Source: Methanomassiliicoccus sp. (GTDB lineage: Archaea; Thermoplasmatota; Thermoplasmata; Methanomassiliicoccales; Methanomassiliicoccaceae). From it: DNA of 56,309 nucleotides. This document shows, in pieces, positions 1 through 56,309 of the stretch. Below the pieces are notes generated by a model, which worked only from the letters and a program-made list of their open reading frames with translations, was not told the origin of the DNA and did no database searches. The number at the start of each line of letters is the position of its first letter. The first letter of the stretch is position 1. The translations under genes and the position numbers were made by a program. The stretch spans positions 1 to 56,309 of the forward strand of contig JADFDJ010000014.1 in assembly GCA_018262895.1 (NCBI GenBank). The letters are read 5' to 3'.

Positions 1-10
1 GCCTACGGCG

Positions 11-199
11 TTACCAGTATGCGAAATCGTCCGTCCTCATCCGTATCGCTTCCAGCGACGGTCTCAGACGGTTCACCGCCACGTCGTCGTAACGGTCGAG
101 GTCGACCGCCACGCGCTCGAGCTCGAGCGTGAATGTATCGACATGTGCTTGGCCCGAAAATTTGAATACGGCGCTTGATATCTCTATCATCGTGGTCAT
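11..199 (-). CDS. Small protein of unknown function (62 aa)
   Basis: A short acidic reading frame that I do not recognise. The ATG at 199 is preferred over a GTG at 244 because a TATA-like AT run (about 244-253) lies where a minus-strand promoter would put the transcription start near 222, downstream of that GTG. The protein has no membrane segment, no cysteines and no clear motif. It is divergent from the BtuF-like gene. The only support is an open frame plus a plausible promoter, so it may not be a real gene. Confidence 0.35.
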   Translation of the reverse strand: MTTMIEISSAVFKFSGQAHVDTFTLELERVAVDLDRYDDVAVNRLRPSLEAIRMRTDDFAYW

Positions 200-487
200 C
201 AACCTACTGACTTTCTGAGCAGCTGGCAATAGGTTGGACCACACTTATTTATTTTGATAACAGTATTGATAACAAAGCATAATTAGGCTCAATGGCCCCG
301 TTGAGAGTTTAGAAACAAAGCCCAACTAGACTGAGGTTATCATCCAGCTACGAGCGTAATACAAGTGAATATTTACACTTCCTCTCTTTAAAAACATCTC
401 ACCGCCATAGAATGCAAAGTGGATAAATAAAGATGGAATGTGATAATTTTATTGATTTTATTGATAAATATTCTCAAAATAACTAAG

Positions 488-500
488 TAATATATACAAA
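488..500 (+). promoter_or_regulatory. TATA-box region of the BtuF/nitrogenase-like operon
   Basis: The run TAATATATAC matches an archaeal TATA box. It predicts a transcription start near 515-520, leaving a leader of about 70 nt before the ATG at 589. The first TGGA-N7-TCCA site begins just after this predicted start, as expected for a repressor. Confidence 0.5.
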
Positions 501-517
501 GACGACGCTTATCGACC

Positions 518-540
518 TAATTGGAGGATATATCCAATTA
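518..540. promoter_or_regulatory. Putative operator, copy 1 (TGGA-N7-TCCA)
   Basis: A perfect inverted repeat with 8-bp arms, TAATTGGA and TCCAATTA, separated by 7 nt. The core TGGA-N7-TCCA (522-536) recurs at 552-566 and 24918-24932. It lies just downstream of the predicted transcription start. The bound regulator is unknown. Confidence 0.5.
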
Positions 541-551
541 ACAAAGATTTA

Positions 552-566
552 TGGATGAGATATCCA
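552..566. promoter_or_regulatory. Putative operator, copy 2 (TGGA-N7-TCCA)
   Basis: TGGAT-N5-ATCCA, the same 15-bp layout as the core of copy 1. Its centre is exactly 30 bp (about three helical turns) from that of copy 1, so both sites would face the same side of the DNA. It lies in the 5' leader, 23 bp before the start codon. Confidence 0.5.
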
Positions 567-588
567 AAAGATTGAGGAAGAGGAGAAT

Positions 589-2595
589 ATGAAGTCGAAG
601 AATGCCATAATCGCGATCGTCCTGGCCGCTGCCCTTGTAATAAGTGCGGCCGTGATCGTCACTAGGCCCCAAGCATCAGCTGACTTTTCAGCTACGATTC
701 AGGATGCTCTAGGACGAAACGTCACCATGGACGAGATACCGAATAAGATAGTCAGCTGTGCCCCGTCAATAACTGAGACCGTCTATGCTGTCGGGATCGG
801 AGACAAGCTTGTCGGCGTGACCACGTATTGTAATTATCCCGATGAGGTGAACTCTCGAAAGGAGAACGGCACCCTCAGCAGCATTGGAGGATACTCTACC
901 CCAAATGTGGAGGCCATTCTAAACTTGACCCCTGATCTTGTTCTTGTGGACGGTTCGGTTTCAGCTCATCAAACATTGATCGATAGTTTGACCACTATGA
1001 ACGTGACCGTCGTGGCCATATACAAGGGCTCCAGCATAGATGAGGTCTACAAAAACATCGACATGATTGGCAAGATCTCAGGAGCGAGCGACAACTCCTC
1101 TGCTCTGATCAATGAGATGAGGTCCCGCATCAGCAACATTGAGAGCAAGCTCTCATCTGTTGCGACCCAAAGAACCATCGTAGATGCGATATGGCTGGAC
1201 CCCATCTATGTGGCCGCGGGGAGCACTTACGTCCAGGACATGTTCAACATCAGCAAGGGAACGAACCCGTTCGCTGATCAGACCGGATTCCCTGTGGTAT
1301 CCATGGAGGCGATCATCGAGGCGAACCCTGATGTTCTGGTCCTGCCAGGCAAGATGGGGATGGATTACTCGGACGATCTGATGAGCTATCTCCGTAATGA
1401 CTCAATGTGGTCGCAGATCTCGGCGGTCAAGACAGACAACGTTTTCATACTCGAAGGACAAGCAGCCAATCTCCTTAACAGGGCGGGGCCGCGGGTGGTC
1501 GATGCCATAGAGCTGCTCTCCTGCATGATGTATCCTGATGCCATGAACATCACCCTTCCACGGAATTTGGGGGATGATTATGGAGCCTACCTTGATACAT
1601 CGTATGAGGCAGAGGATAACAACATCCCTGCATCCATCGTGGACGGTATCGGGAGGACCGTCAAGCTGGACTCTCAACCATCCCGCATAGTATCCACGAG
1701 CGATACCACGACCGCGATGATCTATGCGCTGGGCCTTGGGGATAAGATCGTGGGAGTGAACAGTGATGGTAACTACGACGTACCGAGCACCGTGTACGGC
1801 CTGACAACCACCGGTAACTTCCCCCAGGATGTCGTTGACGGTCTAGCCGATGGTTCCATCCAGAGCGTAGGAGGCACCTGGCATCAGAACGCGGAGACCA
1901 TTGCCGGGCTCAACCCCGATCTGGTCATCCTTGATCATGCCTCCTATATGTATTCCGGGATCTCGGACCAGCTCTCGGATTTCGGGATCAAGTACCTGGT
2001 CACGGGGGACGAGCTCACGCTGGGCAACATCTACAATAATATCCAGCTGCTCGGCGACGCCCTTGGTAAGAGCGCATCCGCGAAAAAGGTCATATCGGAG
2101 ATGGGGGCCTCCATCCAGACCACTGTTGATAAGATCAAGGGTGCCTCCAGCGACGTGACCGTGGCGTTCCTGTTCCTGGGCTCAAGCCAGTATTATGCTG
2201 TCGGGAGCACGACGTTCGTGCATTCCGAGATCGAGCTGGCTGGAGCTACCAATGCCTTCGGGAACCAGTCTGGTTGGCTGGCCGTATCCCTCGAGGCGAT
2301 CGTGGACGCCAACCCAGATATCATCATCATCGACGCGGAAATGGGCTCGGGGAGCACCACCGACTACAACGCCACATTTGCGTCCATGCAAGCCGACCCG
2401 CTATGGAGCCAGATAAAGGCCGTGAAGAACGGTAACGTCTACTTCCTGTCCAACTCTGCGCGTGCCGTCTGCGAGAACGCATCGCTCCGCATAGTGGAGG
2501 GTGTGGCACTGTTCTCGATGATGTCCCATCCGGAAATGTATGCGACCGACCTGCCTAGGGTCATCGACGGAGGATACCAGCAGTACCTCGGTTAG
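589..2595 (+). CDS. BtuF-like metal-chelate/corrinoid binding protein, tandem double domain
   Basis: Substrate-binding component of a BtuFCD/FhuDBC-type importer, presumed to sit outside the membrane. An N-terminal hydrophobic segment (about residues 5-28) acts as signal peptide or anchor; no lipobox cysteine is seen. Two homologous periplasmic-binding domains follow. Domain A (about 38-335) starts with a DALGRNV-type motif and PNKIVSCAPS. Domain B (about 350-665) starts with DGIGRTV and PSRIVST. Both end their first lobe with the same EAI-(I/V)-(E/D)-ANPD element. Single-domain BtuF proteins are about 260-330 aa, so this is an internal duplication. An AGGAGA-like ribosome site precedes the ATG. 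The gene leads an operon with btuC, btuD, cbiZ, chelatase and nitrogenase-like genes. The ligand (corrinoid, haem-like or metal chelate) cannot be told from the sequence. The stop codon is TAG. Confidence 0.85.
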   Translation: MKSKNAIIAIVLAAALVISAAVIVTRPQASADFSATIQDALGRNVTMDEIPNKIVSCAPSITETVYAVGIGDKLVGVTTYCNYPDEVNSRKENGTLSSIGGYSTPNVEAILNLTPDLVLVDGSVSAHQTLIDSLTTMNVTVVAIYKGSSIDEVYKNIDMIGKISGASDNSSALINEMRSRISNIESKLSSVATQRTIVDAIWLDPIYVAAGSTYVQDMFNISKGTNPFADQTGFPVVSMEAIIEANPDVLVLPGKMGMDYSDDLMSYLRNDSMWSQISAVKTDNVFILEGQAANLLNRAGPRVVDAIELLSCMMYPDAMNITLPRNLGDDYGAYLDTSYEAEDNNIPASIVDGIGRTVKLDSQPSRIVSTSDTTTAMIYALGLGDKIVGVNSDGNYDVPSTVYGLTTTGNFPQDVVDGLADGSIQSVGGTWHQNAETIAGLNPDLVILDHASYMYSGISDQLSDFGIKYLVTGDELTLGNIYNNIQLLGDALGKSASAKKVISEMGASIQTTVDKIKGASSDVTVAFLFLGSSQYYAVGSTTFVHSEIELAGATNAFGNQSGWLAVSLEAIVDANPDIIIIDAEMGSGSTTDYNATFASMQADPLWSQIKAVKNGNVYFLSNSARAVCENASLRIVEGVALFSMMSHPEMYATDLPRVIDGGYQQYLG

Positions 2596-2616
2596 TACTG
2601 CTGAACTGGAGAGTCC

Positions 2617-3723
2617 ATGTCCTCGGAGGAAGTCGTAGATCGATGGGGGAGGAAGCGTCATGCTGCCAAAAGTCGGGAGGGGAAAGCCCACGGGGTCAAA
2701 CACGCTAAGCTAAAGCTGATGACCATCATCGGCCTGGGCCTGGTCAGTTTGACCACGCTGGTCATCCTGTCCCTGACCTACGGTACGATCAAGATAACCT
2801 TCTTGGACGCGCTGGACTCCACCATCTCGCTCATCACCAAGTTCGGTAACCCCGAGGGGATGAACGAGATGGTGATCTACCATCTCAGGATGCCAAGAGC
2901 GGTGGCGGTCATCGTTGTGGGGGCAGGCCTTTCCGCGGCTGGTGCCATCATGCAGGCCTTGATCCGGAACCCCCTGGTCGACCCTTATATCACCGGGGTC
3001 TCTTCAGGGGCTGGCTTTGCGGTCACCCTTGCCGTTCTAGGCGGTGTGTACATCGGGGGCCTATCGGTCCTCACCGTCCCCATCTCCGCGATCATCGGAG
3101 CCGTCGGTGCCTTCTTCCTCACCATGATCCTGGCCGAGGGAGCGGGCGGCAGGGCGATGAGCTATGTCCTTTCCGGTGTGATAATAGGGATAGGCCTTGG
3201 TGCAGGCAACACCCTGCTCATGACGTTCAACGCCGAGCAGGTCCATGGGATCCTGTTCTGGATGTTTGGGTCCTTTGCCTACATCACCTGGGAGGATGCC
3301 GTCATCATCACCATACCTGTGGCCATCTGCCTGTTCCTGGTCCTGATGTACGCTCGCGACCTGAACACGATACTCCTGGGCGATGAACAGGCTCAGCAGC
3401 TAGGACTGAACACAAGGAGGTTCAAGAAGATCATGGTCGTCCTGGTCTCCGTGCTGACGGCCTTGTGCGTAGCCTTCTGCGGGGTCATCGGTTTCGTCGG
3501 TCTCATCGTCCCGCATGTCGCCAGGATCATAGTGGGTGGGGATCACCGGTTGTTGCTCCCTGCCTCCATGATGATAGGCGCCAATGTCCTGCTGGTCGCG
3601 GACATTGCTTGTAAGACGCTCATGAGCCCTACAGAGCTGCCCATAGGGGCTGTCATCTCGGTCATCGGGGTTCCGTTCTTTGCGTTCCTGATGTTAAGGG
3701 AGGGAAAGCGGTATGCAATGTGA
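2617..3723 (+). CDS. btuC: BtuC/FecCD-family ABC importer permease
   Basis: Membrane channel of a vitamin B12 / Fe-siderophore type ABC importer. At 368 aa it has the family length, plus an extra charged N-terminal stretch of about 35 residues before the first membrane helix. About ten hydrophobic segments follow. Family signatures include LRMPRA near residue 92, the G-A-x-MQALIRNPL element with a PYITGVSSGAGFAV stretch after it, and GFVGLIVPH near residue 295, which contacts the ATPase. It lies 21 nt after the binding-protein gene and overlaps the ATPase gene, so the three form one transporter. It probably brings in the substrate for the downstream chelatase and reductase enzymes. Confidence 0.92.
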   Translation: MSSEEVVDRWGRKRHAAKSREGKAHGVKHAKLKLMTIIGLGLVSLTTLVILSLTYGTIKITFLDALDSTISLITKFGNPEGMNEMVIYHLRMPRAVAVIVVGAGLSAAGAIMQALIRNPLVDPYITGVSSGAGFAVTLAVLGGVYIGGLSVLTVPISAIIGAVGAFFLTMILAEGAGGRAMSYVLSGVIIGIGLGAGNTLLMTFNAEQVHGILFWMFGSFAYITWEDAVIITIPVAICLFLVLMYARDLNTILLGDEQAQQLGLNTRRFKKIMVVLVSVLTALCVAFCGVIGFVGLIVPHVARIIVGGDHRLLLPASMMIGANVLLVADIACKTLMSPTELPIGAVISVIGVPFFAFLMLREGKRYAM

Positions 3724-4552
3724 AGAGACAATGGTGAAGATAGAGAACATCTCCTTCGGATACAACAGCAAGAAGACGCTGAAGGGGATAGAGCTTGAGG
3801 CAGGTAAGGGAGAGTTCATAGGTCTTCTAGGGCCAAACGGTTCCGGTAAGACAACCCTCATGAGATGCATAAACCGTTTGTTGACGATCCAGGAGGGTTT
3901 GATCTTCCTGGCCGATCACGAGTTAAAAACGCTCAATATGATGGATATCGCCAAGCTATGCACCACCATACCGGCCTCCATACCCGATGACTTCTCCCTC
4001 CTGGTGAGGGACTTCGTGGCCTTGGGTCGGACCCCGTATGTTACCAACTGGTGGTGGGAGGGCGATGAGGACGAGAAGATCGTGGACGAGGCCTTGGAGG
4101 AGTTCAACGTCAGCGACTTCTCCGGCCGCCGGCTCAACGAGCTCAGCACCGGTGAAAAGGCCCGTGTTCTTCTGGCCAAGGGGGTCGTCCAGAGGCCCAA
4201 GATAATGCTTGTGGATGAGCCTAGCGCTCACCTTGACCTGAAATATAAACTCCAGGTGATGGAGTCGCTTAGAGGTCTTTCCCGCAAGGGGATAACAGTG
4301 ATAACAGCATCTCATGACATCAACCTGTTGACGAAATATTGCGATAAGGTCATCCTCCTGAGCAAGGGAGAGATCGTTGATTATGGAGTCCCAAGTGATG
4401 TGGTCAATGAGAAGGTCATCCAGGAAGTTTATGGAGTGGACGTCTCTTTGGTCATCAAGGACGATGTTATCTATGTACTGCCTTTGAAACCCTCGGAACC
4501 TCCTGAGAGCGCAGGAATCGTCAAAAGTGGACAGCGGGGAATGCTTGCATGA
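3713..4552 (+). CDS. btuD: BtuD/FepC-type ABC importer ATPase
   Basis: Cytoplasmic ATPase that powers the BtuC-like permease. It has Walker A GPNGSGKTT near residue 43, a signature stretch ELSTGEKARV near 145 (LSTGE in place of the canonical LSGGQ), Walker B IMLVDEPSAHLD near 165, and the switch histidine in ASHDINLL near 200. At about 280 aa it is of normal size. The start may be the ATG at 3713, overlapping btuC by 11 nt, or the ATG at 3731, which sits immediately before the conserved N-terminal beta strand. The 3' end overlaps the CbiZ-like gene by ATGA, so translation is likely coupled. Confidence 0.92.
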   Translation: MQCEETMVKIENISFGYNSKKTLKGIELEAGKGEFIGLLGPNGSGKTTLMRCINRLLTIQEGLIFLADHELKTLNMMDIAKLCTTIPASIPDDFSLLVRDFVALGRTPYVTNWWWEGDEDEKIVDEALEEFNVSDFSGRRLNELSTGEKARVLLAKGVVQRPKIMLVDEPSAHLDLKYKLQVMESLRGLSRKGITVITASHDINLLTKYCDKVILLSKGEIVDYGVPSDVVNEKVIQEVYGVDVSLVIKDDVIYVLPLKPSEPPESAGIVKSGQRGMLA

Positions 4553-5685
4553 CCGTGACCACCTGGCAGCAGATAGTGATGCAGGAGCCGGTCGACAAGA
4601 CGAGGAGGTTGGTCAAGAAGTTCGCCAGCGGGGAGAGCCTTTACCGACAGGACAGAGCCCTCATGCTCCTCCTTCCGCCCGGAAGGAGCACTCTAGCGAC
4701 CTCTTGGATGAACGGAGGATATCAAGAGGGCCTCCAGGCCGTGTTCAACAGCCAATCCCATGATGGCATCCACGACCTGATGAGGGTGGAGAACTATACG
4801 GCATACCTTCGGTATATCGCAGAGAGGGTGGGGCTGGAACCGGACCGAGCCTGCGGCCTGTCCACGGCGGTGTGCATGGACAATGCTGCGGTGGTGACCC
4901 ATCGATACAATGCGACGGAGGTGACGGCGATCGTCACGGCGGGCGTAGAGGGGAATGGAGGGAGGGCCGGTGATCCCGCCTCCTATAATGAAGTAAGAGG
5001 CGTCGAACCTGTGGGAGGCACCATCGTCACAATGCTCCTGATGAACGGCGACATGCCAAGGCACGCCATGGCCAGGGCGATAATGACCGCCACCGAGGCC
5101 AAGACCTGCGCTCTGCAGCAACTAGTGGCCCCCAGCCGCTATTCGACGGGTATCGCGACCGGCTCGGGAACTGACCAGATCGCCATCATCTCGAACAACA
5201 GCAGCAGCAACCGTCTGACCGACGCGGGGAAGCACTCCAAGCTCGGTGAGCTGATCGGCAAAACGGTGATAGAGGCCACCTTGCAGGCATTGGACAAGCA
5301 CGCAGGCCTCAACCCCATCTCCCAGCGGGATGTACTGGCCCGCCTGAAGAGGTTCAGGGTATCGGAGAAGGAAATCTGGAAGGCCTCACAGGCATACCCG
5401 GGCAGCTGTGGTGAACAGGAGTTCTACCAATCCCTGAGGAACCTCTCGAAGCGGCCGGACGTGGTCGCGGCGGTCGGGTCCATCCTGCACGTCAATGATG
5501 AGATCGAGTGGGGTCTCATTCCCGGAGACGTCGGTCGCCAGTACGGAGGTCGGGTCATCAAAGGACTGGAAATCCTGCTCGATCGCCCCCAGGGAGAGGC
5601 CTTCGAACTCATGGTCGAGGAGGGAGGGGACATCATTTCCAACCTCACGGCAGGACTTGCCCAGATGGCTAAATATGGATGTTGA
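4549..5685 (+). CDS. cbiZ: CbiZ-family adenosylcobinamide amidohydrolase, with C-terminal extension
   Basis: CbiZ cleaves the amide linkage to the aminopropanol side chain of salvaged cobinamides, giving cobyric acid. The N-terminal part (to about residue 245) has the family marks: the [14 protein letters not shown] stretch near 124 and [10 protein letters not shown] near 202. The last 120-130 residues are an additional domain that I do not recognise; compact CbiZ proteins are about 230 aa. The gene overlaps btuD by ATGA and chlI by 7 nt. The position directly behind a corrinoid-type importer supports a role in processing an imported tetrapyrrole. Family membership is confident, but the exact substrate in this unusual operon is open. 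Confidence 0.82.
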
Positions 5686-6734
5686 TCATCATGACAAAAG
5701 AAAGACCAGTTTATCCGTTCACAGCTATAGTGGGGCAGGAGGAGATGAAGGAGGCCCTTCTGCTCAATGTCATAAACCCCCTCATCGGAGGAGTATTGAT
5801 CAGGGGGGAGAAGGGTACGGCCAAATCGACGGCCGTGCGGGCCTTGGCCGATCTCCTCCCCCAGCGCAGTGTGGTGGCCAACTGCCCCTGCGGTTGCGCG
5901 TGGGGGGATTGGGACCATGCCTGCCCCATATGTATAGATCGGAAGGACGCGGGTGAGGACCTGGAGGAGACGTTGGTGGCCATGAGGGTCATCGAGCTGC
6001 CGCTGAGCTCCACCGAGGACCGTGTCGCCGGGACCCTGGACATGGAGCACGCGCTGAGGACTGGGAAGAAGAAGTTCGAACCTGGGGTCCTCGCCAAGGC
6101 GAATGGAAACATCCTTTACGTCGACGAGGTGAACTTGCTGGACGACCATCTGGTCGACCTTCTCCTGGACGCAGCGGCCATGGGCACTAACTTCGTAGAG
6201 AGGGAGGGCGTATCCTTTGCACACCCGGCACGGTTCACCCTCGTGGGAACCATGAACCCTGAGGAGGGGGACCTCAGGCCGCAGTTGCTAGACCGTTTCG
6301 GCCTGCTCGTTGATGTCAAGGCCGAACAGGACACCAGGCAGAGAATGGAGGTTATCAGGAGAAGGATCGCTTTCGAGAGGGACCCCCAGGAATTCTGCGA
6401 GGAGTACGGGGGAGAGCAGGAAAGGCTCCGCAACGAGATCCTCCTAGCCCAGAGCAGGATGGGTGAACTGGACTTCAACGATGAGGTCTTGAGAACAGCG
6501 GTGGAGATCTCACTGCACCTTGGAGTGGACGGCCATCGTGCCGACCTCACCCTTGTTAAGGCCGCGTTGGCCTCCGCTGCCCTGAGGGGGGAGACTAAGG
6601 TCGGACGGGAGGACGTCGTCCGGGTATCCCATCTGGTGCTACCGCACCGTATGCGCAGGAACCCCTTCCAGGACTCGAAGTTGGACACGAAGGAGTTGGG
6701 CGAGTGGCTTCAGGAGCGGTTCCAGTCAGCATGA
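5679..6734 (+). CDS. chlI: ChlI/BchI-like AAA+ chelatase subunit
   Basis: AAA+ motor subunit of an ATP-dependent metal chelatase; with a VWA partner it drives metal insertion by a ChlH/CobN-size subunit. Walker A is GEKGTAKST near residue 45 and Walker B is [12 protein letters not shown] near 145. The cysteine-rich insertion CPCGC..CPIC (about 73-88) is typical of this family. A GTMNPEEG sensor element and the LLDRFGL motif follow. At about 350 aa it is the normal length. Start is at 5679 or at the ATG 5691. It overlaps cbiZ upstream and chlD downstream. The likely partners are ChlD and one or both CobN proteins encoded on the facing operon. Confidence 0.9.
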
Positions 6735-8587
6735 GGGTCTCATATCCCTTCACTGCCGTGGTGGGGCAGGAGAAGGTCAAGAAGGCGGTCCTCTGCGGGC
6801 TCGCATCAAGGAGCATCAACGCCGTCCTGATAAGGGGTCCGGCAGGTACCGCCAAGACCACCCTGGCCCGGGCCTTGGACGGCCTGGTCCCGGGTGAGCG
6901 GGTGATCAACCTTCCTCTCAACGCCACCGAGGACCAGATCGTGGGGGGTCTGGATTTCGAGGCCGCGCTGAGATCCGGGGAGAGGAGGGCCCTTCCCGGG
7001 ATATTGCAGAGGGCGGATGGCAACATCCTTTACATCGATGGCATCAACCTGCTTCCCGAACGAATGGTGCACCTGATCCTGGACGCTGGGAGACGGCAGG
7101 TCAATGTCATCGAAAGAGAGGGGGTCTCCTGCGAGCACGGTTGCCGGTTCCTTCTCCTGGGGACCATGGACCCCGATGAGGGGGAGCTGTCCTCTCACCT
7201 CATGGACAGGTTCGACATCTGCGTGTCCATGACCGCCTCGGATAACGTGGACGAGAGGATGGAGATCCTGCGACGAGGCCTAAGGTACGAAAAGGAACCC
7301 GCCGCCTTTCTCAACGAGTTCCTGGCCAGCGAAGAGGATTTAAGCTCTTCCGTCAAAAAGGCAAGGGAGCGGGTCGCCTACATCATCATCCCACCGGGGC
7401 ATCTTGACGCCATCGCCAAACTATGCCACGACCTGGGAGTGCAGGGTCACCGGGGCGATATTGCGCTGGCCCGCACCGCCTCCGCCCTCGCCGCTCTGGA
7501 CGGGCGGGACCAGATAGTGCTCGAGGACCTTCAGGCCGCTGTCCCCCTCTGCCTGGAGCATCGCAGGAACGATCCTGCTCCGGAGCAGACCGGGGAGGGT
7601 CGAGATGATCAGGAGGATAAGGGCCAACCGCCTCAACAGAGGCCCCCGCAGCAGGACCAGAAGGATATGGGCGATCAAGCCCCTTCTAGCGATATTGAGT
7701 CTCCTCTGCCGCCACCACCGCGGGACACAACACCAAAGGACCAGGTGTTCTCCGTAGGGAGGTCCTTCGTGGTGATTGACTACATCGGGGAGGACAAGAG
7801 AGCTAAGGCAAGGACCTCTGCCCACGGCCGTAGGGACCGGGTCATCACCTCCGACCGGTCGGGACGTTACACTCGTTTCCAGATGCCTCAGGGACGGGTC
7901 AGGGACCTGGCCTTCGATGCCAGCATTCGAGCGGCCGCACCTTATCAACGCTCCAGACACCGAAACGGTCTGGCCGTAGTCCTCGACCCGCCGGACCTGC
8001 GGGAGAAGGTGCGGGAGCGCAAGAGGGGGACCAGGGTTCTGTTCCTGGTCGATGCCAGCGGCTCCATGGGGGCACACCAAAGGATGGTCGCGGTGAAGGG
8101 GGCCATCCTCGCCCTCCTTCAGGATGCGTATCAGAAGCGGGACGAGGTGGGAATGATCGCCTTCCGCAAGAACGATGCGGAGCTGATGCTGCCCCTCACC
8201 CGGAGCGTTCATCTGGCGGGAAAGAAGCTGGAGCAGATGCCCACCGGCGGAAGGACGCCGTTGGCACTGGGGTTGTCAAAGGCGTTCGAGCTCCTGACGA
8301 AGGATCGATCACGCGGTGTCCGGGACCGCCCCGTGATGGTCATCCTAACCGATGGGAGGGCGAACGTCCCTATGAGCGATGGGGACCCGTTCCAAGAGGC
8401 ACTGACGATGGCCCATAAGATGGCGAACACGGGGGTCCGTTTCGTGGTGGTCGACACCGGGACCAGCCTACCGCGATTGGACCGGGCCCTCCGGTTATGC
8501 AGGGCCCTCGAGGGGACCTATTTCCGTCTCGAAGAGCTGGACGCGGGCTACCTGGCCTCGTCCGTCAGAGCCATCATGAGCAGATGA
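6731..8587 (+). CDS. chlD: ChlD/BchD-like chelatase subunit (AAA+ plus VWA)
   Basis: Second AAA+ subunit of the chelatase. The N-terminal AAA+ domain has Walker [10 protein letters not shown] near residue 39. A proline-, glutamine- and acid-rich linker (about 290-340) leads to a C-terminal von Willebrand A domain with the metal-adhesion residues DASGSMG near 442, the threonine of GGRTPL near 506, and ILTDGRAN near 540. Walker B reads [10 protein letters not shown], with glycine where the usual catalytic glutamate would be; such weakened sites are common in ChlD. ATG at 6731 overlaps the chlI stop as ATGA and excludes a 9-residue upstream frame. It is the only chlD in the window, although two cobN genes are present. 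Confidence 0.9.
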
Positions 8588-8608
8588 GAAACAGAAGAGT
8601 GAGATAAG

Positions 8609-10825
8609 ATGATCCAGATAGCGGTGTATGGCAAAGGCGGGATCGGGAAATCGACCGTCTCCGCTAACCTGTCCTACGCGTTGGCCAGGAGCGGGAAGAA
8701 GGTTCTTCAGATAGGATGCGATCCCAAGCACGATTCGACACGACTGTTGCTCAAGGGGAAGGCCCAGACCACCGTGCTGAGCTACATCAGGGAGGTGCCT
8801 TCATCAGAAAGGCGCTTGGATGATGTCCTCAAGGAGGGTGCGTTGGGCATCAAGTGCGTGGAGGCCGGCGGCCCCGAACCGGGGATCGGTTGTGCGGGCC
8901 GGGGGATTCTGAGCACTTTCGATGCCTTAAAAAAGTTAGGGTTGGAGGGGCACCAGTTCGATGTCAAGTTGTACGACGTCCTCGGTGACGTCGTATGCGG
9001 GGGCTTCGCAGTACCGCTGCGGAGGGAGTATGCGGACGCCGTCTATCTGGTCACGTCCGGTGAGTTCATGTCCATCTACGCGGCCAACAACATCCTGAAG
9101 GGCATCCGTAACTTCGACGGCGATGCCTGCAGGGTCGCTGGTCTCATCTTCAACAGCCGCGGGTTGGATGGGGAGGTGGAGATCGTGGAGAGGTTCGCAC
9201 GTGGCGTCGACCTCCCCATCGTGGCCTCCATTCCCCGCAGTCAACTGTTCTCCATGGCAGAGCGGGAGGCGAGAACCGTCGTGGAGATGTTCCCTGAGTC
9301 CCAGCCGGCGAGGGTCATAGTAGGGCTCTCTCGGCATGTGGACAATATGACGAGGGATCCCGGTATCCTCAGACCCGCATGCCCCCTGAACGATGACCAG
9401 ATGAACCAGCTTGCTTCGGGAAGGGAGGTCGACAGAGGATGCAGATGGCCCGACAAGGCGACCGTGCAGGAGGCCTTGGGGTGCAGTTTGAAGTGTGCAT
9501 CCCAGGATGCCGTGCGTGCAACCCACGACCCATTGGAACGGAAGATACTACACACCTGCGCCACCAACGGAGCGGTCCACTGCACATCCCAGATCGATAA
9601 AGCCGTGACCATCATCCACGGTCCTCGTAGCTGCGCCCACATAATGGCAGCCTCAAGCGACCATTATGCCCTCAGCGCTTGGAAGCGGAACGGGGAGCTG
9701 CAGTCAGCACCCACGGCATATCGGCTGATGTCCACGAACATGGACGACCACATCTCGATATTCGGGGGCACCCAATCTTTAGAGGGTCTTTTACGGGAGA
9801 AGGCCGAGCAGGGACACCGCACCATGTTCGTTATAACAACCTGCGCCTCAGGCATCATAGGGGATGATGTGGCCGCGGTCGCCAAGCGGATTGAGCGGGA
9901 CCACAGGGGAACGGTGGTGAAGGTTATCGAAGCTGATGGCAACATCACGGGTGAGTGGGACCAAGGATACCTCGACGCGGTGAAGAGCGTCACCGAGCTG
10001 GTGGACAGGGACGTGACCCCGGAAATGGATACGGTGAACATAATCGGTGAGAGGGATTTCTTCATCTACAACCGTGAGCGCAATTTCAGGATCGCCAGTG
10101 ATGTGCTGGGCAGATTGGGATTGCGGGTTAACTGCCGGTTCCTCTCTGGTTGCGATGTTACCGCCATCAGGAACTTCAACAAGGGAGGGCTGAACCTGCT
10201 GGCCCAGGACGATGCTTTGTCTAGGAGCATGGGGGAGATGCTCAGGGACCGCCTAGGTGTTCGGCTGTTCGACCTGCCTCTTCCTGTCGGGCTCCGGGAG
10301 ACGATCACCTGGGTCGAGGAGCTATCCCGGGCCATGGGGCGAGAGGGAGCGGGGAAGGCCATGATCGAGGAGCTGAGTGCGGAGTACCAGAGCGGCGTTG
10401 CCAACGCGCGGCCATGGCTGAAGGGGAGGAAGGTTCTTGTCCTGAACAAATACTCCACCAACATCGACTGGCTTTTGGACCTGCTCATGGACCTGGACAT
10501 GAGGGTCCTGAAGGTCGGTCTGGGAGTAAAGCACTATCCCGGCGAGCCGCGGTCTGGCCTTGACACCAGGTGCACGAGGTATTTGAACGCTATCACCTTC
10601 CAGGAGGACTACGGGCTTGATGACCTGAGGATGGACATCGAGTCCTTGGCGCCCGACCTCGTTCTCTCGGACCAGAGGATACCTCGGGACCAGGTATGCC
10701 ATTACGACGTCATCTACAGGCCGGACATTGGTATCAGATCGTCGGTGGAGCTGGCCAAACGATGGGCCAACATCGTGAGACTGCCTCAGATCGAAGGATG
10801 GAAGATGGAGGGGAAGGGGCAATGA
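8609..10825 (+). CDS. Nitrogenase-like fusion: NifH/BchL-type reductase joined to a NifD/BchN-type subunit
   Basis: One 738-residue frame combines both components of a nitrogenase-like enzyme. Residues 1-250 are a NifH/BchL/CfbC-type iron protein: P-loop GKGGIGKST at 8-16, GCDPKHDST near 36, and the two cysteines that hold the bridging [4Fe-4S] cluster, C95 (GIGCAGRG) and C130 (DVVCGGF). A linker of about 60 residues contains four cysteines (C258, C278, C292, C296). Residues 305-738 resemble NifD/BchN/CfbD, with candidate cluster cysteines C317/C325, C342 (GPRSCAH) and C412 ([11 protein letters not shown]). The gene follows chlD by 21 nt and overlaps the next subunit by ATGA. CfbC and CfbD, used for F430, are separate proteins and CfbD is homodimeric. 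This protein is fused and has a second D/K-type partner, so it is probably a different tetrapyrrole reductase. Its substrate is unknown. Confidence 0.88.
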
Positions 10826-12090
10826 ACATCGAGCCCGATGGCCTCACGGGATGCCTGCTTGCCGTTGAGAGCATCAAGGATGCTAGGGCGATCCTCAATG
10901 GTCCTGGCGGCTGCAGAAACTATCACTCGTTCCTTTCTGAGCTCCACTATCCGCGGACCGACTCCGGGGGCATTACCGAGTTCATGGAGCCCTATTTCAT
11001 GGGGCAGCCAAGGCTTCCGTGCACCTATCTCGACGAGGACGACTACATACGCGGGTCGGTCGAGAAGATGGAGAGGATTCTGCCTGTCGTAGAGAGAAAA
11101 GGTGACCGCCTGGCTGTGGTCATTAACTCCCCGGGTGCAGCCCTCATCGGGGACGATATTGATGGTGCTATCGATCGCGCCGGTTTTTCAGATAAGATGC
11201 TGACCCTCGAGGAACCCACCTTCTCCACCCCTGCTTCCACGGCCTATGACTCCACCATACGTACCATAATGAATTGGCTGGACCAGCCGAGGACGGATAC
11301 GATCCCGAAATCGGTGAACATACTGGGTATGTCTATCACCAACAAGGACTGGAGGCATGGGGTCTTTGAGCTGCAGGGATGCTTGGAGAGGATGGGGCTT
11401 ACCGTCCTCTCCGTCCCAGGGGCGGCCTGCACGGTCGAAGGCCTTCGAAGATCTGTGCGAGCCTCTTGCAACATTATCGTTTCCCCCGAGTATAGCTTAT
11501 CGACCGCGCAGTGGTACGAGGAAAAATACGGTATTCCATGGGTAATGAGCGAGGAGGGCGCTCCCGTGGGCTTTGGCGCCACGGAGCGGTGGCTGAGGAC
11601 CATAGCCGACGCCACGGGAACGAATGCAAGTGAGGCGATCTCTTCAATGAGGCATTACCGCGAGGTTGCGGCACGCTTCCTCACGGAGTTCCAGCGCCAC
11701 TCCACCCTTCCCAAGGGCATTACCTTCGCAGTGAAGGCGGACAGCTCGGTGGCTCTGCCTTTGACGAAATGGCTGTTGGAGTACCTGGGCATGGTGCCCG
11801 TGTCCGTGCGGCTCAATCCAGGAGGGGACCCGACAATGGCCGACTCGCTGAGATCGTTCCTCGAGCAACAGGAGTTCGGGGAGGCCTGGGACAAGGGGCT
11901 TCAAGAGAGCCGTCCGGATGTTGTACTGGCTGACGGCCACACGGCCAGATTGATGAAGGGCATGCGATATTGCCGCGTGGGCGTGGACATCTCCTTGCCA
12001 TCGCTGGACCGGTTCAACTTCATTCCCCGGACGATCTTCGGTGCTCAGGGAGCGATGTACCTACTGGACGAGATAATAAACGGGATCTAG
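10822..12090 (+). CDS. Nitrogenase-like NifK/BchB-type second subunit
   Basis: A 422-residue member of the oxidoreductase/nitrogenase component 1 family, the expected partner of the D-type half of the upstream fusion. Near the N-terminus, C11 (LTGCLLA) and C31 (GPGGCRNYH) match the first two cluster-ligand positions. The third position, in the stretch [12 protein letters not shown], has no cysteine, unlike C412 of the fusion protein. The start ATG overlaps the upstream stop as ATGA, giving coupled and probably stoichiometric synthesis. The stop is TAG, followed directly by a bidirectional terminator. A cluster between the subunits with unequal ligands recalls DPOR (BchN/BchB), where one ligand is not cysteine. 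This comparison is inference. Confidence 0.85.
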
Positions 12091-12095
12091 GATAG

Positions 12096-12146
12096 TTTAA
12101 AAAGGCCCCCTTCCCCTGCCTGAGGGAGGAGGCCTTCTTCCCTTTT
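12096..12146. terminator. Bidirectional terminator between convergent operons
   Basis: A G+C-rich imperfect hairpin (AAGGCC at 12102-12107 pairing with GGCCTT at 12131-12136, with a C-rich and G-rich inner stem) is flanked on the plus side by CTTCCCTTTT and on the minus side by TTTTTAAAC. It sits between the TAG stops of the NifK-like gene and the first CobN gene. Confidence 0.6.
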
Positions 12147-15100
12147 CTACTCATTGATCTCCTCTAAGAGAGACTCCGCGTCCAGATATATGGACCGGAG
12201 CTTCTCGCTCATATCCTCGCTTGGCTCCCATAACCCTCTCTGTATGACCTCCAGCAAACGGCTGGCCATCTCCCTCAGGGCATAAGGGTTGTTCTCCTCC
12301 AGCCATTTCCGGGTCTCTTCGTCGAGAAGGAACCTCTCCGTCATCCCTTCATACATCCACGGCTCGATGACGTCCGATGTGGCGTCCCAGCCCAGAGAGT
12401 ACTCGATCACGTACGATAGTTCCATTGCCCCCCTATAACCATGCTCCTTCAGCCCCTGGATCCATTTTGGGTTGAGCACTCTGCTCCTGAACACATAACG
12501 AAGTTCCTCCTCCAACGAACGGGTCTTGAGGCGTTGGGGGTCCGAGCTGTCCCCCATGATGGAGTAAGGCTTGCGTCCCCCGTAGGTCCTTATCATGGCG
12601 TTCATGCCTCCGAGGTAACCATATTCGTCGTCGACGTCCAGGAGGTCGAACTCCCGGTCCTCGTGGTTCTTCACGGTCACGTCCAGCTGGGACATCCGGT
12701 CCTTGAAGAACTCGGCCAGTTTATCACCATGGCGGCCTCGCCCATAGGCATAGGCGCCCCAGGTGATGTAGGTCTCAGCAAGGTCCTCGGTGGTGGACCA
12801 CTTGGAGGACTCGATCATCTTATCAATCCCGTAGCCGTATGTGCCAGGCGGATCGCCGAAGACGCGGACGATCGCCTGGGAACGTGCCTCGTTGGGGGAT
12901 AATCCCTGCCGAATGGCCTTCTGGATGTCCTCCTTTAGGTGCTTGACCAAGTAGTTCTCATCGTCCGACTCGTCCAGGGAGGCGATGATCTCCACCCCCT
13001 CGTCTATCATCTCAATGAGGTTGGGGAAGGTGTCTCGGAACAGGCCGCTGATCCTGAGAGTGACGTCGATCCTCGGACGGCCGAGCTCGGAAAGCGGGAT
13101 CACGTCAAGTCCTATCACTCGGCCACCGGTAGCGCTCCACCTCGGTCTAAGGCCCATTAGCCAGAGAATATATGCGATGTCGTCCCCGCCGGTCCTCATG
13201 GTGTCGAGCGCCCAGATCACTATGCCGACGTTCTTCGGGTAGCAGCCCATCTCCTTGACGTGACGATCGACCATCTGGTCCGCCATCTTCCGGCCCACCT
13301 CCCAGCACGCGTAGCTCGGGATCGTGTCAGGATCTATGGTGAAAAAATTACGGCCCGTAGGCAGCAGGTGGGCGTTGCCTCTGGTCGGAGAGCCGGATGG
13401 TCCGGGGGGCACATAGCCCGCACCGAGGCCGATCATGAGGTTGGATATCTCTTCCACGGTGCCCTTGATCCCAGGGACGACAGTGTCACATATGAACTCC
13501 GTTGATTCCAGAAGGTGCACGTTCTTATCTGGATAGGCTTCTCTTACCATTTCAGAGCAATCATCTCGGCGGAATTCGGCATCCATCATCTTTTCGATAA
13601 GACGATGGCACTCTTCGTCGACCTTATCGAGGAGCGTTCCCTTTAACTGACCTAGGTCAGGGTGTATTACTGAAGGTTCGTCCAAGAGATCATGAAGGTC
13701 CCATCCTTTGGCCTCGGCCAGGGCTTCCCTGAGGGAGGGCGTGCTCCCGTTCTGCAGTCTTGTAAGGCCGTATATCATCTCCTCCATCCGCTTTCCCTCC
13801 GGGACCTTCCCCAAGATGTGCAGTCCATCCCTGATCAGGGCGTCCTTCAGCTCGGAGACGTAGTCGTACAGGTCGTTGAGGTGGTCGGAGATCTCTTCGG
13901 GGGTGGCGTCCTTGGATACCCCCATGTCCTCCATCATCGAGAGGTTCTTCACGAGATCGTGGATCTTTTGGAGCAGTATCGAGGCCTGGTCCTTCTGTTT
14001 CGCGTTGACTGCGTGAAAGTACTCCTGCAGGTTCCCATCCAACTCCATCAGGTCATCGTAGCTGTCCGCCCGGGCCATGGCCGGTATGAGGTGATCCACG
14101 AGCACCGCCGCGCTCCGGCGCTTAGCCCCAGTACCCTCGCCGGGATTGTGGATGATGTATGGGTATAGATTGGGGATGCTGCCGAGAACTATGTCCGGAT
14201 AGCAACGCTCAGAGAGCCCTACGCTCTTGCCGGGCAGCCATTCCAGAGTCCCGTGCGTACCCATGGATATGATGATGTGCGCTCCGAAGACATCCCTTAT
14301 CCACCTGTAGTAGGAGAGGTATTGATGGGGTATCACCACATCCGTGCTGTGGGTCAAGGCTTCTGCCTGCTCCCGAAGGCCGCGCAACGGCTGGAGGCCG
14401 ATGAAGACATTGCCGTTCCTTACCCCGGGGACGATCAGACGTCCCTCCACGTTGGCCATCTCCCCCGGCGGTTGACCCCAGCTCCTGCACATCTCCTCTC
14501 TTGACAGGGGGTGGACCTCATCGAACCATCTGTTATACTGGTCCGGGCTCACGGTATCGGCGGCCCGTTCCAGGATCGACTGCGGAGATAGCCACTCGGT
14601 GTCGTTCGTAACCCCTGACATTATCTCATCCAGAAGTTCCTTCCCATCTGCCGGTAGGTGGTCTATGGTGTAACCCTGCTCCTTCATCGCCCGGAGGATG
14701 GCGACGAGGCTCTGATATGTATCCAGACCAGCAGCGGTTCCGACCCTGTCGATCTGGGGGGCCCAAAGCGTGATGACCACTTTCCTCAGGGCAGGGGGGG
14801 TCCTGGCAAGGGTGGCATATGCCATGGAGAGGGAGGCTGCCCTCTTCACTCTCTCCGGTATTGGTCGCGATGTCCGCCGACCCTCACTGTCGATCTCCGT
14901 ACAAGCTATTGGTACGGTGATGATCTGACCATCGAACTCCGGTCCAACCACCCCGACCGATATCTCCGCAGCGCTCAGACCGAAGGTGTTCTCCTCCCAT
15001 GCTGCCTGGGCCCTCCATAAGGTCATTACCTGTAGGACGGGGACGTTGAGGTCCTTGAAGAAGTTGTACACCTCGACCTTTGTGCTGCCCATGCCGGGAT

Positions 15101-15890
15101 TGGCCAGGGGCAACTGGGAAAAGCCCATGGCCATTATGACCGCACCTACTCTGGGCTTGCCCCCTTCCATTAGGAACTCCTCCACGACCTTGCGTATCCC
15201 GATTGAACCGGTGATCTCGCTGGGAGTGGAGGTGAAGAAGACCGGTAGGACGTTGGCCCCTATCTCATCGAGTGCTCGGATAAGAGCATCGATAGGTCCA
15301 AGGTCTCCGCTCATCCACTGTCCCTGGGGAAAGAGTATGCCCACTGTGGGGCGGGAGGCATCGAGGGTTCCAAGATAGGATTCCAGGTCGATATTCGGAA
15401 CATGATCGGGGTGGTATATGCCCTCTGTACGGGGCCGTCTGGGCTCGGGCACCTCCAGATCGCTCATCCCTCCCAGTTCTCGGCAGCTCCAGGTCAGGAG
15501 CCCGCGCAGATTGTCCGCCCCGCCCATCTCGACGTATCTCCTTACCTGATCGTACTTATCGTCCGGCAAGGTGAATAGGTGACGGAACTCCACCATGATC
15601 TCCCGCATCCCTTCCAGGTCGACGAAGGTGGGGCGCTTGGTCTGTTCTAATAGCTCCTTCAATCGTTCGAACTTCTTGAATCGCGAGGGGTCTCCATGGC
15701 AGCGTATGAGCACAAGGTCGGACCTCTTGACCTCCTTGAGGGCCTCAAGGAAGGCTCTCTCCTCCCTATCCAGCACTTCTGACTCGAAGCTGACCAGGGA
15801 AAGGTCAAGACCCTGGTCTTGGAGTTCCCTGGTCGCTTCCCTCATGACATGGGAGTCCCTCTTTCCCACCGAGAAGTCCAGCACTCTCAT
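12147..15890 (-). CDS. cobN: CobN/ChlH-family chelatase large subunit (copy 1)
   Basis: Large porphyrin/corrin-binding subunit of an ATP-dependent metal chelatase. At 1247 aa it has the family length. Characteristic stretches include GTHGTLEWLPGK near residue 553, YVPPGPSG and SPTRGNAHLLPTGRNF near 840, CYPKNVGIVIWALDTMRTGGDD near 895, and a C-terminal WEPSEDM and LEEINE tail. The start ATG overlaps the upstream isochorismatase-like gene as ATGA. Known CobN works with CobS/CobT, or in archaea with ChlI/ChlD-like partners; those are encoded on the convergent operon. It is strongly similar to the second copy at 18210-21968, most visibly in the central and C-terminal thirds. Cobalt is the default metal for the family, but with this context magnesium, nickel or another metal cannot be excluded. 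Confidence 0.93.
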   Translation of the reverse strand: MRVLDFSVGKRDSHVMREATRELQDQGLDLSLVSFESEVLDREERAFLEALKEVKRSDLVLIRCHGDPSRFKKFERLKELLEQTKRPTFVDLEGMREIMVEFRHLFTLPDDKYDQVRRYVEMGGADNLRGLLTWSCRELGGMSDLEVPEPRRPRTEGIYHPDHVPNIDLESYLGTLDASRPTVGILFPQGQWMSGDLGPIDALIRALDEIGANVLPVFFTSTPSEITGSIGIRKVVEEFLMEGGKPRVGAVIMAMGFSQLPLANPGMGSTKVEVYNFFKDLNVPVLQVMTLWRAQAAWEENTFGLSAAEISVGVVGPEFDGQIITVPIACTEIDSEGRRTSRPIPERVKRAASLSMAYATLARTPPALRKVVITLWAPQIDRVGTAAGLDTYQSLVAILRAMKEQGYTIDHLPADGKELLDEIMSGVTNDTEWLSPQSILERAADTVSPDQYNRWFDEVHPLSREEMCRSWGQPPGEMANVEGRLIVPGVRNGNVFIGLQPLRGLREQAEALTHSTDVVIPHQYLSYYRWIRDVFGAHIIISMGTHGTLEWLPGKSVGLSERCYPDIVLGSIPNLYPYIIHNPGEGTGAKRRSAAVLVDHLIPAMARADSYDDLMELDGNLQEYFHAVNAKQKDQASILLQKIHDLVKNLSMMEDMGVSKDATPEEISDHLNDLYDYVSELKDALIRDGLHILGKVPEGKRMEEMIYGLTRLQNGSTPSLREALAEAKGWDLHDLLDEPSVIHPDLGQLKGTLLDKVDEECHRLIEKMMDAEFRRDDCSEMVREAYPDKNVHLLESTEFICDTVVPGIKGTVEEISNLMIGLGAGYVPPGPSGSPTRGNAHLLPTGRNFFTIDPDTIPSYACWEVGRKMADQMVDRHVKEMGCYPKNVGIVIWALDTMRTGGDDIAYILWLMGLRPRWSATGGRVIGLDVIPLSELGRPRIDVTLRISGLFRDTFPNLIEMIDEGVEIIASLDESDDENYLVKHLKEDIQKAIRQGLSPNEARSQAIVRVFGDPPGTYGYGIDKMIESSKWSTTEDLAETYITWGAYAYGRGRHGDKLAEFFKDRMSQLDVTVKNHEDREFDLLDVDDEYGYLGGMNAMIRTYGGRKPYSIMGDSSDPQRLKTRSLEEELRYVFRSRVLNPKWIQGLKEHGYRGAMELSYVIEYSLGWDATSDVIEPWMYEGMTERFLLDEETRKWLEENNPYALREMASRLLEVIQRGLWEPSEDMSEKLRSIYLDAESLLEEINE

Positions 15891-16426
15891 TTCTTGCTCA
15901 CCCCATGTCCCACCATCGCCGTCGGAGCGCCACCGAGGATCTGGGAGACGGCCCTGATGCTTAGGGTATCGCAGATCTTCTCCGCGAGATCGATGGATGC
16001 TTGATCGGGTCCCGCTACCGCACCCCTCAACAGGTAAGGGGAGAGGTCCACATCATAGGCTCCGTAGTAGGTAGTGAGAACACAGTTCATAGCGCTCAGG
16101 CCCGCTAGCACCACGGTATCACAGCCTTTCTCCTTCAGCAACGATGCCAGCTCGGTCTTGTTGAAGGCGTTCTGGTAGGTCTTGACCACCCACTTATCCT
16201 CTGGCAATATCTCGATCTCTGGGAAGAGGTCAAAATCACTGGACCCGGGGTAGAGGCTTCTCTCCTTGTACAGGTGATATGTGAACAGCACAGGTGCCCC
16301 GGCCCTCCTGAAGACCTGAATGGCCTCGACCATGTGGGGGAGGGTCTTCTGAACGGAGAGCTTGAGGCCTTCTGACATCTCCAGCCATCCGTTCTGGGCA
16401 TCGATCACCAGCAATGCCGGCTTCAT
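15887..16426 (-). CDS. Isochorismatase-family cysteine hydrolase
   Basis: A 179-residue member of the isochorismatase/nicotinamidase-like superfamily. The expected Asp-Lys-Cys triad is visible: D9 in LLVIDAQNGW, the lysine of WVVKTYQNAF, and the cysteine in GLSAMNCVLTT. A cis-peptide-like element precedes the cysteine. Members hydrolyse amides such as nicotinamide, ureidoacrylate or isochorismate-type ethers; the substrate cannot be predicted here. Its location between an ABC exporter and CobN, with an ATGA overlap to CobN, is unusual for the family and suggests it modifies an amide on the same tetrapyrrole or metallophore. That role is inference. Confidence 0.85.
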   Translation of the reverse strand: MKPALLVIDAQNGWLEMSEGLKLSVQKTLPHMVEAIQVFRRAGAPVLFTYHLYKERSLYPGSSDFDLFPEIEILPEDKWVVKTYQNAFNKTELASLLKEKGCDTVVLAGLSAMNCVLTTYYGAYDVDLSPYLLRGAVAGPDQASIDLAEKICDTLSIRAVSQILGGAPTAMVGHGVSKK

Positions 16427-16585
16427 GCTATACCCTCCTGAGGATCGAACGGTGAACGGCGTTGCCGTTCTTCGCTTGCCACCGAACTTATATCAAACCC
16501 CATCGGCCGCACTTTCTTTCCACCTTTCCTATGGTGATCGCTCCTTTCTTTGTCCTTTGAGCTCGATGTCATTTCGTGCACCCCT

Positions 16586-17335
16586 TCAAATGCTGCTCTT
16601 CTTCAGCTTGTACATGCTGGCGAAGTAGAAGATGGCCCCAAATCCGACCAGGGCGATCAGGGAGATCCAGGGAAAATGCTCACCCAGGGCTGCCGACCTG
16701 ATGCATTCGCTAGATTGTGTCAAGGGCAGAACATAGAGGACCATTCTCACCGCCTCGGGCACTTGGCTGAGAGCGAAGAACGTCCCGCAGAGAAATGTCA
16801 TGGGCAGCATGACCAGGCTGTTGAAGGTGCTCATGCTCTGGTGGGAGTTCACGACCAGGGCAGCGAACACTCCGAAGAAGGAAAAGGCCAGGCATGACAC
16901 CAACAGGGAGAGGATGAAAAGCGGATCTATGATCAGTTGGGGCGATATGAACACCCCCATGACGATGATGGCCCCACAGCTGAGCAGACCCCGGACGACC
17001 CCCAGAAGTGCTTTTCCCACGACAATGGAGGAGTGGGATATGGGGGACATCAGGAACTCGTCGAAGCTCTTGTAGTATAAACGGTCGACGTTCAGCTTCA
17101 TGGCCGCGCCCCCGAAACTCACGGTCATGGAGGTAAGGGCCACGATGCCAGGGATGATGAACGCTATGTAGCTTACCCCCTCCACCGTGAGGTTGTTGCC
17201 CAGACCATACCCGAACGCGACCAGGTACAGGACCGGGCTGACCAGGCTGGTGGCGAGGATGGAGAGCCAATGCCTTCTGAGAAACCGTAGCTCTGGCCAT
17301 AGAACGGAATAGATATCGGTAATGGCATTGCTCAT
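16586..17335 (-). CDS. ABC-2 type exporter permease
   Basis: A 249-residue ABC-2 family membrane protein with about six hydrophobic segments, ending in a short basic tail (LKKSSI). Its start overlaps the stop of the ATPase gene by one base (TGATG), so the two form one transporter. Daunorubicin/Nod-type ABC-2 systems usually move small hydrophobic molecules out of the cell. Its placement between two cobN genes suggests export of a product or intermediate of that pathway, or protection from it. No substrate signature is visible. Confidence 0.85.
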   Translation of the reverse strand: MSNAITDIYSVLWPELRFLRRHWLSILATSLVSPVLYLVAFGYGLGNNLTVEGVSYIAFIIPGIVALTSMTVSFGGAAMKLNVDRLYYKSFDEFLMSPISHSSIVVGKALLGVVRGLLSCGAIIVMGVFISPQLIIDPLFILSLLVSCLAFSFFGVFAALVVNSHQSMSTFNSLVMLPMTFLCGTFFALSQVPEAVRMVLYVLPLTQSSECIRSAALGEHFPWISLIALVGFGAIFYFASMYKLKKSSI

Positions 17336-18198
17336 CAGGCATCACCAACCTTCTGACCAGTCAGCTCCACAAAGACGTCCTCGAGGTTCGATTCCCTGAT
17401 AATGATGGTCTGGTCCTGTGAAGCTATATCCTGAACGAATCGGGTGGCGCCGGCTCGGTCGGAGAAATACTGGTACCTGGTCCCATTGTTATCCCCCTGC
17501 ATCTCCACCGCCACCATGCCCAGCTTCTGCCTGAGCTCCAAAGGTGAACCGAGGGCGATCAGGCGTCCGTGGTCGATTATTCCCACGCGATCGCACAGTG
17601 CTTGGGCCTCCTCGATGTAGTGTGTGGTCAGGAATATCGTGGTGCCGTCGCTGTTAAGGCGCCGCACGAGATCCCACATCCGCCGGCGGGTCTGGGCATC
17701 CAGTCCCACCGTGGGTTCGTCCAGGAAGAGCAGTTGAGGTCGATGAAGGAGGGCACACATGATGGTGGCCCGCTTCTTCATGCCTCCGGACAGGACATCT
17801 ACCATCTTATCGGCATGTTCGGAGAGCCCAGCATATTCGATCAACTCCCTAATGCGGTTCTCGCGTTCCGTGGACCTCATACGATGGAGGCGGGCATGCA
17901 GGACCATGTTCTCACGGATGGAGAGGTCCCTATCGAGGCTCAGGTGCTGCTGTACCACCCCTATCAGCTCCTTTACCCTCTCCCCCTCTTTCACCACGTC
18001 AAGACCATCGATGCTGACCCTGCCCGAGTTGGGCTTGGTCAGGGTGGTCATCACCCTCATGGTGGTTGTCTTTCCTGCACCGTTTGGTCCCAAGAAACCA
18101 AAGATCTCACCTCTCCGTACTTTGAGGTCCAGCTCCTTGACGGCCTCGACCTTCCCATAGTTCTTCGTCAACCTATCGATGGTTATCAGATCGTCCAT
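17335..18198 (-). CDS. ABC-2 type exporter ATPase (DrrA-like)
   Basis: A 287-residue ATPase. It has Walker A GPNGAGKTTT near residue 38, signature LSGGMKKRA near 139, Walker B LLFLDEPTVGLD near 158, and switch TTHYIEEA near 190. A C-terminal region of about 70 residues is typical of the DrrA/NodI subgroup. The ATG at 18198 fits the conserved N-terminus (LITIDRLTKNYG), so the longer upstream frame overlapping cobN is not used. It begins 11 nt after the CobN copy 2 stop and is followed by its permease. Confidence 0.9.
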   Translation of the reverse strand: MDDLITIDRLTKNYGKVEAVKELDLKVRRGEIFGFLGPNGAGKTTTMRVMTTLTKPNSGRVSIDGLDVVKEGERVKELIGVVQQHLSLDRDLSIRENMVLHARLHRMRSTERENRIRELIEYAGLSEHADKMVDVLSGGMKKRATIMCALLHRPQLLFLDEPTVGLDAQTRRRMWDLVRRLNSDGTTIFLTTHYIEEAQALCDRVGIIDHGRLIALGSPLELRQKLGMVAVEMQGDNNGTRYQYFSDRAGATRFVQDIASQDQTIIIRESNLEDVFVELTGQKVGDA

Positions 18199-18209
18199 GC
18201 GATACCCCC

Positions 18210-21200
18210 TCACTCCTGCTCGTTGACCTCTTCCAAAAGCGTCTCCGCGTCCAGGTAGATTGAGCGCAGTCTTTCCTTCATCTCCTCGTCCGGCTCCCAG
18301 AGGCCTCTCTGGATTGCCTCCAACAAACGGCTGGCCATCTCCCTCAACGCATACGGATTGCTCTCCTCCAGCCACTTCCTGTTCTCCTCGTCCAGAAGGA
18401 AGTGTTCCGTGACCGACTCGTACATCCAGGGCTCTATTATGTCGGAGGTGGCGTCCCAGCCAAGCATGTACTCGGTGAGCTTGGACAGCTCCATGGCTCC
18501 CCTGAACCCATGCTGCTTCAGGCCTTCCAACCACTTGGGGTTCAGCACCCTGCTTCGGAACACGAACTTGCTCTCCTCCTCTACCGTCCTGGCCTTGAGG
18601 CGCTGGGGGTCCGAGCTGTCCCCCATGATGGAGAGCGGCTTTCTTCCTCCGAACGCTCTCACGCAGGAGTTCATGCCTCCTAACATTGTGTAGTCGTCAT
18701 CGATGTCCAGGAGGTCGAACTCCCGGTCCTCATGGTTCTTCACGGTCACATCCAGTTGAGCGAACCTCTCCCTGAACTCCTCCGGTACCTTCTCCCCCTT
18801 CCAATCGCGCCCGTACGCATGGCAGCCCCAAGTTGCATAGGTCTCGGCGAGGTCTTCGGTGGTGGACCATTTCGAAGATTCTATCAGGACGTCCACGCCA
18901 GCCCCGTGACCTCCGGGTGGGTCGCCGAAGATACGGACCATCGCCCTAGCCTTTGCCTCCTTTAGCGCAAGTCCCTTGAGGAGGGCTCTCTGTATATCCT
19001 CCCTTAGGTGTTTTACCAGGTAGTTCTGCTCCTCCGACTCGTCCAGAGATGCTATGGTCTCCACTCCCTCGTCGATCATCTCGATGAGGTTGGGGAATGT
19101 GTCTCGGAAGAGGCCACTGATCCTCAGCGTGACGTCGATCCTTGGGCGGCCTAGCTCCGATAACGGTATCACGTCAAGACCTACGACCCGACTTCCGGTG
19201 GCGCTCCATCTCGGGCGGAGGCCCATTAGCCAGAGAATATATGCGATGTCATCCCCGCCGGTCTTCATGGTGTCGGTGGCCCAGATCACTATGCCTACGT
19301 TCTTCGGGTAACAGCCCATGTCCTTCACGTGGCGTTCTATCATCAGATCGGCCATCTTCCTGCCGACCTCCCAGCAAGCGTGGCCAGGTATGGAGTTGGG
19401 ATCGATGGAGTAGAAATTACGCCCTGAAGGGAGGAGGTGGGCATTCCCGCGTGTGGGACAGCCCGAAGGGCCAGGGGGAACGTATCCGGCATCCAGACCA
19501 AGCATGAGGTTGTCGATCTCATCCGTCGTGGACATGACGTTCGGGTATACCTGATCGCAAATGAAACCGACAACCTCGTTAAGATGGTCGTTGGCATCAG
19601 GGAAACGTTCCGATATGATGCCGTAACAGGTTTTCTTGTCGAAGTTGCACTCCCGTAACGCCTTTAAAAGGGAGCGACAATTCACGTCCACCTCGTCCAG
19701 CAGAGTCCCTTTTAGGGTGCCGATCTGGGCATGAAGCTCTGAGGGATGGTCCTGAAGGTCCCGAAGGTCCAGGCCTTTGGCCTCGGCGATGGCCGTCCTG
19801 AAGGAGGGTACAGTTCCGTTCTGTAGGCGGGTGAGGCTGTATATCATCTCCTCCAGTCTTTCCTCCTCAGGGGGCTTGCCCAGGATGTGTAGGCCATCCT
19901 TGATAAGGGCGTCCTTTATCTCCACGACATAATCGTACAGTGCATCGATCTTGGTTGCTGTTGCCTCCGCCGAAGCATCGACAGAGAGTCCCACCTCCTC
20001 CAGCATGGACATCCCCTTGACCAAGGCGTGGATCCTCTCCGCGAGCATGGCCACTTTCTCGGTCTGCCCTCCGTTCAGTGCATGAAGATAGGCCTGGAGG
20101 GTGCTGTCCAATTCCATCAGGTCGTCGTAACTGTCCGCCCGGGTCATAGCGGGGATAAGATGGTCCAGGATCACCGCTGCGCTCCTTCGTTTGGCCTGGA
20201 TACCTTCACCCGGGTTCTCCATAATATATGGATTGAGGTTAGGTATGCTGCCCAGGACCACATCGGGATAGCACCTTTCAGAAAGCCCCACCCCTTTTCC
20301 GGGAAGCCACTCCAGGGTCCCGTGGCAGCCCATGTGGATTATGGCCTGGGTTCCAAAGACATCCTTCAACCACCTATAGTAAGCGAGATACTGATGGGGC
20401 ATCACTATCTCGGTGCTGTGGTAGAGGGTTTCCGCCTGTTCGTGGAACCCCCGATTTGGCTGGAATCCGATGAATATATTCCCGTTCCTCACTCCTGGGA
20501 TTATCAGGCGGCCTTCCACATTATACAGTTCGCCGGGAGGCTTTCCCCAATCCCGGCATATCGCCTGCTGAGCTGCCTGAGGGATGGCGTCGAACCAGGC
20601 TTGATACTGGTTCCCTTCGACGAATCCTCCTGCCCGCTCCTTCATATCCTGTGGGGAGAGCCATTCGGTGTCGTTGGTGACACCGCTCATTATCTCATCC
20701 AGTAGTTCCTTACCATTCTCGGGCACCCTCTCAAGAGAGTATCCCTCCCTCTCCATCGCCCTGAGTATGGCCACCACGCTCTCGAAGGTATCAAGGCCAG
20801 CTGCGCCCCCCACCCGATCGTTCTTCGGAGGGTACATGTACAGTAGGATGGCCACCTTCCTTCGTGATGGCGGGGTTCGCCCCAGGTCCGCCCAGGCCTT
20901 GGCCATAGTGGCGACCCTGGATACGCGATCTTGTATGGGAACGAAATGCTGCCTCCCATCGTCGTCTATGGTCGCACATCCGATGGGTACCGTTATTATC
21001 TGGCCATCATACTCGGGCCACACCACATTGGTGGAGATCTCGATCGCTCCCAGGCCGAACGTGCTCTCCTCCCAGTCCGCCCTTGACCTCCAAAGGGTCA
21101 TCGCCTGAAGGACCGGCACGTTGAGGTCCCTGAAGAAGTTGTGAACGGTCTTTCCTACGCTTCCATCACTGGGGCTGGAAAGGGAGATCTGTGAGAACCC

Positions 21201-21968
21201 TATGTTGAGGATTACTGCATCTACCCTTGAACGGTCCCCATCCATGAAATATTCCTCAACCACTTTCCTTATCCCTATGGATCCCGACACCGGGTTGGGT
21301 GAGGCAATGAAGAATACCGGAAGGGCGTTGGCACCTATCCTCTCCAATTCTCGTACCAACGCATCGACGGGCTCGATATTGTTGGACAACCAATAACCCT
21401 GGAAGAACAATATTCCAATGGTCGGACGGGCGGGATCGAGGGTGCCCAAATATTGTCGGAGCTCGATGTCCCGTGGCTTATCGGGGTGATAGACGCCTTC
21501 CGTGCGTTGCCGTCGAGGCTCAGGGACCTCGACGTCCAATCCCTCGATGCGCCTAAAGGCCCATAGTAGCAAAGCCCTATTGTTCTCGTCGCCCCCCAGT
21601 TCGACATATGAGCGCAGTAGATCGTACTCCTCATCCGACCCTGCAAATAGTGGACGGACCTCTCGCGCGACCTCCTCCATGTGACTATCAACGAAAAACA
21701 GCCCTTTGGCACGTTTTGCCCCTTCTTCAAAACGATCCCATTTCTTGAAATGAGATGTATCGCTGTGAAGTCTGACGATGATAAGATCCGCCTCTTTGAC
21801 ATGCTTCATCATCTCCAAGAATGCTCTCTCGTTGGTATCCAGCTCCTCGGAGTCGGCGCATTTCACCTCAATGATAAACCCCTGCTCTTCCAAACACTTA
21901 ACAACAGGCATTATGACCGCACTGTCTCTAGCCCCTGCGGCGATGTTGATTATTTTCACCTTTCTCAC
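18210..21968 (-). CDS. cobN: CobN/ChlH-family chelatase large subunit (copy 2)
   Basis: First gene of the minus-strand operon, 1252 aa, starting at a GTG (21968). It carries the same CobN hallmarks as copy 1: MGCHGTLEWLPGK near 555, YVPPGPSGCPTRGNAHLLPSGRNFYSIDP near 850, and a TMKTGGDDIAYILWLMGLRPRWSATG stretch nearly identical to copy 1. The N-terminal thirds differ more. Both copies keep full length, so neither looks like a pseudogene. Two CobN proteins sharing one ChlI/ChlD pair could serve two metals or two macrocycles, or form a mixed complex. In which way is not visible from sequence. Confidence 0.93.
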   Translation of the reverse strand: MRKVKIINIAAGARDSAVIMPVVKCLEEQGFIIEVKCADSEELDTNERAFLEMMKHVKEADLIIVRLHSDTSHFKKWDRFEEGAKRAKGLFFVDSHMEEVAREVRPLFAGSDEEYDLLRSYVELGGDENNRALLLWAFRRIEGLDVEVPEPRRQRTEGVYHPDKPRDIELRQYLGTLDPARPTIGILFFQGYWLSNNIEPVDALVRELERIGANALPVFFIASPNPVSGSIGIRKVVEEYFMDGDRSRVDAVILNIGFSQISLSSPSDGSVGKTVHNFFRDLNVPVLQAMTLWRSRADWEESTFGLGAIEISTNVVWPEYDGQIITVPIGCATIDDDGRQHFVPIQDRVSRVATMAKAWADLGRTPPSRRKVAILLYMYPPKNDRVGGAAGLDTFESVVAILRAMEREGYSLERVPENGKELLDEIMSGVTNDTEWLSPQDMKERAGGFVEGNQYQAWFDAIPQAAQQAICRDWGKPPGELYNVEGRLIIPGVRNGNIFIGFQPNRGFHEQAETLYHSTEIVMPHQYLAYYRWLKDVFGTQAIIHMGCHGTLEWLPGKGVGLSERCYPDVVLGSIPNLNPYIMENPGEGIQAKRRSAAVILDHLIPAMTRADSYDDLMELDSTLQAYLHALNGGQTEKVAMLAERIHALVKGMSMLEEVGLSVDASAEATATKIDALYDYVVEIKDALIKDGLHILGKPPEEERLEEMIYSLTRLQNGTVPSFRTAIAEAKGLDLRDLQDHPSELHAQIGTLKGTLLDEVDVNCRSLLKALRECNFDKKTCYGIISERFPDANDHLNEVVGFICDQVYPNVMSTTDEIDNLMLGLDAGYVPPGPSGCPTRGNAHLLPSGRNFYSIDPNSIPGHACWEVGRKMADLMIERHVKDMGCYPKNVGIVIWATDTMKTGGDDIAYILWLMGLRPRWSATGSRVVGLDVIPLSELGRPRIDVTLRISGLFRDTFPNLIEMIDEGVETIASLDESEEQNYLVKHLREDIQRALLKGLALKEAKARAMVRIFGDPPGGHGAGVDVLIESSKWSTTEDLAETYATWGCHAYGRDWKGEKVPEEFRERFAQLDVTVKNHEDREFDLLDIDDDYTMLGGMNSCVRAFGGRKPLSIMGDSSDPQRLKARTVEEESKFVFRSRVLNPKWLEGLKQHGFRGAMELSKLTEYMLGWDATSDIIEPWMYESVTEHFLLDEENRKWLEESNPYALREMASRLLEAIQRGLWEPDEEMKERLRSIYLDAETLLEEVNEQE

Positions 21969-22012
21969 CCATGTTGAAAATGCGTTCCCCTAAACACTCT
22001 ACCTCTGACAGT

Positions 22013-22026
22013 ACTGGCCATCCAGT
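22013..22026. promoter_or_regulatory. Inverted repeat at the predicted start of the cobN operon
   Basis: ACTGG-N4-CCAGT, perfect 5-bp arms, in the divergent region between cobN copy 2 and the next ABC ATPase gene. A minus-strand TATA-like run (near 22045-22055) would place transcription start over this repeat, so it could be an operator. Its layout differs from the TGGA-N7-TCCA sites. Confidence 0.3.
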
Positions 22027-22065
22027 AGAATAATAGGATTATTGGTCTTATACATTTTTTGAGTA

Positions 22066-22090
22066 GGTTATATCATCCAATCATATAACC
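22066..22090. promoter_or_regulatory. Inverted repeat in the divergent cobN/ABC promoter region
   Basis: GGTTATAT and ATATAACC, perfect 8-bp arms around a 9-nt centre (CATCCAATC). It lies upstream of the predicted minus-strand TATA element and about 90 bp before the plus-strand ABC ATPase. It could be a regulator site acting in both directions. No regulator is identified. Confidence 0.35.
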
Positions 22091-22178
22091 CTATTTATTA
22101 TTCATTGAAAAAATATAAATTCGAATACCATTAGGCTTATAAAGTTGGTACAGACCATCCGGCAGAGAGGGGTCAAGT

Positions 22179-23156
22179 ATGGGAGACAGAGTAATAGTTG
22201 CCGAAGACCTTGTAAAATGCTATCCGAGGACGAACGGTAAATCAGGCGAGAAAAAAACCTCTAAGCCCGCTGTGGATGGCGTCAGCTTTGAAATCAGAAA
22301 GGGGCAGATATTCGGTCTACTCGGTCCCAATGGAGCTGGTAAGACTACCACGATCAAGATGCTAGGAACCCTCCTGATACCAACCTCGGGCGGAGCCACG
22401 GTGCTTGACCATGATATCGTGAAGGACTACATGGAGATCAGAAAGCGCATTAACATCATCTCGGGCGGAGACAGAGGCCTGTACTACCGCATATCCGGAC
22501 GCCAAAACCTGCGTTTCTTCTCCGACCTATATCGGATCCCGAGAAGATTGAGGGACGTGAGGATAGAGGAGTTGTTACAAAAGGTGGGGTTGGAAAAGGC
22601 CGCTGACCAGAGGGTGGAGGAGTACTCCCGAGGCATGAAGCAGCGCCTTCATATCGCCAGAGGCTTGGTCAACGATCCGGACATCCTCTTTCTAGATGAG
22701 CCGACCATCGGCCTTGATCCTGAGATCTCAAGGGAGGTCAGGGGAATGGTGAGGGACATGTCCAAGGACGGCAAGACGCTGCTACTGACCACCCATAACA
22801 TGAATGAGGCGGAGGAGCTTTGCGACGACATCAACATAATTGTCGGTGGAAAGATAGTTGCCAAAGGTACGATCGCTGAACTCAAGGAAGCTGTTAGGAA
22901 GAAATCGGTGATCGAGGCTGAGGTGCGAAGGATGACCCCTGATGTGATAGAGGCCGTTCACTCCATCGATGGTGTCCTCAATGTCGCCTGTTCCTCAGAT
23001 GCGTATAGGTCGATCCTGAGGATCCAGGTCGCTGATGGGCAGGACATGGTCCTGCCAATCGCAAAAAGGTTGGAGAATTGCCGCATCATCAGGGTGAGCA
23101 GGGAGGAACCAACCCTTGAGGATGCTTACATGAGCATGGTGATCGGTGATGCCTAA
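22179..23156 (+). CDS. ABC-2 type exporter ATPase
   Basis: A 325-residue DrrA-like ATPase with Walker A GPNGAGKTTT near residue 48, a signature EYSRGMKQRL near 149, Walker B ILFLDEPTIGLD near 167, switch TTHNMNEAEE near 200, and a longer C-terminal domain. GAGAGGGGTC precedes the ATG at good spacing. It begins a three-gene unit with two permease genes and is divergent from cobN copy 2. Whether it belongs functionally to the tetrapyrrole island or simply adjoins it is not known. Confidence 0.9.
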   Translation: MGDRVIVAEDLVKCYPRTNGKSGEKKTSKPAVDGVSFEIRKGQIFGLLGPNGAGKTTTIKMLGTLLIPTSGGATVLDHDIVKDYMEIRKRINIISGGDRGLYYRISGRQNLRFFSDLYRIPRRLRDVRIEELLQKVGLEKAADQRVEEYSRGMKQRLHIARGLVNDPDILFLDEPTIGLDPEISREVRGMVRDMSKDGKTLLLTTHNMNEAEELCDDINIIVGGKIVAKGTIAELKEAVRKKSVIEAEVRRMTPDVIEAVHSIDGVLNVACSSDAYRSILRIQVADGQDMVLPIAKRLENCRIIRVSREEPTLEDAYMSMVIGDA

Positions 23157-23937
23157 TCTCTACGCAATAACGGGATCGTTCAAGAAGCAGGCCCTGGATT
23201 TCATTGCAGACCCACAATGGATCATCCCTAGCTTGGTAGCCCCGTTCACGTTCACACTGGTTACCCTAATGATCTACCCCGAGCGTGATGCCTCGATTGT
23301 CCTTTACGCTGTGCTGGGAGGAGGGATATTGGGGATGTGGAGCAACAGCCTCCGGGCCTCAGGCTTCAGTATCAACTATGATCGGATGGTCGGAACGCTG
23401 GAGTCGTTGATGGTAACCCCCACCCCTCTGATGGAGGTGATCGCCGGACGGGCGATCTGGAATGCCTTGATCGGCCTACTCAATTCATTGCTAGTTTTCA
23501 TCCTGGCGGAAGTGGTATTTCAAACCTCCATCAGGCTCGCCGACCCCCTCATGTTCTTCATCGCGCTAGCGATCATCCTCCTGTCCCTATCGACGATAGG
23601 GCTGTTCTTGGCCGCTTTCTTTGTCTTCACCCGGGCTTCCTCGGTCCTCACCCAGATACTTGAACTCCCTATCTTCATTATCAGTGGGGCGATGATCCCC
23701 ATTAACCTGATGCCTAGCTGGTCATGGCCATTGTCTTTCACCTTTGGGCCGTTCTGGGGAGTGGATGCCCTCCAGATAGCGGCCGGGGTGAGCTCGACCA
23801 GCCCAATTCCGGTCGGTTACGCTGGAGACCTTCTTATCCTATTTGCGATAACTGCGGTCTACCTAACCTTGACGTGGATGCTTTTTAAAAAGATGGATGG
23901 TAAGGCACGAGAGAGCGGCTCCCTCGGGAGGTACTGA
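23149..23937 (+). CDS. ABC-2 type exporter permease, subunit 1
   Basis: A membrane protein of about 262 residues with six likely helices. The start is taken as the ATG at 23149, which overlaps the ATPase stop by 8 nt; a GTG directly before it is also possible. It pairs with the next gene, also an ABC-2 permease, so the exporter is probably a heterodimer of channels with one ATPase type. Confidence 0.82.
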   Translation: MPNLYAITGSFKKQALDFIADPQWIIPSLVAPFTFTLVTLMIYPERDASIVLYAVLGGGILGMWSNSLRASGFSINYDRMVGTLESLMVTPTPLMEVIAGRAIWNALIGLLNSLLVFILAEVVFQTSIRLADPLMFFIALAIILLSLSTIGLFLAAFFVFTRASSVLTQILELPIFIISGAMIPINLMPSWSWPLSFTFGPFWGVDALQIAAGVSSTSPIPVGYAGDLLILFAITAVYLTLTWMLFKKMDGKARESGSLGRY

Positions 23938-23939
23938 GC

Positions 23940-24743
23940 ATGGGTTTCATAAGGCAAGAGGTCACGGTGCTAAAGAGCGCTTCCGGGGTCTCCCTCCGCT
24001 CATTGTTCGCTGCGGTCCCATGGTGGTTGTGGCTCATTCAATTGGTCACCATCGGACTGACCCAGATGATTTACTTCGTTCTAATGACCAGCGTCGCGGG
24101 CGATACGACTATGAGCATCTCGGAGGTGGCCTTGGGGAACGCTCTGCAAGCGGTCACATACTCCACGGTGTTCGCGGTGTGCAGTATACCCGGGGACGAG
24201 AAGCATTCAGGCACGTTGCCATTGGTGATGAATGCTCCCACCAAGCTACACTCTGTGATTATCGGCAAGTCCCTCTTCCATATCGCTGCAGGCATGATGA
24301 CGGTGGTCATCTCCCTCACGTTCGCGGCCCTTGTGTTCGGGGTCAGTTTTGCCGAAGTGGACGCCTTATCGCTGTCCATGGTCATTCTCGTCACGACATT
24401 TGCCATGACCGGCTTCGGCCTTATGTTGAGCAGCATTGGGATCTACATGCGCTCCTCCATCCTCCTGGCGAGCTTTTTTCTCTACATTGGCCTGATATTC
24501 TGTGGGGTCAATTTTCCGGTTTCGCACCTACCCTCCTTCCTTCAGCCGATCTCCGCCGTCCTCCCAATGACATATGGGGTCCACTCACTCAGGATGGCTG
24601 TGGAGGGGGCAGCGGTGTTAGACATCGCGCAGGACCTAGTGCTTATGCTGGCAATAGGGTCGATCATGTTGTTGATCGGCTTCTTAATGCTCAGATTGTT
24701 CGAAAGGCTTGCAAGGATCAAGGGGTCCTATGAGATGTTCTGA
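23940..24743 (+). CDS. ABC-2 type exporter permease, subunit 2
   Basis: A 267-residue membrane protein with about six hydrophobic helices, 2 nt behind the first permease gene. A cytoplasmic stretch EKHSGTLPLVMNAP (about residue 91) resembles the EKEXGTLE-type coupling element of ABC-2 permeases. The C-terminus is basic. It completes the three-gene exporter. Confidence 0.82.
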   Translation: MGFIRQEVTVLKSASGVSLRSLFAAVPWWLWLIQLVTIGLTQMIYFVLMTSVAGDTTMSISEVALGNALQAVTYSTVFAVCSIPGDEKHSGTLPLVMNAPTKLHSVIIGKSLFHIAAGMMTVVISLTFAALVFGVSFAEVDALSLSMVILVTTFAMTGFGLMLSSIGIYMRSSILLASFFLYIGLIFCGVNFPVSHLPSFLQPISAVLPMTYGVHSLRMAVEGAAVLDIAQDLVLMLAIGSIMLLIGFLMLRLFERLARIKGSYEMF

Positions 24744-24879
24744 ACCGAGTTTTCGCAATGATTCTGAGCGCTCCTGGATGTGATTCGTTCCCTTCCATGG
24801 AGATCTGTCCTTGAAAAAAACGAAAAAGCAGTCCAAGCGATTCCATGTCGGGAATCCAGAGAAAGCATCGGCGGGGAAC

Positions 24880-24892
24880 AAAAATATATTAA
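24880..24892 (+). promoter_or_regulatory. TATA-box region of cbiMN
   Basis: AAAAATATATTAAAGG matches an archaeal TATA box, predicting a start near 24912. The TGGA-N7-TCCA site at 24918-24932 would then lie just inside the transcript, the same geometry as in the BtuF-like operon. Confidence 0.45.
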
Positions 24893-24917
24893 AGGCATCT
24901 AGCGTTATCGGAGAAGA

Positions 24918-24932
24918 TGGATTATACATCCA
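24918..24932. promoter_or_regulatory. Putative operator, copy 3 (TGGA-N7-TCCA), upstream of cbiM
   Basis: TGGAT-N5-ATCCA, with the same arms and spacing as the two sites upstream of the BtuF-like gene about 24 kb away. It sits about 39 bp from the TATA centre; the first BtuF-side site sits about 35 bp from its TATA centre. This supports common control of corrinoid-type uptake and cobalt/nickel uptake. Confidence 0.5.
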
Positions 24933-25013
24933 ACGTAGCTTGATGGTCGGACTTATGGTACTATTCAACCAAATACCGGTATTCAGGCCAGTTAGGGGTT
25001 TAAGGAGGATAAT

Positions 25014-25715
25014 ATGCACATAATGGAAGGTTTCCTGCCCTTGGAATGGGCGGTGTTCTGGTTTGCGGTCTCCATACCTGTCATTGCTTGGGGCTTCCTC
25101 AAGATAAGGAGATTGTTCTCGGAACATCCTGAGCTTAAGATGAGCATCGCCATATCTGGGGCCTTCATCTTCGCACTGTCATCTCTGAAGCTTCCGTCGG
25201 TCACAGGATCGTCATCCCATCCAACAGGGACCGGAGCGTCCACTATTTTGCATGGAGTGGCCGTGACCTCGGTCCTTTCGATAATCGTCCTGCTGTTCCA
25301 AGCCATACTGCTGGCTCACGGAGGACTGACCACTCTTGGGGCTAATGTGTTCTCCATGGGGATCGCAGGGCCCTTCGTGGCATGGTTAGCATACAAGGGG
25401 ATGCAGAAGGCGAAGGTGAGCATGCTGCCGACAGTTTTTGTTACCGCCTTGCTCGCAGACCTTGCGACATATATCGTCACAGCTCTCCAGTTGGCTCTGG
25501 CATATCCTACCGCGGGGAGCGTTATCACATCATTCACGACCTTCTTCGAGATATTCGCCGTCACTCAGGTCCCGTTGGCCGTGGCCGAGGGGGTTCTCTT
25601 CGCGATGTTCTTCGATTACCTTGCCAGGACCAGGCCCGACCTGCTCAAAGGAAAGCTGCATATCAAGGAGAGGGTGCGGGGGGTCGCCGATAAAACCGTG
25701 GAGGCGCGTACATGA
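25014..25715 (+). CDS. cbiM: CbiM, cobalt/nickel ECF-type transporter substrate subunit
   Basis: Membrane substrate-specificity component for Co(II) or Ni(II) uptake, 233 aa with about seven helices. It begins directly with Met-His-Ile-Met-Glu-Gly-Phe-Leu-Pro, the N-terminal metal-binding element of mature CbiM/NikM, in which the amino terminus and His2 bind the metal. Additional histidines (HPTGTGASTILHGV near 68) match the family. A strong AGGAGG ribosome site precedes the ATG. The stop overlaps cbiN as ATGA. Genes for CbiQ and CbiO are not adjacent. Cobalt is suggested by the downstream corrinoid genes, but nickel is possible. Confidence 0.93.
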   Translation: MHIMEGFLPLEWAVFWFAVSIPVIAWGFLKIRRLFSEHPELKMSIAISGAFIFALSSLKLPSVTGSSSHPTGTGASTILHGVAVTSVLSIIVLLFQAILLAHGGLTTLGANVFSMGIAGPFVAWLAYKGMQKAKVSMLPTVFVTALLADLATYIVTALQLALAYPTAGSVITSFTTFFEIFAVTQVPLAVAEGVLFAMFFDYLARTRPDLLKGKLHIKERVRGVADKTVEART

Positions 25716-26074
25716 AGCCTGTTCACTGGTACATGCTGGGGTTCGCGTTCATTGCAGTCATCTGCATATCGGCCTTCATAATATCGCCAGGTGCCGAGTT
25801 CGGTGGCGCCGATGGTCAGGGGGAGGAACAGATCTCGCAGATCGATCCTGATTACCAGCCATGGTTCGAGAGCCTCTGGTCCCCGCCTGGGGAGACCGAG
25901 AGCCTCCTTTTCGCCACACAGGCGGCCATAGGGGCATCCATAATCGGTTGGTTCATCGGCAACGAGCACGGGAAACGATCGGTCAAAAAGAGCGAGGATG
26001 CATCGCGTGGCAAGGTCGAGGGGGTGCCTGGTAGCCAGGAAGTGTCCCCGAGAGCGGGTGGAGGGGAGGATTAG
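25712..26074 (+). CDS. cbiN: CbiN, small auxiliary subunit of the cobalt transporter
   Basis: A 120-residue protein with two membrane helices (about 5-27 and 68-88) flanking an extracellular loop containing FGGADGQGEEQI and ExxYxPWFESLW-like residues, as in CbiN. The C-terminal tail (about 30 residues) is charged and longer than in many CbiN. It overlaps cbiM by ATGA and ends at a TAG. CbiN assists metal insertion into CbiM; bipartite CbiMN is known to retain transport activity without CbiQO. Confidence 0.88.
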   Translation: MKPVHWYMLGFAFIAVICISAFIISPGAEFGGADGQGEEQISQIDPDYQPWFESLWSPPGETESLLFATQAAIGASIIGWFIGNEHGKRSVKKSEDASRGKVEGVPGSQEVSPRAGGGED

Positions 26075-26409
26075 AGCCTGCCTTCGCGCTCTGCGATTGG
26101 CGGTCCATGCAGATCGAAAGGCTTGGAAGGGCGATATCGAAGATCACGAGGTAAACAAACCCAGGACCACCTACCAAGGTTCCGTCCTGGCCGTTCTCAA
26201 CCCTAATGTAAAGCCTCCTTTCTCGGCTGGTCGAATGATCGAGGTGAAAGCGATTGTACAAAGACCTAATGAACAGGCTCGCCTATAAACCGGGTATCGT
26301 GAGAATGAGGGACGTAATGCCGCGCCTTTCCGTGACGGTTGGCAGAATGGGAATGGATGTAATGAATGGCCATCTCCAGGGAACTGCGTTCTGAAGTTGA
26401 GGATTGATC
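26075..26409 (+). other. Gene-poor stretch where cbiQO would be expected
   Basis: About 335 bp without a convincing gene. No CbiQ-like frame or recognisable remnant was found in any plus-strand frame. A TATA-like CCTATAAACC lies near 26282-26291 and could drive the downstream diamide synthase gene, which also has its own GAGG ribosome site. Confidence 0.5.
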
Positions 26410-27765
26410 ATGAAAATACCGAGGATAGTGATAGCTGGGGAGAGGAGCGGAGTAGGAAAATCCACAATCACTGTGGGCATCCTTCTGGCCTTGAAGGCCA
26501 GAGGCCTGGAGCCACAGCCCTTCAAGACCGGCCCTGACTTCCTGGACCCCATGCACCACAGCCTGGTCCTGGGGAAGCCTTCCCGCAACTTGGACACATG
26601 GATGTTCAAGGACAAGGTGTTCTCCTCGTTCCTCCGAGGCTCACGAGGATCGGACATCTCCGTGATAGAGGGTGTGATGGGGTTGTATGACGGCCTTGAT
26701 GGGAGGTCCGAGGAAGGGTCCACCTCCCATCTGGCGAAACGCCTCGGGGCTCCAGTCATCCTCATCGTCGATGCCTCGTCCTCCGCCCGCTCGGCCGGTG
26801 CGGTGGCGCTGGGTTTCCGGGAATACGATCCTGACGTGAATATCGGAGGCGTGATCTTCAACAACGTCGGCAGCCCGCACCATTTGGAGATGGTGCGCGA
26901 TTCCCTCAGGGGCATGGAGTGCTTGGGCGGTATTCCCCATGATGCCCTGGCCGAGCTCTCCTCCCGTCACCTCGGCCTTGTCCCCGCCACCGAGGACCCC
27001 AACATGGAGAGGTATGGCCGCATCCAGAAGATGATCGAGGACAATGTGGACATGGACAGGATGGTCGACATCGCTTTTTCCGCCCCTGATATCTGCCCGC
27101 CGAGGTCCAGGACAAGGCACTCTCGAGCACCGCGCTGCCGTATCGGGCTGGCGCAGGACGAGGCGTTCAACTTCTACTATGCGGACAACATCGACGGGCT
27201 ACGATCCCTGGGTGCTGAGGTGGTGCCCTTCTCCCCGATCAGGGACGAGCTCCCGGACGTGGACGGATTGTATTTCGGCGGCGGATACCCCGAGGTCTTC
27301 GCGCCTCAGCTGGAGGCAGCCTCCGGGATGAGGCAGGCGGTGAAGAAGGCCGCCACCTCGGGTATGCCCATCTACGCGGAGTGCGGTGGAATGATGTACT
27401 TCTGCGATGCGGTGGCGGACGCCCAGGGAGGCAAGAGGAAAATGTGCGGGGTCTTCGATGCGGAGGTGGAGATGACCGAACGCCTCCAGGCCATCGGCTA
27501 TGTGGAGGTCCGTGCGCGGAAGGATAACGTACTCAGCAAGAGCGGGTGGGGCACGAGGGGGCATGAGTTCCACTTCTCCAAGGTGAGCTGCCTGGGAGAG
27601 AAAGAGTTCGCATACGAGATGCTGCGAGGCAAGGGCATGATCGACAACAAGGACGGCCTGACGGCCTACGATACGCTGGCCTCCTATACCCACCTTCACT
27701 TCGCCTCCTGCCCGAAGTTCGTTCGCCGTTTCGTGAGGAACTGCGAGATGTGGAGGCGAAGGTGA
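26410..27765 (+). CDS. cbiA: CfbB/CbiA-type a,c-diamide synthase
   Basis: ATP- and glutamine-dependent amidase that converts acetate side chains a and c of a tetrapyrrole to amides: cobyrinate in B12 synthesis (CbiA) or Ni-sirohydrochlorin in F430 synthesis (CfbB). The N-terminal P-loop reads GERSGVGKST, followed by KTGPDFLDPMHH. The C-terminal class I glutaminase has the nucleophile in AECGGMMYF near 325 and a histidine pair in GHEFHFSK. At 451 aa it is the usual length. The ATG at 26410 has GAGG upstream; a TTG 6 nt earlier is less likely. Neighbouring cobyric acid synthase genes favour CbiA, but both substrates can be used by related proteins, so CfbB is not excluded. Confidence 0.9.
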   Translation: MKIPRIVIAGERSGVGKSTITVGILLALKARGLEPQPFKTGPDFLDPMHHSLVLGKPSRNLDTWMFKDKVFSSFLRGSRGSDISVIEGVMGLYDGLDGRSEEGSTSHLAKRLGAPVILIVDASSSARSAGAVALGFREYDPDVNIGGVIFNNVGSPHHLEMVRDSLRGMECLGGIPHDALAELSSRHLGLVPATEDPNMERYGRIQKMIEDNVDMDRMVDIAFSAPDICPPRSRTRHSRAPRCRIGLAQDEAFNFYYADNIDGLRSLGAEVVPFSPIRDELPDVDGLYFGGGYPEVFAPQLEAASGMRQAVKKAATSGMPIYAECGGMMYFCDAVADAQGGKRKMCGVFDAEVEMTERLQAIGYVEVRARKDNVLSKSGWGTRGHEFHFSKVSCLGEKEFAYEMLRGKGMIDNKDGLTAYDTLASYTHLHFASCPKFVRRFVRNCEMWRRR

Positions 27766-27766
27766 G

Positions 27767-29566
27767 ATGGACGAGCATTGGAGCAAGGTAATAAGCGAGC
27801 TGCAGAACTTTCGGCCTGGGCCCAACAGGGAGTGCGAGTACTATCATTGTCACTACGACGGTCAGGACTGCTCCCTGTGCTTCTGCCCCCTCTACCCGTG
27901 CTTGGACCCCCGACTGGGCGGAATGGTGGTATCGAAGAGAGGCACGGAGGTGTGGAGCTGCGAGTCCTGCTACTGGAACCATCGAGGAGAGGTGGCGAAG
28001 GAGCTGGCGAAGCGCATCGCTCCCACCGCGACGCGCCCACCAAGGTCGGAGCTGGAACGGGCGAAGAAGGAGGTGGAGGCCTTACATCCAGTGAGCGCGA
28101 TGCCCATAATGATACTGGGAGCCACGTCGGGTGCGGGCAAGTCCCTACTGGTCGCGGCGCTGTGCCGCCTGTTCTCGGACATGGGGTTCAATGTGGCTCC
28201 GTTCAAGTCACAGAACATGTCCCTGAACTCCATGGTCACCCCCCAGGGCGGGGAGATCTCCAGGGCCCAGGCCCTGCAGGCGGTGGCTGCCCGGACAGAG
28301 CCGGACCACCACATGAACCCTATCCTTCTAAAGCCCAAGAAGGATGACGTGTCCCAGGTCATTGTGGAGGGCAAGCCCTACAGGGACATGGACGTGAAGA
28401 CCTACTACGGGGAGTTCACCCTCGGGGAGGGCACGGAGATCGTCAAGAGGGCATGGGAGTTCCTGAAGAAGACGAGGGATGTGGTCGTGATCGAGGGGGC
28501 AGGATCTCCTGCGGAGATCAACATCCTCGACCGGGACATCGCCAACATGAAGGCCGCGGAGATAGCCCAGGCCCCCTGCCTGCTGGTGGTGAACATGGAG
28601 TGGGGCGGGGCCTTCGCCTACGCCTACGGTACGGTGGACCTTCTACCACCAGAGAAACGCAGGATGATCAAGGGGATCATCCTCAACAACATGCACGGAG
28701 ACGCTAGCTGCCTGGACGAAGGGATAAAGGAGCTGGAATCGCGTCTGGGCATCCCCGTCCTGGGGGTGGTGCCTCACGTGGAGCACTTTCTACCGGACGA
28801 GGACTCGCAGGACCTGGCCAAGGAGAAGGGGTCAGGAGAGCTGAGGGTCGGGGTCATCATGCTCCCCCGCATAGCCAACTTCACCGACCTGGACGCTCTA
28901 GCGCTGGAGGGGGTGAAGGTCGTCTACGTGAAGGAGGTCCGGTCCCTTGAGGGAGTGGACGCGGTCATCATCCCCGGGACCAAGAACACCGTGGCCGACC
29001 TGCGCTGGCTTCACGAGAAAGGCCTGTTCGAGGCCATAAGGTCACTGCGGGGCAAGGTCCCCATCCTGGGCATATGTGGAGGCTACCAGATGCTGGGAAA
29101 GGAGGTCATCGACCTCAATGGGGTGGAAGGGGACGAGGGGGCCTCATGGGAAGGCCTGGGTCTGCTGGACGTGACCACCAACTTCGAGTTCTACGAGAAG
29201 AGGACCACCCAGGTGACCGGACGACTAGCCGATGGGTCCGGAGAGGTCCGTGGCTACGAGATCCACATGGGCCAGTCAGAGAGCAGGGAATCGCCCCTCT
29301 TCTACCTCAAGGAGAACGGTTCCGAGAAGGCAGAGGGAGCGGTCTCACCTGACGGTATGGTGATGGGTTCCTACGTCCATGGGCTGTTCGACCTTCCTGC
29401 GTTCCGCTCCGCGTTCCTCTCCAAGATCCCTCACAGAGAGAGCAGGGATGAATGCCCACAGGACTACGACCGGTCAGTCGAGGAAGGGCTGGACGCTCTG
29501 GCATCGGTGGTGGGCTCGAGCCTGGACATGAACAGGCTGCTTACCATACTGAGGGAGGGGCTGTGA
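27767..29566 (+). CDS. cobQ: Cobyric acid synthase (CobQ/CbiP) with N-terminal cysteine-rich zinc domain
   Basis: Amidates side chains b, d, e and g of adenosylcobyrinate diamide using glutamine. Residues 1-85 are an extra cysteine-rich module (CEYYHCH, CSLCFCPLYPC, WSCESCYW) of the kind found as a stand-alone small protein (zf-like, PF04071) near cobalamin genes. The CobQ core starts near 108 with P-loop GATSGAGKS, then SQNMSLNSMVT and MNPILLKPK. The C-terminal class I glutaminase has the nucleophile in ILGICGGYQMLG near 430 and the histidine in YVHGLFD. CobQ is normally about 490-500 aa, so the excess is accounted for by the zinc module. It begins one base after cbiA and its stop overlaps the next gene as TGATG. 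Confidence 0.92.
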   Translation: MDEHWSKVISELQNFRPGPNRECEYYHCHYDGQDCSLCFCPLYPCLDPRLGGMVVSKRGTEVWSCESCYWNHRGEVAKELAKRIAPTATRPPRSELERAKKEVEALHPVSAMPIMILGATSGAGKSLLVAALCRLFSDMGFNVAPFKSQNMSLNSMVTPQGGEISRAQALQAVAARTEPDHHMNPILLKPKKDDVSQVIVEGKPYRDMDVKTYYGEFTLGEGTEIVKRAWEFLKKTRDVVVIEGAGSPAEINILDRDIANMKAAEIAQAPCLLVVNMEWGGAFAYAYGTVDLLPPEKRRMIKGIILNNMHGDASCLDEGIKELESRLGIPVLGVVPHVEHFLPDEDSQDLAKEKGSGELRVGVIMLPRIANFTDLDALALEGVKVVYVKEVRSLEGVDAVIIPGTKNTVADLRWLHEKGLFEAIRSLRGKVPILGICGGYQMLGKEVIDLNGVEGDEGASWEGLGLLDVTTNFEFYEKRTTQVTGRLADGSGEVRGYEIHMGQSESRESPLFYLKENGSEKAEGAVSPDGMVMGSYVHGLFDLPAFRSAFLSKIPHRESRDECPQDYDRSVEEGLDALASVVGSSLDMNRLLTILREGL

Positions 29567-30411
29567 TGGGGCGGATCATGGTCATGGGGACATCCTCAGG
29601 CGCGGGGAAGACCACGATCGCTGCCCTGCTATGCCGTCATTTCGCTCTTCAAGGGCTCAGGGTCGCCCCTTTCAAGGCCAGCAATCTTTCCCTCAACTCC
29701 TTCGTTACATCCAAGGGGGAGGAGATCGGGGTATCTCAGGCCTACCAGGCGTGGGCCTGCGGACGAGAGCCGGAGGGGGACATGAACCCGATCCTCCTTA
29801 AGCCCAAGGGAGGGGGTGTCTGCCAGATCGTCCTCGATGGCCGCCCTTATATCGATGTCGGCCGGGGGGGAAAGACGGTGGAAAGGGAGAGGCTCATGGG
29901 CGCGGTCATCGCCGCCTACCAGAGGTTGATGGAGAGGAACGACGTGGTGGTGATCGAGGGTTCGGGCTCTCCCGCGGAGATAAATCTTAGAAGGGAGGAC
30001 ATCGCGAACATGGCCACGGCCGAGATGGCCCAGGCCCCTGTGGTCCTGGTGGGCGATATAGAGCGGGGTGGAGTGTTCGCCGCCATCCATGGCACCTACT
30101 CCCTCCTGGAGCCCAGGCACAGGCAGCTGGTGAAGGCCTATCTTATCAACCGCTTCCGTGGGGACGCCAGCATACTGGGGGAGGGCATACGCCGATTGAC
30201 CGATCTCACCGGACTGCCCTGCCTGGGAGTCATGCCGTTCGCCAACCTGCGTTTCCCCAGCGAGGACAGCCTGGACCTTGCCCGGGGACAGGGGAAGGGC
30301 ATGAGCGGCGCCGACGTCAGGCAGGGCTGGCTGGACAACCTTGACAGGCTCTACTGGACATCCCGGGAACATATCGATTACGGCAAGATCGACAGGATCG
30401 CGTTGGGCTGA
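29566..30411 (+). CDS. CobQ-like protein lacking the glutaminase domain
   Basis: A 281-residue paralogue of the ATP-binding half of cobyric acid synthase: P-loop GTSSGAGKTT near residue 8, SNLSLNSFVTSKG near 40, MNPILLKPKGGG, and VIEGSGSPAEINL near 125. After about residue 245, where CobQ proceeds into its class I glutaminase, this protein jumps to a short tail (WLDNLDRLYWTSREHIDY) that resembles the CobQ C-terminus. The glutaminase has thus been removed cleanly rather than the gene being truncated. The remaining ATP-binding motifs are intact, so it may use free ammonia, borrow ammonia from the neighbouring CobQ, or have another role. It overlaps cobQ by TGATG. Confidence 0.8.
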   Translation: MGRIMVMGTSSGAGKTTIAALLCRHFALQGLRVAPFKASNLSLNSFVTSKGEEIGVSQAYQAWACGREPEGDMNPILLKPKGGGVCQIVLDGRPYIDVGRGGKTVERERLMGAVIAAYQRLMERNDVVVIEGSGSPAEINLRREDIANMATAEMAQAPVVLVGDIERGGVFAAIHGTYSLLEPRHRQLVKAYLINRFRGDASILGEGIRRLTDLTGLPCLGVMPFANLRFPSEDSLDLARGQGKGMSGADVRQGWLDNLDRLYWTSREHIDYGKIDRIALG

Positions 30412-30457
30412 GGAACGTCTCCAGGACGGCGCTTGACGATGGATAGGATGGCATTTC

Positions 30458-31084
30458 CTACGAGTAGCGGAGGGAGTGCGGTTCACCCTCCCTCATCTTT
30501 GGCTTGAGGCCAAGCTGCAGCCATAGTCCCAGCGCCCTGCCCAGGTCGTGGATGTAATCCCCAGCGGCCAGGGTGTTCCTCTCGATGATGGTGGCGTACC
30601 GGTCCATGAGGGCTCCAGGCGGAACGAAGTCCAGGCTCCGCTCCTGCTTCTCCGCTCCCATGTACAGCAGCCTCCCCTGGAGGGAGCAGAAATCCTCCTT
30701 CACAAAGGCAGGCTCCTCCGACAGTTTGATGTCCTTACGCCCCAGGGTCAGGGACGCCTTCTCCGCCGTACGCAGCTCCTCCATGATCTGGGCGGCGGCC
30801 TTACGGCCGTTGAGGCAGTTGTTGTGGAAGTCCTCCACGCGCACGTTCAGGTAATCCGCCTTGGCAGCCCTCTCGCATTGCTGTACAAGGGCCATGAGCT
30901 TGCCCATCTCCTCGAACATGACCAGGAGGACCGCGAACCGCAGACGGTCGCGACCAGGATATTCATCTTGACCTGCCAAGGCATGATAGGTGTTGGAGTT
31001 CTCCAGGATATGCGCTGCCAGGTCCTCGGCCAATTGAAAGGCCGCGTCCCGTGCAGGGTGAAGGACGTCTGCTTCTCCGCTCAT
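30458..31084 (-). CDS. AbiV/HEPN-like helical protein
   Basis: A protein of about 208 residues, mostly helical. A central stretch (LRFAVLLVMFEEMGKLMAL, near residue 65) resembles the A-x-EE-x-GK core of AbiV-type HEPN proteins, followed by a conserved-looking HNNCLNGRKAA segment with charged residues. AbiV of Lactococcus is an abortive-infection phage defence factor; many homologues are uncharacterised. The start is chosen at ATG 31084 because the longer frame has a poorly structured N-terminus. It stands alone on the minus strand between plus-strand operons. Assignment is by motif impression only. Confidence 0.45.
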   Translation of the reverse strand: MSGEADVLHPARDAAFQLAEDLAAHILENSNTYHALAGQDEYPGRDRLRFAVLLVMFEEMGKLMALVQQCERAAKADYLNVRVEDFHNNCLNGRKAAAQIMEELRTAEKASLTLGRKDIKLSEEPAFVKEDFCSLQGRLLYMGAEKQERSLDFVPPGALMDRYATIIERNTLAAGDYIHDLGRALGLWLQLGLKPKMREGEPHSLRYS

Positions 31085-31164
31085 GCCTGGTCCATGGCAC
31101 GACCGGATATGAAAGGTTTCCCGAAGCGATAGTAGTGTTACCGCCGCTCTCAATTCTTCATATC

Positions 31165-31436
31165 ATGGAGAGCTAGGAGGTGCTTAGGGCGAGGGCGAGG
31201 AAGATCGCCGAGGACAAGACAGGCTTCCACATCTATCTGGTCATCTTCTTAGCGATATACAGCTTGTTCATCGCGATGTGGCTGTGGAGCGAGGGCGGAT
31301 TCCCGTGGTTCGTCTTCCCGCTGGTGTTCTAGGGCATTGGGCTCGTCGTTCATGGCCCGGGAGTTTTCATGGGGCAGGGTACGCGGACCGGTTGGCCGAG
31401 AAGGAGTATGGGCGGCTCAAAGGGCAGCGGCAATAA
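31165..31436 (+). pseudogene. Decayed 2TM-domain membrane protein gene
   Basis: Translation from ATG 31165 gives a typical small two-helix (2TM) protein: RARARKIAEDKTGFHIYLV, a first helix, WSEGGFPWFVFPLVF, then GIGLVVHG. It is broken by TAG codons at 31174 and 31330; the second replaces the tryptophan usual before GIGL. A frameshift follows near 31370, after which the other frame reads YADRLAEKEYGRLKGQRQ and stops at TAA (31434). GTG at 31180 could serve as an internal start but would still meet the second TAG and the frameshift. The three lesions indicate a pseudogene. Confidence 0.65.
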
Positions 31437-31524
31437 GCCTCCCTTTGAGAGAGGGCCCTGATGGAGCAACGTGAGGATATGCCACCGATGATGTGACATG
31501 TAGTGCCTTTGCATTTTTTTCTTC

Positions 31525-31548
31525 CGCTTAGAAGCGAAATGCTTTTTT
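31525..31548 (+). terminator. Possible hairpin terminator before the NatA-like gene
   Basis: CGCTT-AG-AAGCG (31525-31536), extended loosely by GCATTT upstream and AAATGC, then followed by TTTTTT. It lies between the decayed 2TM gene and the following ABC gene and could end transcription from the left. Confidence 0.35.
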
Positions 31549-31580
31549 AACACCCTTTTTATATGTGGCCACAGACGGGG

Positions 31581-32306
31581 ATGGAGAGCGTGTCAGCTGT
31601 AGAGGTAATAGATCTTGTGAAAACCTTCGGGGAGGTCCGTGCCGTTGACGGCCTCTCCTTCTCAGTTTCCGAGGGCGAGGTTTTCGGCCTGATCGGTCCC
31701 AACGGAGCAGGGAAGACGACGACCATGAGGATGATGTCCACCCTCCTCCAGGTCACGTCCGGTAGCATCAACATATTCGGTCACGACGTGATGAAGGAAA
31801 CGGATGAGGTCAGGAGGATCATAAGCTACCTGCCTGAGGAGGCGGGTGCTTATAAGAACCTTACCGGAAGGCAGTACCTAGAGTTCATCGCACGGTTCTT
31901 CGCGAAGGGTGAAGGAGCAATTGAGATCGCTGCCAGAGGTATGGATGTCGCCCGATTGGGAGACAGGATCGATGATCGGGTGGAGACCTACAGCAAGGGT
32001 ATGGCCCGCCGCCTGCTGGTGGGCCGGGCGCTCATGTTCCGTCCCCGTCTGGCCATCCTCGACGAGCTTACCTCTGGCCTGGACGTCATCAGTGCCCAGC
32101 AAATCCGCAGGGTGGTGCGCGACTCCACAAAGGCCGGCACAACCGTGATAGTGTCATCGCACAACATGCTGGAGGTCGAGCTCATATGCGACCGCATCGC
32201 CCTCGTGAACGCGGGCAAGCTCGTGGAGCTCGGCACCCCCTCGGAGCTGAAGTACCGGTACGGTGCGGCCAACATCGAGGATGTGTTCGTGAGGGTGGTA
32301 GGATGA
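31581..32306 (+). CDS. NatA-like ABC exporter ATPase
   Basis: An ATPase of about 241 residues. Walker A is GPNGAGKTTT near residue 40; the signature position has TYSKGMARR near 133; Walker B is LAILDELTSGLD near 152, where glutamate-leucine replaces the usual glutamate-proline; the switch is SSHNMLE. The ATG at 31581, preceded by GGGG, is preferred over 31563, which lies in the TATA-like region itself. It overlaps the permease gene as ATGA. NatAB-type pairs export sodium or peptides; the substrate here is unknown. Confidence 0.88.
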   Translation: MESVSAVEVIDLVKTFGEVRAVDGLSFSVSEGEVFGLIGPNGAGKTTTMRMMSTLLQVTSGSINIFGHDVMKETDEVRRIISYLPEEAGAYKNLTGRQYLEFIARFFAKGEGAIEIAARGMDVARLGDRIDDRVETYSKGMARRLLVGRALMFRPRLAILDELTSGLDVISAQQIRRVVRDSTKAGTTVIVSSHNMLEVELICDRIALVNAGKLVELGTPSELKYRYGAANIEDVFVRVVG

Positions 32307-33580
32307 AGCCTCTGACCAATATAATTCGCAAGGAGGTCAAGGAGCTGCTCACTCCGGCCACCATAATACCTGTGGTCGTCATGGCAGTGCTGTTCGCATC
32401 CCTTGGAGGGATGATCGGAGGTGCTCAGGAGGAAGCGTCCAAGGCCCCGATCATCGGCCTTATCGACCTGGACGGCGGGAACTACTCGCAGGTCATCTCC
32501 TCATACATCTCGGCCAATTCCGAGATCGCATATAATGGAACGGACGTTGATGTCGGTCTGGAGGCGGTACGTACCGCTGGTGGTCCTGCGGTCATCGTCG
32601 TCGAGCCCGATTTCACCTCCGATATCAGCGCCGGGATCCCGGGCACCGTCAGGGTGTACTGGATCATGGCCGGTGCTGGCGTAATGGATTCCGTCTCCTC
32701 CTCGGTCGTGGACGTGATCCTCTCGGGTGCTGGTCAGATGCTGTCAGCGAGGATGATCGAGGAGGGTGCGTCCACCAATTCCAGCCTCATACTGGCGCCC
32801 ATGGTCAAGAGCGAGACCACCTACTTCAAGCAGATGACCATGGACGACATCTCGCCGTCCACCGTTTCCGGCGTCCTTTCCTCCCAGTCGTTCCTGATAC
32901 CTCTGGTGGTCATGCTGGTCATCCTCATGTCCGGTGGCAGCATCATCGGCTCCATGGGAATGGAGAAGGAGAACAAGACGCTGGAGACCCTCCTGACCAT
33001 GCCGGTCAAGCGTCGTGATATCGTCATGGGTAAGCTTGCTGGGGCGGCGGTCGTGGGCCTGCTGATGGCCATCGTCTACATGGCGGGCATGGGCTATTAC
33101 ATGGGCTCCCTGCAGGGGCAGTCCGCGATAGATATGGCACGCTTCGGGTTGGTGCTCGATCCACTGGACTATCTGCTGGTCGGGCTATCCCTGTTCCTGG
33201 CCGTCCTGGGCGCCCTGGCGCTATGCATGCTCATGGGTGCCTTCGCTCGGGACTTCAAGTCCGCCCAGACCCTGACAATGCCCATTACCTTCCTGGCGAT
33301 GGTGCCTTTCTTCATAATGATGATGAAGGACTTCAGCACCCTTCCGCTGGTAGGGCAGGCCGTCATCTTCCTTATCCCCTTCAGCCACCCCATGATGGTC
33401 ATGAACAACCTCATGTTCAACGATTATGGGCTGGTGATTGCCGGGATAGCCTACGAGGCGGTTTTTGCCGCTGTCACCGTGGGATTGTCTGTGTGGCTGT
33501 TCAAGAAGGACATGCTCATTACAGGATGGAAGAAGGGGAGCAAGAAGACGGTCAGGGGATTCATGAGGAAGGGGCGGTGA
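32303..33580 (+). CDS. NatB/YhaP-type ABC-2 permease
   Basis: A 425-residue permease with an N-terminal helix, a large extracytoplasmic domain (about residues 45-205, containing the NYSQVISSYISANSEIAYNG region) and five or six helices at the C-terminal end. The GMEKENKTLETLLTMPVKRRDI stretch near 225 is the typical coupling element of this group. The tail is basic. It forms a two-gene exporter with the preceding ATPase. Confidence 0.86.
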   Translation: MKPLTNIIRKEVKELLTPATIIPVVVMAVLFASLGGMIGGAQEEASKAPIIGLIDLDGGNYSQVISSYISANSEIAYNGTDVDVGLEAVRTAGGPAVIVVEPDFTSDISAGIPGTVRVYWIMAGAGVMDSVSSSVVDVILSGAGQMLSARMIEEGASTNSSLILAPMVKSETTYFKQMTMDDISPSTVSGVLSSQSFLIPLVVMLVILMSGGSIIGSMGMEKENKTLETLLTMPVKRRDIVMGKLAGAAVVGLLMAIVYMAGMGYYMGSLQGQSAIDMARFGLVLDPLDYLLVGLSLFLAVLGALALCMLMGAFARDFKSAQTLTMPITFLAMVPFFIMMMKDFSTLPLVGQAVIFLIPFSHPMMVMNNLMFNDYGLVIAGIAYEAVFAAVTVGLSVWLFKKDMLITGWKKGSKKTVRGFMRKGR

Positions 33581-33772
33581 TGGCTACCATATATCCTGAT
33601 CAGATGGATTACCGGAACGTCTAGGCTCGGCTGTCAGATTGAGAGCTTGGCCATAGCCGATTGCGACCGACAGGTTGCTGCGCTGGCATGAGGGGACCTA
33701 ATGATAATTACGTCTGTCTGAGGAACAAGGTTTAAGTAATGGAGCCCTTCTTTTCCCATCGGAGTTATCATA

Positions 33773-34090
33773 TTGCCTAGTAGACCACCATTTAAGCCGG
33801 GTGCCAGGGACGATAAGAAGAAGTTCCGCCCCCAGACACCCCGGGTGGCCATGTTGAACCTTCACCGAATGGGTTCGTTCAAGTACGATCTTCGGGAGAT
33901 ACTCAACGCCGCCCCCATGGACAAGACCGCTATACCCACTGTCGTCGCGAACATCATTGCCAAGGCATCGAGGGTCTCCGTCAAAGAGACCAAAGAATAT
34001 GTTAGGGAGATAGAGAAGTTGGGCACCATCGACAAGATCGCTGCCGATGATGTGTGCACCCTTTTGGACCGCTACTCCAAGTGGCGCTGA
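33773..34090 (+). CDS. Small basic protein of unknown function (105 aa)
   Basis: It starts at a TTG, with GGAG about 8 nt upstream and a TATA-like GGTTTAAGTAATGG about 40 nt upstream. The first 25 residues are basic and proline-rich (PSRPPFKPGARDDKKKFRP) and likely disordered. The rest is a compact helical region, VSVKETKEYVREIEKL, reminiscent of a small helix-turn-helix or nucleic-acid-binding fold. No family was recognised. The good promoter and the composition support a real gene. Confidence 0.6.
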   Translation: MPSRPPFKPGARDDKKKFRPQTPRVAMLNLHRMGSFKYDLREILNAAPMDKTAIPTVVANIIAKASRVSVKETKEYVREIEKLGTIDKIAADDVCTLLDRYSKWR

Positions 34091-34100
34091 ACATATCTTC

Positions 34101-35510
34101 TCAACGTTTACGGTTCAAGGGCGTGACGCTCATTTTCCTGCCCTTGTAGGAAGATTGCCTCAGAGCACGGAGCACTTTCAATCCCACGTCCTTGTGGATC
34201 TCCACTATGGTCTTGGTGGGGCCGATCTCGATCTGCCCTATGGTGATCTCGTTCACTCTGGCCGTCCGGGCCACGATTTCCGCCAGCTCCACCTTGTTAA
34301 CACCGTCGTTGGCACCGATGTTGATCTCGAAGCGCACCATGCCGAATATGTCGGACATCTCGTCGAAGTCGAGGACCTCTCTGACCGTCTCCTGGCCCTT
34401 CACTCCCGGAACCTCCACCTGCTTGAGCTTCACATCGGTGAAGTTCTGTATGGCCTCCAGAAGATGCATCTCATCGCTGGAGACGAAGGTGATGGCCTTT
34501 CCCTCCTTGCCGGCACGTCCTGTCCTTCCTATCCGGTGGACGTAGCTCTCGGGTGATTCCGGGATGTCGTAGTTGATGACATAGTTGACACCCTCGATAT
34601 CGAGACCCCGGGCGGCAACGTCGGTAGCGATAAGGACCTTGATCTTTCCGGAGCGAAAGTCGCCCAGCACCTTCTCCCTTCGGGCTTGGGTCAGGTCGCC
34701 GTGTATGGCCGCGGCGGGATAACCGTAAGATGTGAGCCTGCTCTCGATGATGTCCACCATGTGCTTGGTCTGGGCGAACACGATGGCCTTGGGCTTCTCC
34801 TTGTCCAGGACCCGGCACAAGGCCCAGATCTTGTTCTTCCTGCCCACGGAGAAGTACATCTGCTTGGTATTGGGGAGGACCAGCTCATCCTCGGACACCG
34901 AAACCACCTGGGGCGAGCTCATGTGCTCCTCGGCCAGCTTCCTTATCTCACCAGGTATGGTGGCCGAGAAAAGCATGGTCTGGCGTTCCTTGGGGACCTT
35001 GGATATGATATAGGTTATGTCCTCGATGAAGCCCATATCCAGCATGCGGTCAGCCTCATCAAGTACCAGGTAACGGACGTTCCTCAGATCGAGGGTCTTC
35101 CGCTGGATGTGGTCGATTACCCTGCCCGGGGTGCCCACGACCACGTCCACGCCCCGGTGCAGGGCCTCGAACTGCGGCTCCATACCGGCGCCGCCGTATA
35201 CCGCCAGCACTTGAAGGTCAAGGTTGGCGCTCAGGCGCTTGATCTCCTCTGATACCTGCACAGCCAGCTCCCTCGTGGGGCACAAGATGAGCGCAGAAGG
35301 GAGCTTTCCATGCTCTATCCCCTGGATGATCGGTATGCCGAAAGCTGCGGTCTTACCTGTTCCTGTCTGGGCCTGGGCGATGACATCCTGTCCTTGCAGC
35401 AGCAATGGTATCGTCCCCACCTGGACCGGCGTTGGCTCCGTCCAACCCATGTTCTCTATGGCCTTCATCACAGGTTCGGCTATCTGTAGACTGGTAAAAT
35501 CTTGGGTCAT
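34101..35510 (-). CDS. DEAD-box RNA helicase with DbpA-like C-terminal domain
   Basis: A 469-residue ATP-dependent RNA helicase. The Q-motif region reads PTPVQ, motif I AQTGTGKT near residue 47, Ib TPGR, II DEAD, III SAT, and VI HRIGRTGRAG. The C-terminal 75 residues (IFGMVRFEINIGANDG and onward) look like a DbpA/CsdA RNA-binding domain, here ending in a basic tail (RKMSVTPLNRKR). It resembles archaeal CshA/DeaD helicases that act on structured RNA or ribosome assembly intermediates. It is convergent with the preceding small gene (10 bp apart). Confidence 0.93.
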   Translation of the reverse strand: MTQDFTSLQIAEPVMKAIENMGWTEPTPVQVGTIPLLLQGQDVIAQAQTGTGKTAAFGIPIIQGIEHGKLPSALILCPTRELAVQVSEEIKRLSANLDLQVLAVYGGAGMEPQFEALHRGVDVVVGTPGRVIDHIQRKTLDLRNVRYLVLDEADRMLDMGFIEDITYIISKVPKERQTMLFSATIPGEIRKLAEEHMSSPQVVSVSEDELVLPNTKQMYFSVGRKNKIWALCRVLDKEKPKAIVFAQTKHMVDIIESRLTSYGYPAAAIHGDLTQARREKVLGDFRSGKIKVLIATDVAARGLDIEGVNYVINYDIPESPESYVHRIGRTGRAGKEGKAITFVSSDEMHLLEAIQNFTDVKLKQVEVPGVKGQETVREVLDFDEMSDIFGMVRFEINIGANDGVNKVELAEIVARTARVNEITIGQIEIGPTKTIVEIHKDVGLKVLRALRQSSYKGRKMSVTPLNRKR

Positions 35511-35703
35511 ATCAATTCCCGTTCTCAGCGTTCCATTGTGAAATGGTCTCTAATGTTCAGGCCCTCATCGACCCATTCCCACTTAATCATTACTGTAATC
35601 CAGGAGAAGAATTTGGATGGTGATCGGGGACCGTCCATCATCGGTACGGCGATACGGGTCGCCTAAGCATCAGGCGATGGTCGCTTGATCGAAAAGAAGG
35701 TTA

Positions 35704-36870
35704 TCATCTCTTCCTGTGGCGCCGCTCGTTTATCGGAACGAACTCGTCCGCTCTGGTGGGAAGGTAGATCTTCTTGCTCACCCACCACCAGGCCAGCGCC
35801 GTGGAGGCAAGGGTCGAGAACAATATGACATAGAGGAACCAGGTCAGGGATGAGCCTTCCAAGGGGAGGAGCCCGCCTATGGTTGCCAGGGTGTTCGGTA
35901 CCAGCACCGCTGTGCCCAGGATGGTGAGCCATGTCATGGCCAGGGCCATGCGGTTGTTGAGGACCTGCAGCTGGTTGTTGTACATGGATTGCAGGACCTC
36001 CAGGCCGGAGGCGAGGACCTCCGACATGTGCTCGCTCAGCGAGATCTGCTGCGTTACATCCACGACCAGCAGGTTGACCTTTGCCAGTACCTTGGGGTTA
36101 TCGGTGATGACATCAGCATCGCCGTACCTGAGGTTGTTGAGGACATCGAGAGTGCGCCAGAGGGTGTTGAGGTATATGATGAGAGTGTGCTTCATCTCGT
36201 AGATGCTTTTCCCGAGCTGGCTCCTCTCCGCCTTCATGTCCAGCAGGCTCTCTGAGAGCCAATCGGCTTGGTCCTCGATCTCCCGGAGCTGCTCGAAGTT
36301 GCGGTTGTTGTTCTCATCGATGATACGGCACAGCATCGTAGTGACCTTATCCTCGGGAAGCATGTTCTCGGGGAGCTTGCGAACGAAGGCCTCGGCGTAC
36401 CGGGAGAAGTTGACCAACCGGGAGACGTCCTCGGAGTGGATGGTCAGCACCAGGTTCTTCTTCACCAATATCAAGAGGGGGAAGCACTGGAAGTCCACCT
36501 TCTTCACCCTCACCGCCGGTAGCAGGATACCGAGCTCCACATCTCGGTCCTCGAAGTTTGTGAAGTACCCCTTTAGGAGCGTGGGGACCATGCTCTCGCT
36601 GAAGCCGAAAGCAGTGGCGACCTGCGTCCCGTCCTTTTCCACGTCCTTGACCGTGAAGTTGATCCAGGTTAGGGATGAGCCTTGGATCCTGGGAATGAAC
36701 TCGTCCGCACTATCGCCATACAGCTTGAGGGGCTTGGACCCATGGGGAATAGTGACCGCGACCGCCTTCTTCTTAGGAACTTCATACCCGTTTCCGTTCC
36801 CGTTCGTCTGGACCTTGATTTCCAGGTGGTTCTCCGGTATTCCGTTTCCCTCTATAGCTACCAAGCGCAT
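35704..36870 (-). CDS. CorA-family divalent cation transporter, variant without GMN
   Basis: A 388-residue protein with a long soluble N-terminal domain, a coiled-coil region (about 190-310) and two C-terminal membrane helices followed by a basic tail. The layout is that of CorA Mg2+ channels. At the end of the first helix, where CorA has Gly-Met-Asn, this protein reads VLVPNTLATIGG, so the selectivity motif is absent or altered. The preceding YNNQLQVLNNRM element is the usual pore-lining stretch. It may transport another cation, or function with a variant filter. Confidence 0.8.
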   Translation of the reverse strand: MRLVAIEGNGIPENHLEIKVQTNGNGNGYEVPKKKAVAVTIPHGSKPLKLYGDSADEFIPRIQGSSLTWINFTVKDVEKDGTQVATAFGFSESMVPTLLKGYFTNFEDRDVELGILLPAVRVKKVDFQCFPLLILVKKNLVLTIHSEDVSRLVNFSRYAEAFVRKLPENMLPEDKVTTMLCRIIDENNNRNFEQLREIEDQADWLSESLLDMKAERSQLGKSIYEMKHTLIIYLNTLWRTLDVLNNLRYGDADVITDNPKVLAKVNLLVVDVTQQISLSEHMSEVLASGLEVLQSMYNNQLQVLNNRMALAMTWLTILGTAVLVPNTLATIGGLLPLEGSSLTWFLYVILFSTLASTALAWWWVSKKIYLPTRADEFVPINERRHRKR

Positions 36871-36937
36871 GCCTCCCTTCCATTTTTCAACGCCATATCC
36901 TTCGTGTCATTGTTAAACCTGTGCGCGTGATGACGCC

Positions 36938-37414
36938 TCAGCGGACCCTCTCCACCTTCCCCACATGCTTGGCGACCAGGTCCGAGTGATGCTGCTCTGC
37001 GGCGATGAGGGAATTGATGGTGGTCAGGAATCGATCAGCATCGGCCTCATCTAATAGCAGACCTTCGGGAGACGATGAGAAGGAGTTCCTGACATCAGTG
37101 TACAGGTCACGCATCAGTATCTCCGTGCGTCCCAGGTCCATCATCATCTCCAGCTCGTTCTTGTTTTTGAAGTTGAACTCTCTGCCCTTTACCTGCGAGA
37201 ACGTCTTGCCTGGGCTGACCTTGACCATGGCCATGAGGTTCTGGACCATCTCCGCGTGCTGTGCAGAGTCCACGATGAGCTCCATGAGCAGAGCGCGGAG
37301 CTTCTCCTTCTCATAGTACGCCTCCCATTGGGACTCGTGCTCGAACGACAGTTCGATCTCCAAGGCCCTGCGGAGAACCATCATGAGTTCGTCACCGTTG
37401 CGATATACTACCAT
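36938..37414 (-). CDS. Helical protein, possibly ferritin-like
   Basis: A protein of about 158 residues rich in helices. Two E/D-x-x-H-type groups (DSAQHAEM and AAEQHHSDL) in separate helices recall the metal-binding four-helix bundles of ferritin/rubrerythrin proteins. The start at ATG 37414 is chosen over ATG 37441 because the preceding residues look unstructured and AT-rich. No close family was recognised and metal binding is inferred only. Confidence 0.45.
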   Translation of the reverse strand: MVVYRNGDELMMVLRRALEIELSFEHESQWEAYYEKEKLRALLMELIVDSAQHAEMVQNLMAMVKVSPGKTFSQVKGREFNFKNKNELEMMMDLGRTEILMRDLYTDVRNSFSSSPEGLLLDEADADRFLTTINSLIAAEQHHSDLVAKHVGKVERVR

Positions 37415-37534
37415 AATGAATCTATAATAATTTTGTATCAATATATGTAATGGCTTCCATCTGATTCCACTGTTCTATTATATTAGAATATTATTTCGCA
37501 AAGATGAATAACTAGGATATTGGTACATGGCTGC

Positions 37535-38119
37535 GTGAACACCGCATTCCTATCTCCTCGGTTGGGCGCTATGGCAGGAATAACCGGATCCCTGTTCTTC
37601 GCTATCATGTGGACGGCCGCTGTATTCGTCGACGGCAGCTGGCATCTTGGGGAGATGACCCTTAGCGAGCTTGGAGACCGTTCCCGGAGCGGTTACCTGC
37701 TGTTCAATACGGGAGCGATGGTCACCGGCATCCTTTCCCTACTGTTCTCCGTGGGACTGTACAAGGTCCTGTCCCCAGGCTTAATGGGAAGGGCGGGGGC
37801 GGTGTTGATGGGGCTTGCCTCCCTTATGCTCATAGGCGTAGGTCTTTTCCCCATTGACACGGGAACACCGCATACCGTGGTGAGCTACTCCTTCTTCGGC
37901 ACCGCCGCACTGGCCCTGGTCCTTCTGATAAGCCCGTTCGCTAAAAGCTATGTTTTCCATCCCAGCATGGCGATGCTGACGGGACTCTTGGTCCTTGTCT
38001 GCCTGGTCGGCGCGGCGATACTCGAACTGCCGGGGTTGGAGGCCCTGGCCGTGGGATGCCTGCTCCTGTGGATGTTCGTGGTCAGCATCCGCATGATGTG
38101 GCACCATCCTGCCCGGTGA
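37535..38119 (+). CDS. DUF998-family membrane protein
   Basis: An integral membrane protein of about 194 residues with six hydrophobic segments. The stretch GEMTLSELGDRSRSGYLLFNTG after the first helix matches the DUF998 family pattern, as does GLFPIDTGTPHTVVSY. Function of the family is unknown. The start is uncertain: GTG 37535 keeps the usual PRLGA lead-in, ATG 37571 would remove it, and a TTG 37520 is also in frame. Its stop lies directly against that of hypD. Confidence 0.75.
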   Translation: MNTAFLSPRLGAMAGITGSLFFAIMWTAAVFVDGSWHLGEMTLSELGDRSRSGYLLFNTGAMVTGILSLLFSVGLYKVLSPGLMGRAGAVLMGLASLMLIGVGLFPIDTGTPHTVVSYSFFGTAALALVLLISPFAKSYVFHPSMAMLTGLLVLVCLVGAAILELPGLEALAVGCLLLWMFVVSIRMMWHHPAR

Positions 38120-39193
38120 TCACATCTTTCCCTGGTAACGGAAGGCGATGTTGCAGCCGCCCTCACGCGACACCATGCACGGGCCCATGGGATAGCGCGG
38201 GGTGCATCCCTTTCCGAAGGCGGGGCACTCGTGGGATTCTATGATGCCCCGGAGCACCTCTCCGCACCGGCACCCGCGATGCTCCTCCTCCACTGGAGGG
38301 CGGTCCTTGAGAACGTCCTCATGGACCAGCCGGGCGTTGTGATCGTCGAACTCCTCCTTGAGGTCGTACGCGCTCTGGGGGATCATGGGGAACCCTCTCC
38401 AGGCACTGTCCACGGGACGGAAGACCCTCTCCAGGAGCTTGATGGCCTTGGGGTTCCCCTCCTTCTTTACAAGGCGGCCGTACTCGTTCTCCACCTGCGC
38501 CCTTCCCTCCTTGATCTGCTTAACCAGCATGTGGACGGCCATCAGCAGGTCCAGTGGCTCGAAGCCGGTAACGACCTGAGGTATGCCGTACTTGGTGGAG
38601 AACACCTGATAGGGATCGACGCCGATGATGGCGCTCACGTGCCCGGGCTCGATGAGGCCGTCTATCCTGAACTCCCCCATGTTTATGATGGCATGCAGGG
38701 CCGGGGGAAGCAGGCGATGGCAGGAGTAGACCGAGAAGTTGTCCGGAAGCTTCTCCACCATCACCGCCGCGGTGGTGGGGCTGGTGGTCTCAAAACCGAT
38801 GCCCATGAAGACCATGTGCTTCACCTCGGAGGATAGGCGGACCGCGTCCTCCACCGAGTACACGATGCGGACATCATGGCCCCGGGCCTTGGCATCCCCC
38901 AGAGAGCCTATGGGCGTGGGGACCTTGAGCATGTCACCGAACACCGCTATGGTCCTCCCCGCCTCCGCCAGAGCTATGGCGTTGGCGACCTCGGCGGTGG
39001 TGGTGACGCACACCGGGCAACCTGGTCCCTGACGGATCTCGATGCCCACCTCTCGCAGCATGGGATCGAGACCAAAGCGCACCAGGGTGTCCTGATGTGT
39101 CCCGCAGACATGCATGAAACGGAGGTTCACATCTTCCTTTCGAATTGAGTCCAGTATCCTCTGAGCTGCAACTTCGTTCCTAAGCCTGAACAT
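38120..39193 (-). CDS. hypD: HypD, [NiFe]-hydrogenase maturation protein
   Basis: Scaffold on which the Fe(CN)2CO unit of [NiFe] hydrogenases is built, with HypC. Family marks: MHVCGTHQ near residue 28, GPGCPVCVT near 56, GFETTSPTTA near 152, and a C-terminal cysteine set (CRCGEVLRG, CPAFGKGCTPRYPMGPCMVSREGGC) that binds the [4Fe-4S] cluster. At 357 aa it is normal. The start overlaps hypA by 14 nt. HypC, E, F and B are not in the window. Confidence 0.95.
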   Translation of the reverse strand: MFRLRNEVAAQRILDSIRKEDVNLRFMHVCGTHQDTLVRFGLDPMLREVGIEIRQGPGCPVCVTTTAEVANAIALAEAGRTIAVFGDMLKVPTPIGSLGDAKARGHDVRIVYSVEDAVRLSSEVKHMVFMGIGFETTSPTTAAVMVEKLPDNFSVYSCHRLLPPALHAIINMGEFRIDGLIEPGHVSAIIGVDPYQVFSTKYGIPQVVTGFEPLDLLMAVHMLVKQIKEGRAQVENEYGRLVKKEGNPKAIKLLERVFRPVDSAWRGFPMIPQSAYDLKEEFDDHNARLVHEDVLKDRPPVEEEHRGCRCGEVLRGIIESHECPAFGKGCTPRYPMGPCMVSREGGCNIAFRYQGKM

Positions 39194-39566
39194 CGTCCTC
39201 TACCACCTTGATCGATCGCACCATGCAGCTCTTTCCCTTGATGATCTCCACCCTCTTGCCGCAGACGGGGCAGTTCAGCGTAGGTATGTGTGAATGGTAC
39301 ATCTCATCCTCATGATATGCCGCCTGACCGCGGTACTGACAGCTGGGGCAGGACACCTCCACCTCTTCCTTCTCGATGAACAGGGAGGACCCTTCCAGGT
39401 CCGTCCCTTTGGTGAGCACCTCAAAGGCGAAGTTCAGTTGGTCCGCGCCCAGGAAGGTCATCTCCCCCACCACCAGCAGCACCTCTTCGACCTTCAGGAC
39501 GTGGTGCTTCCTAAGCTCCTCCCGGACCGCCTCCAGGATGGAGGACATGACGGCGACCTCGTGCAT
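39180..39566 (-). CDS. hypA: HypA, nickel chaperone for hydrogenase maturation
   Basis: About 128 residues. The start is set at ATG 39566, giving the N-terminal Met-His-Glu that binds nickel in HypA; an ATG 12 nt upstream would add four residues before it and would hide that site. The zinc domain has CPSC (near 73) and CPVC (near 99) with an unusually long, histidine-containing spacer (YHEDEMYHSH). The stop codon is TAG inside hypD. It is divergent from a small zinc-finger-like gene. Confidence 0.92.
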   Translation of the reverse strand: MHEVAVMSSILEAVREELRKHHVLKVEEVLLVVGEMTFLGADQLNFAFEVLTKGTDLEGSSLFIEKEEVEVSCPSCQYRGQAAYHEDEMYHSHIPTLNCPVCGKRVEIIKGKSCMVRSIKVVEDDVQA

Positions 39567-39682
39567 TCCGTTCGTCATTGGGACCCCATTATTAAAACCG
39601 TTTGCCGGTACCTCAGCGCATATTGGTGGAACAGGCATGGCACAGGGTTTTATATCACAGCGGGAATCTGAACTCGGTTCGT

Positions 39683-39970
39683 ATGGCCGATGAGGAGCGC
39701 TCCCGCAAGGAGCTTACCCTGGAAGCGCTGGTCGAAGGAAAAAAGATGGAGGCCTACGTTGAGCACCGCACCCGTGACATGCACGTGTGCGCCCTGTGCG
39801 AGAAGGTAGGTTACAAGAAGTGCCCGATGAAGTGCGTGGGAAAACGCTGGATCTGCCTGGACTGCCTTCGCCAGCTGCGGGAGGTCCTGGACACCCTTGA
39901 GCAGTGGGAGGCCGAGGTGCAGCTGGAGAGGGAGATGTCCAAGAAGATCGACGACGGGTTGGGCCTCTAA
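39683..39970 (+). CDS. Small putative zinc-binding protein (95 aa)
   Basis: A short acidic/basic protein with a central cysteine cluster: CALC, KKCPMKC, and ICLDC, spaced like one zinc-binding treble-clef or ribbon, followed by a helical C-terminal part. A TATA-like TTTTATATC lies about 30 nt before the ATG, so the mRNA would be nearly leaderless. Its last bases overlap the end of the convergent endonuclease III gene. No family assignment is made. Confidence 0.65.
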   Translation: MADEERSRKELTLEALVEGKKMEAYVEHRTRDMHVCALCEKVGYKKCPMKCVGKRWICLDCLRQLREVLDTLEQWEAEVQLEREMSKKIDDGLGL

Positions 39971-40638
39971 CATCCGTTCCTATCGTTCTCTCTTGAGAAG
40001 GTATCGCAGAACTCCCGGATGGGGCATTGTTCGTGCTTCGGGCGCAGGGGCGTGCATATCTCCTGACCGAACCTAACCATCAGCTCGTTGACGGACCTCC
40101 ACCGTGGCCTGGGGACCACCTCCCTCAGCTGCTCCTCGGTGCTGTCCGGGCTGGAGCTGCAGACCAGCCCGATGCGGTTGGATATCCTGTGGACATGGGT
40201 ATCGACGCATATGGCATCCTTCTCGAACGCGTAGGCCAGAACGCAGTTGGCCGTCTTCCTTCCCACCATGGGCAGGGCCATGAGTCCATCGATGTCAGAT
40301 GGGACGATACCGTCATGCTCCTCATGGATGATGCGGGCGATCTCCTTGATGGCCCTGGCCTTGCCCTTGTGGAAGTTCACCGCTCCTATGGCCGCCGCTA
40401 TGCTCTCCTCAGGAGCGCTCATTAAGGCCTGCGGGGTGGGATACTTGGCGAACAGCTTCTCGCTCGCTATCCAGGTGCATTCATCCCTTGTCCTCTGGGA
40501 TAGAACTGTGGCGATGAGCATGGTGAAGGGATCTCTCCTCCATGATGGCTCCAGCCCTATCGCGGAGCCCGGCGATGCCCTCTGCGAAGAGCGCGCCTCC
40601 AGCCTGTCCAGTATCTCATCCACGGGTTTCTCGGTCAT
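39967..40638 (-). CDS. nth: Endonuclease III (HhH-GPD DNA glycosylase/lyase)
   Basis: Base-excision repair glycosylase for oxidised pyrimidines, 223 aa. The helix-hairpin-helix LPMVGRKTANCVLAY carries the catalytic lysine, and VDTHVHR carries the catalytic aspartate. At the C-terminal [4Fe-4S] site the usual Cys-x6-Cys-x2-Cys-x5-Cys reads C-x6-H-x2-C-x5-C (CTPLRPKHEQC then PIREFC); the second ligand is histidine by the DNA (CAC). The cluster may be altered or absent. It overlaps folC by 23 nt and ends at TAG. Confidence 0.92.
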   Translation of the reverse strand: MTEKPVDEILDRLEARSSQRASPGSAIGLEPSWRRDPFTMLIATVLSQRTRDECTWIASEKLFAKYPTPQALMSAPEESIAAAIGAVNFHKGKARAIKEIARIIHEEHDGIVPSDIDGLMALPMVGRKTANCVLAYAFEKDAICVDTHVHRISNRIGLVCSSSPDSTEEQLREVVPRPRWRSVNELMVRFGQEICTPLRPKHEQCPIREFCDTFSRENDRNGC

Positions 40639-41914
40639 GCCACCACCTGAAGGCCTCGCCTATAGTGAACAGCGAGCCCGTTACCAGGACCTTATCTGTG
40701 GAGGAGGCCAAGGCCATCGCCCTCTCCATAGCCCCAGCGACGTCCGGTACCTCCTCCACCACGGCTACGGATGGTCTCAACGCCGCGGCCACCTGCTGGG
40801 CCGTGAACGCCCTCGGTGTCGACGGGGATGTGGCGATGACCACCCGGGCCAGGGGGCCGAAGCTAGCGGCAATGCCCTCCAGGTCCTTGTCGTTGAGAAC
40901 CCCTAGGACCAATATTATTCCGCCCCCCAGCAGCCTGCGGACCTCGGCCGCCACGGTCCTGGCGCCGTCGGGGGTGTGGGTGACGTCGAACATGATCAGG
41001 GGGTCACGGGAGATTATGTCCATCCTACCTGGCCATCTCACCTTGGCCATGCCATTGATCATGGCCTCCTCGGGTATGTAGGTCCCCCTCTTCATGAGCT
41101 CGGCCAGGGCCGCCCCTGCCAGTGCGCAGTTGGATGCTTGATACCTGCCTAGCAGGGGAACCTTGAGGACCGTATCAAGCTCCTCCAGGTACACCTCGGT
41201 ACCGTCCAATTCAGATCGGACCTCCTCGTACCCCACATCCCTCCCGACGATCTTGAGCGGGGCTCCAAGGTCTGCTGAGCGAGCGCGGATCGTTGACAAC
41301 GCATCATCGTCCTGATCGATCGTCACGACCGGAACCCCGGGCTTGATTATGCCTGCCTTCTCCCCGGCTATGGCCGCGATGTTGTCGCCAAGGTACACAG
41401 TATGTTCCAGCCCGATCCTGGTGATGACGCAACAATCAGGGGTAATGACGTTGGTGGCGTCCAGCCTACCGCCCATGCCCACCTCCACGACCGCCTCATC
41501 CACTCCCGCATCGGCGAAGTGGGCGAAGGCCATGGCCGTTGTCAGCTCGAAGAACGTCAGGCGCTCCTCAGGCGGGCCGGGCCGTTCCGCGAACTCCCTT
41601 ACCTCCTCTATGAGGCGGAGCATCTGCTTCTCCGGTATGGGCGCCCCATCTACCTGGATGCGCTCCCGGAAATCGACAAGGTGGGGTGAGGTGTACAGCC
41701 CGGTGCGATATCCGGCCTCCCGCAGAACAGAGGCCGTCATGGCGCTCACGGAGCCCTTGCCGTTGGTCCCCGCCACATGCACTGAGCGGAACCGCCGGTG
41801 GGGATCGCCCAGAAAGGAGAGGAGCCTGGTGACGTTGCCCAGCCCCAGCTTGATCCCCATGGTCTCCCTCCCGTACAGCCATATCAGCGGCTCATCGTCC
41901 TTCATCCTGTCCAC
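40616..41914 (-). CDS. folC: FolC-family dihydrofolate synthase/folylpolyglutamate synthase
   Basis: Mur-ligase-superfamily ATP-dependent ligase that joins glutamate to a pterin cofactor. P-loop HVAGTNGKGS near residue 47, SPHLVDFRERI near 75, the mid-domain MGGRLDATNV and the ATP-proximal WPGRMDII near 298 are as in FolC. At 432 aa it is normal. Archaea lacking folate may use such enzymes on tetrahydromethanopterin-like or other substrates, so the acceptor is not certain. It is in a minus-strand run with an asparagine-synthase-like gene upstream and nth downstream. Confidence 0.9.
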   Translation of the reverse strand: MDRMKDDEPLIWLYGRETMGIKLGLGNVTRLLSFLGDPHRRFRSVHVAGTNGKGSVSAMTASVLREAGYRTGLYTSPHLVDFRERIQVDGAPIPEKQMLRLIEEVREFAERPGPPEERLTFFELTTAMAFAHFADAGVDEAVVEVGMGGRLDATNVITPDCCVITRIGLEHTVYLGDNIAAIAGEKAGIIKPGVPVVTIDQDDDALSTIRARSADLGAPLKIVGRDVGYEEVRSELDGTEVYLEELDTVLKVPLLGRYQASNCALAGAALAELMKRGTYIPEEAMINGMAKVRWPGRMDIISRDPLIMFDVTHTPDGARTVAAEVRRLLGGGIILVLGVLNDKDLEGIAASFGPLARVVIATSPSTPRAFTAQQVAAALRPSVAVVEEVPDVAGAMERAMALASSTDKVLVTGSLFTIGEAFRWWHDRETRG

Positions 41915-41926
41915 TCCTCCTAACGT

Positions 41927-42709
41927 TCAGAGCGAAGGCTCCGGTGCCAGAGCGGAAACGAACTCTGAAAGGTCCATGCCCGCTCTCCGAGACCGGGCCT
42001 TTAGCACCTTCATGAAGCCCGATCCGTACTGGGCCGCCTTCTTCTCACGGTTCGCCAAGGAGGGGTATCCCAGCAATAATGCAGCCTCCCGTAGGGGGAC
42101 CTTTCTCGCCCCTCCCTTGACCTTATCCGTCACCGCTATCCTGCTAGCCACCCTGCGGACCTCTGGGTCTAGGAAGGGATGGTCGATGCTCTTGGAGAAG
42201 TGTGCGGCGATCTTCAGGTCCAGAGGCTGCACCTCGGCCAGCAGCTTTGCCAGGTCGTTGTTCATAGATATCTCGAGATCCCCAGGGGACATGCTGAGGT
42301 ATCGGCTGTACCCTCCGAAGAGCTCGTCCGCCCCCTGCCCGGACATCAGCACGTCCTCCTTCGACCTGGCCGCAACGATGTGGAGCGGAAGCTGGAACGA
42401 CAGGACCACGGGGTCTCTGATAGGGCAAACGCTTAGCAGGTCCCGGGTGGCGGTGATCACCTCGTCCGGGGTGAGCATTATTTCGGTCCACGGTAACTGC
42501 AGCTCCTCTGCGGTCTCCTGTCCTGTTCTGAGGTCATGAGAGCCTTCGACCCCCACTGTATACAGCCGGGGGTCTCCATGATTTCCAGCGAGAGCTGCCA
42601 GGATACCGCTGTCGAGCCCTCCCGAAAAAAGGATCCCCACGTCTCCCTTGGCCATCGTCGCTTTGACCGCCTCCTGCAGGGCCTTCAGCAATCTCTCCAC
42701 ATCGCTCAT
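41927..42709 (-). CDS. Stand-alone asparagine-synthase-like amidotransferase domain
   Basis: A 260-residue protein with the PP-loop ATP-binding motif SGGLDSG near residue 29 and the SGQGADELFGGY element near 122, both typical of the C-terminal synthetase domain of asparagine synthase B. The N-terminal glutaminase domain is absent. Archaeal genomes often carry such short forms, and the substrate is not known. It lies 12 nt before folC. Confidence 0.85.
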   Translation of the reverse strand: MSDVERLLKALQEAVKATMAKGDVGILFSGGLDSGILAALAGNHGDPRLYTVGVEGSHDLRTGQETAEELQLPWTEIMLTPDEVITATRDLLSVCPIRDPVVLSFQLPLHIVAARSKEDVLMSGQGADELFGGYSRYLSMSPGDLEISMNNDLAKLLAEVQPLDLKIAAHFSKSIDHPFLDPEVRRVASRIAVTDKVKGGARKVPLREAALLLGYPSLANREKKAAQYGSGFMKVLKARSRRAGMDLSEFVSALAPEPSL

Positions 42710-42802
42710 GGCAAGGTCGACATACCCTTAGGGCGGTCTAGCAGATATAGTTGACATCCCATGGTTGTTTTTTTATCATCAAAGCTCTTACATCATCATG
42801 CT

Positions 42803-43255
42803 ATGGACAAGGTAACGCGCATCGGCATCTCCTTGGAGCCGGAACTGCTGAAGGAGTTCGATGAACTAGTGACAGGGAAGGGGTACACCAACAGGTCTGA
42901 GGCGATAAGGGATATCATCAGGTTCGCACTGATAGACGAACGCTGGGAGGATGAGGAAGCAGAGGTCGTGGGCACCATAACCATAGTCTACGACCACAAG
43001 AAGGGGGCGGTCCAGGAGCGCCTGATGGACATACAGCATGACCATCACGTCAACATCGCCTCCACGGTGCATCTCCATCTCAACCAGGACCAGTGCCTTG
43101 AGGTACTTCTAGTCTGGGGCAAGGTCCGCGAGGTGAAGCATCTGTCGGACGAGGTCATATCCGTAAAGGGTGTGAACTTCGGAAAGCTTACCATGACCTC
43201 AGGCTCGATGGACCTGGACCTCGACCGCGAGGTCAAACACCCCCACTACCATTAG
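42803..43255 (+). CDS. nikR: NikR-family nickel-responsive regulator
   Basis: Ribbon-helix-helix DNA-binding domain (MDKVTRIGISLEPELLKEFD and NRSEAIRDIIR) followed by the ACT-like metal-sensing domain. The nickel ligands are present: His in DHHVNIASTVHLHLNQDQC, with the cysteine at the end. At 150 aa it is slightly longer than E. coli NikR, ending in a KHPHYH tail. The ATG at 42803 gives the standard N-terminus; a longer frame upstream is rejected. It stands alone and could control any of the Ni/Co genes of the window, though this is not shown. Confidence 0.93.
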   Translation: MDKVTRIGISLEPELLKEFDELVTGKGYTNRSEAIRDIIRFALIDERWEDEEAEVVGTITIVYDHKKGAVQERLMDIQHDHHVNIASTVHLHLNQDQCLEVLLVWGKVREVKHLSDEVISVKGVNFGKLTMTSGSMDLDLDREVKHPHYH

Positions 43256-43297
43256 GAAAGGCTCGCGTTCGCTACGATTCGAATCACCCTAGGGCCA

Positions 43298-43307
43298 TCC
43301 TTTTTAT
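43298..43307 (+). promoter_or_regulatory. TATA box of topA
   Basis: CCTTTTTATACT sits about 30 nt before the ATG at 43333, so the topA transcript would be leaderless or nearly so. Confidence 0.45.
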
Positions 43308-43332
43308 ACTCTGTGTTCTTTGGTCCAGGGCC

Positions 43333-45795
43333 ATGAGCAGGCTCATCATTTCCGAGAAGAGCGATGCTGCCGCTAGGATCGCTACCATTCTCTCCAGGGG
43401 CAGCTCCAAGAGGACAAGCATCAACAAGGTGCCGGTCTTCAGGTTCGAGGATGAGGAAGGGCCTGTTAGCATTGTGGGCCTCAGGGGCCACATCATTGAG
43501 CTTGATTATCCCGAGGGCATGAACGACTGGCGCAAGGTCCAGCTCGCCGATCTTATAAAGGCGGAGCCGGAGAAGCGCATCACCGCCCACAATATTGTTT
43601 CCACCCTCCGTGACCTTTCCAAGGAGGTCAAGGAGGTCGTGATCGCCACTGACTTTGACAGGGAGGGAGAGCTGATAGGTCTGGAGACCGCTCGCCTCCT
43701 TGAGCTGGGTGATAAGAAGCTGAGACGCGCGCGGTTCAGCGCCTTCACCCGGCAGGAGATCGATGAGGCCTTCAGCAATCTAACGGAGCCGGACGAGAGG
43801 CTGGCAGACTCAGCGGAGTGCCGTCAGAAGATCGACCTGGCATGGGGCGCCGTCCTCACCCGGTTCATCTCCCTGGCCTCCAACCAGGGGGGCGGCAACT
43901 TCCTGTCCGTGGGCAGGGTGCAGAGCCCGACCCTCGCCCTGATCGTTGCCAGGCACAAGGCCATAGAGGGTTTCGTCCCCAAGCCTTACTGGAACGTCAG
44001 CGCCCGGTTCGAGAAGGATAAGGAGTTCCAAGGGAACCATGTCCACAACCCCTTCCATGACGAGGCCAAGGCATCGGAGGCCTTGGCCAACTGCCAGGGT
44101 GCGAGCAGGGGAAAGGTCACCAAGTACGAGAAGGTCCACAAGGACGAGTATCCTCTCCCCCCGTTCAACACCACCATGCTTCTCATGGAGGCCAACAAGC
44201 TGGGCTTCACAGCGGCCAGGGCTATGAAGATCGCTGAGGACCTGTACACCAGCGGTTATATCTCTTATCCCAGGACGGACAATACGGTGTACCCGACATC
44301 CCTGGGACTCAGGAGGATACTGGAAAAGCTGAGGGAGTCCGAGGACCTGAGGAAGGACGCCGAGGAGCTCCTGACCCAGGAGCACATCCGGCCCTCCCGT
44401 GGGAAGGTCCAGACCACCGATCACCCGCCAATATATCCCACTGAAGGTGCCACAAGCAAGCAGCTCAAGGGGGAGAAGTGGGCGATCTATGAGCTTGTGG
44501 CCCGGCGCTTCATGGCCACCGTGGCCCCCCCAGCAAAGGCCGAGCTGTCCAACGCTTCCATAGACGTCAAAGGGGAGATCTTCGAGTCCAAGGGGTACAA
44601 GCTCCTGTCACCCGGCTGGAAGAAATACTATCCGTACTTCAAGGTTAACGAGATCGACCTTCCCGAGCTGAAGGCCGGCGAGGAGATCGACGTGCTGGGG
44701 ACATCCTCGGAGAAGAAGATGACCCAGCCACCGGTCCGCTACTCCCAGGGAAGCCTGATCCAGGAGATGGAGCGCCTTGCCCTGGGGACGAAGTCCACGC
44801 GCCACGACATAATCCAGAAGCTTTACGATCGCAAGTACGTGGAGGGCAACGACCTGATACCAACGGCCAGCGGTGTCGCGGTGGCCGAGGCCCTGATAAA
44901 ACATGCCCAGATCGTCACCGATCCCAAGATGACCGCTCACCTGGAAAGGGATATGGACGAGATCGCCAACGGGAAGAGCGAGCTGGCGGAGGTCGTGGAG
45001 GAATCCCAGGATATGCTGTCGGACATCCTGGATGCACTGGAGAGGCACCGGGAGCAGATAGGGGAGGAGATCCGCAAGGCCATTGAGGAGCAGCACTACA
45101 TCGGTAAGTGTCCGGACTGCGGCTCCGACCTCAAGGTCATCAGAGGCAAGTTCGGCAAACCTTTCGTGGGCTGCTCCAAGTACCCGGAGTGCAAGCGCAT
45201 TTATCCATACCCGCCCTCCGCATTGGTGCAGGCTACGGAGGAGGTGTGCCCGGAGTGCAAGGCACCCCGTGTCAGGGTCGTAAGGAAGGGTCAGTCACCG
45301 CAGGTGCACTGCATAGATCCGACCTGCGAGAGCAACCGCGAGAGGAACACCGTAGGCTCCTGCCCCAAGTGCGGAAAGGACCTCCGGATCATATTCTCCC
45401 GTGCGGGGAAGAGGTTCCTCGGCTGCTCTGGCTATCCTGACTGCAAGCAGACGTACCCGCTTCCCCAGTACGGGCAGTTCGCCGCCACCGGGGAGAGGTG
45501 CGAGTCCTGCGGCGCTCCCATGCTTCAGATCTGGATGAGAGGGCAGTCTTGGAAGTCCTGCGTGGACATGGACTGTCCCTCCAAGAAGAAGAACGGGGAG
45601 GCGAAGCCCAAGAAGGCACTGGCGAAAAAGGCCCCGACCAAAAAGAAGGTAAAGGCGAATGGGTCTGCCGAGGAGGAGGGTTCTCCAGCCCCGGCCAAGA
45701 AGGCCAAGGCTTCGCCCGCGAAGAAAGCTACCAAGAAGGCTACAGCGAAGAAGGCTTCCACCAAGAGGACCAAGCCCGCTCCGGCCACCCCTTGA
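43333..45795 (+). CDS. topA: DNA topoisomerase I (type IA), lysine-rich tail
   Basis: Relaxes negative supercoils by single-strand passage. The TOPRIM domain starts at residue 1 (ISEKSDAAARI) and has DFDREGELIG near 114. The active-site tyrosine is Y312 in SYPRTD. Four zinc-ribbon-like modules follow at about 592-745: CPDC..CSKYPEC, CPEC..CIDPTC, CPKC..CSGYPDC and CESC..CVDMDC. The last 65 residues are lysine- and alanine-rich (repeats of AKKA and PAKK type), like histone H1 tails. At 820 aa it is longer than usual because of this tail. The TATA-like element near 43298-43307 precedes it. Confidence 0.95.
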   Translation: MSRLIISEKSDAAARIATILSRGSSKRTSINKVPVFRFEDEEGPVSIVGLRGHIIELDYPEGMNDWRKVQLADLIKAEPEKRITAHNIVSTLRDLSKEVKEVVIATDFDREGELIGLETARLLELGDKKLRRARFSAFTRQEIDEAFSNLTEPDERLADSAECRQKIDLAWGAVLTRFISLASNQGGGNFLSVGRVQSPTLALIVARHKAIEGFVPKPYWNVSARFEKDKEFQGNHVHNPFHDEAKASEALANCQGASRGKVTKYEKVHKDEYPLPPFNTTMLLMEANKLGFTAARAMKIAEDLYTSGYISYPRTDNTVYPTSLGLRRILEKLRESEDLRKDAEELLTQEHIRPSRGKVQTTDHPPIYPTEGATSKQLKGEKWAIYELVARRFMATVAPPAKAELSNASIDVKGEIFESKGYKLLSPGWKKYYPYFKVNEIDLPELKAGEEIDVLGTSSEKKMTQPPVRYSQGSLIQEMERLALGTKSTRHDIIQKLYDRKYVEGNDLIPTASGVAVAEALIKHAQIVTDPKMTAHLERDMDEIANGKSELAEVVEESQDMLSDILDALERHREQIGEEIRKAIEEQHYIGKCPDCGSDLKVIRGKFGKPFVGCSKYPECKRIYPYPPSALVQATEEVCPECKAPRVRVVRKGQSPQVHCIDPTCESNRERNTVGSCPKCGKDLRIIFSRAGKRFLGCSGYPDCKQTYPLPQYGQFAATGERCESCGAPMLQIWMRGQSWKSCVDMDCPSKKKNGEAKPKKALAKKAPTKKKVKANGSAEEEGSPAPAKKAKASPAKKATKKATAKKASTKRTKPAPATP

Positions 45796-45837
45796 GCTCC
45801 ACGGGCCTTTACTAAGCTCGCTCCGCTTCCTGCTTCG

Positions 45838-46278
45838 TTAATGATCGTGGGCGTGGTGCTCGTGGTGTTGGCCACCGCCCTGGTGGTCCCCATCAAGCTC
45901 GGTTAGATGGATGTGCGCCCCCGGGATGTCCAGCTCTTGCTGCGTCGTCCGCTTTACTATCTCCTCAACCATGTCCCTTGAAAGGCCGTAGAGGAGCACA
46001 TTGAGGACGATCTCGATCTCCTCTATCCCATCTTCCAGGCCTCCCCTCGACCGGGGTGCGCCCCTCTCGTCGACCACGCTCACGGCCAGAAAACCATGGT
46101 CGGCGGTGCTGGCGAGGCATTTTATGTGACCGATGAGGGTGGCACCTGCGGCCATGCACTCCTTGGCGATTGTTGAAAGGAGCGATTCGATACGCGAATG
46201 CAGCATGGCTGAGAGGACGCTCTCTTGGAGATGGACCTCCATCTTCACGGCGTAGGCCGAGAAGTCGGAGGTTATCAT
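45838..46278 (-). CDS. His-tailed partner protein of the G3E GTPase
   Basis: A 146-residue protein that I do not recognise. It ends in a histidine-rich tail (QHHEHHAHDH) able to bind Ni, Zn or Co. Its start overlaps the stop of the G3E GTPase gene as ATGA, so both are made together. A plausible role is to hold metal for, or receive it from, the GTPase. Confidence 0.7.
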   Translation of the reverse strand: MITSDFSAYAVKMEVHLQESVLSAMLHSRIESLLSTIAKECMAAGATLIGHIKCLASTADHGFLAVSVVDERGAPRSRGGLEDGIEEIEIVLNVLLYGLSRDMVEEIVKRTTQQELDIPGAHIHLTELDGDHQGGGQHHEHHAHDH

Positions 46279-46874
46279 CGGCCGATCACCGCTTCCACGA
46301 ACCTTTCGACGTTCGTTCCCTGGACCGCGGATATGGGTATGATCGGGACCTCGGCGTTGATGGTGCGCAGGACGGCCTCCATGCGCCTCAGCTCCGCCTC
46401 CGGCACAGTGTCCATCTTGTTGAGCATTATTATGTCGGCCGCTCTGACCTGAGCGGTCATCGGTGGCCCCAGAGCCTTCAATATGACGTCGAAGCGCGAG
46501 GCGTCGACCACCACGGCCGACTGGAACCTGATGGGCCCGTTCCGCTTATAGTGCTCTAGAACCTTTATTATGGCCTGAGGATCGGCGACCCCGGTGGGCT
46601 CGACCAATATCATGTCCGGTCGTAACTTCTCCTCGATATCCTTGACCGTCTGCAGGAGGTCCGGTCCCAGAGTGCAGCACACGCAGCCGCTTGCAAGCTC
46701 CATGACCTCGAGGCCATATTTGGTCATTAGGCTTCCATCGATCCCCACGGTACCGAAGTCGTTCACGATGACCACGACCTTGCGATCGGTCCGATCGATC
46801 AAGGACCCGATGACCGACAGGACCAAGGTGGTCTTGCCAGAACCAAGAAAACCAGCCACGATCAAAATGTCCAT
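46275..46874 (-). CDS. G3E-family (COG0523/CobW-like) metal-chaperone GTPase
   Basis: A 199-residue GTPase: P-loop GFLGSGKTT at 8-16, a metal-site CVCC motif at residues 64-67 (of the GCxCC type), VEPTGVADP near 92, and NKMD near 150. It lacks the C-terminal CobW_C domain that is present in full-size members (about 300-400 aa), so it is a short form. COG0523 proteins deliver metals (Zn, Co, Ni, Fe) to target enzymes. The inverted repeat just upstream suggests regulated expression. A His-tailed gene follows directly. Confidence 0.88.
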   Translation of the reverse strand: MDILIVAGFLGSGKTTLVLSVIGSLIDRTDRKVVVIVNDFGTVGIDGSLMTKYGLEVMELASGCVCCTLGPDLLQTVKDIEEKLRPDMILVEPTGVADPQAIIKVLEHYKRNGPIRFQSAVVVDASRFDVILKALGPPMTAQVRAADIIMLNKMDTVPEAELRRMEAVLRTINAEVPIIPISAVQGTNVERFVEAVIGR

Positions 46875-46879
46875 GAAAT

Positions 46880-46894
46880 GTACCTGCGCGGTAC
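46880..46894. promoter_or_regulatory. Inverted repeat near the predicted start of the G3E GTPase operon
   Basis: GTACC-TGCGC-GGTAC, perfect 5-bp arms, between a minus-strand TATA-like TTTTAATA (about 46909-46918) and the start codon at 46874. AAAT and ATTT outside the arms extend the symmetry loosely. A metal-responsive operator is likely but no regulator is assigned. Confidence 0.45.
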
Positions 46895-46976
46895 GATTTC
46901 CTGAAGCGTATTAAAAGCCTTTGAACAACACGTCAAATAGGGTGCCCTTCCCAGCTTTGCCGTCCTACACCTTCAG

Positions 46977-47186
46977 CTATATGGATATGCATCCAGAGCT
47001 CTCTTCGTCCAATCCAAGGAAATGCCTCTCCATGGATTCCTTCTCCAATGCTATCCGACGGTTCCGGCAGTTGACGCACTCCACCCTCTTGCCGAGCAGT
47101 CTCTTCCTGATGACCGTCTCCGTATCCAGATCTACCAGCTCGCCGCAGCCGCACAGGGCCTTCTTCATAGAGTTCGGACCAAACAT
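46977..47186 (-). CDS. Small zinc-ribbon-like protein
   Basis: About 69 residues from ATG 47186; the longer frame to 47228 is less likely. The sequence holds LCGCGEL and VECVNC, two cysteine pairs spaced like a zinc ribbon, with basic flanks and an acidic end. An internal ATG is 7 residues later. Ends at TAG. The function is unknown. An inverted repeat (47278-47294) lies upstream. Confidence 0.5.
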   Translation of the reverse strand: MFGPNSMKKALCGCGELVDLDTETVIRKRLLGKRVECVNCRNRRIALEKESMERHFLGLDEESSGCISI

Positions 47187-47277
47187 GAGTGATACCTCAG
47201 CAATGCTTGATCCCATCGGACTCAGCAACGGTCACCCCCATCCCTGTTCTTGCGAACGTGCCGGTACCTTGTTGATC

Positions 47278-47294
47278 CTATGAGAGACTCATAG
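47278..47294. promoter_or_regulatory. Inverted repeat upstream of the small zinc-ribbon gene
   Basis: A perfect 7-bp inverted repeat, CTATGAG and CTCATAG, separated by AGA. It is about 90 bp before the start of the small zinc-ribbon gene. It may be an operator or a hairpin. Confidence 0.3.
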
Positions 47295-47541
47295 CATACG
47301 CTATTGGTTTGCCTTCACATACTTGAAATGTTGCAGACCTACCACAGAACAACGGATTTCCCCTATGGTCCAATGCCCTTGACAGGCCTGATAATCATGT
47401 AGCTTGAAACCCAATTTAAAGATTTCCGTATGAGCACATATTTTTAGATTGAAATTGGACATCTGGCTTGTATCAATTTGTTTATTATTCGAATTAATGA
47501 TTAAATAAATTTTTGATATTATCAAATGTAGTAACAAATGG

Positions 47542-47596
47542 CCAGTAAAATTACGCTGGAATACTTTCTACAACTTTTTACTGGACCTTTTTACTG
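47542..47596 (-). terminator. Possible terminator of the pncB-osmC unit
   Basis: The inverted repeat CCAGTAAAA and TTTTACTGG with a 25-nt loop, plus a third copy of TTTTTACTG adjacent, occurs directly after the OsmC stop. The T runs on the minus strand are modest, so this is a weak call. Confidence 0.3.
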
Positions 47597-47603
47597 TTAT
47601 CAT

Positions 47604-48035
47604 CTAAGATTTTTTTACCGGATAAATCTGGACGTCGACCGGGATCCCCGCCCGTACGCTCTGCGTGACGATGCAGAAATCCTCGAAGACCTGTCTGCAG
47701 CGGTCAAAGCGGGCTGCGTCCTCGAACTGAGGGAACATGTTCACCGACATGTGCGTTATCCTGAACCGTCCGTGCTCGTTCCTCTCCAATTTCGCGGACA
47801 CCTCGGCGGAGATGTTGGGGACCTCCGCATGCGATTTTTCCATGCAGAACACCAGGGAAGCGCAAAGGCAGTTGCCTACCGCGGCCGCCAGTAGCTTCCC
47901 GGCATTGGGGTACTCCCCCTTACCAAGAGGCTCAGGCTCGTCGGTGTAGATATCCTCGATCTTGTTGTTGAAGGACACTCGGAACTTGTATTCCTCGACC
48001 CTGCAGACCCGGGTGTGGAACTCGCCCCCTTCCAT
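47604..48035 (-). CDS. OsmC-family peroxiredoxin-like protein
   Basis: A 143-residue OsmC/Ohr superfamily protein that reduces organic peroxides with two cysteines. The first is in the helix stretch AAAVGNCLCASLVF; the second is in EDFCIVTQSV near residue 120. It has additional nearby cysteines. The start overlaps the nicotinate phosphoribosyltransferase stop (TAATG). The stop codon is TAG. Confidence 0.85.
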   Translation of the reverse strand: MEGGEFHTRVCRVEEYKFRVSFNNKIEDIYTDEPEPLGKGEYPNAGKLLAAAVGNCLCASLVFCMEKSHAEVPNISAEVSAKLERNEHGRFRITHMSVNMFPQFEDAARFDRCRQVFEDFCIVTQSVRAGIPVDVQIYPVKKS

Positions 48036-49237
48036 TAAAGGGTCACCTTGCCGAGCTGCTCAAGGACCTTGTCGCGGATCTCCTTGGCTGTCAGCTCTGG
48101 GATGAGCCGGCGTCCCTTCTCCATAAGCTTGGTGGCAGCAGGGACCATGTCCTGGCCGCATCTCGCGCACCTAGGGACCTCCTCTGGATCGTGCGTCACC
48201 TCGAAGCTCAGGCAGTTCGGGCAGCGGTGAACATGCTTCCTGCCCCCGAACTTGCCCCTCTTGGCGACGGGGCGGCCCTCCTTCTCCACAATGTCCAGCG
48301 CAAAATCGACGGTAGGGGCGTTGGATATGCTGGTCCCCACTCCGAAGCCGTCCGCACCCGCCCGGGCAAGGTCCGGCAGGACCTTCTCGTCCAAACCTCC
48401 GGAGACGAAGATGTCCACATGCTTAAATCCCCGGAGGTCCAGCTCCCATCGGACCTCTCTTATGAGCTCGGTGAACGAGCCCCTGCGGGAGCCGGGGGTG
48501 TCCAGCCGGACGCCGGAAAGGTCCTTGATGGCCTCGCAGGCGGCGATGGCCTCGGTCTTCTCGTCGGAGTATGTGTCCACAAGCACGATCCTCGGGACCC
48601 CGGGATCGATGACCTCGTCGAAGGCCTTGAACGCCGTTATGGAGTCGCCCATCATAATTATGAGGGCATGGGGCATCGTGCCGTCAGGCCTCTTACCGAT
48701 GGTCTCCGCCCCCAGGAGCGAGGAGACACCATCGCAACCTCCTATGTACGATGAGCGGTCGAGCATTGGGCTTATGGCCGGATGCGTGCGCCTTATGCCG
48801 AATGCTATCATGGAGCGCTCCCCCGCGGCCTTGCGGCAGCGGGCCGCCATCGTGGCCACGCCAGTGGAGTGGCAGATGAAGCCCAGCATGGGGGTCTCGT
48901 AGATGCAGAACTGGGCATAGGGCCCTTCCATCGTCAGGATCGGCAGCTTGACACCGCTTTGTGTCCGGGAAGGGAACACCGTACCCTCGGTGAACCCCCA
49001 AACGTCAACGTTCTTACCCTCCAGGAGGCGCAGCGCCTCCTCCAGGCCGCACAGCACTCCCCACTGCCAGTCCCGGGGGAGCTTGGCAACGGTCATCTCC
49101 GCAAGGGCCTGGGTGTCCATCATGTTCTTGGCCTGGAGGACCTCCATCGTCCGGGTGAAGTAGATATCTGTGGTCCGGCCGCTCAGGATGTCCTCGTCGG
49201 AGGCGGTGAAGAAACGCTTCCCTCCTTGTTCTGCCAT
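48035..49237 (-). CDS. pncB: Nicotinate phosphoribosyltransferase, with zinc-ribbon-like tail
   Basis: Makes nicotinate mononucleotide for NAD salvage; 400 aa, in the archaeal size range. The central part has HSTGVATMAARCRKAAG and GIRRTHPAISPMLDRSSYIGG; the phosphate-binding stretch is FVSGGLDEKVLPDL followed by GVGTSISNAP. Near the C-terminus CPNC and CARC pairs suggest a zinc site. It is followed by osmC in the same operon. Confidence 0.9.
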   Translation of the reverse strand: MAEQGGKRFFTASDEDILSGRTTDIYFTRTMEVLQAKNMMDTQALAEMTVAKLPRDWQWGVLCGLEEALRLLEGKNVDVWGFTEGTVFPSRTQSGVKLPILTMEGPYAQFCIYETPMLGFICHSTGVATMAARCRKAAGERSMIAFGIRRTHPAISPMLDRSSYIGGCDGVSSLLGAETIGKRPDGTMPHALIIMMGDSITAFKAFDEVIDPGVPRIVLVDTYSDEKTEAIAACEAIKDLSGVRLDTPGSRRGSFTELIREVRWELDLRGFKHVDIFVSGGLDEKVLPDLARAGADGFGVGTSISNAPTVDFALDIVEKEGRPVAKRGKFGGRKHVHRCPNCLSFEVTHDPEEVPRCARCGQDMVPAATKLMEKGRRLIPELTAKEIRDKVLEQLGKVTL

Positions 49238-49307
49238 GGTGCTCTTTCCTCAGGAGGCGGGAAATGGTTACGTTCCATTTAATGTATCGTGTCCTCGGGA
49301 CCGAGGC

Positions 49308-50585
49308 TCAGGCCAGGGACCTGAAGGTCGACCTGCCAGCATATCTGGCGGATGACCCCAGGCGTTCCTCGATACGCAGAAGGCGGTTGTACTTGGCAGT
49401 CCTCTCCCCTCTTGCGGGGGCCCCTGTTTTTATCTGACCGCAGCCCAGCGCGACAGCGATGTCGGCGATGGAGGTGTCCTCGGACTCCCCGGAGCGGTGG
49501 CTGACCATGACCGCATAACCCGAGGACCGTGCCAGGGCAGCAGCGTCCATGGCCTCGGTTACCGTTCCGATCTGGTTCACCTTCAGGAGCAGCGCGTTCC
49601 CAGCCTTTCGTTCGATTCCCATCTTCAGCCTGTGGGGATTGGTCACGAAGATATCGTCGCCGACGATCTGCAGGTCGGCGCCCATGGTCTTGGTGATCAG
49701 GGCCATGGTATCGAAGTCATCCTCCATCACCGGGTCCTCTAGGCATATGAGGGGGTACTTCGACTTCAATCCCTTGTAGAAGTCCACCAGATCACCAGAC
49801 GATAGCCTCTTTCCGTCCACCGCGTAGACTCCATCCTCGTAGAACTCCGAGGCCGCCGCATCCATGGCCAGGTACACGTCCTTCCCCGGCCCGTAGCCTG
49901 CGGATTCGATCGCTTTCACGATTATCTCCAGCGCCTGTTCTGTAGTGTCCAGGGGAGGGGCGAAGCCCCCTTCGTCGCCGATGTTGACCGCGCCGACACC
50001 ATACGCGTCCTTGAGCTGCTTCTTCAAGGCATGGTACACCTCGGCCCCGGTCCGCAGGGCCTCAGAGAATGTAGGGGCGCCGGCAGGCGAGATCATGAAC
50101 TCCTGTATCTTGAGGTTACTGCCAGCGTGCTTCCCCCCGTTCAGGATGTTCATCATGGGTACTGGAAGGATGCGGCTACCGGATAAAAGGTGCTCGTGCA
50201 GCGGGACCCCTTTGACCACAGCGCCCGTCCGGGCCGCCGCCAATGATACTGCGACTGTGGCGTTGGCCCCCAGCCGGGACTTGTTGGAGGTGCCGTCCAG
50301 CTCGATCATTCGCTGGTCGACGGCCCTGAGGTCGGTGACGTCCATTCCCACCAGTGCTGGGGCGATGGTCTCCCTGATGCCCCTGACCACGTTGACCACG
50401 CCCTTGCCGCCGTAGCGCGTTCCTCCGTCACGGATCTCGAGCGCCTCGTGCGAGCCGGTGGACGCCCCGGAGGGGGCGATGGCCGTGACCATGATCTTAC
50501 CGGCCTCGATCTCCGCCTCAACGGTCGGATTTCCTCTGGAATCAAGCACCTCACGAGCCCAAACACGAGTGATCTTGGTAGACAT
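49308..50585 (-). CDS. eno: Enolase (phosphopyruvate hydratase)
   Basis: Glycolytic/gluconeogenic enzyme converting 2-phosphoglycerate to phosphoenolpyruvate; 425 aa. Marks include REVLDSRGNPTVE at the start, SGASTGSHEALE near 40, the metal-site CLEDPVMEDD near 280, KVNQIGTVTEA near 335, and SHRSGESEDT near 360. It is a normal full-length archaeal enolase. Confidence 0.97.
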   Translation of the reverse strand: MSTKITRVWAREVLDSRGNPTVEAEIEAGKIMVTAIAPSGASTGSHEALEIRDGGTRYGGKGVVNVVRGIRETIAPALVGMDVTDLRAVDQRMIELDGTSNKSRLGANATVAVSLAAARTGAVVKGVPLHEHLLSGSRILPVPMMNILNGGKHAGSNLKIQEFMISPAGAPTFSEALRTGAEVYHALKKQLKDAYGVGAVNIGDEGGFAPPLDTTEQALEIIVKAIESAGYGPGKDVYLAMDAAASEFYEDGVYAVDGKRLSSGDLVDFYKGLKSKYPLICLEDPVMEDDFDTMALITKTMGADLQIVGDDIFVTNPHRLKMGIERKAGNALLLKVNQIGTVTEAMDAAALARSSGYAVMVSHRSGESEDTSIADIAVALGCGQIKTGAPARGERTAKYNRLLRIEERLGSSARYAGRSTFRSLA

Positions 50586-50820
50586 ATGCCTTCACCGATG
50601 GATCGTTCATCGGGTAGCTCCCGACAAGCGCTCCCTGAGCTGATAGGGCACCGGGGATCGCCCTTCCTGAACATGCGGGAAAGGGTGGCGTCCTTCATAC
50701 TTAATTAGTTCACAGGGCAGCACAGGGATGGATGGTGAATCCGTTATTATGTCTTTCCCAGTTACCGGCGAGATCGCGTGGTCTCTTTTTGATCACAAAG
50801 AGGTGGGGGCGACGGCAACG

Positions 50821-51780
50821 TCAACGCATTATCTTCGTGACCTGCTGGGGCTCTCCCTCGATGACCTCCATGTTCCTCTCCAGGAGTGCCATCTCCCTAA
50901 CGTCGAGGGCCCTCGGGTCAACGGAGATGATAACACGGGACTTGAACTCCATGACCACCTCGGTGATGCGGTGGATCATCTTCAGCACCTTGTCGAAGCC
51001 GTTGTTGACGATCAGGAACTCCACGCCGTCGATCATTATCACGCTGTCATCGGACTTTTCGATGAATCGTATGATGGTGTCTCCCAGGATACCGATGTTG
51101 GCAGGATTGACGTAGACCTTGCCCAGCTGGTTGCTCAGCCAAATGATGGGGGTCTCCTCCAGGCCCCACTCCTGTCGAACTGCCGCAGGATATTGGCGGG
51201 TTACGCATAGGCCCTGGATGTTGTGGGTCACCTGGTCGGTGAAGATCTCGAAGGACTTGACCGCCTTCTGCTCCTTGACCACGAAGCTCAGGCCGCGGCG
51301 CAGCTCGTACTTCTTAGCCGAACGGCGTACCTTCTCCATCCCCTCAGGCTGCCCTTCCTTCTTCTTTAGGAAGTCGAAGATGCCCAAGTCCTCCTTGGGC
51401 TGCTGCTCCTCGGCAAAGGGCACAGCCTTGTCCTCCAGGATGGACTTGAGACGATCGGACAGCTCCTTGTTGTTGAACGGCTTCCGTATGTAGCCGGAGA
51501 CCACATCCTGGAGGCCGAAGATGTCCGTCCCCACATCAGTGGTGGCGGTGAGCATCATGACCTTGGTGTTGGTGGTGATCCCTTCCTCCTTGAGCTTCCG
51601 CAGGACCGACCATCCGTCCATGTCCGGCATGTTGATATCAAGTAGAACGAGGTCCGGCTTCTCCGCACCGGCCTTTTCCAGTGCTTCCTTCCCGCCGGAC
51701 GCGGTCACCGGAGTGAAACCGGCCCCGGAGACGAGCTCGGAGACGATGTCCTGTATCGCAGGATTGTCATCGACGATCAA
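50821..51780 (-). CDS. Response regulator receiver fused to DUF835
   Basis: The receiver domain (about 1-115) has DD at the very N-terminus, the phospho-acceptor D in LVLLDINMPDMDGW near 45, TA near 78 and K in IRKPFNNKE. A linker leads to a DUF835 domain (about 165-315) with VKEQKAVKSFEIF, WLSNQLG and VIMIDGVEFLIVNNGF motifs. DUF835 is common in archaeal signalling proteins of unknown role. The start is uncertain: the frame opens with TTG at 51780 directly before IVDD, cutting into the first beta strand, whereas KKVL is encoded upstream without a usual start. A run of five Cs (51800-51804) may hide a one-base shift. Confidence 0.85.
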   Translation of the reverse strand: MIVDDNPAIQDIVSELVSGAGFTPVTASGGKEALEKAGAEKPDLVLLDINMPDMDGWSVLRKLKEEGITTNTKVMMLTATTDVGTDIFGLQDVVSGYIRKPFNNKELSDRLKSILEDKAVPFAEEQQPKEDLGIFDFLKKKEGQPEGMEKVRRSAKKYELRRGLSFVVKEQKAVKSFEIFTDQVTHNIQGLCVTRQYPAAVRQEWGLEETPIIWLSNQLGKVYVNPANIGILGDTIIRFIEKSDDSVIMIDGVEFLIVNNGFDKVLKMIHRITEVVMEFKSRVIISVDPRALDVREMALLERNMEVIEGEPQQVTKIMR

Positions 51781-51926
51781 TACCTTCTTAACAAGAATGC
51801 CCCCTGGACATGCTTACAAAATCCAGAAGGCCACCTGCTTAATAAACTATCTCAGGCAAATATTATTCACGTAACTAACGTGAACAGGGACAGAACAGAC
51901 CTTGGATGGTGAAAGGTTTAGAAGGC

Positions 51927-52076
51927 TTACGCCTTCCTGCTCTCTTTGGCCTTTTGGCGGAGGCCCTCATAACCGCACTTGCGGCAGCGGGTGGCCCGGG
52001 GGGCGTTGCGCGCGTCGCACTTCATGCAGACCTTCTTGTTAAGAAGCCTCGCATCAGCTTCCTTGAAACGTGCCAT
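51927..52076 (-). CDS. rpl40e: 50S ribosomal protein L40e
   Basis: A 49-residue zinc-finger ribosomal protein, too short for usual gene-length limits: [15 protein letters not shown], then CMKC and CRKCGY cysteine pairs, and a basic C-terminus. It lies 58 bp behind rfcS on the same strand, suggesting a joint operon. TAA stop. Confidence 0.93.
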
Positions 52077-52134
52077 TTATATCCTCTTGCGTGAGGAATA
52101 TGAAGGTCCTATAAATACATTAGCAGAATGACGG

Positions 52135-53109
52135 TCAGTCTGCGCTGTCCCCGCGGTTCTCCCCCACCAGGACCATGTAGGCCAGCAGGGACTCGAGCTG
52201 GATCCGCTCGTTCGAGCCCTCGACGATGCGGAACTCTATCTCCCCGGTGCGGTCCATGAGCTTCACCTTATCGTAGTCCGATATGTCCAGGTCGAACACC
52301 GTGCGATGGATCTGCTTTATGATATCCTCGCCCGAGAGTCCATAGGATATCATAATCTCGTCCAGGCGGTTCCTGGCAGCGATGAAATCACCGCCGATGG
52401 CGGTCTGCAGGAGTTCCTTCACCTCCTCAGGTCTGGCCGTACCCGTGGTGTGGTATACGAGGTCCACGGTGATGTTCTCGCCCAAGGATGCGGCCACCTG
52501 CAGGGAGTTGACGGCCTTCCTCATATCCCCCTGAGAGACGTGCACCAGGGCTTCCAGGGCGTCGTCGGCTATGGTTAGGTTCTCCAAGCTGGCGATGTGA
52601 CGGAGGTAGTTGCGTACGTCCTCGGCGCGCAGCGGCCGGAAGCGGAACACCGCACATCGGGACTGTATCGGCTCGATTATACGGGAGGAGTAGTTGCACG
52701 AAAGAATAAAACGACAGGTCTTGCTGTACTTCTCCATCGTCCTTCTCAAAGCGGCCTGCGCGTCGCCTGTCAGCGCATCGGCCTCGTCCAGAAATATTAT
52801 CTTGAAGTCCGCGCCCCCGATGGGCGCTGTGCGGGCGAAGTCCTTTATCTTACCACGGACGACATCGATACCTCTCTCGTCCGAGGCGTTGAGTTCGTTA
52901 AAGTTCCCCTTCCAATTATCACCGTAAAGCTCCTTCGCCAGGGCTATGGCGGAGGTCGTCTTCCCGGTCCCGGCCGGACCCGCGAACATGAGGTGAGGTA
53001 GGTTGCGAGCTTGGGCATAGGACTCCAGGCGATCCACGATGTCGCGCTGGCCAATTATGTCCTTCAGGGTCTTGGGCCGGTACTTCTCTATCCATATCTC
53101 ATTCATCAA
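52135..53109 (-). CDS. rfcS: Replication factor C small subunit
   Basis: AAA+ clamp-loader subunit that places PCNA on DNA. WIEKYRPKTLKDIIGQ at the N-terminus, Walker A GPAGTGKTT near 45, Walker B IIFLDEADALT near 108, and the SRC motif (QSRCAVF) near 150. At 324 aa it is the normal size for the archaeal small subunit. Both M1 and M2 are possible starts. Confidence 0.96.
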   Translation of the reverse strand: MMNEIWIEKYRPKTLKDIIGQRDIVDRLESYAQARNLPHLMFAGPAGTGKTTSAIALAKELYGDNWKGNFNELNASDERGIDVVRGKIKDFARTAPIGGADFKIIFLDEADALTGDAQAALRRTMEKYSKTCRFILSCNYSSRIIEPIQSRCAVFRFRPLRAEDVRNYLRHIASLENLTIADDALEALVHVSQGDMRKAVNSLQVAASLGENITVDLVYHTTGTARPEEVKELLQTAIGGDFIAARNRLDEIMISYGLSGEDIIKQIHRTVFDLDISDYDKVKLMDRTGEIEFRIVEGSNERIQLESLLAYMVLVGENRGDSAD

Positions 53110-53167
53110 TGTCAGTTCGCGCTAACGGGATGGAGTCAATTAAATGTTTTCACCGGCCGGCTGAAAG

Positions 53168-53186
53168 TGATATTACACCGATATCA
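53168..53186. promoter_or_regulatory. Inverted repeat in the rfcS / zinc-ribbon divergent region
   Basis: TGATAT and ATATCA, perfect 6-bp arms separated by 7 nt, in the middle of the 219-bp divergent region. A plus-strand TATA-like CTTTATTTAT lies at 53281-53290. Either divergent gene could be regulated by it. Confidence 0.3.
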
Positions 53187-53328
53187 TGATGAGGGTGATC
53201 CCCAAGGGCCAAGACCAATGGCCCATTATTCCGGCTGCCGAGCGCCTGGCAGTTCTGATTAACGCATCTCAACTCAATATCTTTATTTATCCAGCCATTG
53301 GTACAAGCCTCAAGGAGGAGAAGCAGAA

Positions 53329-53823
53329 ATGAACTGTCCAAGTTGTGGAAGGGAATCGGCTCCCGGCGCTAAGTTCTGCGAGAACTGTGGAACGCCGTTA
53401 CCCAGCGAACAAAATTTCCAGGCGACCGGCCAGCAATATGCGCAGGCGCCACCTCAAGCAAACGTGGCACAGCCCCAGTATGGGCCTCCGCCCCAATATG
53501 GGCCCCAGCCGTACGGTCAACCACAGTACGGCCCTCAACCCTATGGCCAGCCAATGTACCCGATGGCGCAGATGAAGAATGCGGGGATCGCTGCGGTGCT
53601 CGCATTCTTGATCGCAGGGCTAGGCCACATCTATCTGGGACTGATAACCAAGGGCATCATGTACATCATACTGATGGTGGTCCTGTGGATCGTCGGTATT
53701 TTCACGTTTGGCATCGGCTTCATCATCTACATAGTGTTCTGGCTGTGGCAGATCTATGATGCCTACAACAAGGCCAATGAGTACAACGCCGCCCTGCAGC
53801 AGACCGGTAGGGCCCCCTGGTAA
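53329..53823 (+). CDS. Zinc-ribbon membrane protein with YGQP repeats
   Basis: A 164-residue protein. Residues 1-21 form a zinc ribbon (CPSC and CENC). A proline/glutamine/tyrosine-rich linker follows, with a 10-residue block PQYGPQPYGQ repeated in tandem at 55-64 and 65-74 (53491-53550). Two or three membrane helices are at about 85-150 (an IAGLGHIYLGL turn suggests a TM2-like fold). It ends in NAALQQTGRAPW, shared with the next gene. Function is unknown. Confidence 0.8.
   Translation: MNCPSCGRESAPGAKFCENCGTPLPSEQNFQATGQQYAQAPPQANVAQPQYGPPPQYGPQPYGQPQYGPQPYGQPMYPMAQMKNAGIAAVLAFLIAGLGHIYLGLITKGIMYIILMVVLWIVGIFTFGIGFIIYIVFWLWQIYDAYNKANEYNAALQQTGRAPW
53491..53550 (+). repeat. Two tandem 30-bp coding repeats
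   Basis: Two adjacent copies of a 10-codon block encoding PQYGPQPYGQ in the linker of the zinc-ribbon membrane protein. The codons differ at several third positions, so the repeat is old or maintained at the protein level. Confidence 0.7.
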
Positions 53824-53926
53824 AAACCATTCCCAACCTTTTTACCATTTCTTCTTTCCAGATTACTTTTATTAAGCGTCGTTAGGATATATCTACTGAC
53901 AGTGCTCCTGTCAGAAGAGATCGAAC

Positions 53927-54415
53927 ATGTTCTGTCCCAACTGTGGAACAAGCCTGCCTGAGGAATCGGCATTCTGCCCCAATTGCGGTTTCGACCTGAA
54001 GAAGGGGACCGCTCCTCCAGCGCAACCATGGCAGCCCAATGTTCAGCAGAGCGCACCCCCTCAATACGGATACTACCTACCGGTCAAGAGCGAGCTCTTG
54101 GCCGTGATCCTAGGCTTCTTCATACCGGGGGCGGGCCACATATACGTGGGCAAGCTAGTCCGTGGTCTGATCTTCATGATCGCGTACTTCTCGTTGAGCA
54201 TCATCTCGGTGTGGGTGGTCTGGAACCAGATTGGCGGCCTCGTGAACACGTCGGACCCTGACGAGATAATGAATGCATTGAGCGGCTCAATGGGCATAAT
54301 AATGCTTATGAGCATCATCACCTTCATCATCTGGATCGTCCAACTGATCGACGTATACATGCTGACTAAAAAATACAACGAGGGGCTGCAGAGGACAGGT
54401 CAGGCACCCTGGTGA
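53927..54415 (+). CDS. Zinc-ribbon membrane protein, paralogue of the preceding gene
   Basis: A 162-residue protein of the same design: zinc ribbon (CPNC twice, residues 3-20), short proline/glutamine-rich linker, then membrane helices beginning with GFFIPGAGHIYVGKL. The C-terminus NEGLQRTGQAPW nearly repeats that of the preceding protein. A TATA-like TTTTATTAAG lies about 55 bp upstream, so it probably has its own promoter. Confidence 0.8.
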   Translation: MFCPNCGTSLPEESAFCPNCGFDLKKGTAPPAQPWQPNVQQSAPPQYGYYLPVKSELLAVILGFFIPGAGHIYVGKLVRGLIFMIAYFSLSIISVWVVWNQIGGLVNTSDPDEIMNALSGSMGIIMLMSIITFIIWIVQLIDVYMLTKKYNEGLQRTGQAPW

Positions 54416-54499
54416 AACCTGCTATGCTACGAGCGATCACGCGACGGTTATGTCTGGAAACGATAGCTCGGCACGCAACGATTAATAGGCCAGACCAAG

Positions 54500-55141
54500 A
54501 TGCCTGGCCACATGGCCTTCCTGGACCTTGACGGCTTGTTCTATTCGGCGACGCTGCTATTCTTCATCTTCGACCCCTTTGCCAGCGTCCCGGTGTTCAT
54601 CGCCATGACCAAAGGTTACGACGAGAAGGCCTTGGTGTCCTGCGCCAACCGCGCTGTTCTGGTGGCAGTGCTGCTGTTCATCATATTCGTTTTCATCGGA
54701 CAACCGCTGCTGGACCTGTTCGGTATCACCGTGGACGGCTTCAGGGTAGCTGGGGGTCTTGTGCTCCTCCTGATGTCGATGGAGATCATATTTGGTCTCA
54801 ATCTCATCCGCTCTGGGGACCAGAACGTCGCCTGGGTCATCATCGCCACCCCCATTCTGACAGGTCCTGGAGTGATAACCACGGCCATCATCCTCGCCGT
54901 GCAGTATAACCCTCTCACAGTGCTGCTGGCAGGCAGCTTTTCCCTGGTGATAACATGGTTCCTCATGCGCAACGCGCATACCGTTACGCGTATCGTCGGA
55001 AACCAGGTCATCGATATCTTCTCCAAGGTAGTGGGACTGCTGATAGCGGCCATGGCCATTGAGTACATGTTCCGGGGGGCCACCGATTGGATGGCCAACA
55101 ACCCACATACCTTACTGAATATCATCATTGGGTTCGTCTGA
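54500..55141 (+). CDS. MarC-family membrane protein
   Basis: A 213-residue membrane protein with six hydrophobic helices. FIFDPFASVPVFIAMT near residue 22 and TPILTGPGVITTAI near 117 are MarC/SNatA family marks. The exact function of the family is uncertain; some members transport small amino acids. The start is ATG 54500 or ATG 54512. Confidence 0.88.
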   Translation: MPGHMAFLDLDGLFYSATLLFFIFDPFASVPVFIAMTKGYDEKALVSCANRAVLVAVLLFIIFVFIGQPLLDLFGITVDGFRVAGGLVLLLMSMEIIFGLNLIRSGDQNVAWVIIATPILTGPGVITTAIILAVQYNPLTVLLAGSFSLVITWFLMRNAHTVTRIVGNQVIDIFSKVVGLLIAAMAIEYMFRGATDWMANNPHTLLNIIIGFV

Positions 55142-55476
55142 GCATTGACCCGGTTATGGGCCATCGTTCAGAGGGTGGGACCCCAGTGTTGCCTTTTTAA
55201 CGAACAGGGGAAGAACCGCTCATTATGGATCACTGGAGGCTCCTAGAGAACGGTCATAATAGGCAATGGGAATCCGGTCACGATCATTGTCCACCTCACA
55301 TGTCGGAGCGATAAGCGTTGACCCCCCAATTGAAGTCGGAACCGAGGGTAGATATTCTATATAATAAGAATTTTTTATTGCTGTAATTAAAAGTGCTGAA
55401 TAATTATTTATAACGATAATCGGCTTAATCATCGTTCTCCCAGCCGTGGCCAGGGAGATAAGGGGGGTAAACGACA
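55142..55476 (+). other. Gene-poor stretch with promoter of the last gene
   Basis: No convincing gene. A 29-codon frame at 55225-55314 with several histidines follows a CTTTTTAAC TATA-like run but has little other support. The right half is AT-rich; a TATA-like TTATTTATAA (55405-55412) fits the promoter of the gene at 55477, which has AAGGGGGG as ribosome site. Confidence 0.5.
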
Positions 55477-56172
55477 ATGGACGAAAAAAACAAGATATTC
55501 GGGTTGACGTATGCGCAGGCATTGGCTGCATTTGCTGCAGTGCTAGGGATCATTGGAATGTTCCTACCATGGTGGTCATTCAGCGCTTATGGCTTTTCCT
55601 CTTCGGTCGGAGGTGGAGGCAAAAGCGCTCTCACAGGATTCCTATGCATAATCGTGTTGGCGATCATATTCTCCGACAAAATAATGAGTCTGATCTCTCA
55701 GTCATCGGGTGGTAGCAACACAACCAATCAGCTGTCCTCGTTCAACAACATGGTCAAATCATTCTCCAACATCATCATGCTCATCATCGGTTTGATCATC
55801 CTTGTGGTGGCATTAGATGCCTTTGGAGTGCTAGGCAGCTATCAGGGAATAGGTCTATGGCTAACGATCATTGCAGGCCTAGGTATCATCGGCTCAGTGG
55901 CCATCAACCTATTGATCTTCAAGGCGCCGCTGATGCCCTCGAACGCTGCTGGGCAGATCCAGAAGGCCTTCAACCAGTCGCCTCCGGCACCTCAGCAGGC
56001 CCCGCCTGTGTATGCTCCTCCGCCAATTCCTCCTGCACCACAGCCCGCTCAGCCCGTGAACCCGGCTCCGACCGTACAGACCGCCCAGGCAATGCCGAAG
56101 ACATGCCCATATTGCTCAGCACCATTGACAGGGGAAAAGTTTTGCGGTAACTGTGGGAACAAGGTGAACTGA
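55477..56172 (+). CDS. Membrane protein with C-terminal zinc ribbon
   Basis: A 231-residue protein with the reverse order of its neighbours: four hydrophobic segments in residues 12-150, then a proline/alanine/glutamine-rich linker (about 168-205), and a zinc ribbon at the end (CPYC and CGNCG). Zinc-ribbon membrane proteins of this kind are common in archaea and mostly uncharacterised. The helix region is not obviously related to that of the two preceding paralogues. TGA stop. Confidence 0.78.
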   Translation: MDEKNKIFGLTYAQALAAFAAVLGIIGMFLPWWSFSAYGFSSSVGGGGKSALTGFLCIIVLAIIFSDKIMSLISQSSGGSNTTNQLSSFNNMVKSFSNIIMLIIGLIILVVALDAFGVLGSYQGIGLWLTIIAGLGIIGSVAINLLIFKAPLMPSNAAGQIQKAFNQSPPAPQQAPPVYAPPPIPPAPQPAQPVNPAPTVQTAQAMPKTCPYCSAPLTGEKFCGNCGNKVN

Positions 56173-56263
56173 TTCAATAAACCTCATTTTTTTTATTTTC
56201 TGGCTTTGACGCTAAACGCGCGTGAAGGGTTCATGTGGATTTCCGCTCTTAAAATTTCTATAG

Positions 56264-56277
56264 AAATATGTATTTTT
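56264..56277. promoter_or_regulatory. 14-bp palindrome near the window end
   Basis: ATTTCTATAGAAAT, a perfect palindrome in an AT-rich stretch. It could be an operator for a gene beyond the window. Confidence 0.3.
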
Positions 56278-56287
56278 AGTAAAATTT

Positions 56288-56302
56288 AAGGTGGCGCACC
56301 TT
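56288..56302. promoter_or_regulatory. Inverted repeat near a promoter at the window end
   Basis: AAGGTG-GCG-CACCTT, perfect 6-bp arms, ending at TTATATACC, which resembles a TATA box. The downstream gene is outside the window. Confidence 0.35.
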
Positions 56303-56309
56303 ATATACC

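Follow-up and report, generated by a model that had tools for sequence, protein, structure and literature searches.

The window analysed here, a stretch of 56,309 nucleotides from Methanomassiliicoccus sp., encodes a short GTPase of the COG0523/G3E group followed directly by a small partner protein. We propose, with moderate confidence, that the two make up a two-component metallochaperone whose family most likely serves the zinc-dependent methyltransferases of corrinoid methyl-transfer systems. The two genes overlap and are found together in relatives, both proteins carry conserved motifs and fall into shared clades, and the paralogues of the pair have recurrent neighbourhoods. The original prediction had likened the pair to a small metal-delivery unit. 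Three things support this view: a GTPase of the cobW/CxCC kind, pairing that is near-obligate, and a His-rich tail in some copies. It had called the client unknown; the sister pairs now point to zinc/corrinoid methyltransferases, even if none is adjacent to the window copy. The features of the pair are as follows.

46275..46874, minus strand: COG0523/G3E GTPase with the cobW domain only, 199 aa, ATG start (open reading frame and Pfam; orthologues found)
46674..46685, minus strand: CVCC (CxCC, in GCVCC), putative metal motif of the GTPase, residues 64-67 (sequence and alignment)
45838..46278, minus strand: partner protein, 146 aa (open reading frame; without a Pfam or NCBIfam family)
45898..46266, minus strand: conserved partner core, approximately residues 5-127, predicted ferredoxin-like alpha+beta domain (alignments, AlphaFold2 and fold searches)
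46120..46134, minus strand: IGHIK motif, partner residues 49-53 (I49, G50, H51 and K53 invariant in alignments A3 and A5)
45841..45888, minus strand: His-rich tail, partner residues 131-146, predicted to be disordered, variable among relatives (AlphaFold2 and 86-copy comparison)

The window protein has all the features by which a COG0523/G3E GTPase is recognised. The cobW domain (PF02492) spans residues 3-179 (E 6.8e-45, 153.3 bits against a cut-off of 20.7), the translation reads GFLGSGKTT at the P-loop and NKMD as its [N/S/T]KxD motif, and Cys 64, 66 and 67 of the CxCC motif are unchanged in 31/31 aligned GTPases. What it lacks is the C-terminal CobW_C domain of the canonical two-domain CobW/ZigA type: CobW_C (PF07683) was absent from the 16 Pfam families listed at E up to 1, in which the families other than cobW were weak P-loop matches. 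Pfam and sequence thus confirm what had been described as a short G3E GTPase with CVCC and without CobW_C. No NCBIfam model lay above its cut-off among the best 25 of 31 matches, and the closest sequence match in the PDB was YjiA (1nij, E 1.2e-17).

In keeping with the predicted translational coupling, the start codon of the partner shares 4 nt (ATGA) with the GTPase stop, and its C-terminal end is, as predicted, QHHEHHAHDH (histidine-rich ending GGGQHHEHHAHDH). By a crude density rule (at least 4 His in 20 residues), the His-rich end was C-terminal in 25 of 86 partner copies, N-terminal in 11 and found at neither end in 50; with profile-set boundaries, these numbers were 23, 12 and 51. GHxK, on the other hand, is present in 86/86 partner ORFs. 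Since the tail is absent in about 50 of the 86 copies and the GHxK core is universal, it is the core that defines the partner family; the "His-tailed partner" of the original prediction describes the window copy well but not most of its relatives. In L063, L065, L104 and other f2 loci, the His-rich stretch is N-terminal and the core unchanged, the extension having switched ends. Y9, A10, C41, G45, L48, I49, G50, H51, K53, S67 and G98 were invariant across 27 partner sequences, and M1, G45, I49, G50, H51, K53 and G98 across 32.

An AlphaFold2 model of the partner (27 sequences, mean pLDDT 87) predicts a core of the order beta-alpha-beta-beta-beta-beta-alpha-beta, with pLDDT below 50 at residues 131-146, the His tail. 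Fold searches (Foldseek/VIA) returned generic ferredoxin-like matches, the top Z scores (8.8, 8.2 and 8.1) all belonging to designed proteins. Foldseek placed YjiA (1nij) at rank 43 (E 0.0099) amid many ferredoxin-like folds, and its absence from the 50 entries listed in a further fold search excludes nothing. At E 0.01, none of 27 partner members matched a Pfam family, UreE, HypA and CobW_C included. NCBIfam gave only stray matches for the same 27 members, two to FabI and one to UreE (E 0.0017), the latter probably arising through the His tail, and had no model above its cut-off for the window partner. The partner profile found two PDB sequences only, at E 0.85 and 0.99, which are chance matches. 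We also considered that the partner might be a detached CobW_C domain; its sequence does not support this, hhalign against 12 CobW_C domains giving a probability of 1.7% (local) or 0.2% (global), and the generic ferredoxin-like fold of the model speaks neither for it nor against it.

The pairing was assessed in 90 loci: the window, L004, L005, L039-L065 and 60 wider regions around further copies, the latter picked by partner match and not by gene context. These loci held 86 partner and 89 GTPase ORFs, and a GTPase lay directly upstream of the partner in 84 of the 86. The two unpaired partner ORFs are a solo copy in the window's own genome (L004) and L064, where the contig end cuts the locus. 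The pairing is real and far beyond chance; the copies are not independent, since many descend from few duplications, some species of L039-L061 recur among L010-L038, and L104 is identical in sequence to L063. A partner occurring mostly without the GTPase had been named as grounds for abandoning the original prediction, and the opposite was found. Five loci with a GTPase and no partner ORF at E 1e-5 (L124, L126, L128, L129 and L130) were excluded from all counts; a six-frame search places a weaker partner match at each, and L124, L126 and L130 adjoin MtaB, MtaC and RACo. No ORF in the 90 loci was matched by both profiles, as a GTPase-partner fusion would be. The intergenic gap ranged from -14 to +1 nt in all 30 window-type pairs measured and was -4 in 18 of them. 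In one relative (G009), a tandem GTPase-partner-GTPase-partner (L131:4842-6967) combines a window-type pair with one of mta type.

Nearly all partner copies come from one order of methane-forming archaea. The partner was present in 46 of 61 genomes (60 relatives and the own genome), and among the best 30 of these 46, all 29 besides the window have the GTPase directly upstream. A scan of named genomes yielded 27 partner loci, 26 archaeal and one from an Anaerolineae bacterium; the titles of the archaeal loci name Methanomassiliicoccales, Methanomassiliicoccus, Thermoplasmata/Thermoplasmatota or 'Euryarchaeota' archaea. In a phylum-wide sample, 24 of 292 genomes had the partner (E 1e-5), all of the Methanomassiliicoccales-type order and the own genome included. 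Among Chloroflexota, it was found in 2/301 genomes, one being the source genome of the search, and viral contigs held no relative of it.

The GTPase tree (84 rows) contains a window-type clade, an mta-linked clade, and a corrinoid-protein/URO-D clade within which a RACo/URO-D clade is nested. The partner tree (86 rows) recovers these main groups too, from fewer columns and with more forks left open; long branches make the details of both trees unsure. Because the main clades coincide, the simplest reading is that GTPase and partner were duplicated as one unit. In the partner tree, seven of the 62 partner ORFs outside the window-type set join the window type (L097, L119, L123, L125, L127, L004 and L131 at 5438), giving 31 window-like copies and 55 non-window-type pairs. 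The first five of these are missing from the GTPase tree, for which the P-loop filter required GFLG, and their window-like placing rests on the partner tree and synteny. The solo partner L004 forms a long branch inside the window-type clade. The Anaerolineae pair L062, counted among the 55, is placed beside the window clade by both trees; its neighbours are a corrinoid protein and a URO-D protein.

COG0523 GTPases number only two in the own genome, and both have a partner gene directly behind them. PF02492 had four matches there: the window GTPase, the mta-linked GTPase, a HypB-like protein of 218 aa without CxCC (named from its sequence) and an FtsY-like protein, which we discarded as a COG0523 GTPase, judging it a false match from its sequence. 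CobW_C was not found in this genome at E 0.001 and occurs in 1 of the 61 genomes of the order. The paralogous pair has the order GTPase-partner-RACo and is convergent with mtaB and mtaC. The solo partner paralogue (L004:5287-5775; C22:106286), which has neither GTPase nor His tail, precedes a Peripla_BP_2/FecCD transporter and a SAM methyltransferase, and is possibly a core domain working with an importer.

The mta-linked paralogue is one of many sister pairs in such company. Methyltransferase-system genes, by which we mean MtaB, MtaC, RACo, a corrinoid protein or a URO-D-type methyltransferase, lie within 5 kb of 45 of the 55 non-window-type pairs (44/54 without L062), and five of the ten unlinked pairs are in loci shorter than 10 kb, where neighbours may be cut off. 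MtaB or a URO-D-type methyltransferase accompanies 44 of the 45 linked pairs, a corrinoid protein 34 and RACo 17. By class, 26 pairs have a corrinoid protein with the URO-D type, 8 have MtaB, MtaC and RACo, and 7 have RACo with the URO-D type; the small classes are the URO-D type alone (2), RACo alone (1) and MtaB with RACo (1). Corrinoid proteins are thus near 34 of all 55 non-window-type pairs. The background of this marker is low: B12-binding_2 occurs at 8 places in the 2.34-Mb own genome, so that a random 10-kb stretch holds one in approximately 3-4% of cases, the expectation being approximately 6% in the richest genomes listed. In two f2 genomes (L117 and L121), the pair is preceded by a small methyltransferase-like gene, assigned by eye, with no corrinoid genes nearby.

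The neighbouring URO-D proteins share a further trait. Of the 33 that exceed 300 aa, 31 have HxC and, 60-99 residues later, a further Cys, those of L152 and the Anaerolineae pair L062 being the exceptions; the motif was also seen in 8/114 other ORFs of 300-480 aa, a mechanical set that may include a few URO-D ORFs. We take this motif to be the zinc site of MtaA/MtbA-type enzymes. Because most sister copies adjoin them, the methyltransferases are the likely metal recipients. The metal is probably zinc, because no neighbour of the specialised pairs is more constant than a zinc-type methyltransferase (44/45) and because zinc is what YeiR and YjiA, in contrast to CobW, predominantly bind (PMC7895991).

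However, a corrinoid protein or RACo is often nearby too, and the client could lie on the corrinoid side. The pair would then resemble MeaB, a cobalamin chaperone that also belongs to the G3E family (PMC9164220), and would gate or load the corrinoid cofactor or serve the RACo-driven reactivation of corrinoid proteins, its metal motif being secondary. The frequency of corrinoid proteins (34/45) and RACo (17/45) within 5 kb of the linked pairs is consistent with such a factor, as is the order GTPase-partner-RACo in the own genome. We nevertheless consider it unlikely: all 31 aligned GTPases keep CxCC, a hallmark of metal-binding COG0523 proteins (PMC9164220), neither corrinoid protein nor RACo is as constant a neighbour as the zinc-type methyltransferase, and the His-rich tails, where present, suit metal ions better than corrinoids.

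The window copy lives in different surroundings, of which two genes matter here.

43333..45795, plus strand: DNA topoisomerase I (topA) with zinc ribbons, assigned by eye (convergent with the pair; conserved block)
42761..43255, plus strand: NikR nickel regulator, its C-terminal end containing His (HPHYH) (Pfam/NCBIfam; conserved block)

Both belong to a block that also comprises asparagine-synthase-like, folC, OsmC, nicotinate-phosphoribosyltransferase-like, enolase, RFC and response regulator genes. Each of these clusters recurs in 9 to 18 of 30 window-type loci, many of them on short contigs and several of the names given by eye; nikR is found in 11, the window among them. In five f2 loci, a window-like pair is embedded in these same surroundings. 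Only 3/31 window-like copies (3/24 in the first window-type set) have methyltransferase-system genes within 5 kb. Neighbours of the window-type pairs L046, L047 and L048 include RACo, a corrinoid protein, a radical SAM/SPASM gene and a gene that by eye is aldehyde-ferredoxin-oxidoreductase-like. Upstream of the window GTPase lies an 83-aa Cys-rich ORF (46977-47228, minus strand; CGCGE...CVNCRNRR), and small zinc-ribbon-like ORFs resembling it by eye were seen in nine relatives. The OsmC-like protein of the block (47604-48035, minus strand) is weakly like an OsmC-related selenoprotein model.

With NikR 2.6 kb beyond the partner and nikR in 11/30 loci, the pair might be thought to handle nickel under NikR control, be it for the F430 of methyl-CoM reductase, hydrogenase or other nickel enzymes. 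This is improbable in our view. Although NikR would fit nickel, it is part of the syntenic block: topA separates nikR from the pair, nikR is on the other strand, and the presence of enolase, RFC and folC in the same block means that nikR is not a specific link. In addition, the genome has a separate HypB-like protein, and the sister pairs adjoin zinc/corrinoid methyltransferases.

The same locus bears on whether the window-type pair is a general zinc allocator, like ZNG1 or ZigA, for housekeeping zinc proteins, with only the paralogues specialised for methyltransferases. We regard this as possible, if somewhat doubtful. A housekeeping locus common to the window-type loci and the five f2 loci would suit such an allocator, as would the Cys-rich ribbons, seen by eye, that the adjacent topA and nicotinate-phosphoribosyltransferase-like genes encode. 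However, synteny by itself names no client, RACo or a corrinoid protein lies near L046, L047 and L048 although these are of window type, and the Anaerolineae pair, which sits beside the window clade in both trees, adjoins corrinoid and URO-D proteins.

The original prediction had also placed a symmetric operator candidate at the start of the GTPase gene. Two elements of this leader can be located.

46880..46894, no strand: GTACC-N5-GGTAC inverted repeat, 6-20 nt upstream of the GTPase ATG
46909..46916, minus strand: TTTTAATA, TATA-box-like (read by eye)

The repeat is present where it had been reported, but a role as operator is not supported. Comparing 31 leaders (the window, L010-L038 and the paralogue L005), we found the repeat exact in 3, those of the window and its two closest relatives (L010 and L011), where it has the same position; the other 28 all have at least 3 mismatches. 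Conservation, which the original prediction had put forward as a check, therefore argues against an operator. A scan of the 2.34-Mb genome found the pattern once and the reversed control 4 times, and 13.7% of base shuffles of the window's 40-nt leader yield a perfect 5-bp dyad whose arms are 3-8 nt apart. The right arm overlaps a ribosome-binding-like element (AGGT/GGTG/GGTA) that lies within 18 nt of the start in 25/31 leaders and is probably the Shine-Dalgarno sequence. In favour of an operator tuning the pair, besides the exact repeat in these three leaders, short dyads near the start are mildly over-represented (8/31 leaders against a shuffle mean of 3.5; 16/1000 shuffles were as high). 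We see only a very slim chance that the repeat is a true operator. From the position of the TATA-like TTTTAATA, the transcription start would fall inside the inverted repeat.

In the metallochaperone that we favour, the GTPase would bind GTP, and a metal at its CxCC, and the separate ferredoxin-like partner would fill the role of the missing C-terminal client/metal domain, holding the metal and/or recognising the client in trans. That the partner does the work of CobW_C is suggested by analogy, the two having no profile match (hhalign 1.7%). The His-rich tail, where present, may collect or buffer the metal, and GTP hydrolysis would release it into the apo-enzyme. We infer complex formation and the GTP cycle, as we do the metal and the clients; for the family, the latter would be zinc methyltransferases, namely MtaB and the URO-D type with the HxC...C motif. 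The window copy would be a housekeeping member, with a fixed locus beside topA, and would probably supply the same class of zinc enzymes, or zinc generally, from a distance. Several findings speak against this model: the tail, the most obvious metal-binding part, is missing in 50 or 51 of 86 copies, few window-like pairs (3/31) have methyltransferase-system genes nearby, and the URO-D neighbour of the Anaerolineae pair has no HxC...C motif. More tentatively, the family could be a trans-acting COG0523 system in which a near-obligate partner replaces the fused domain, each duplicated cassette is tied to a single zinc/corrinoid methyltransferase system, and the topA-locus cassette is the general metal allocator of the order.

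According to a review, the clients of many COG0523 proteins are unknown (PMC9164220). Among the abstracts and passages searched, we found none that explains how the methyltransferases at the entry to methylotrophic methanogenesis obtain their zinc, none that describes the partner family, and no paper joining Methanomassiliicoccus and CobW. The near-obligate partner and the cassettes duplicated beside different methyltransferase systems provide named protein pairs and named candidate clients, which makes the proposal directly testable.

The link between the GTPase and methyltransferases was already published in 2009: archaeal COG0523 subfamily 13 clusters with corrinoid-dependent methyltransferases, namely mtaA and mtaB, both Zn-dependent, and with ramM (Haas et al. 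2009, PMC2770081). Of our non-window-type pairs, 45/55 have such a neighbourhood, by which they may be likened to subfamily 13. A partner protein goes unmentioned in the description of that subfamily (PMC2770081) and is apparently undescribed in the literature searched, and the window copy differs in not lying next to methyltransferases. With CobW, ZigA and YjiA, the window GTPase shares the GTPase domain and CxCC; however, it has no CobW_C, and its second protein is encoded by a separate gene without homology to CobW_C detectable by profile. The NF041053 model of a CobW-related selenoprotein (195 positions) matches GTPase residues 1-195, but at 95.1 bits, far below its curated cut-off of 180 bits, and the window gene has no in-frame TGA. 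Among systems of similar design, the HypA-HypB pair delivers nickel. In UreE-UreG and SlyD-HypB, too, a metal-binding and sometimes His-rich partner hands nickel to a G3E GTPase without an extra C-terminal domain, with His stretches that may be present or absent and differ in place (PMC2770081), much as they do here. Unlike these nickel systems, the pair described here combines a partner outside the UreE and HypA Pfam families with a GTPase that has CxCC, and its client would be a zinc/corrinoid methyltransferase rather than a nickel enzyme.
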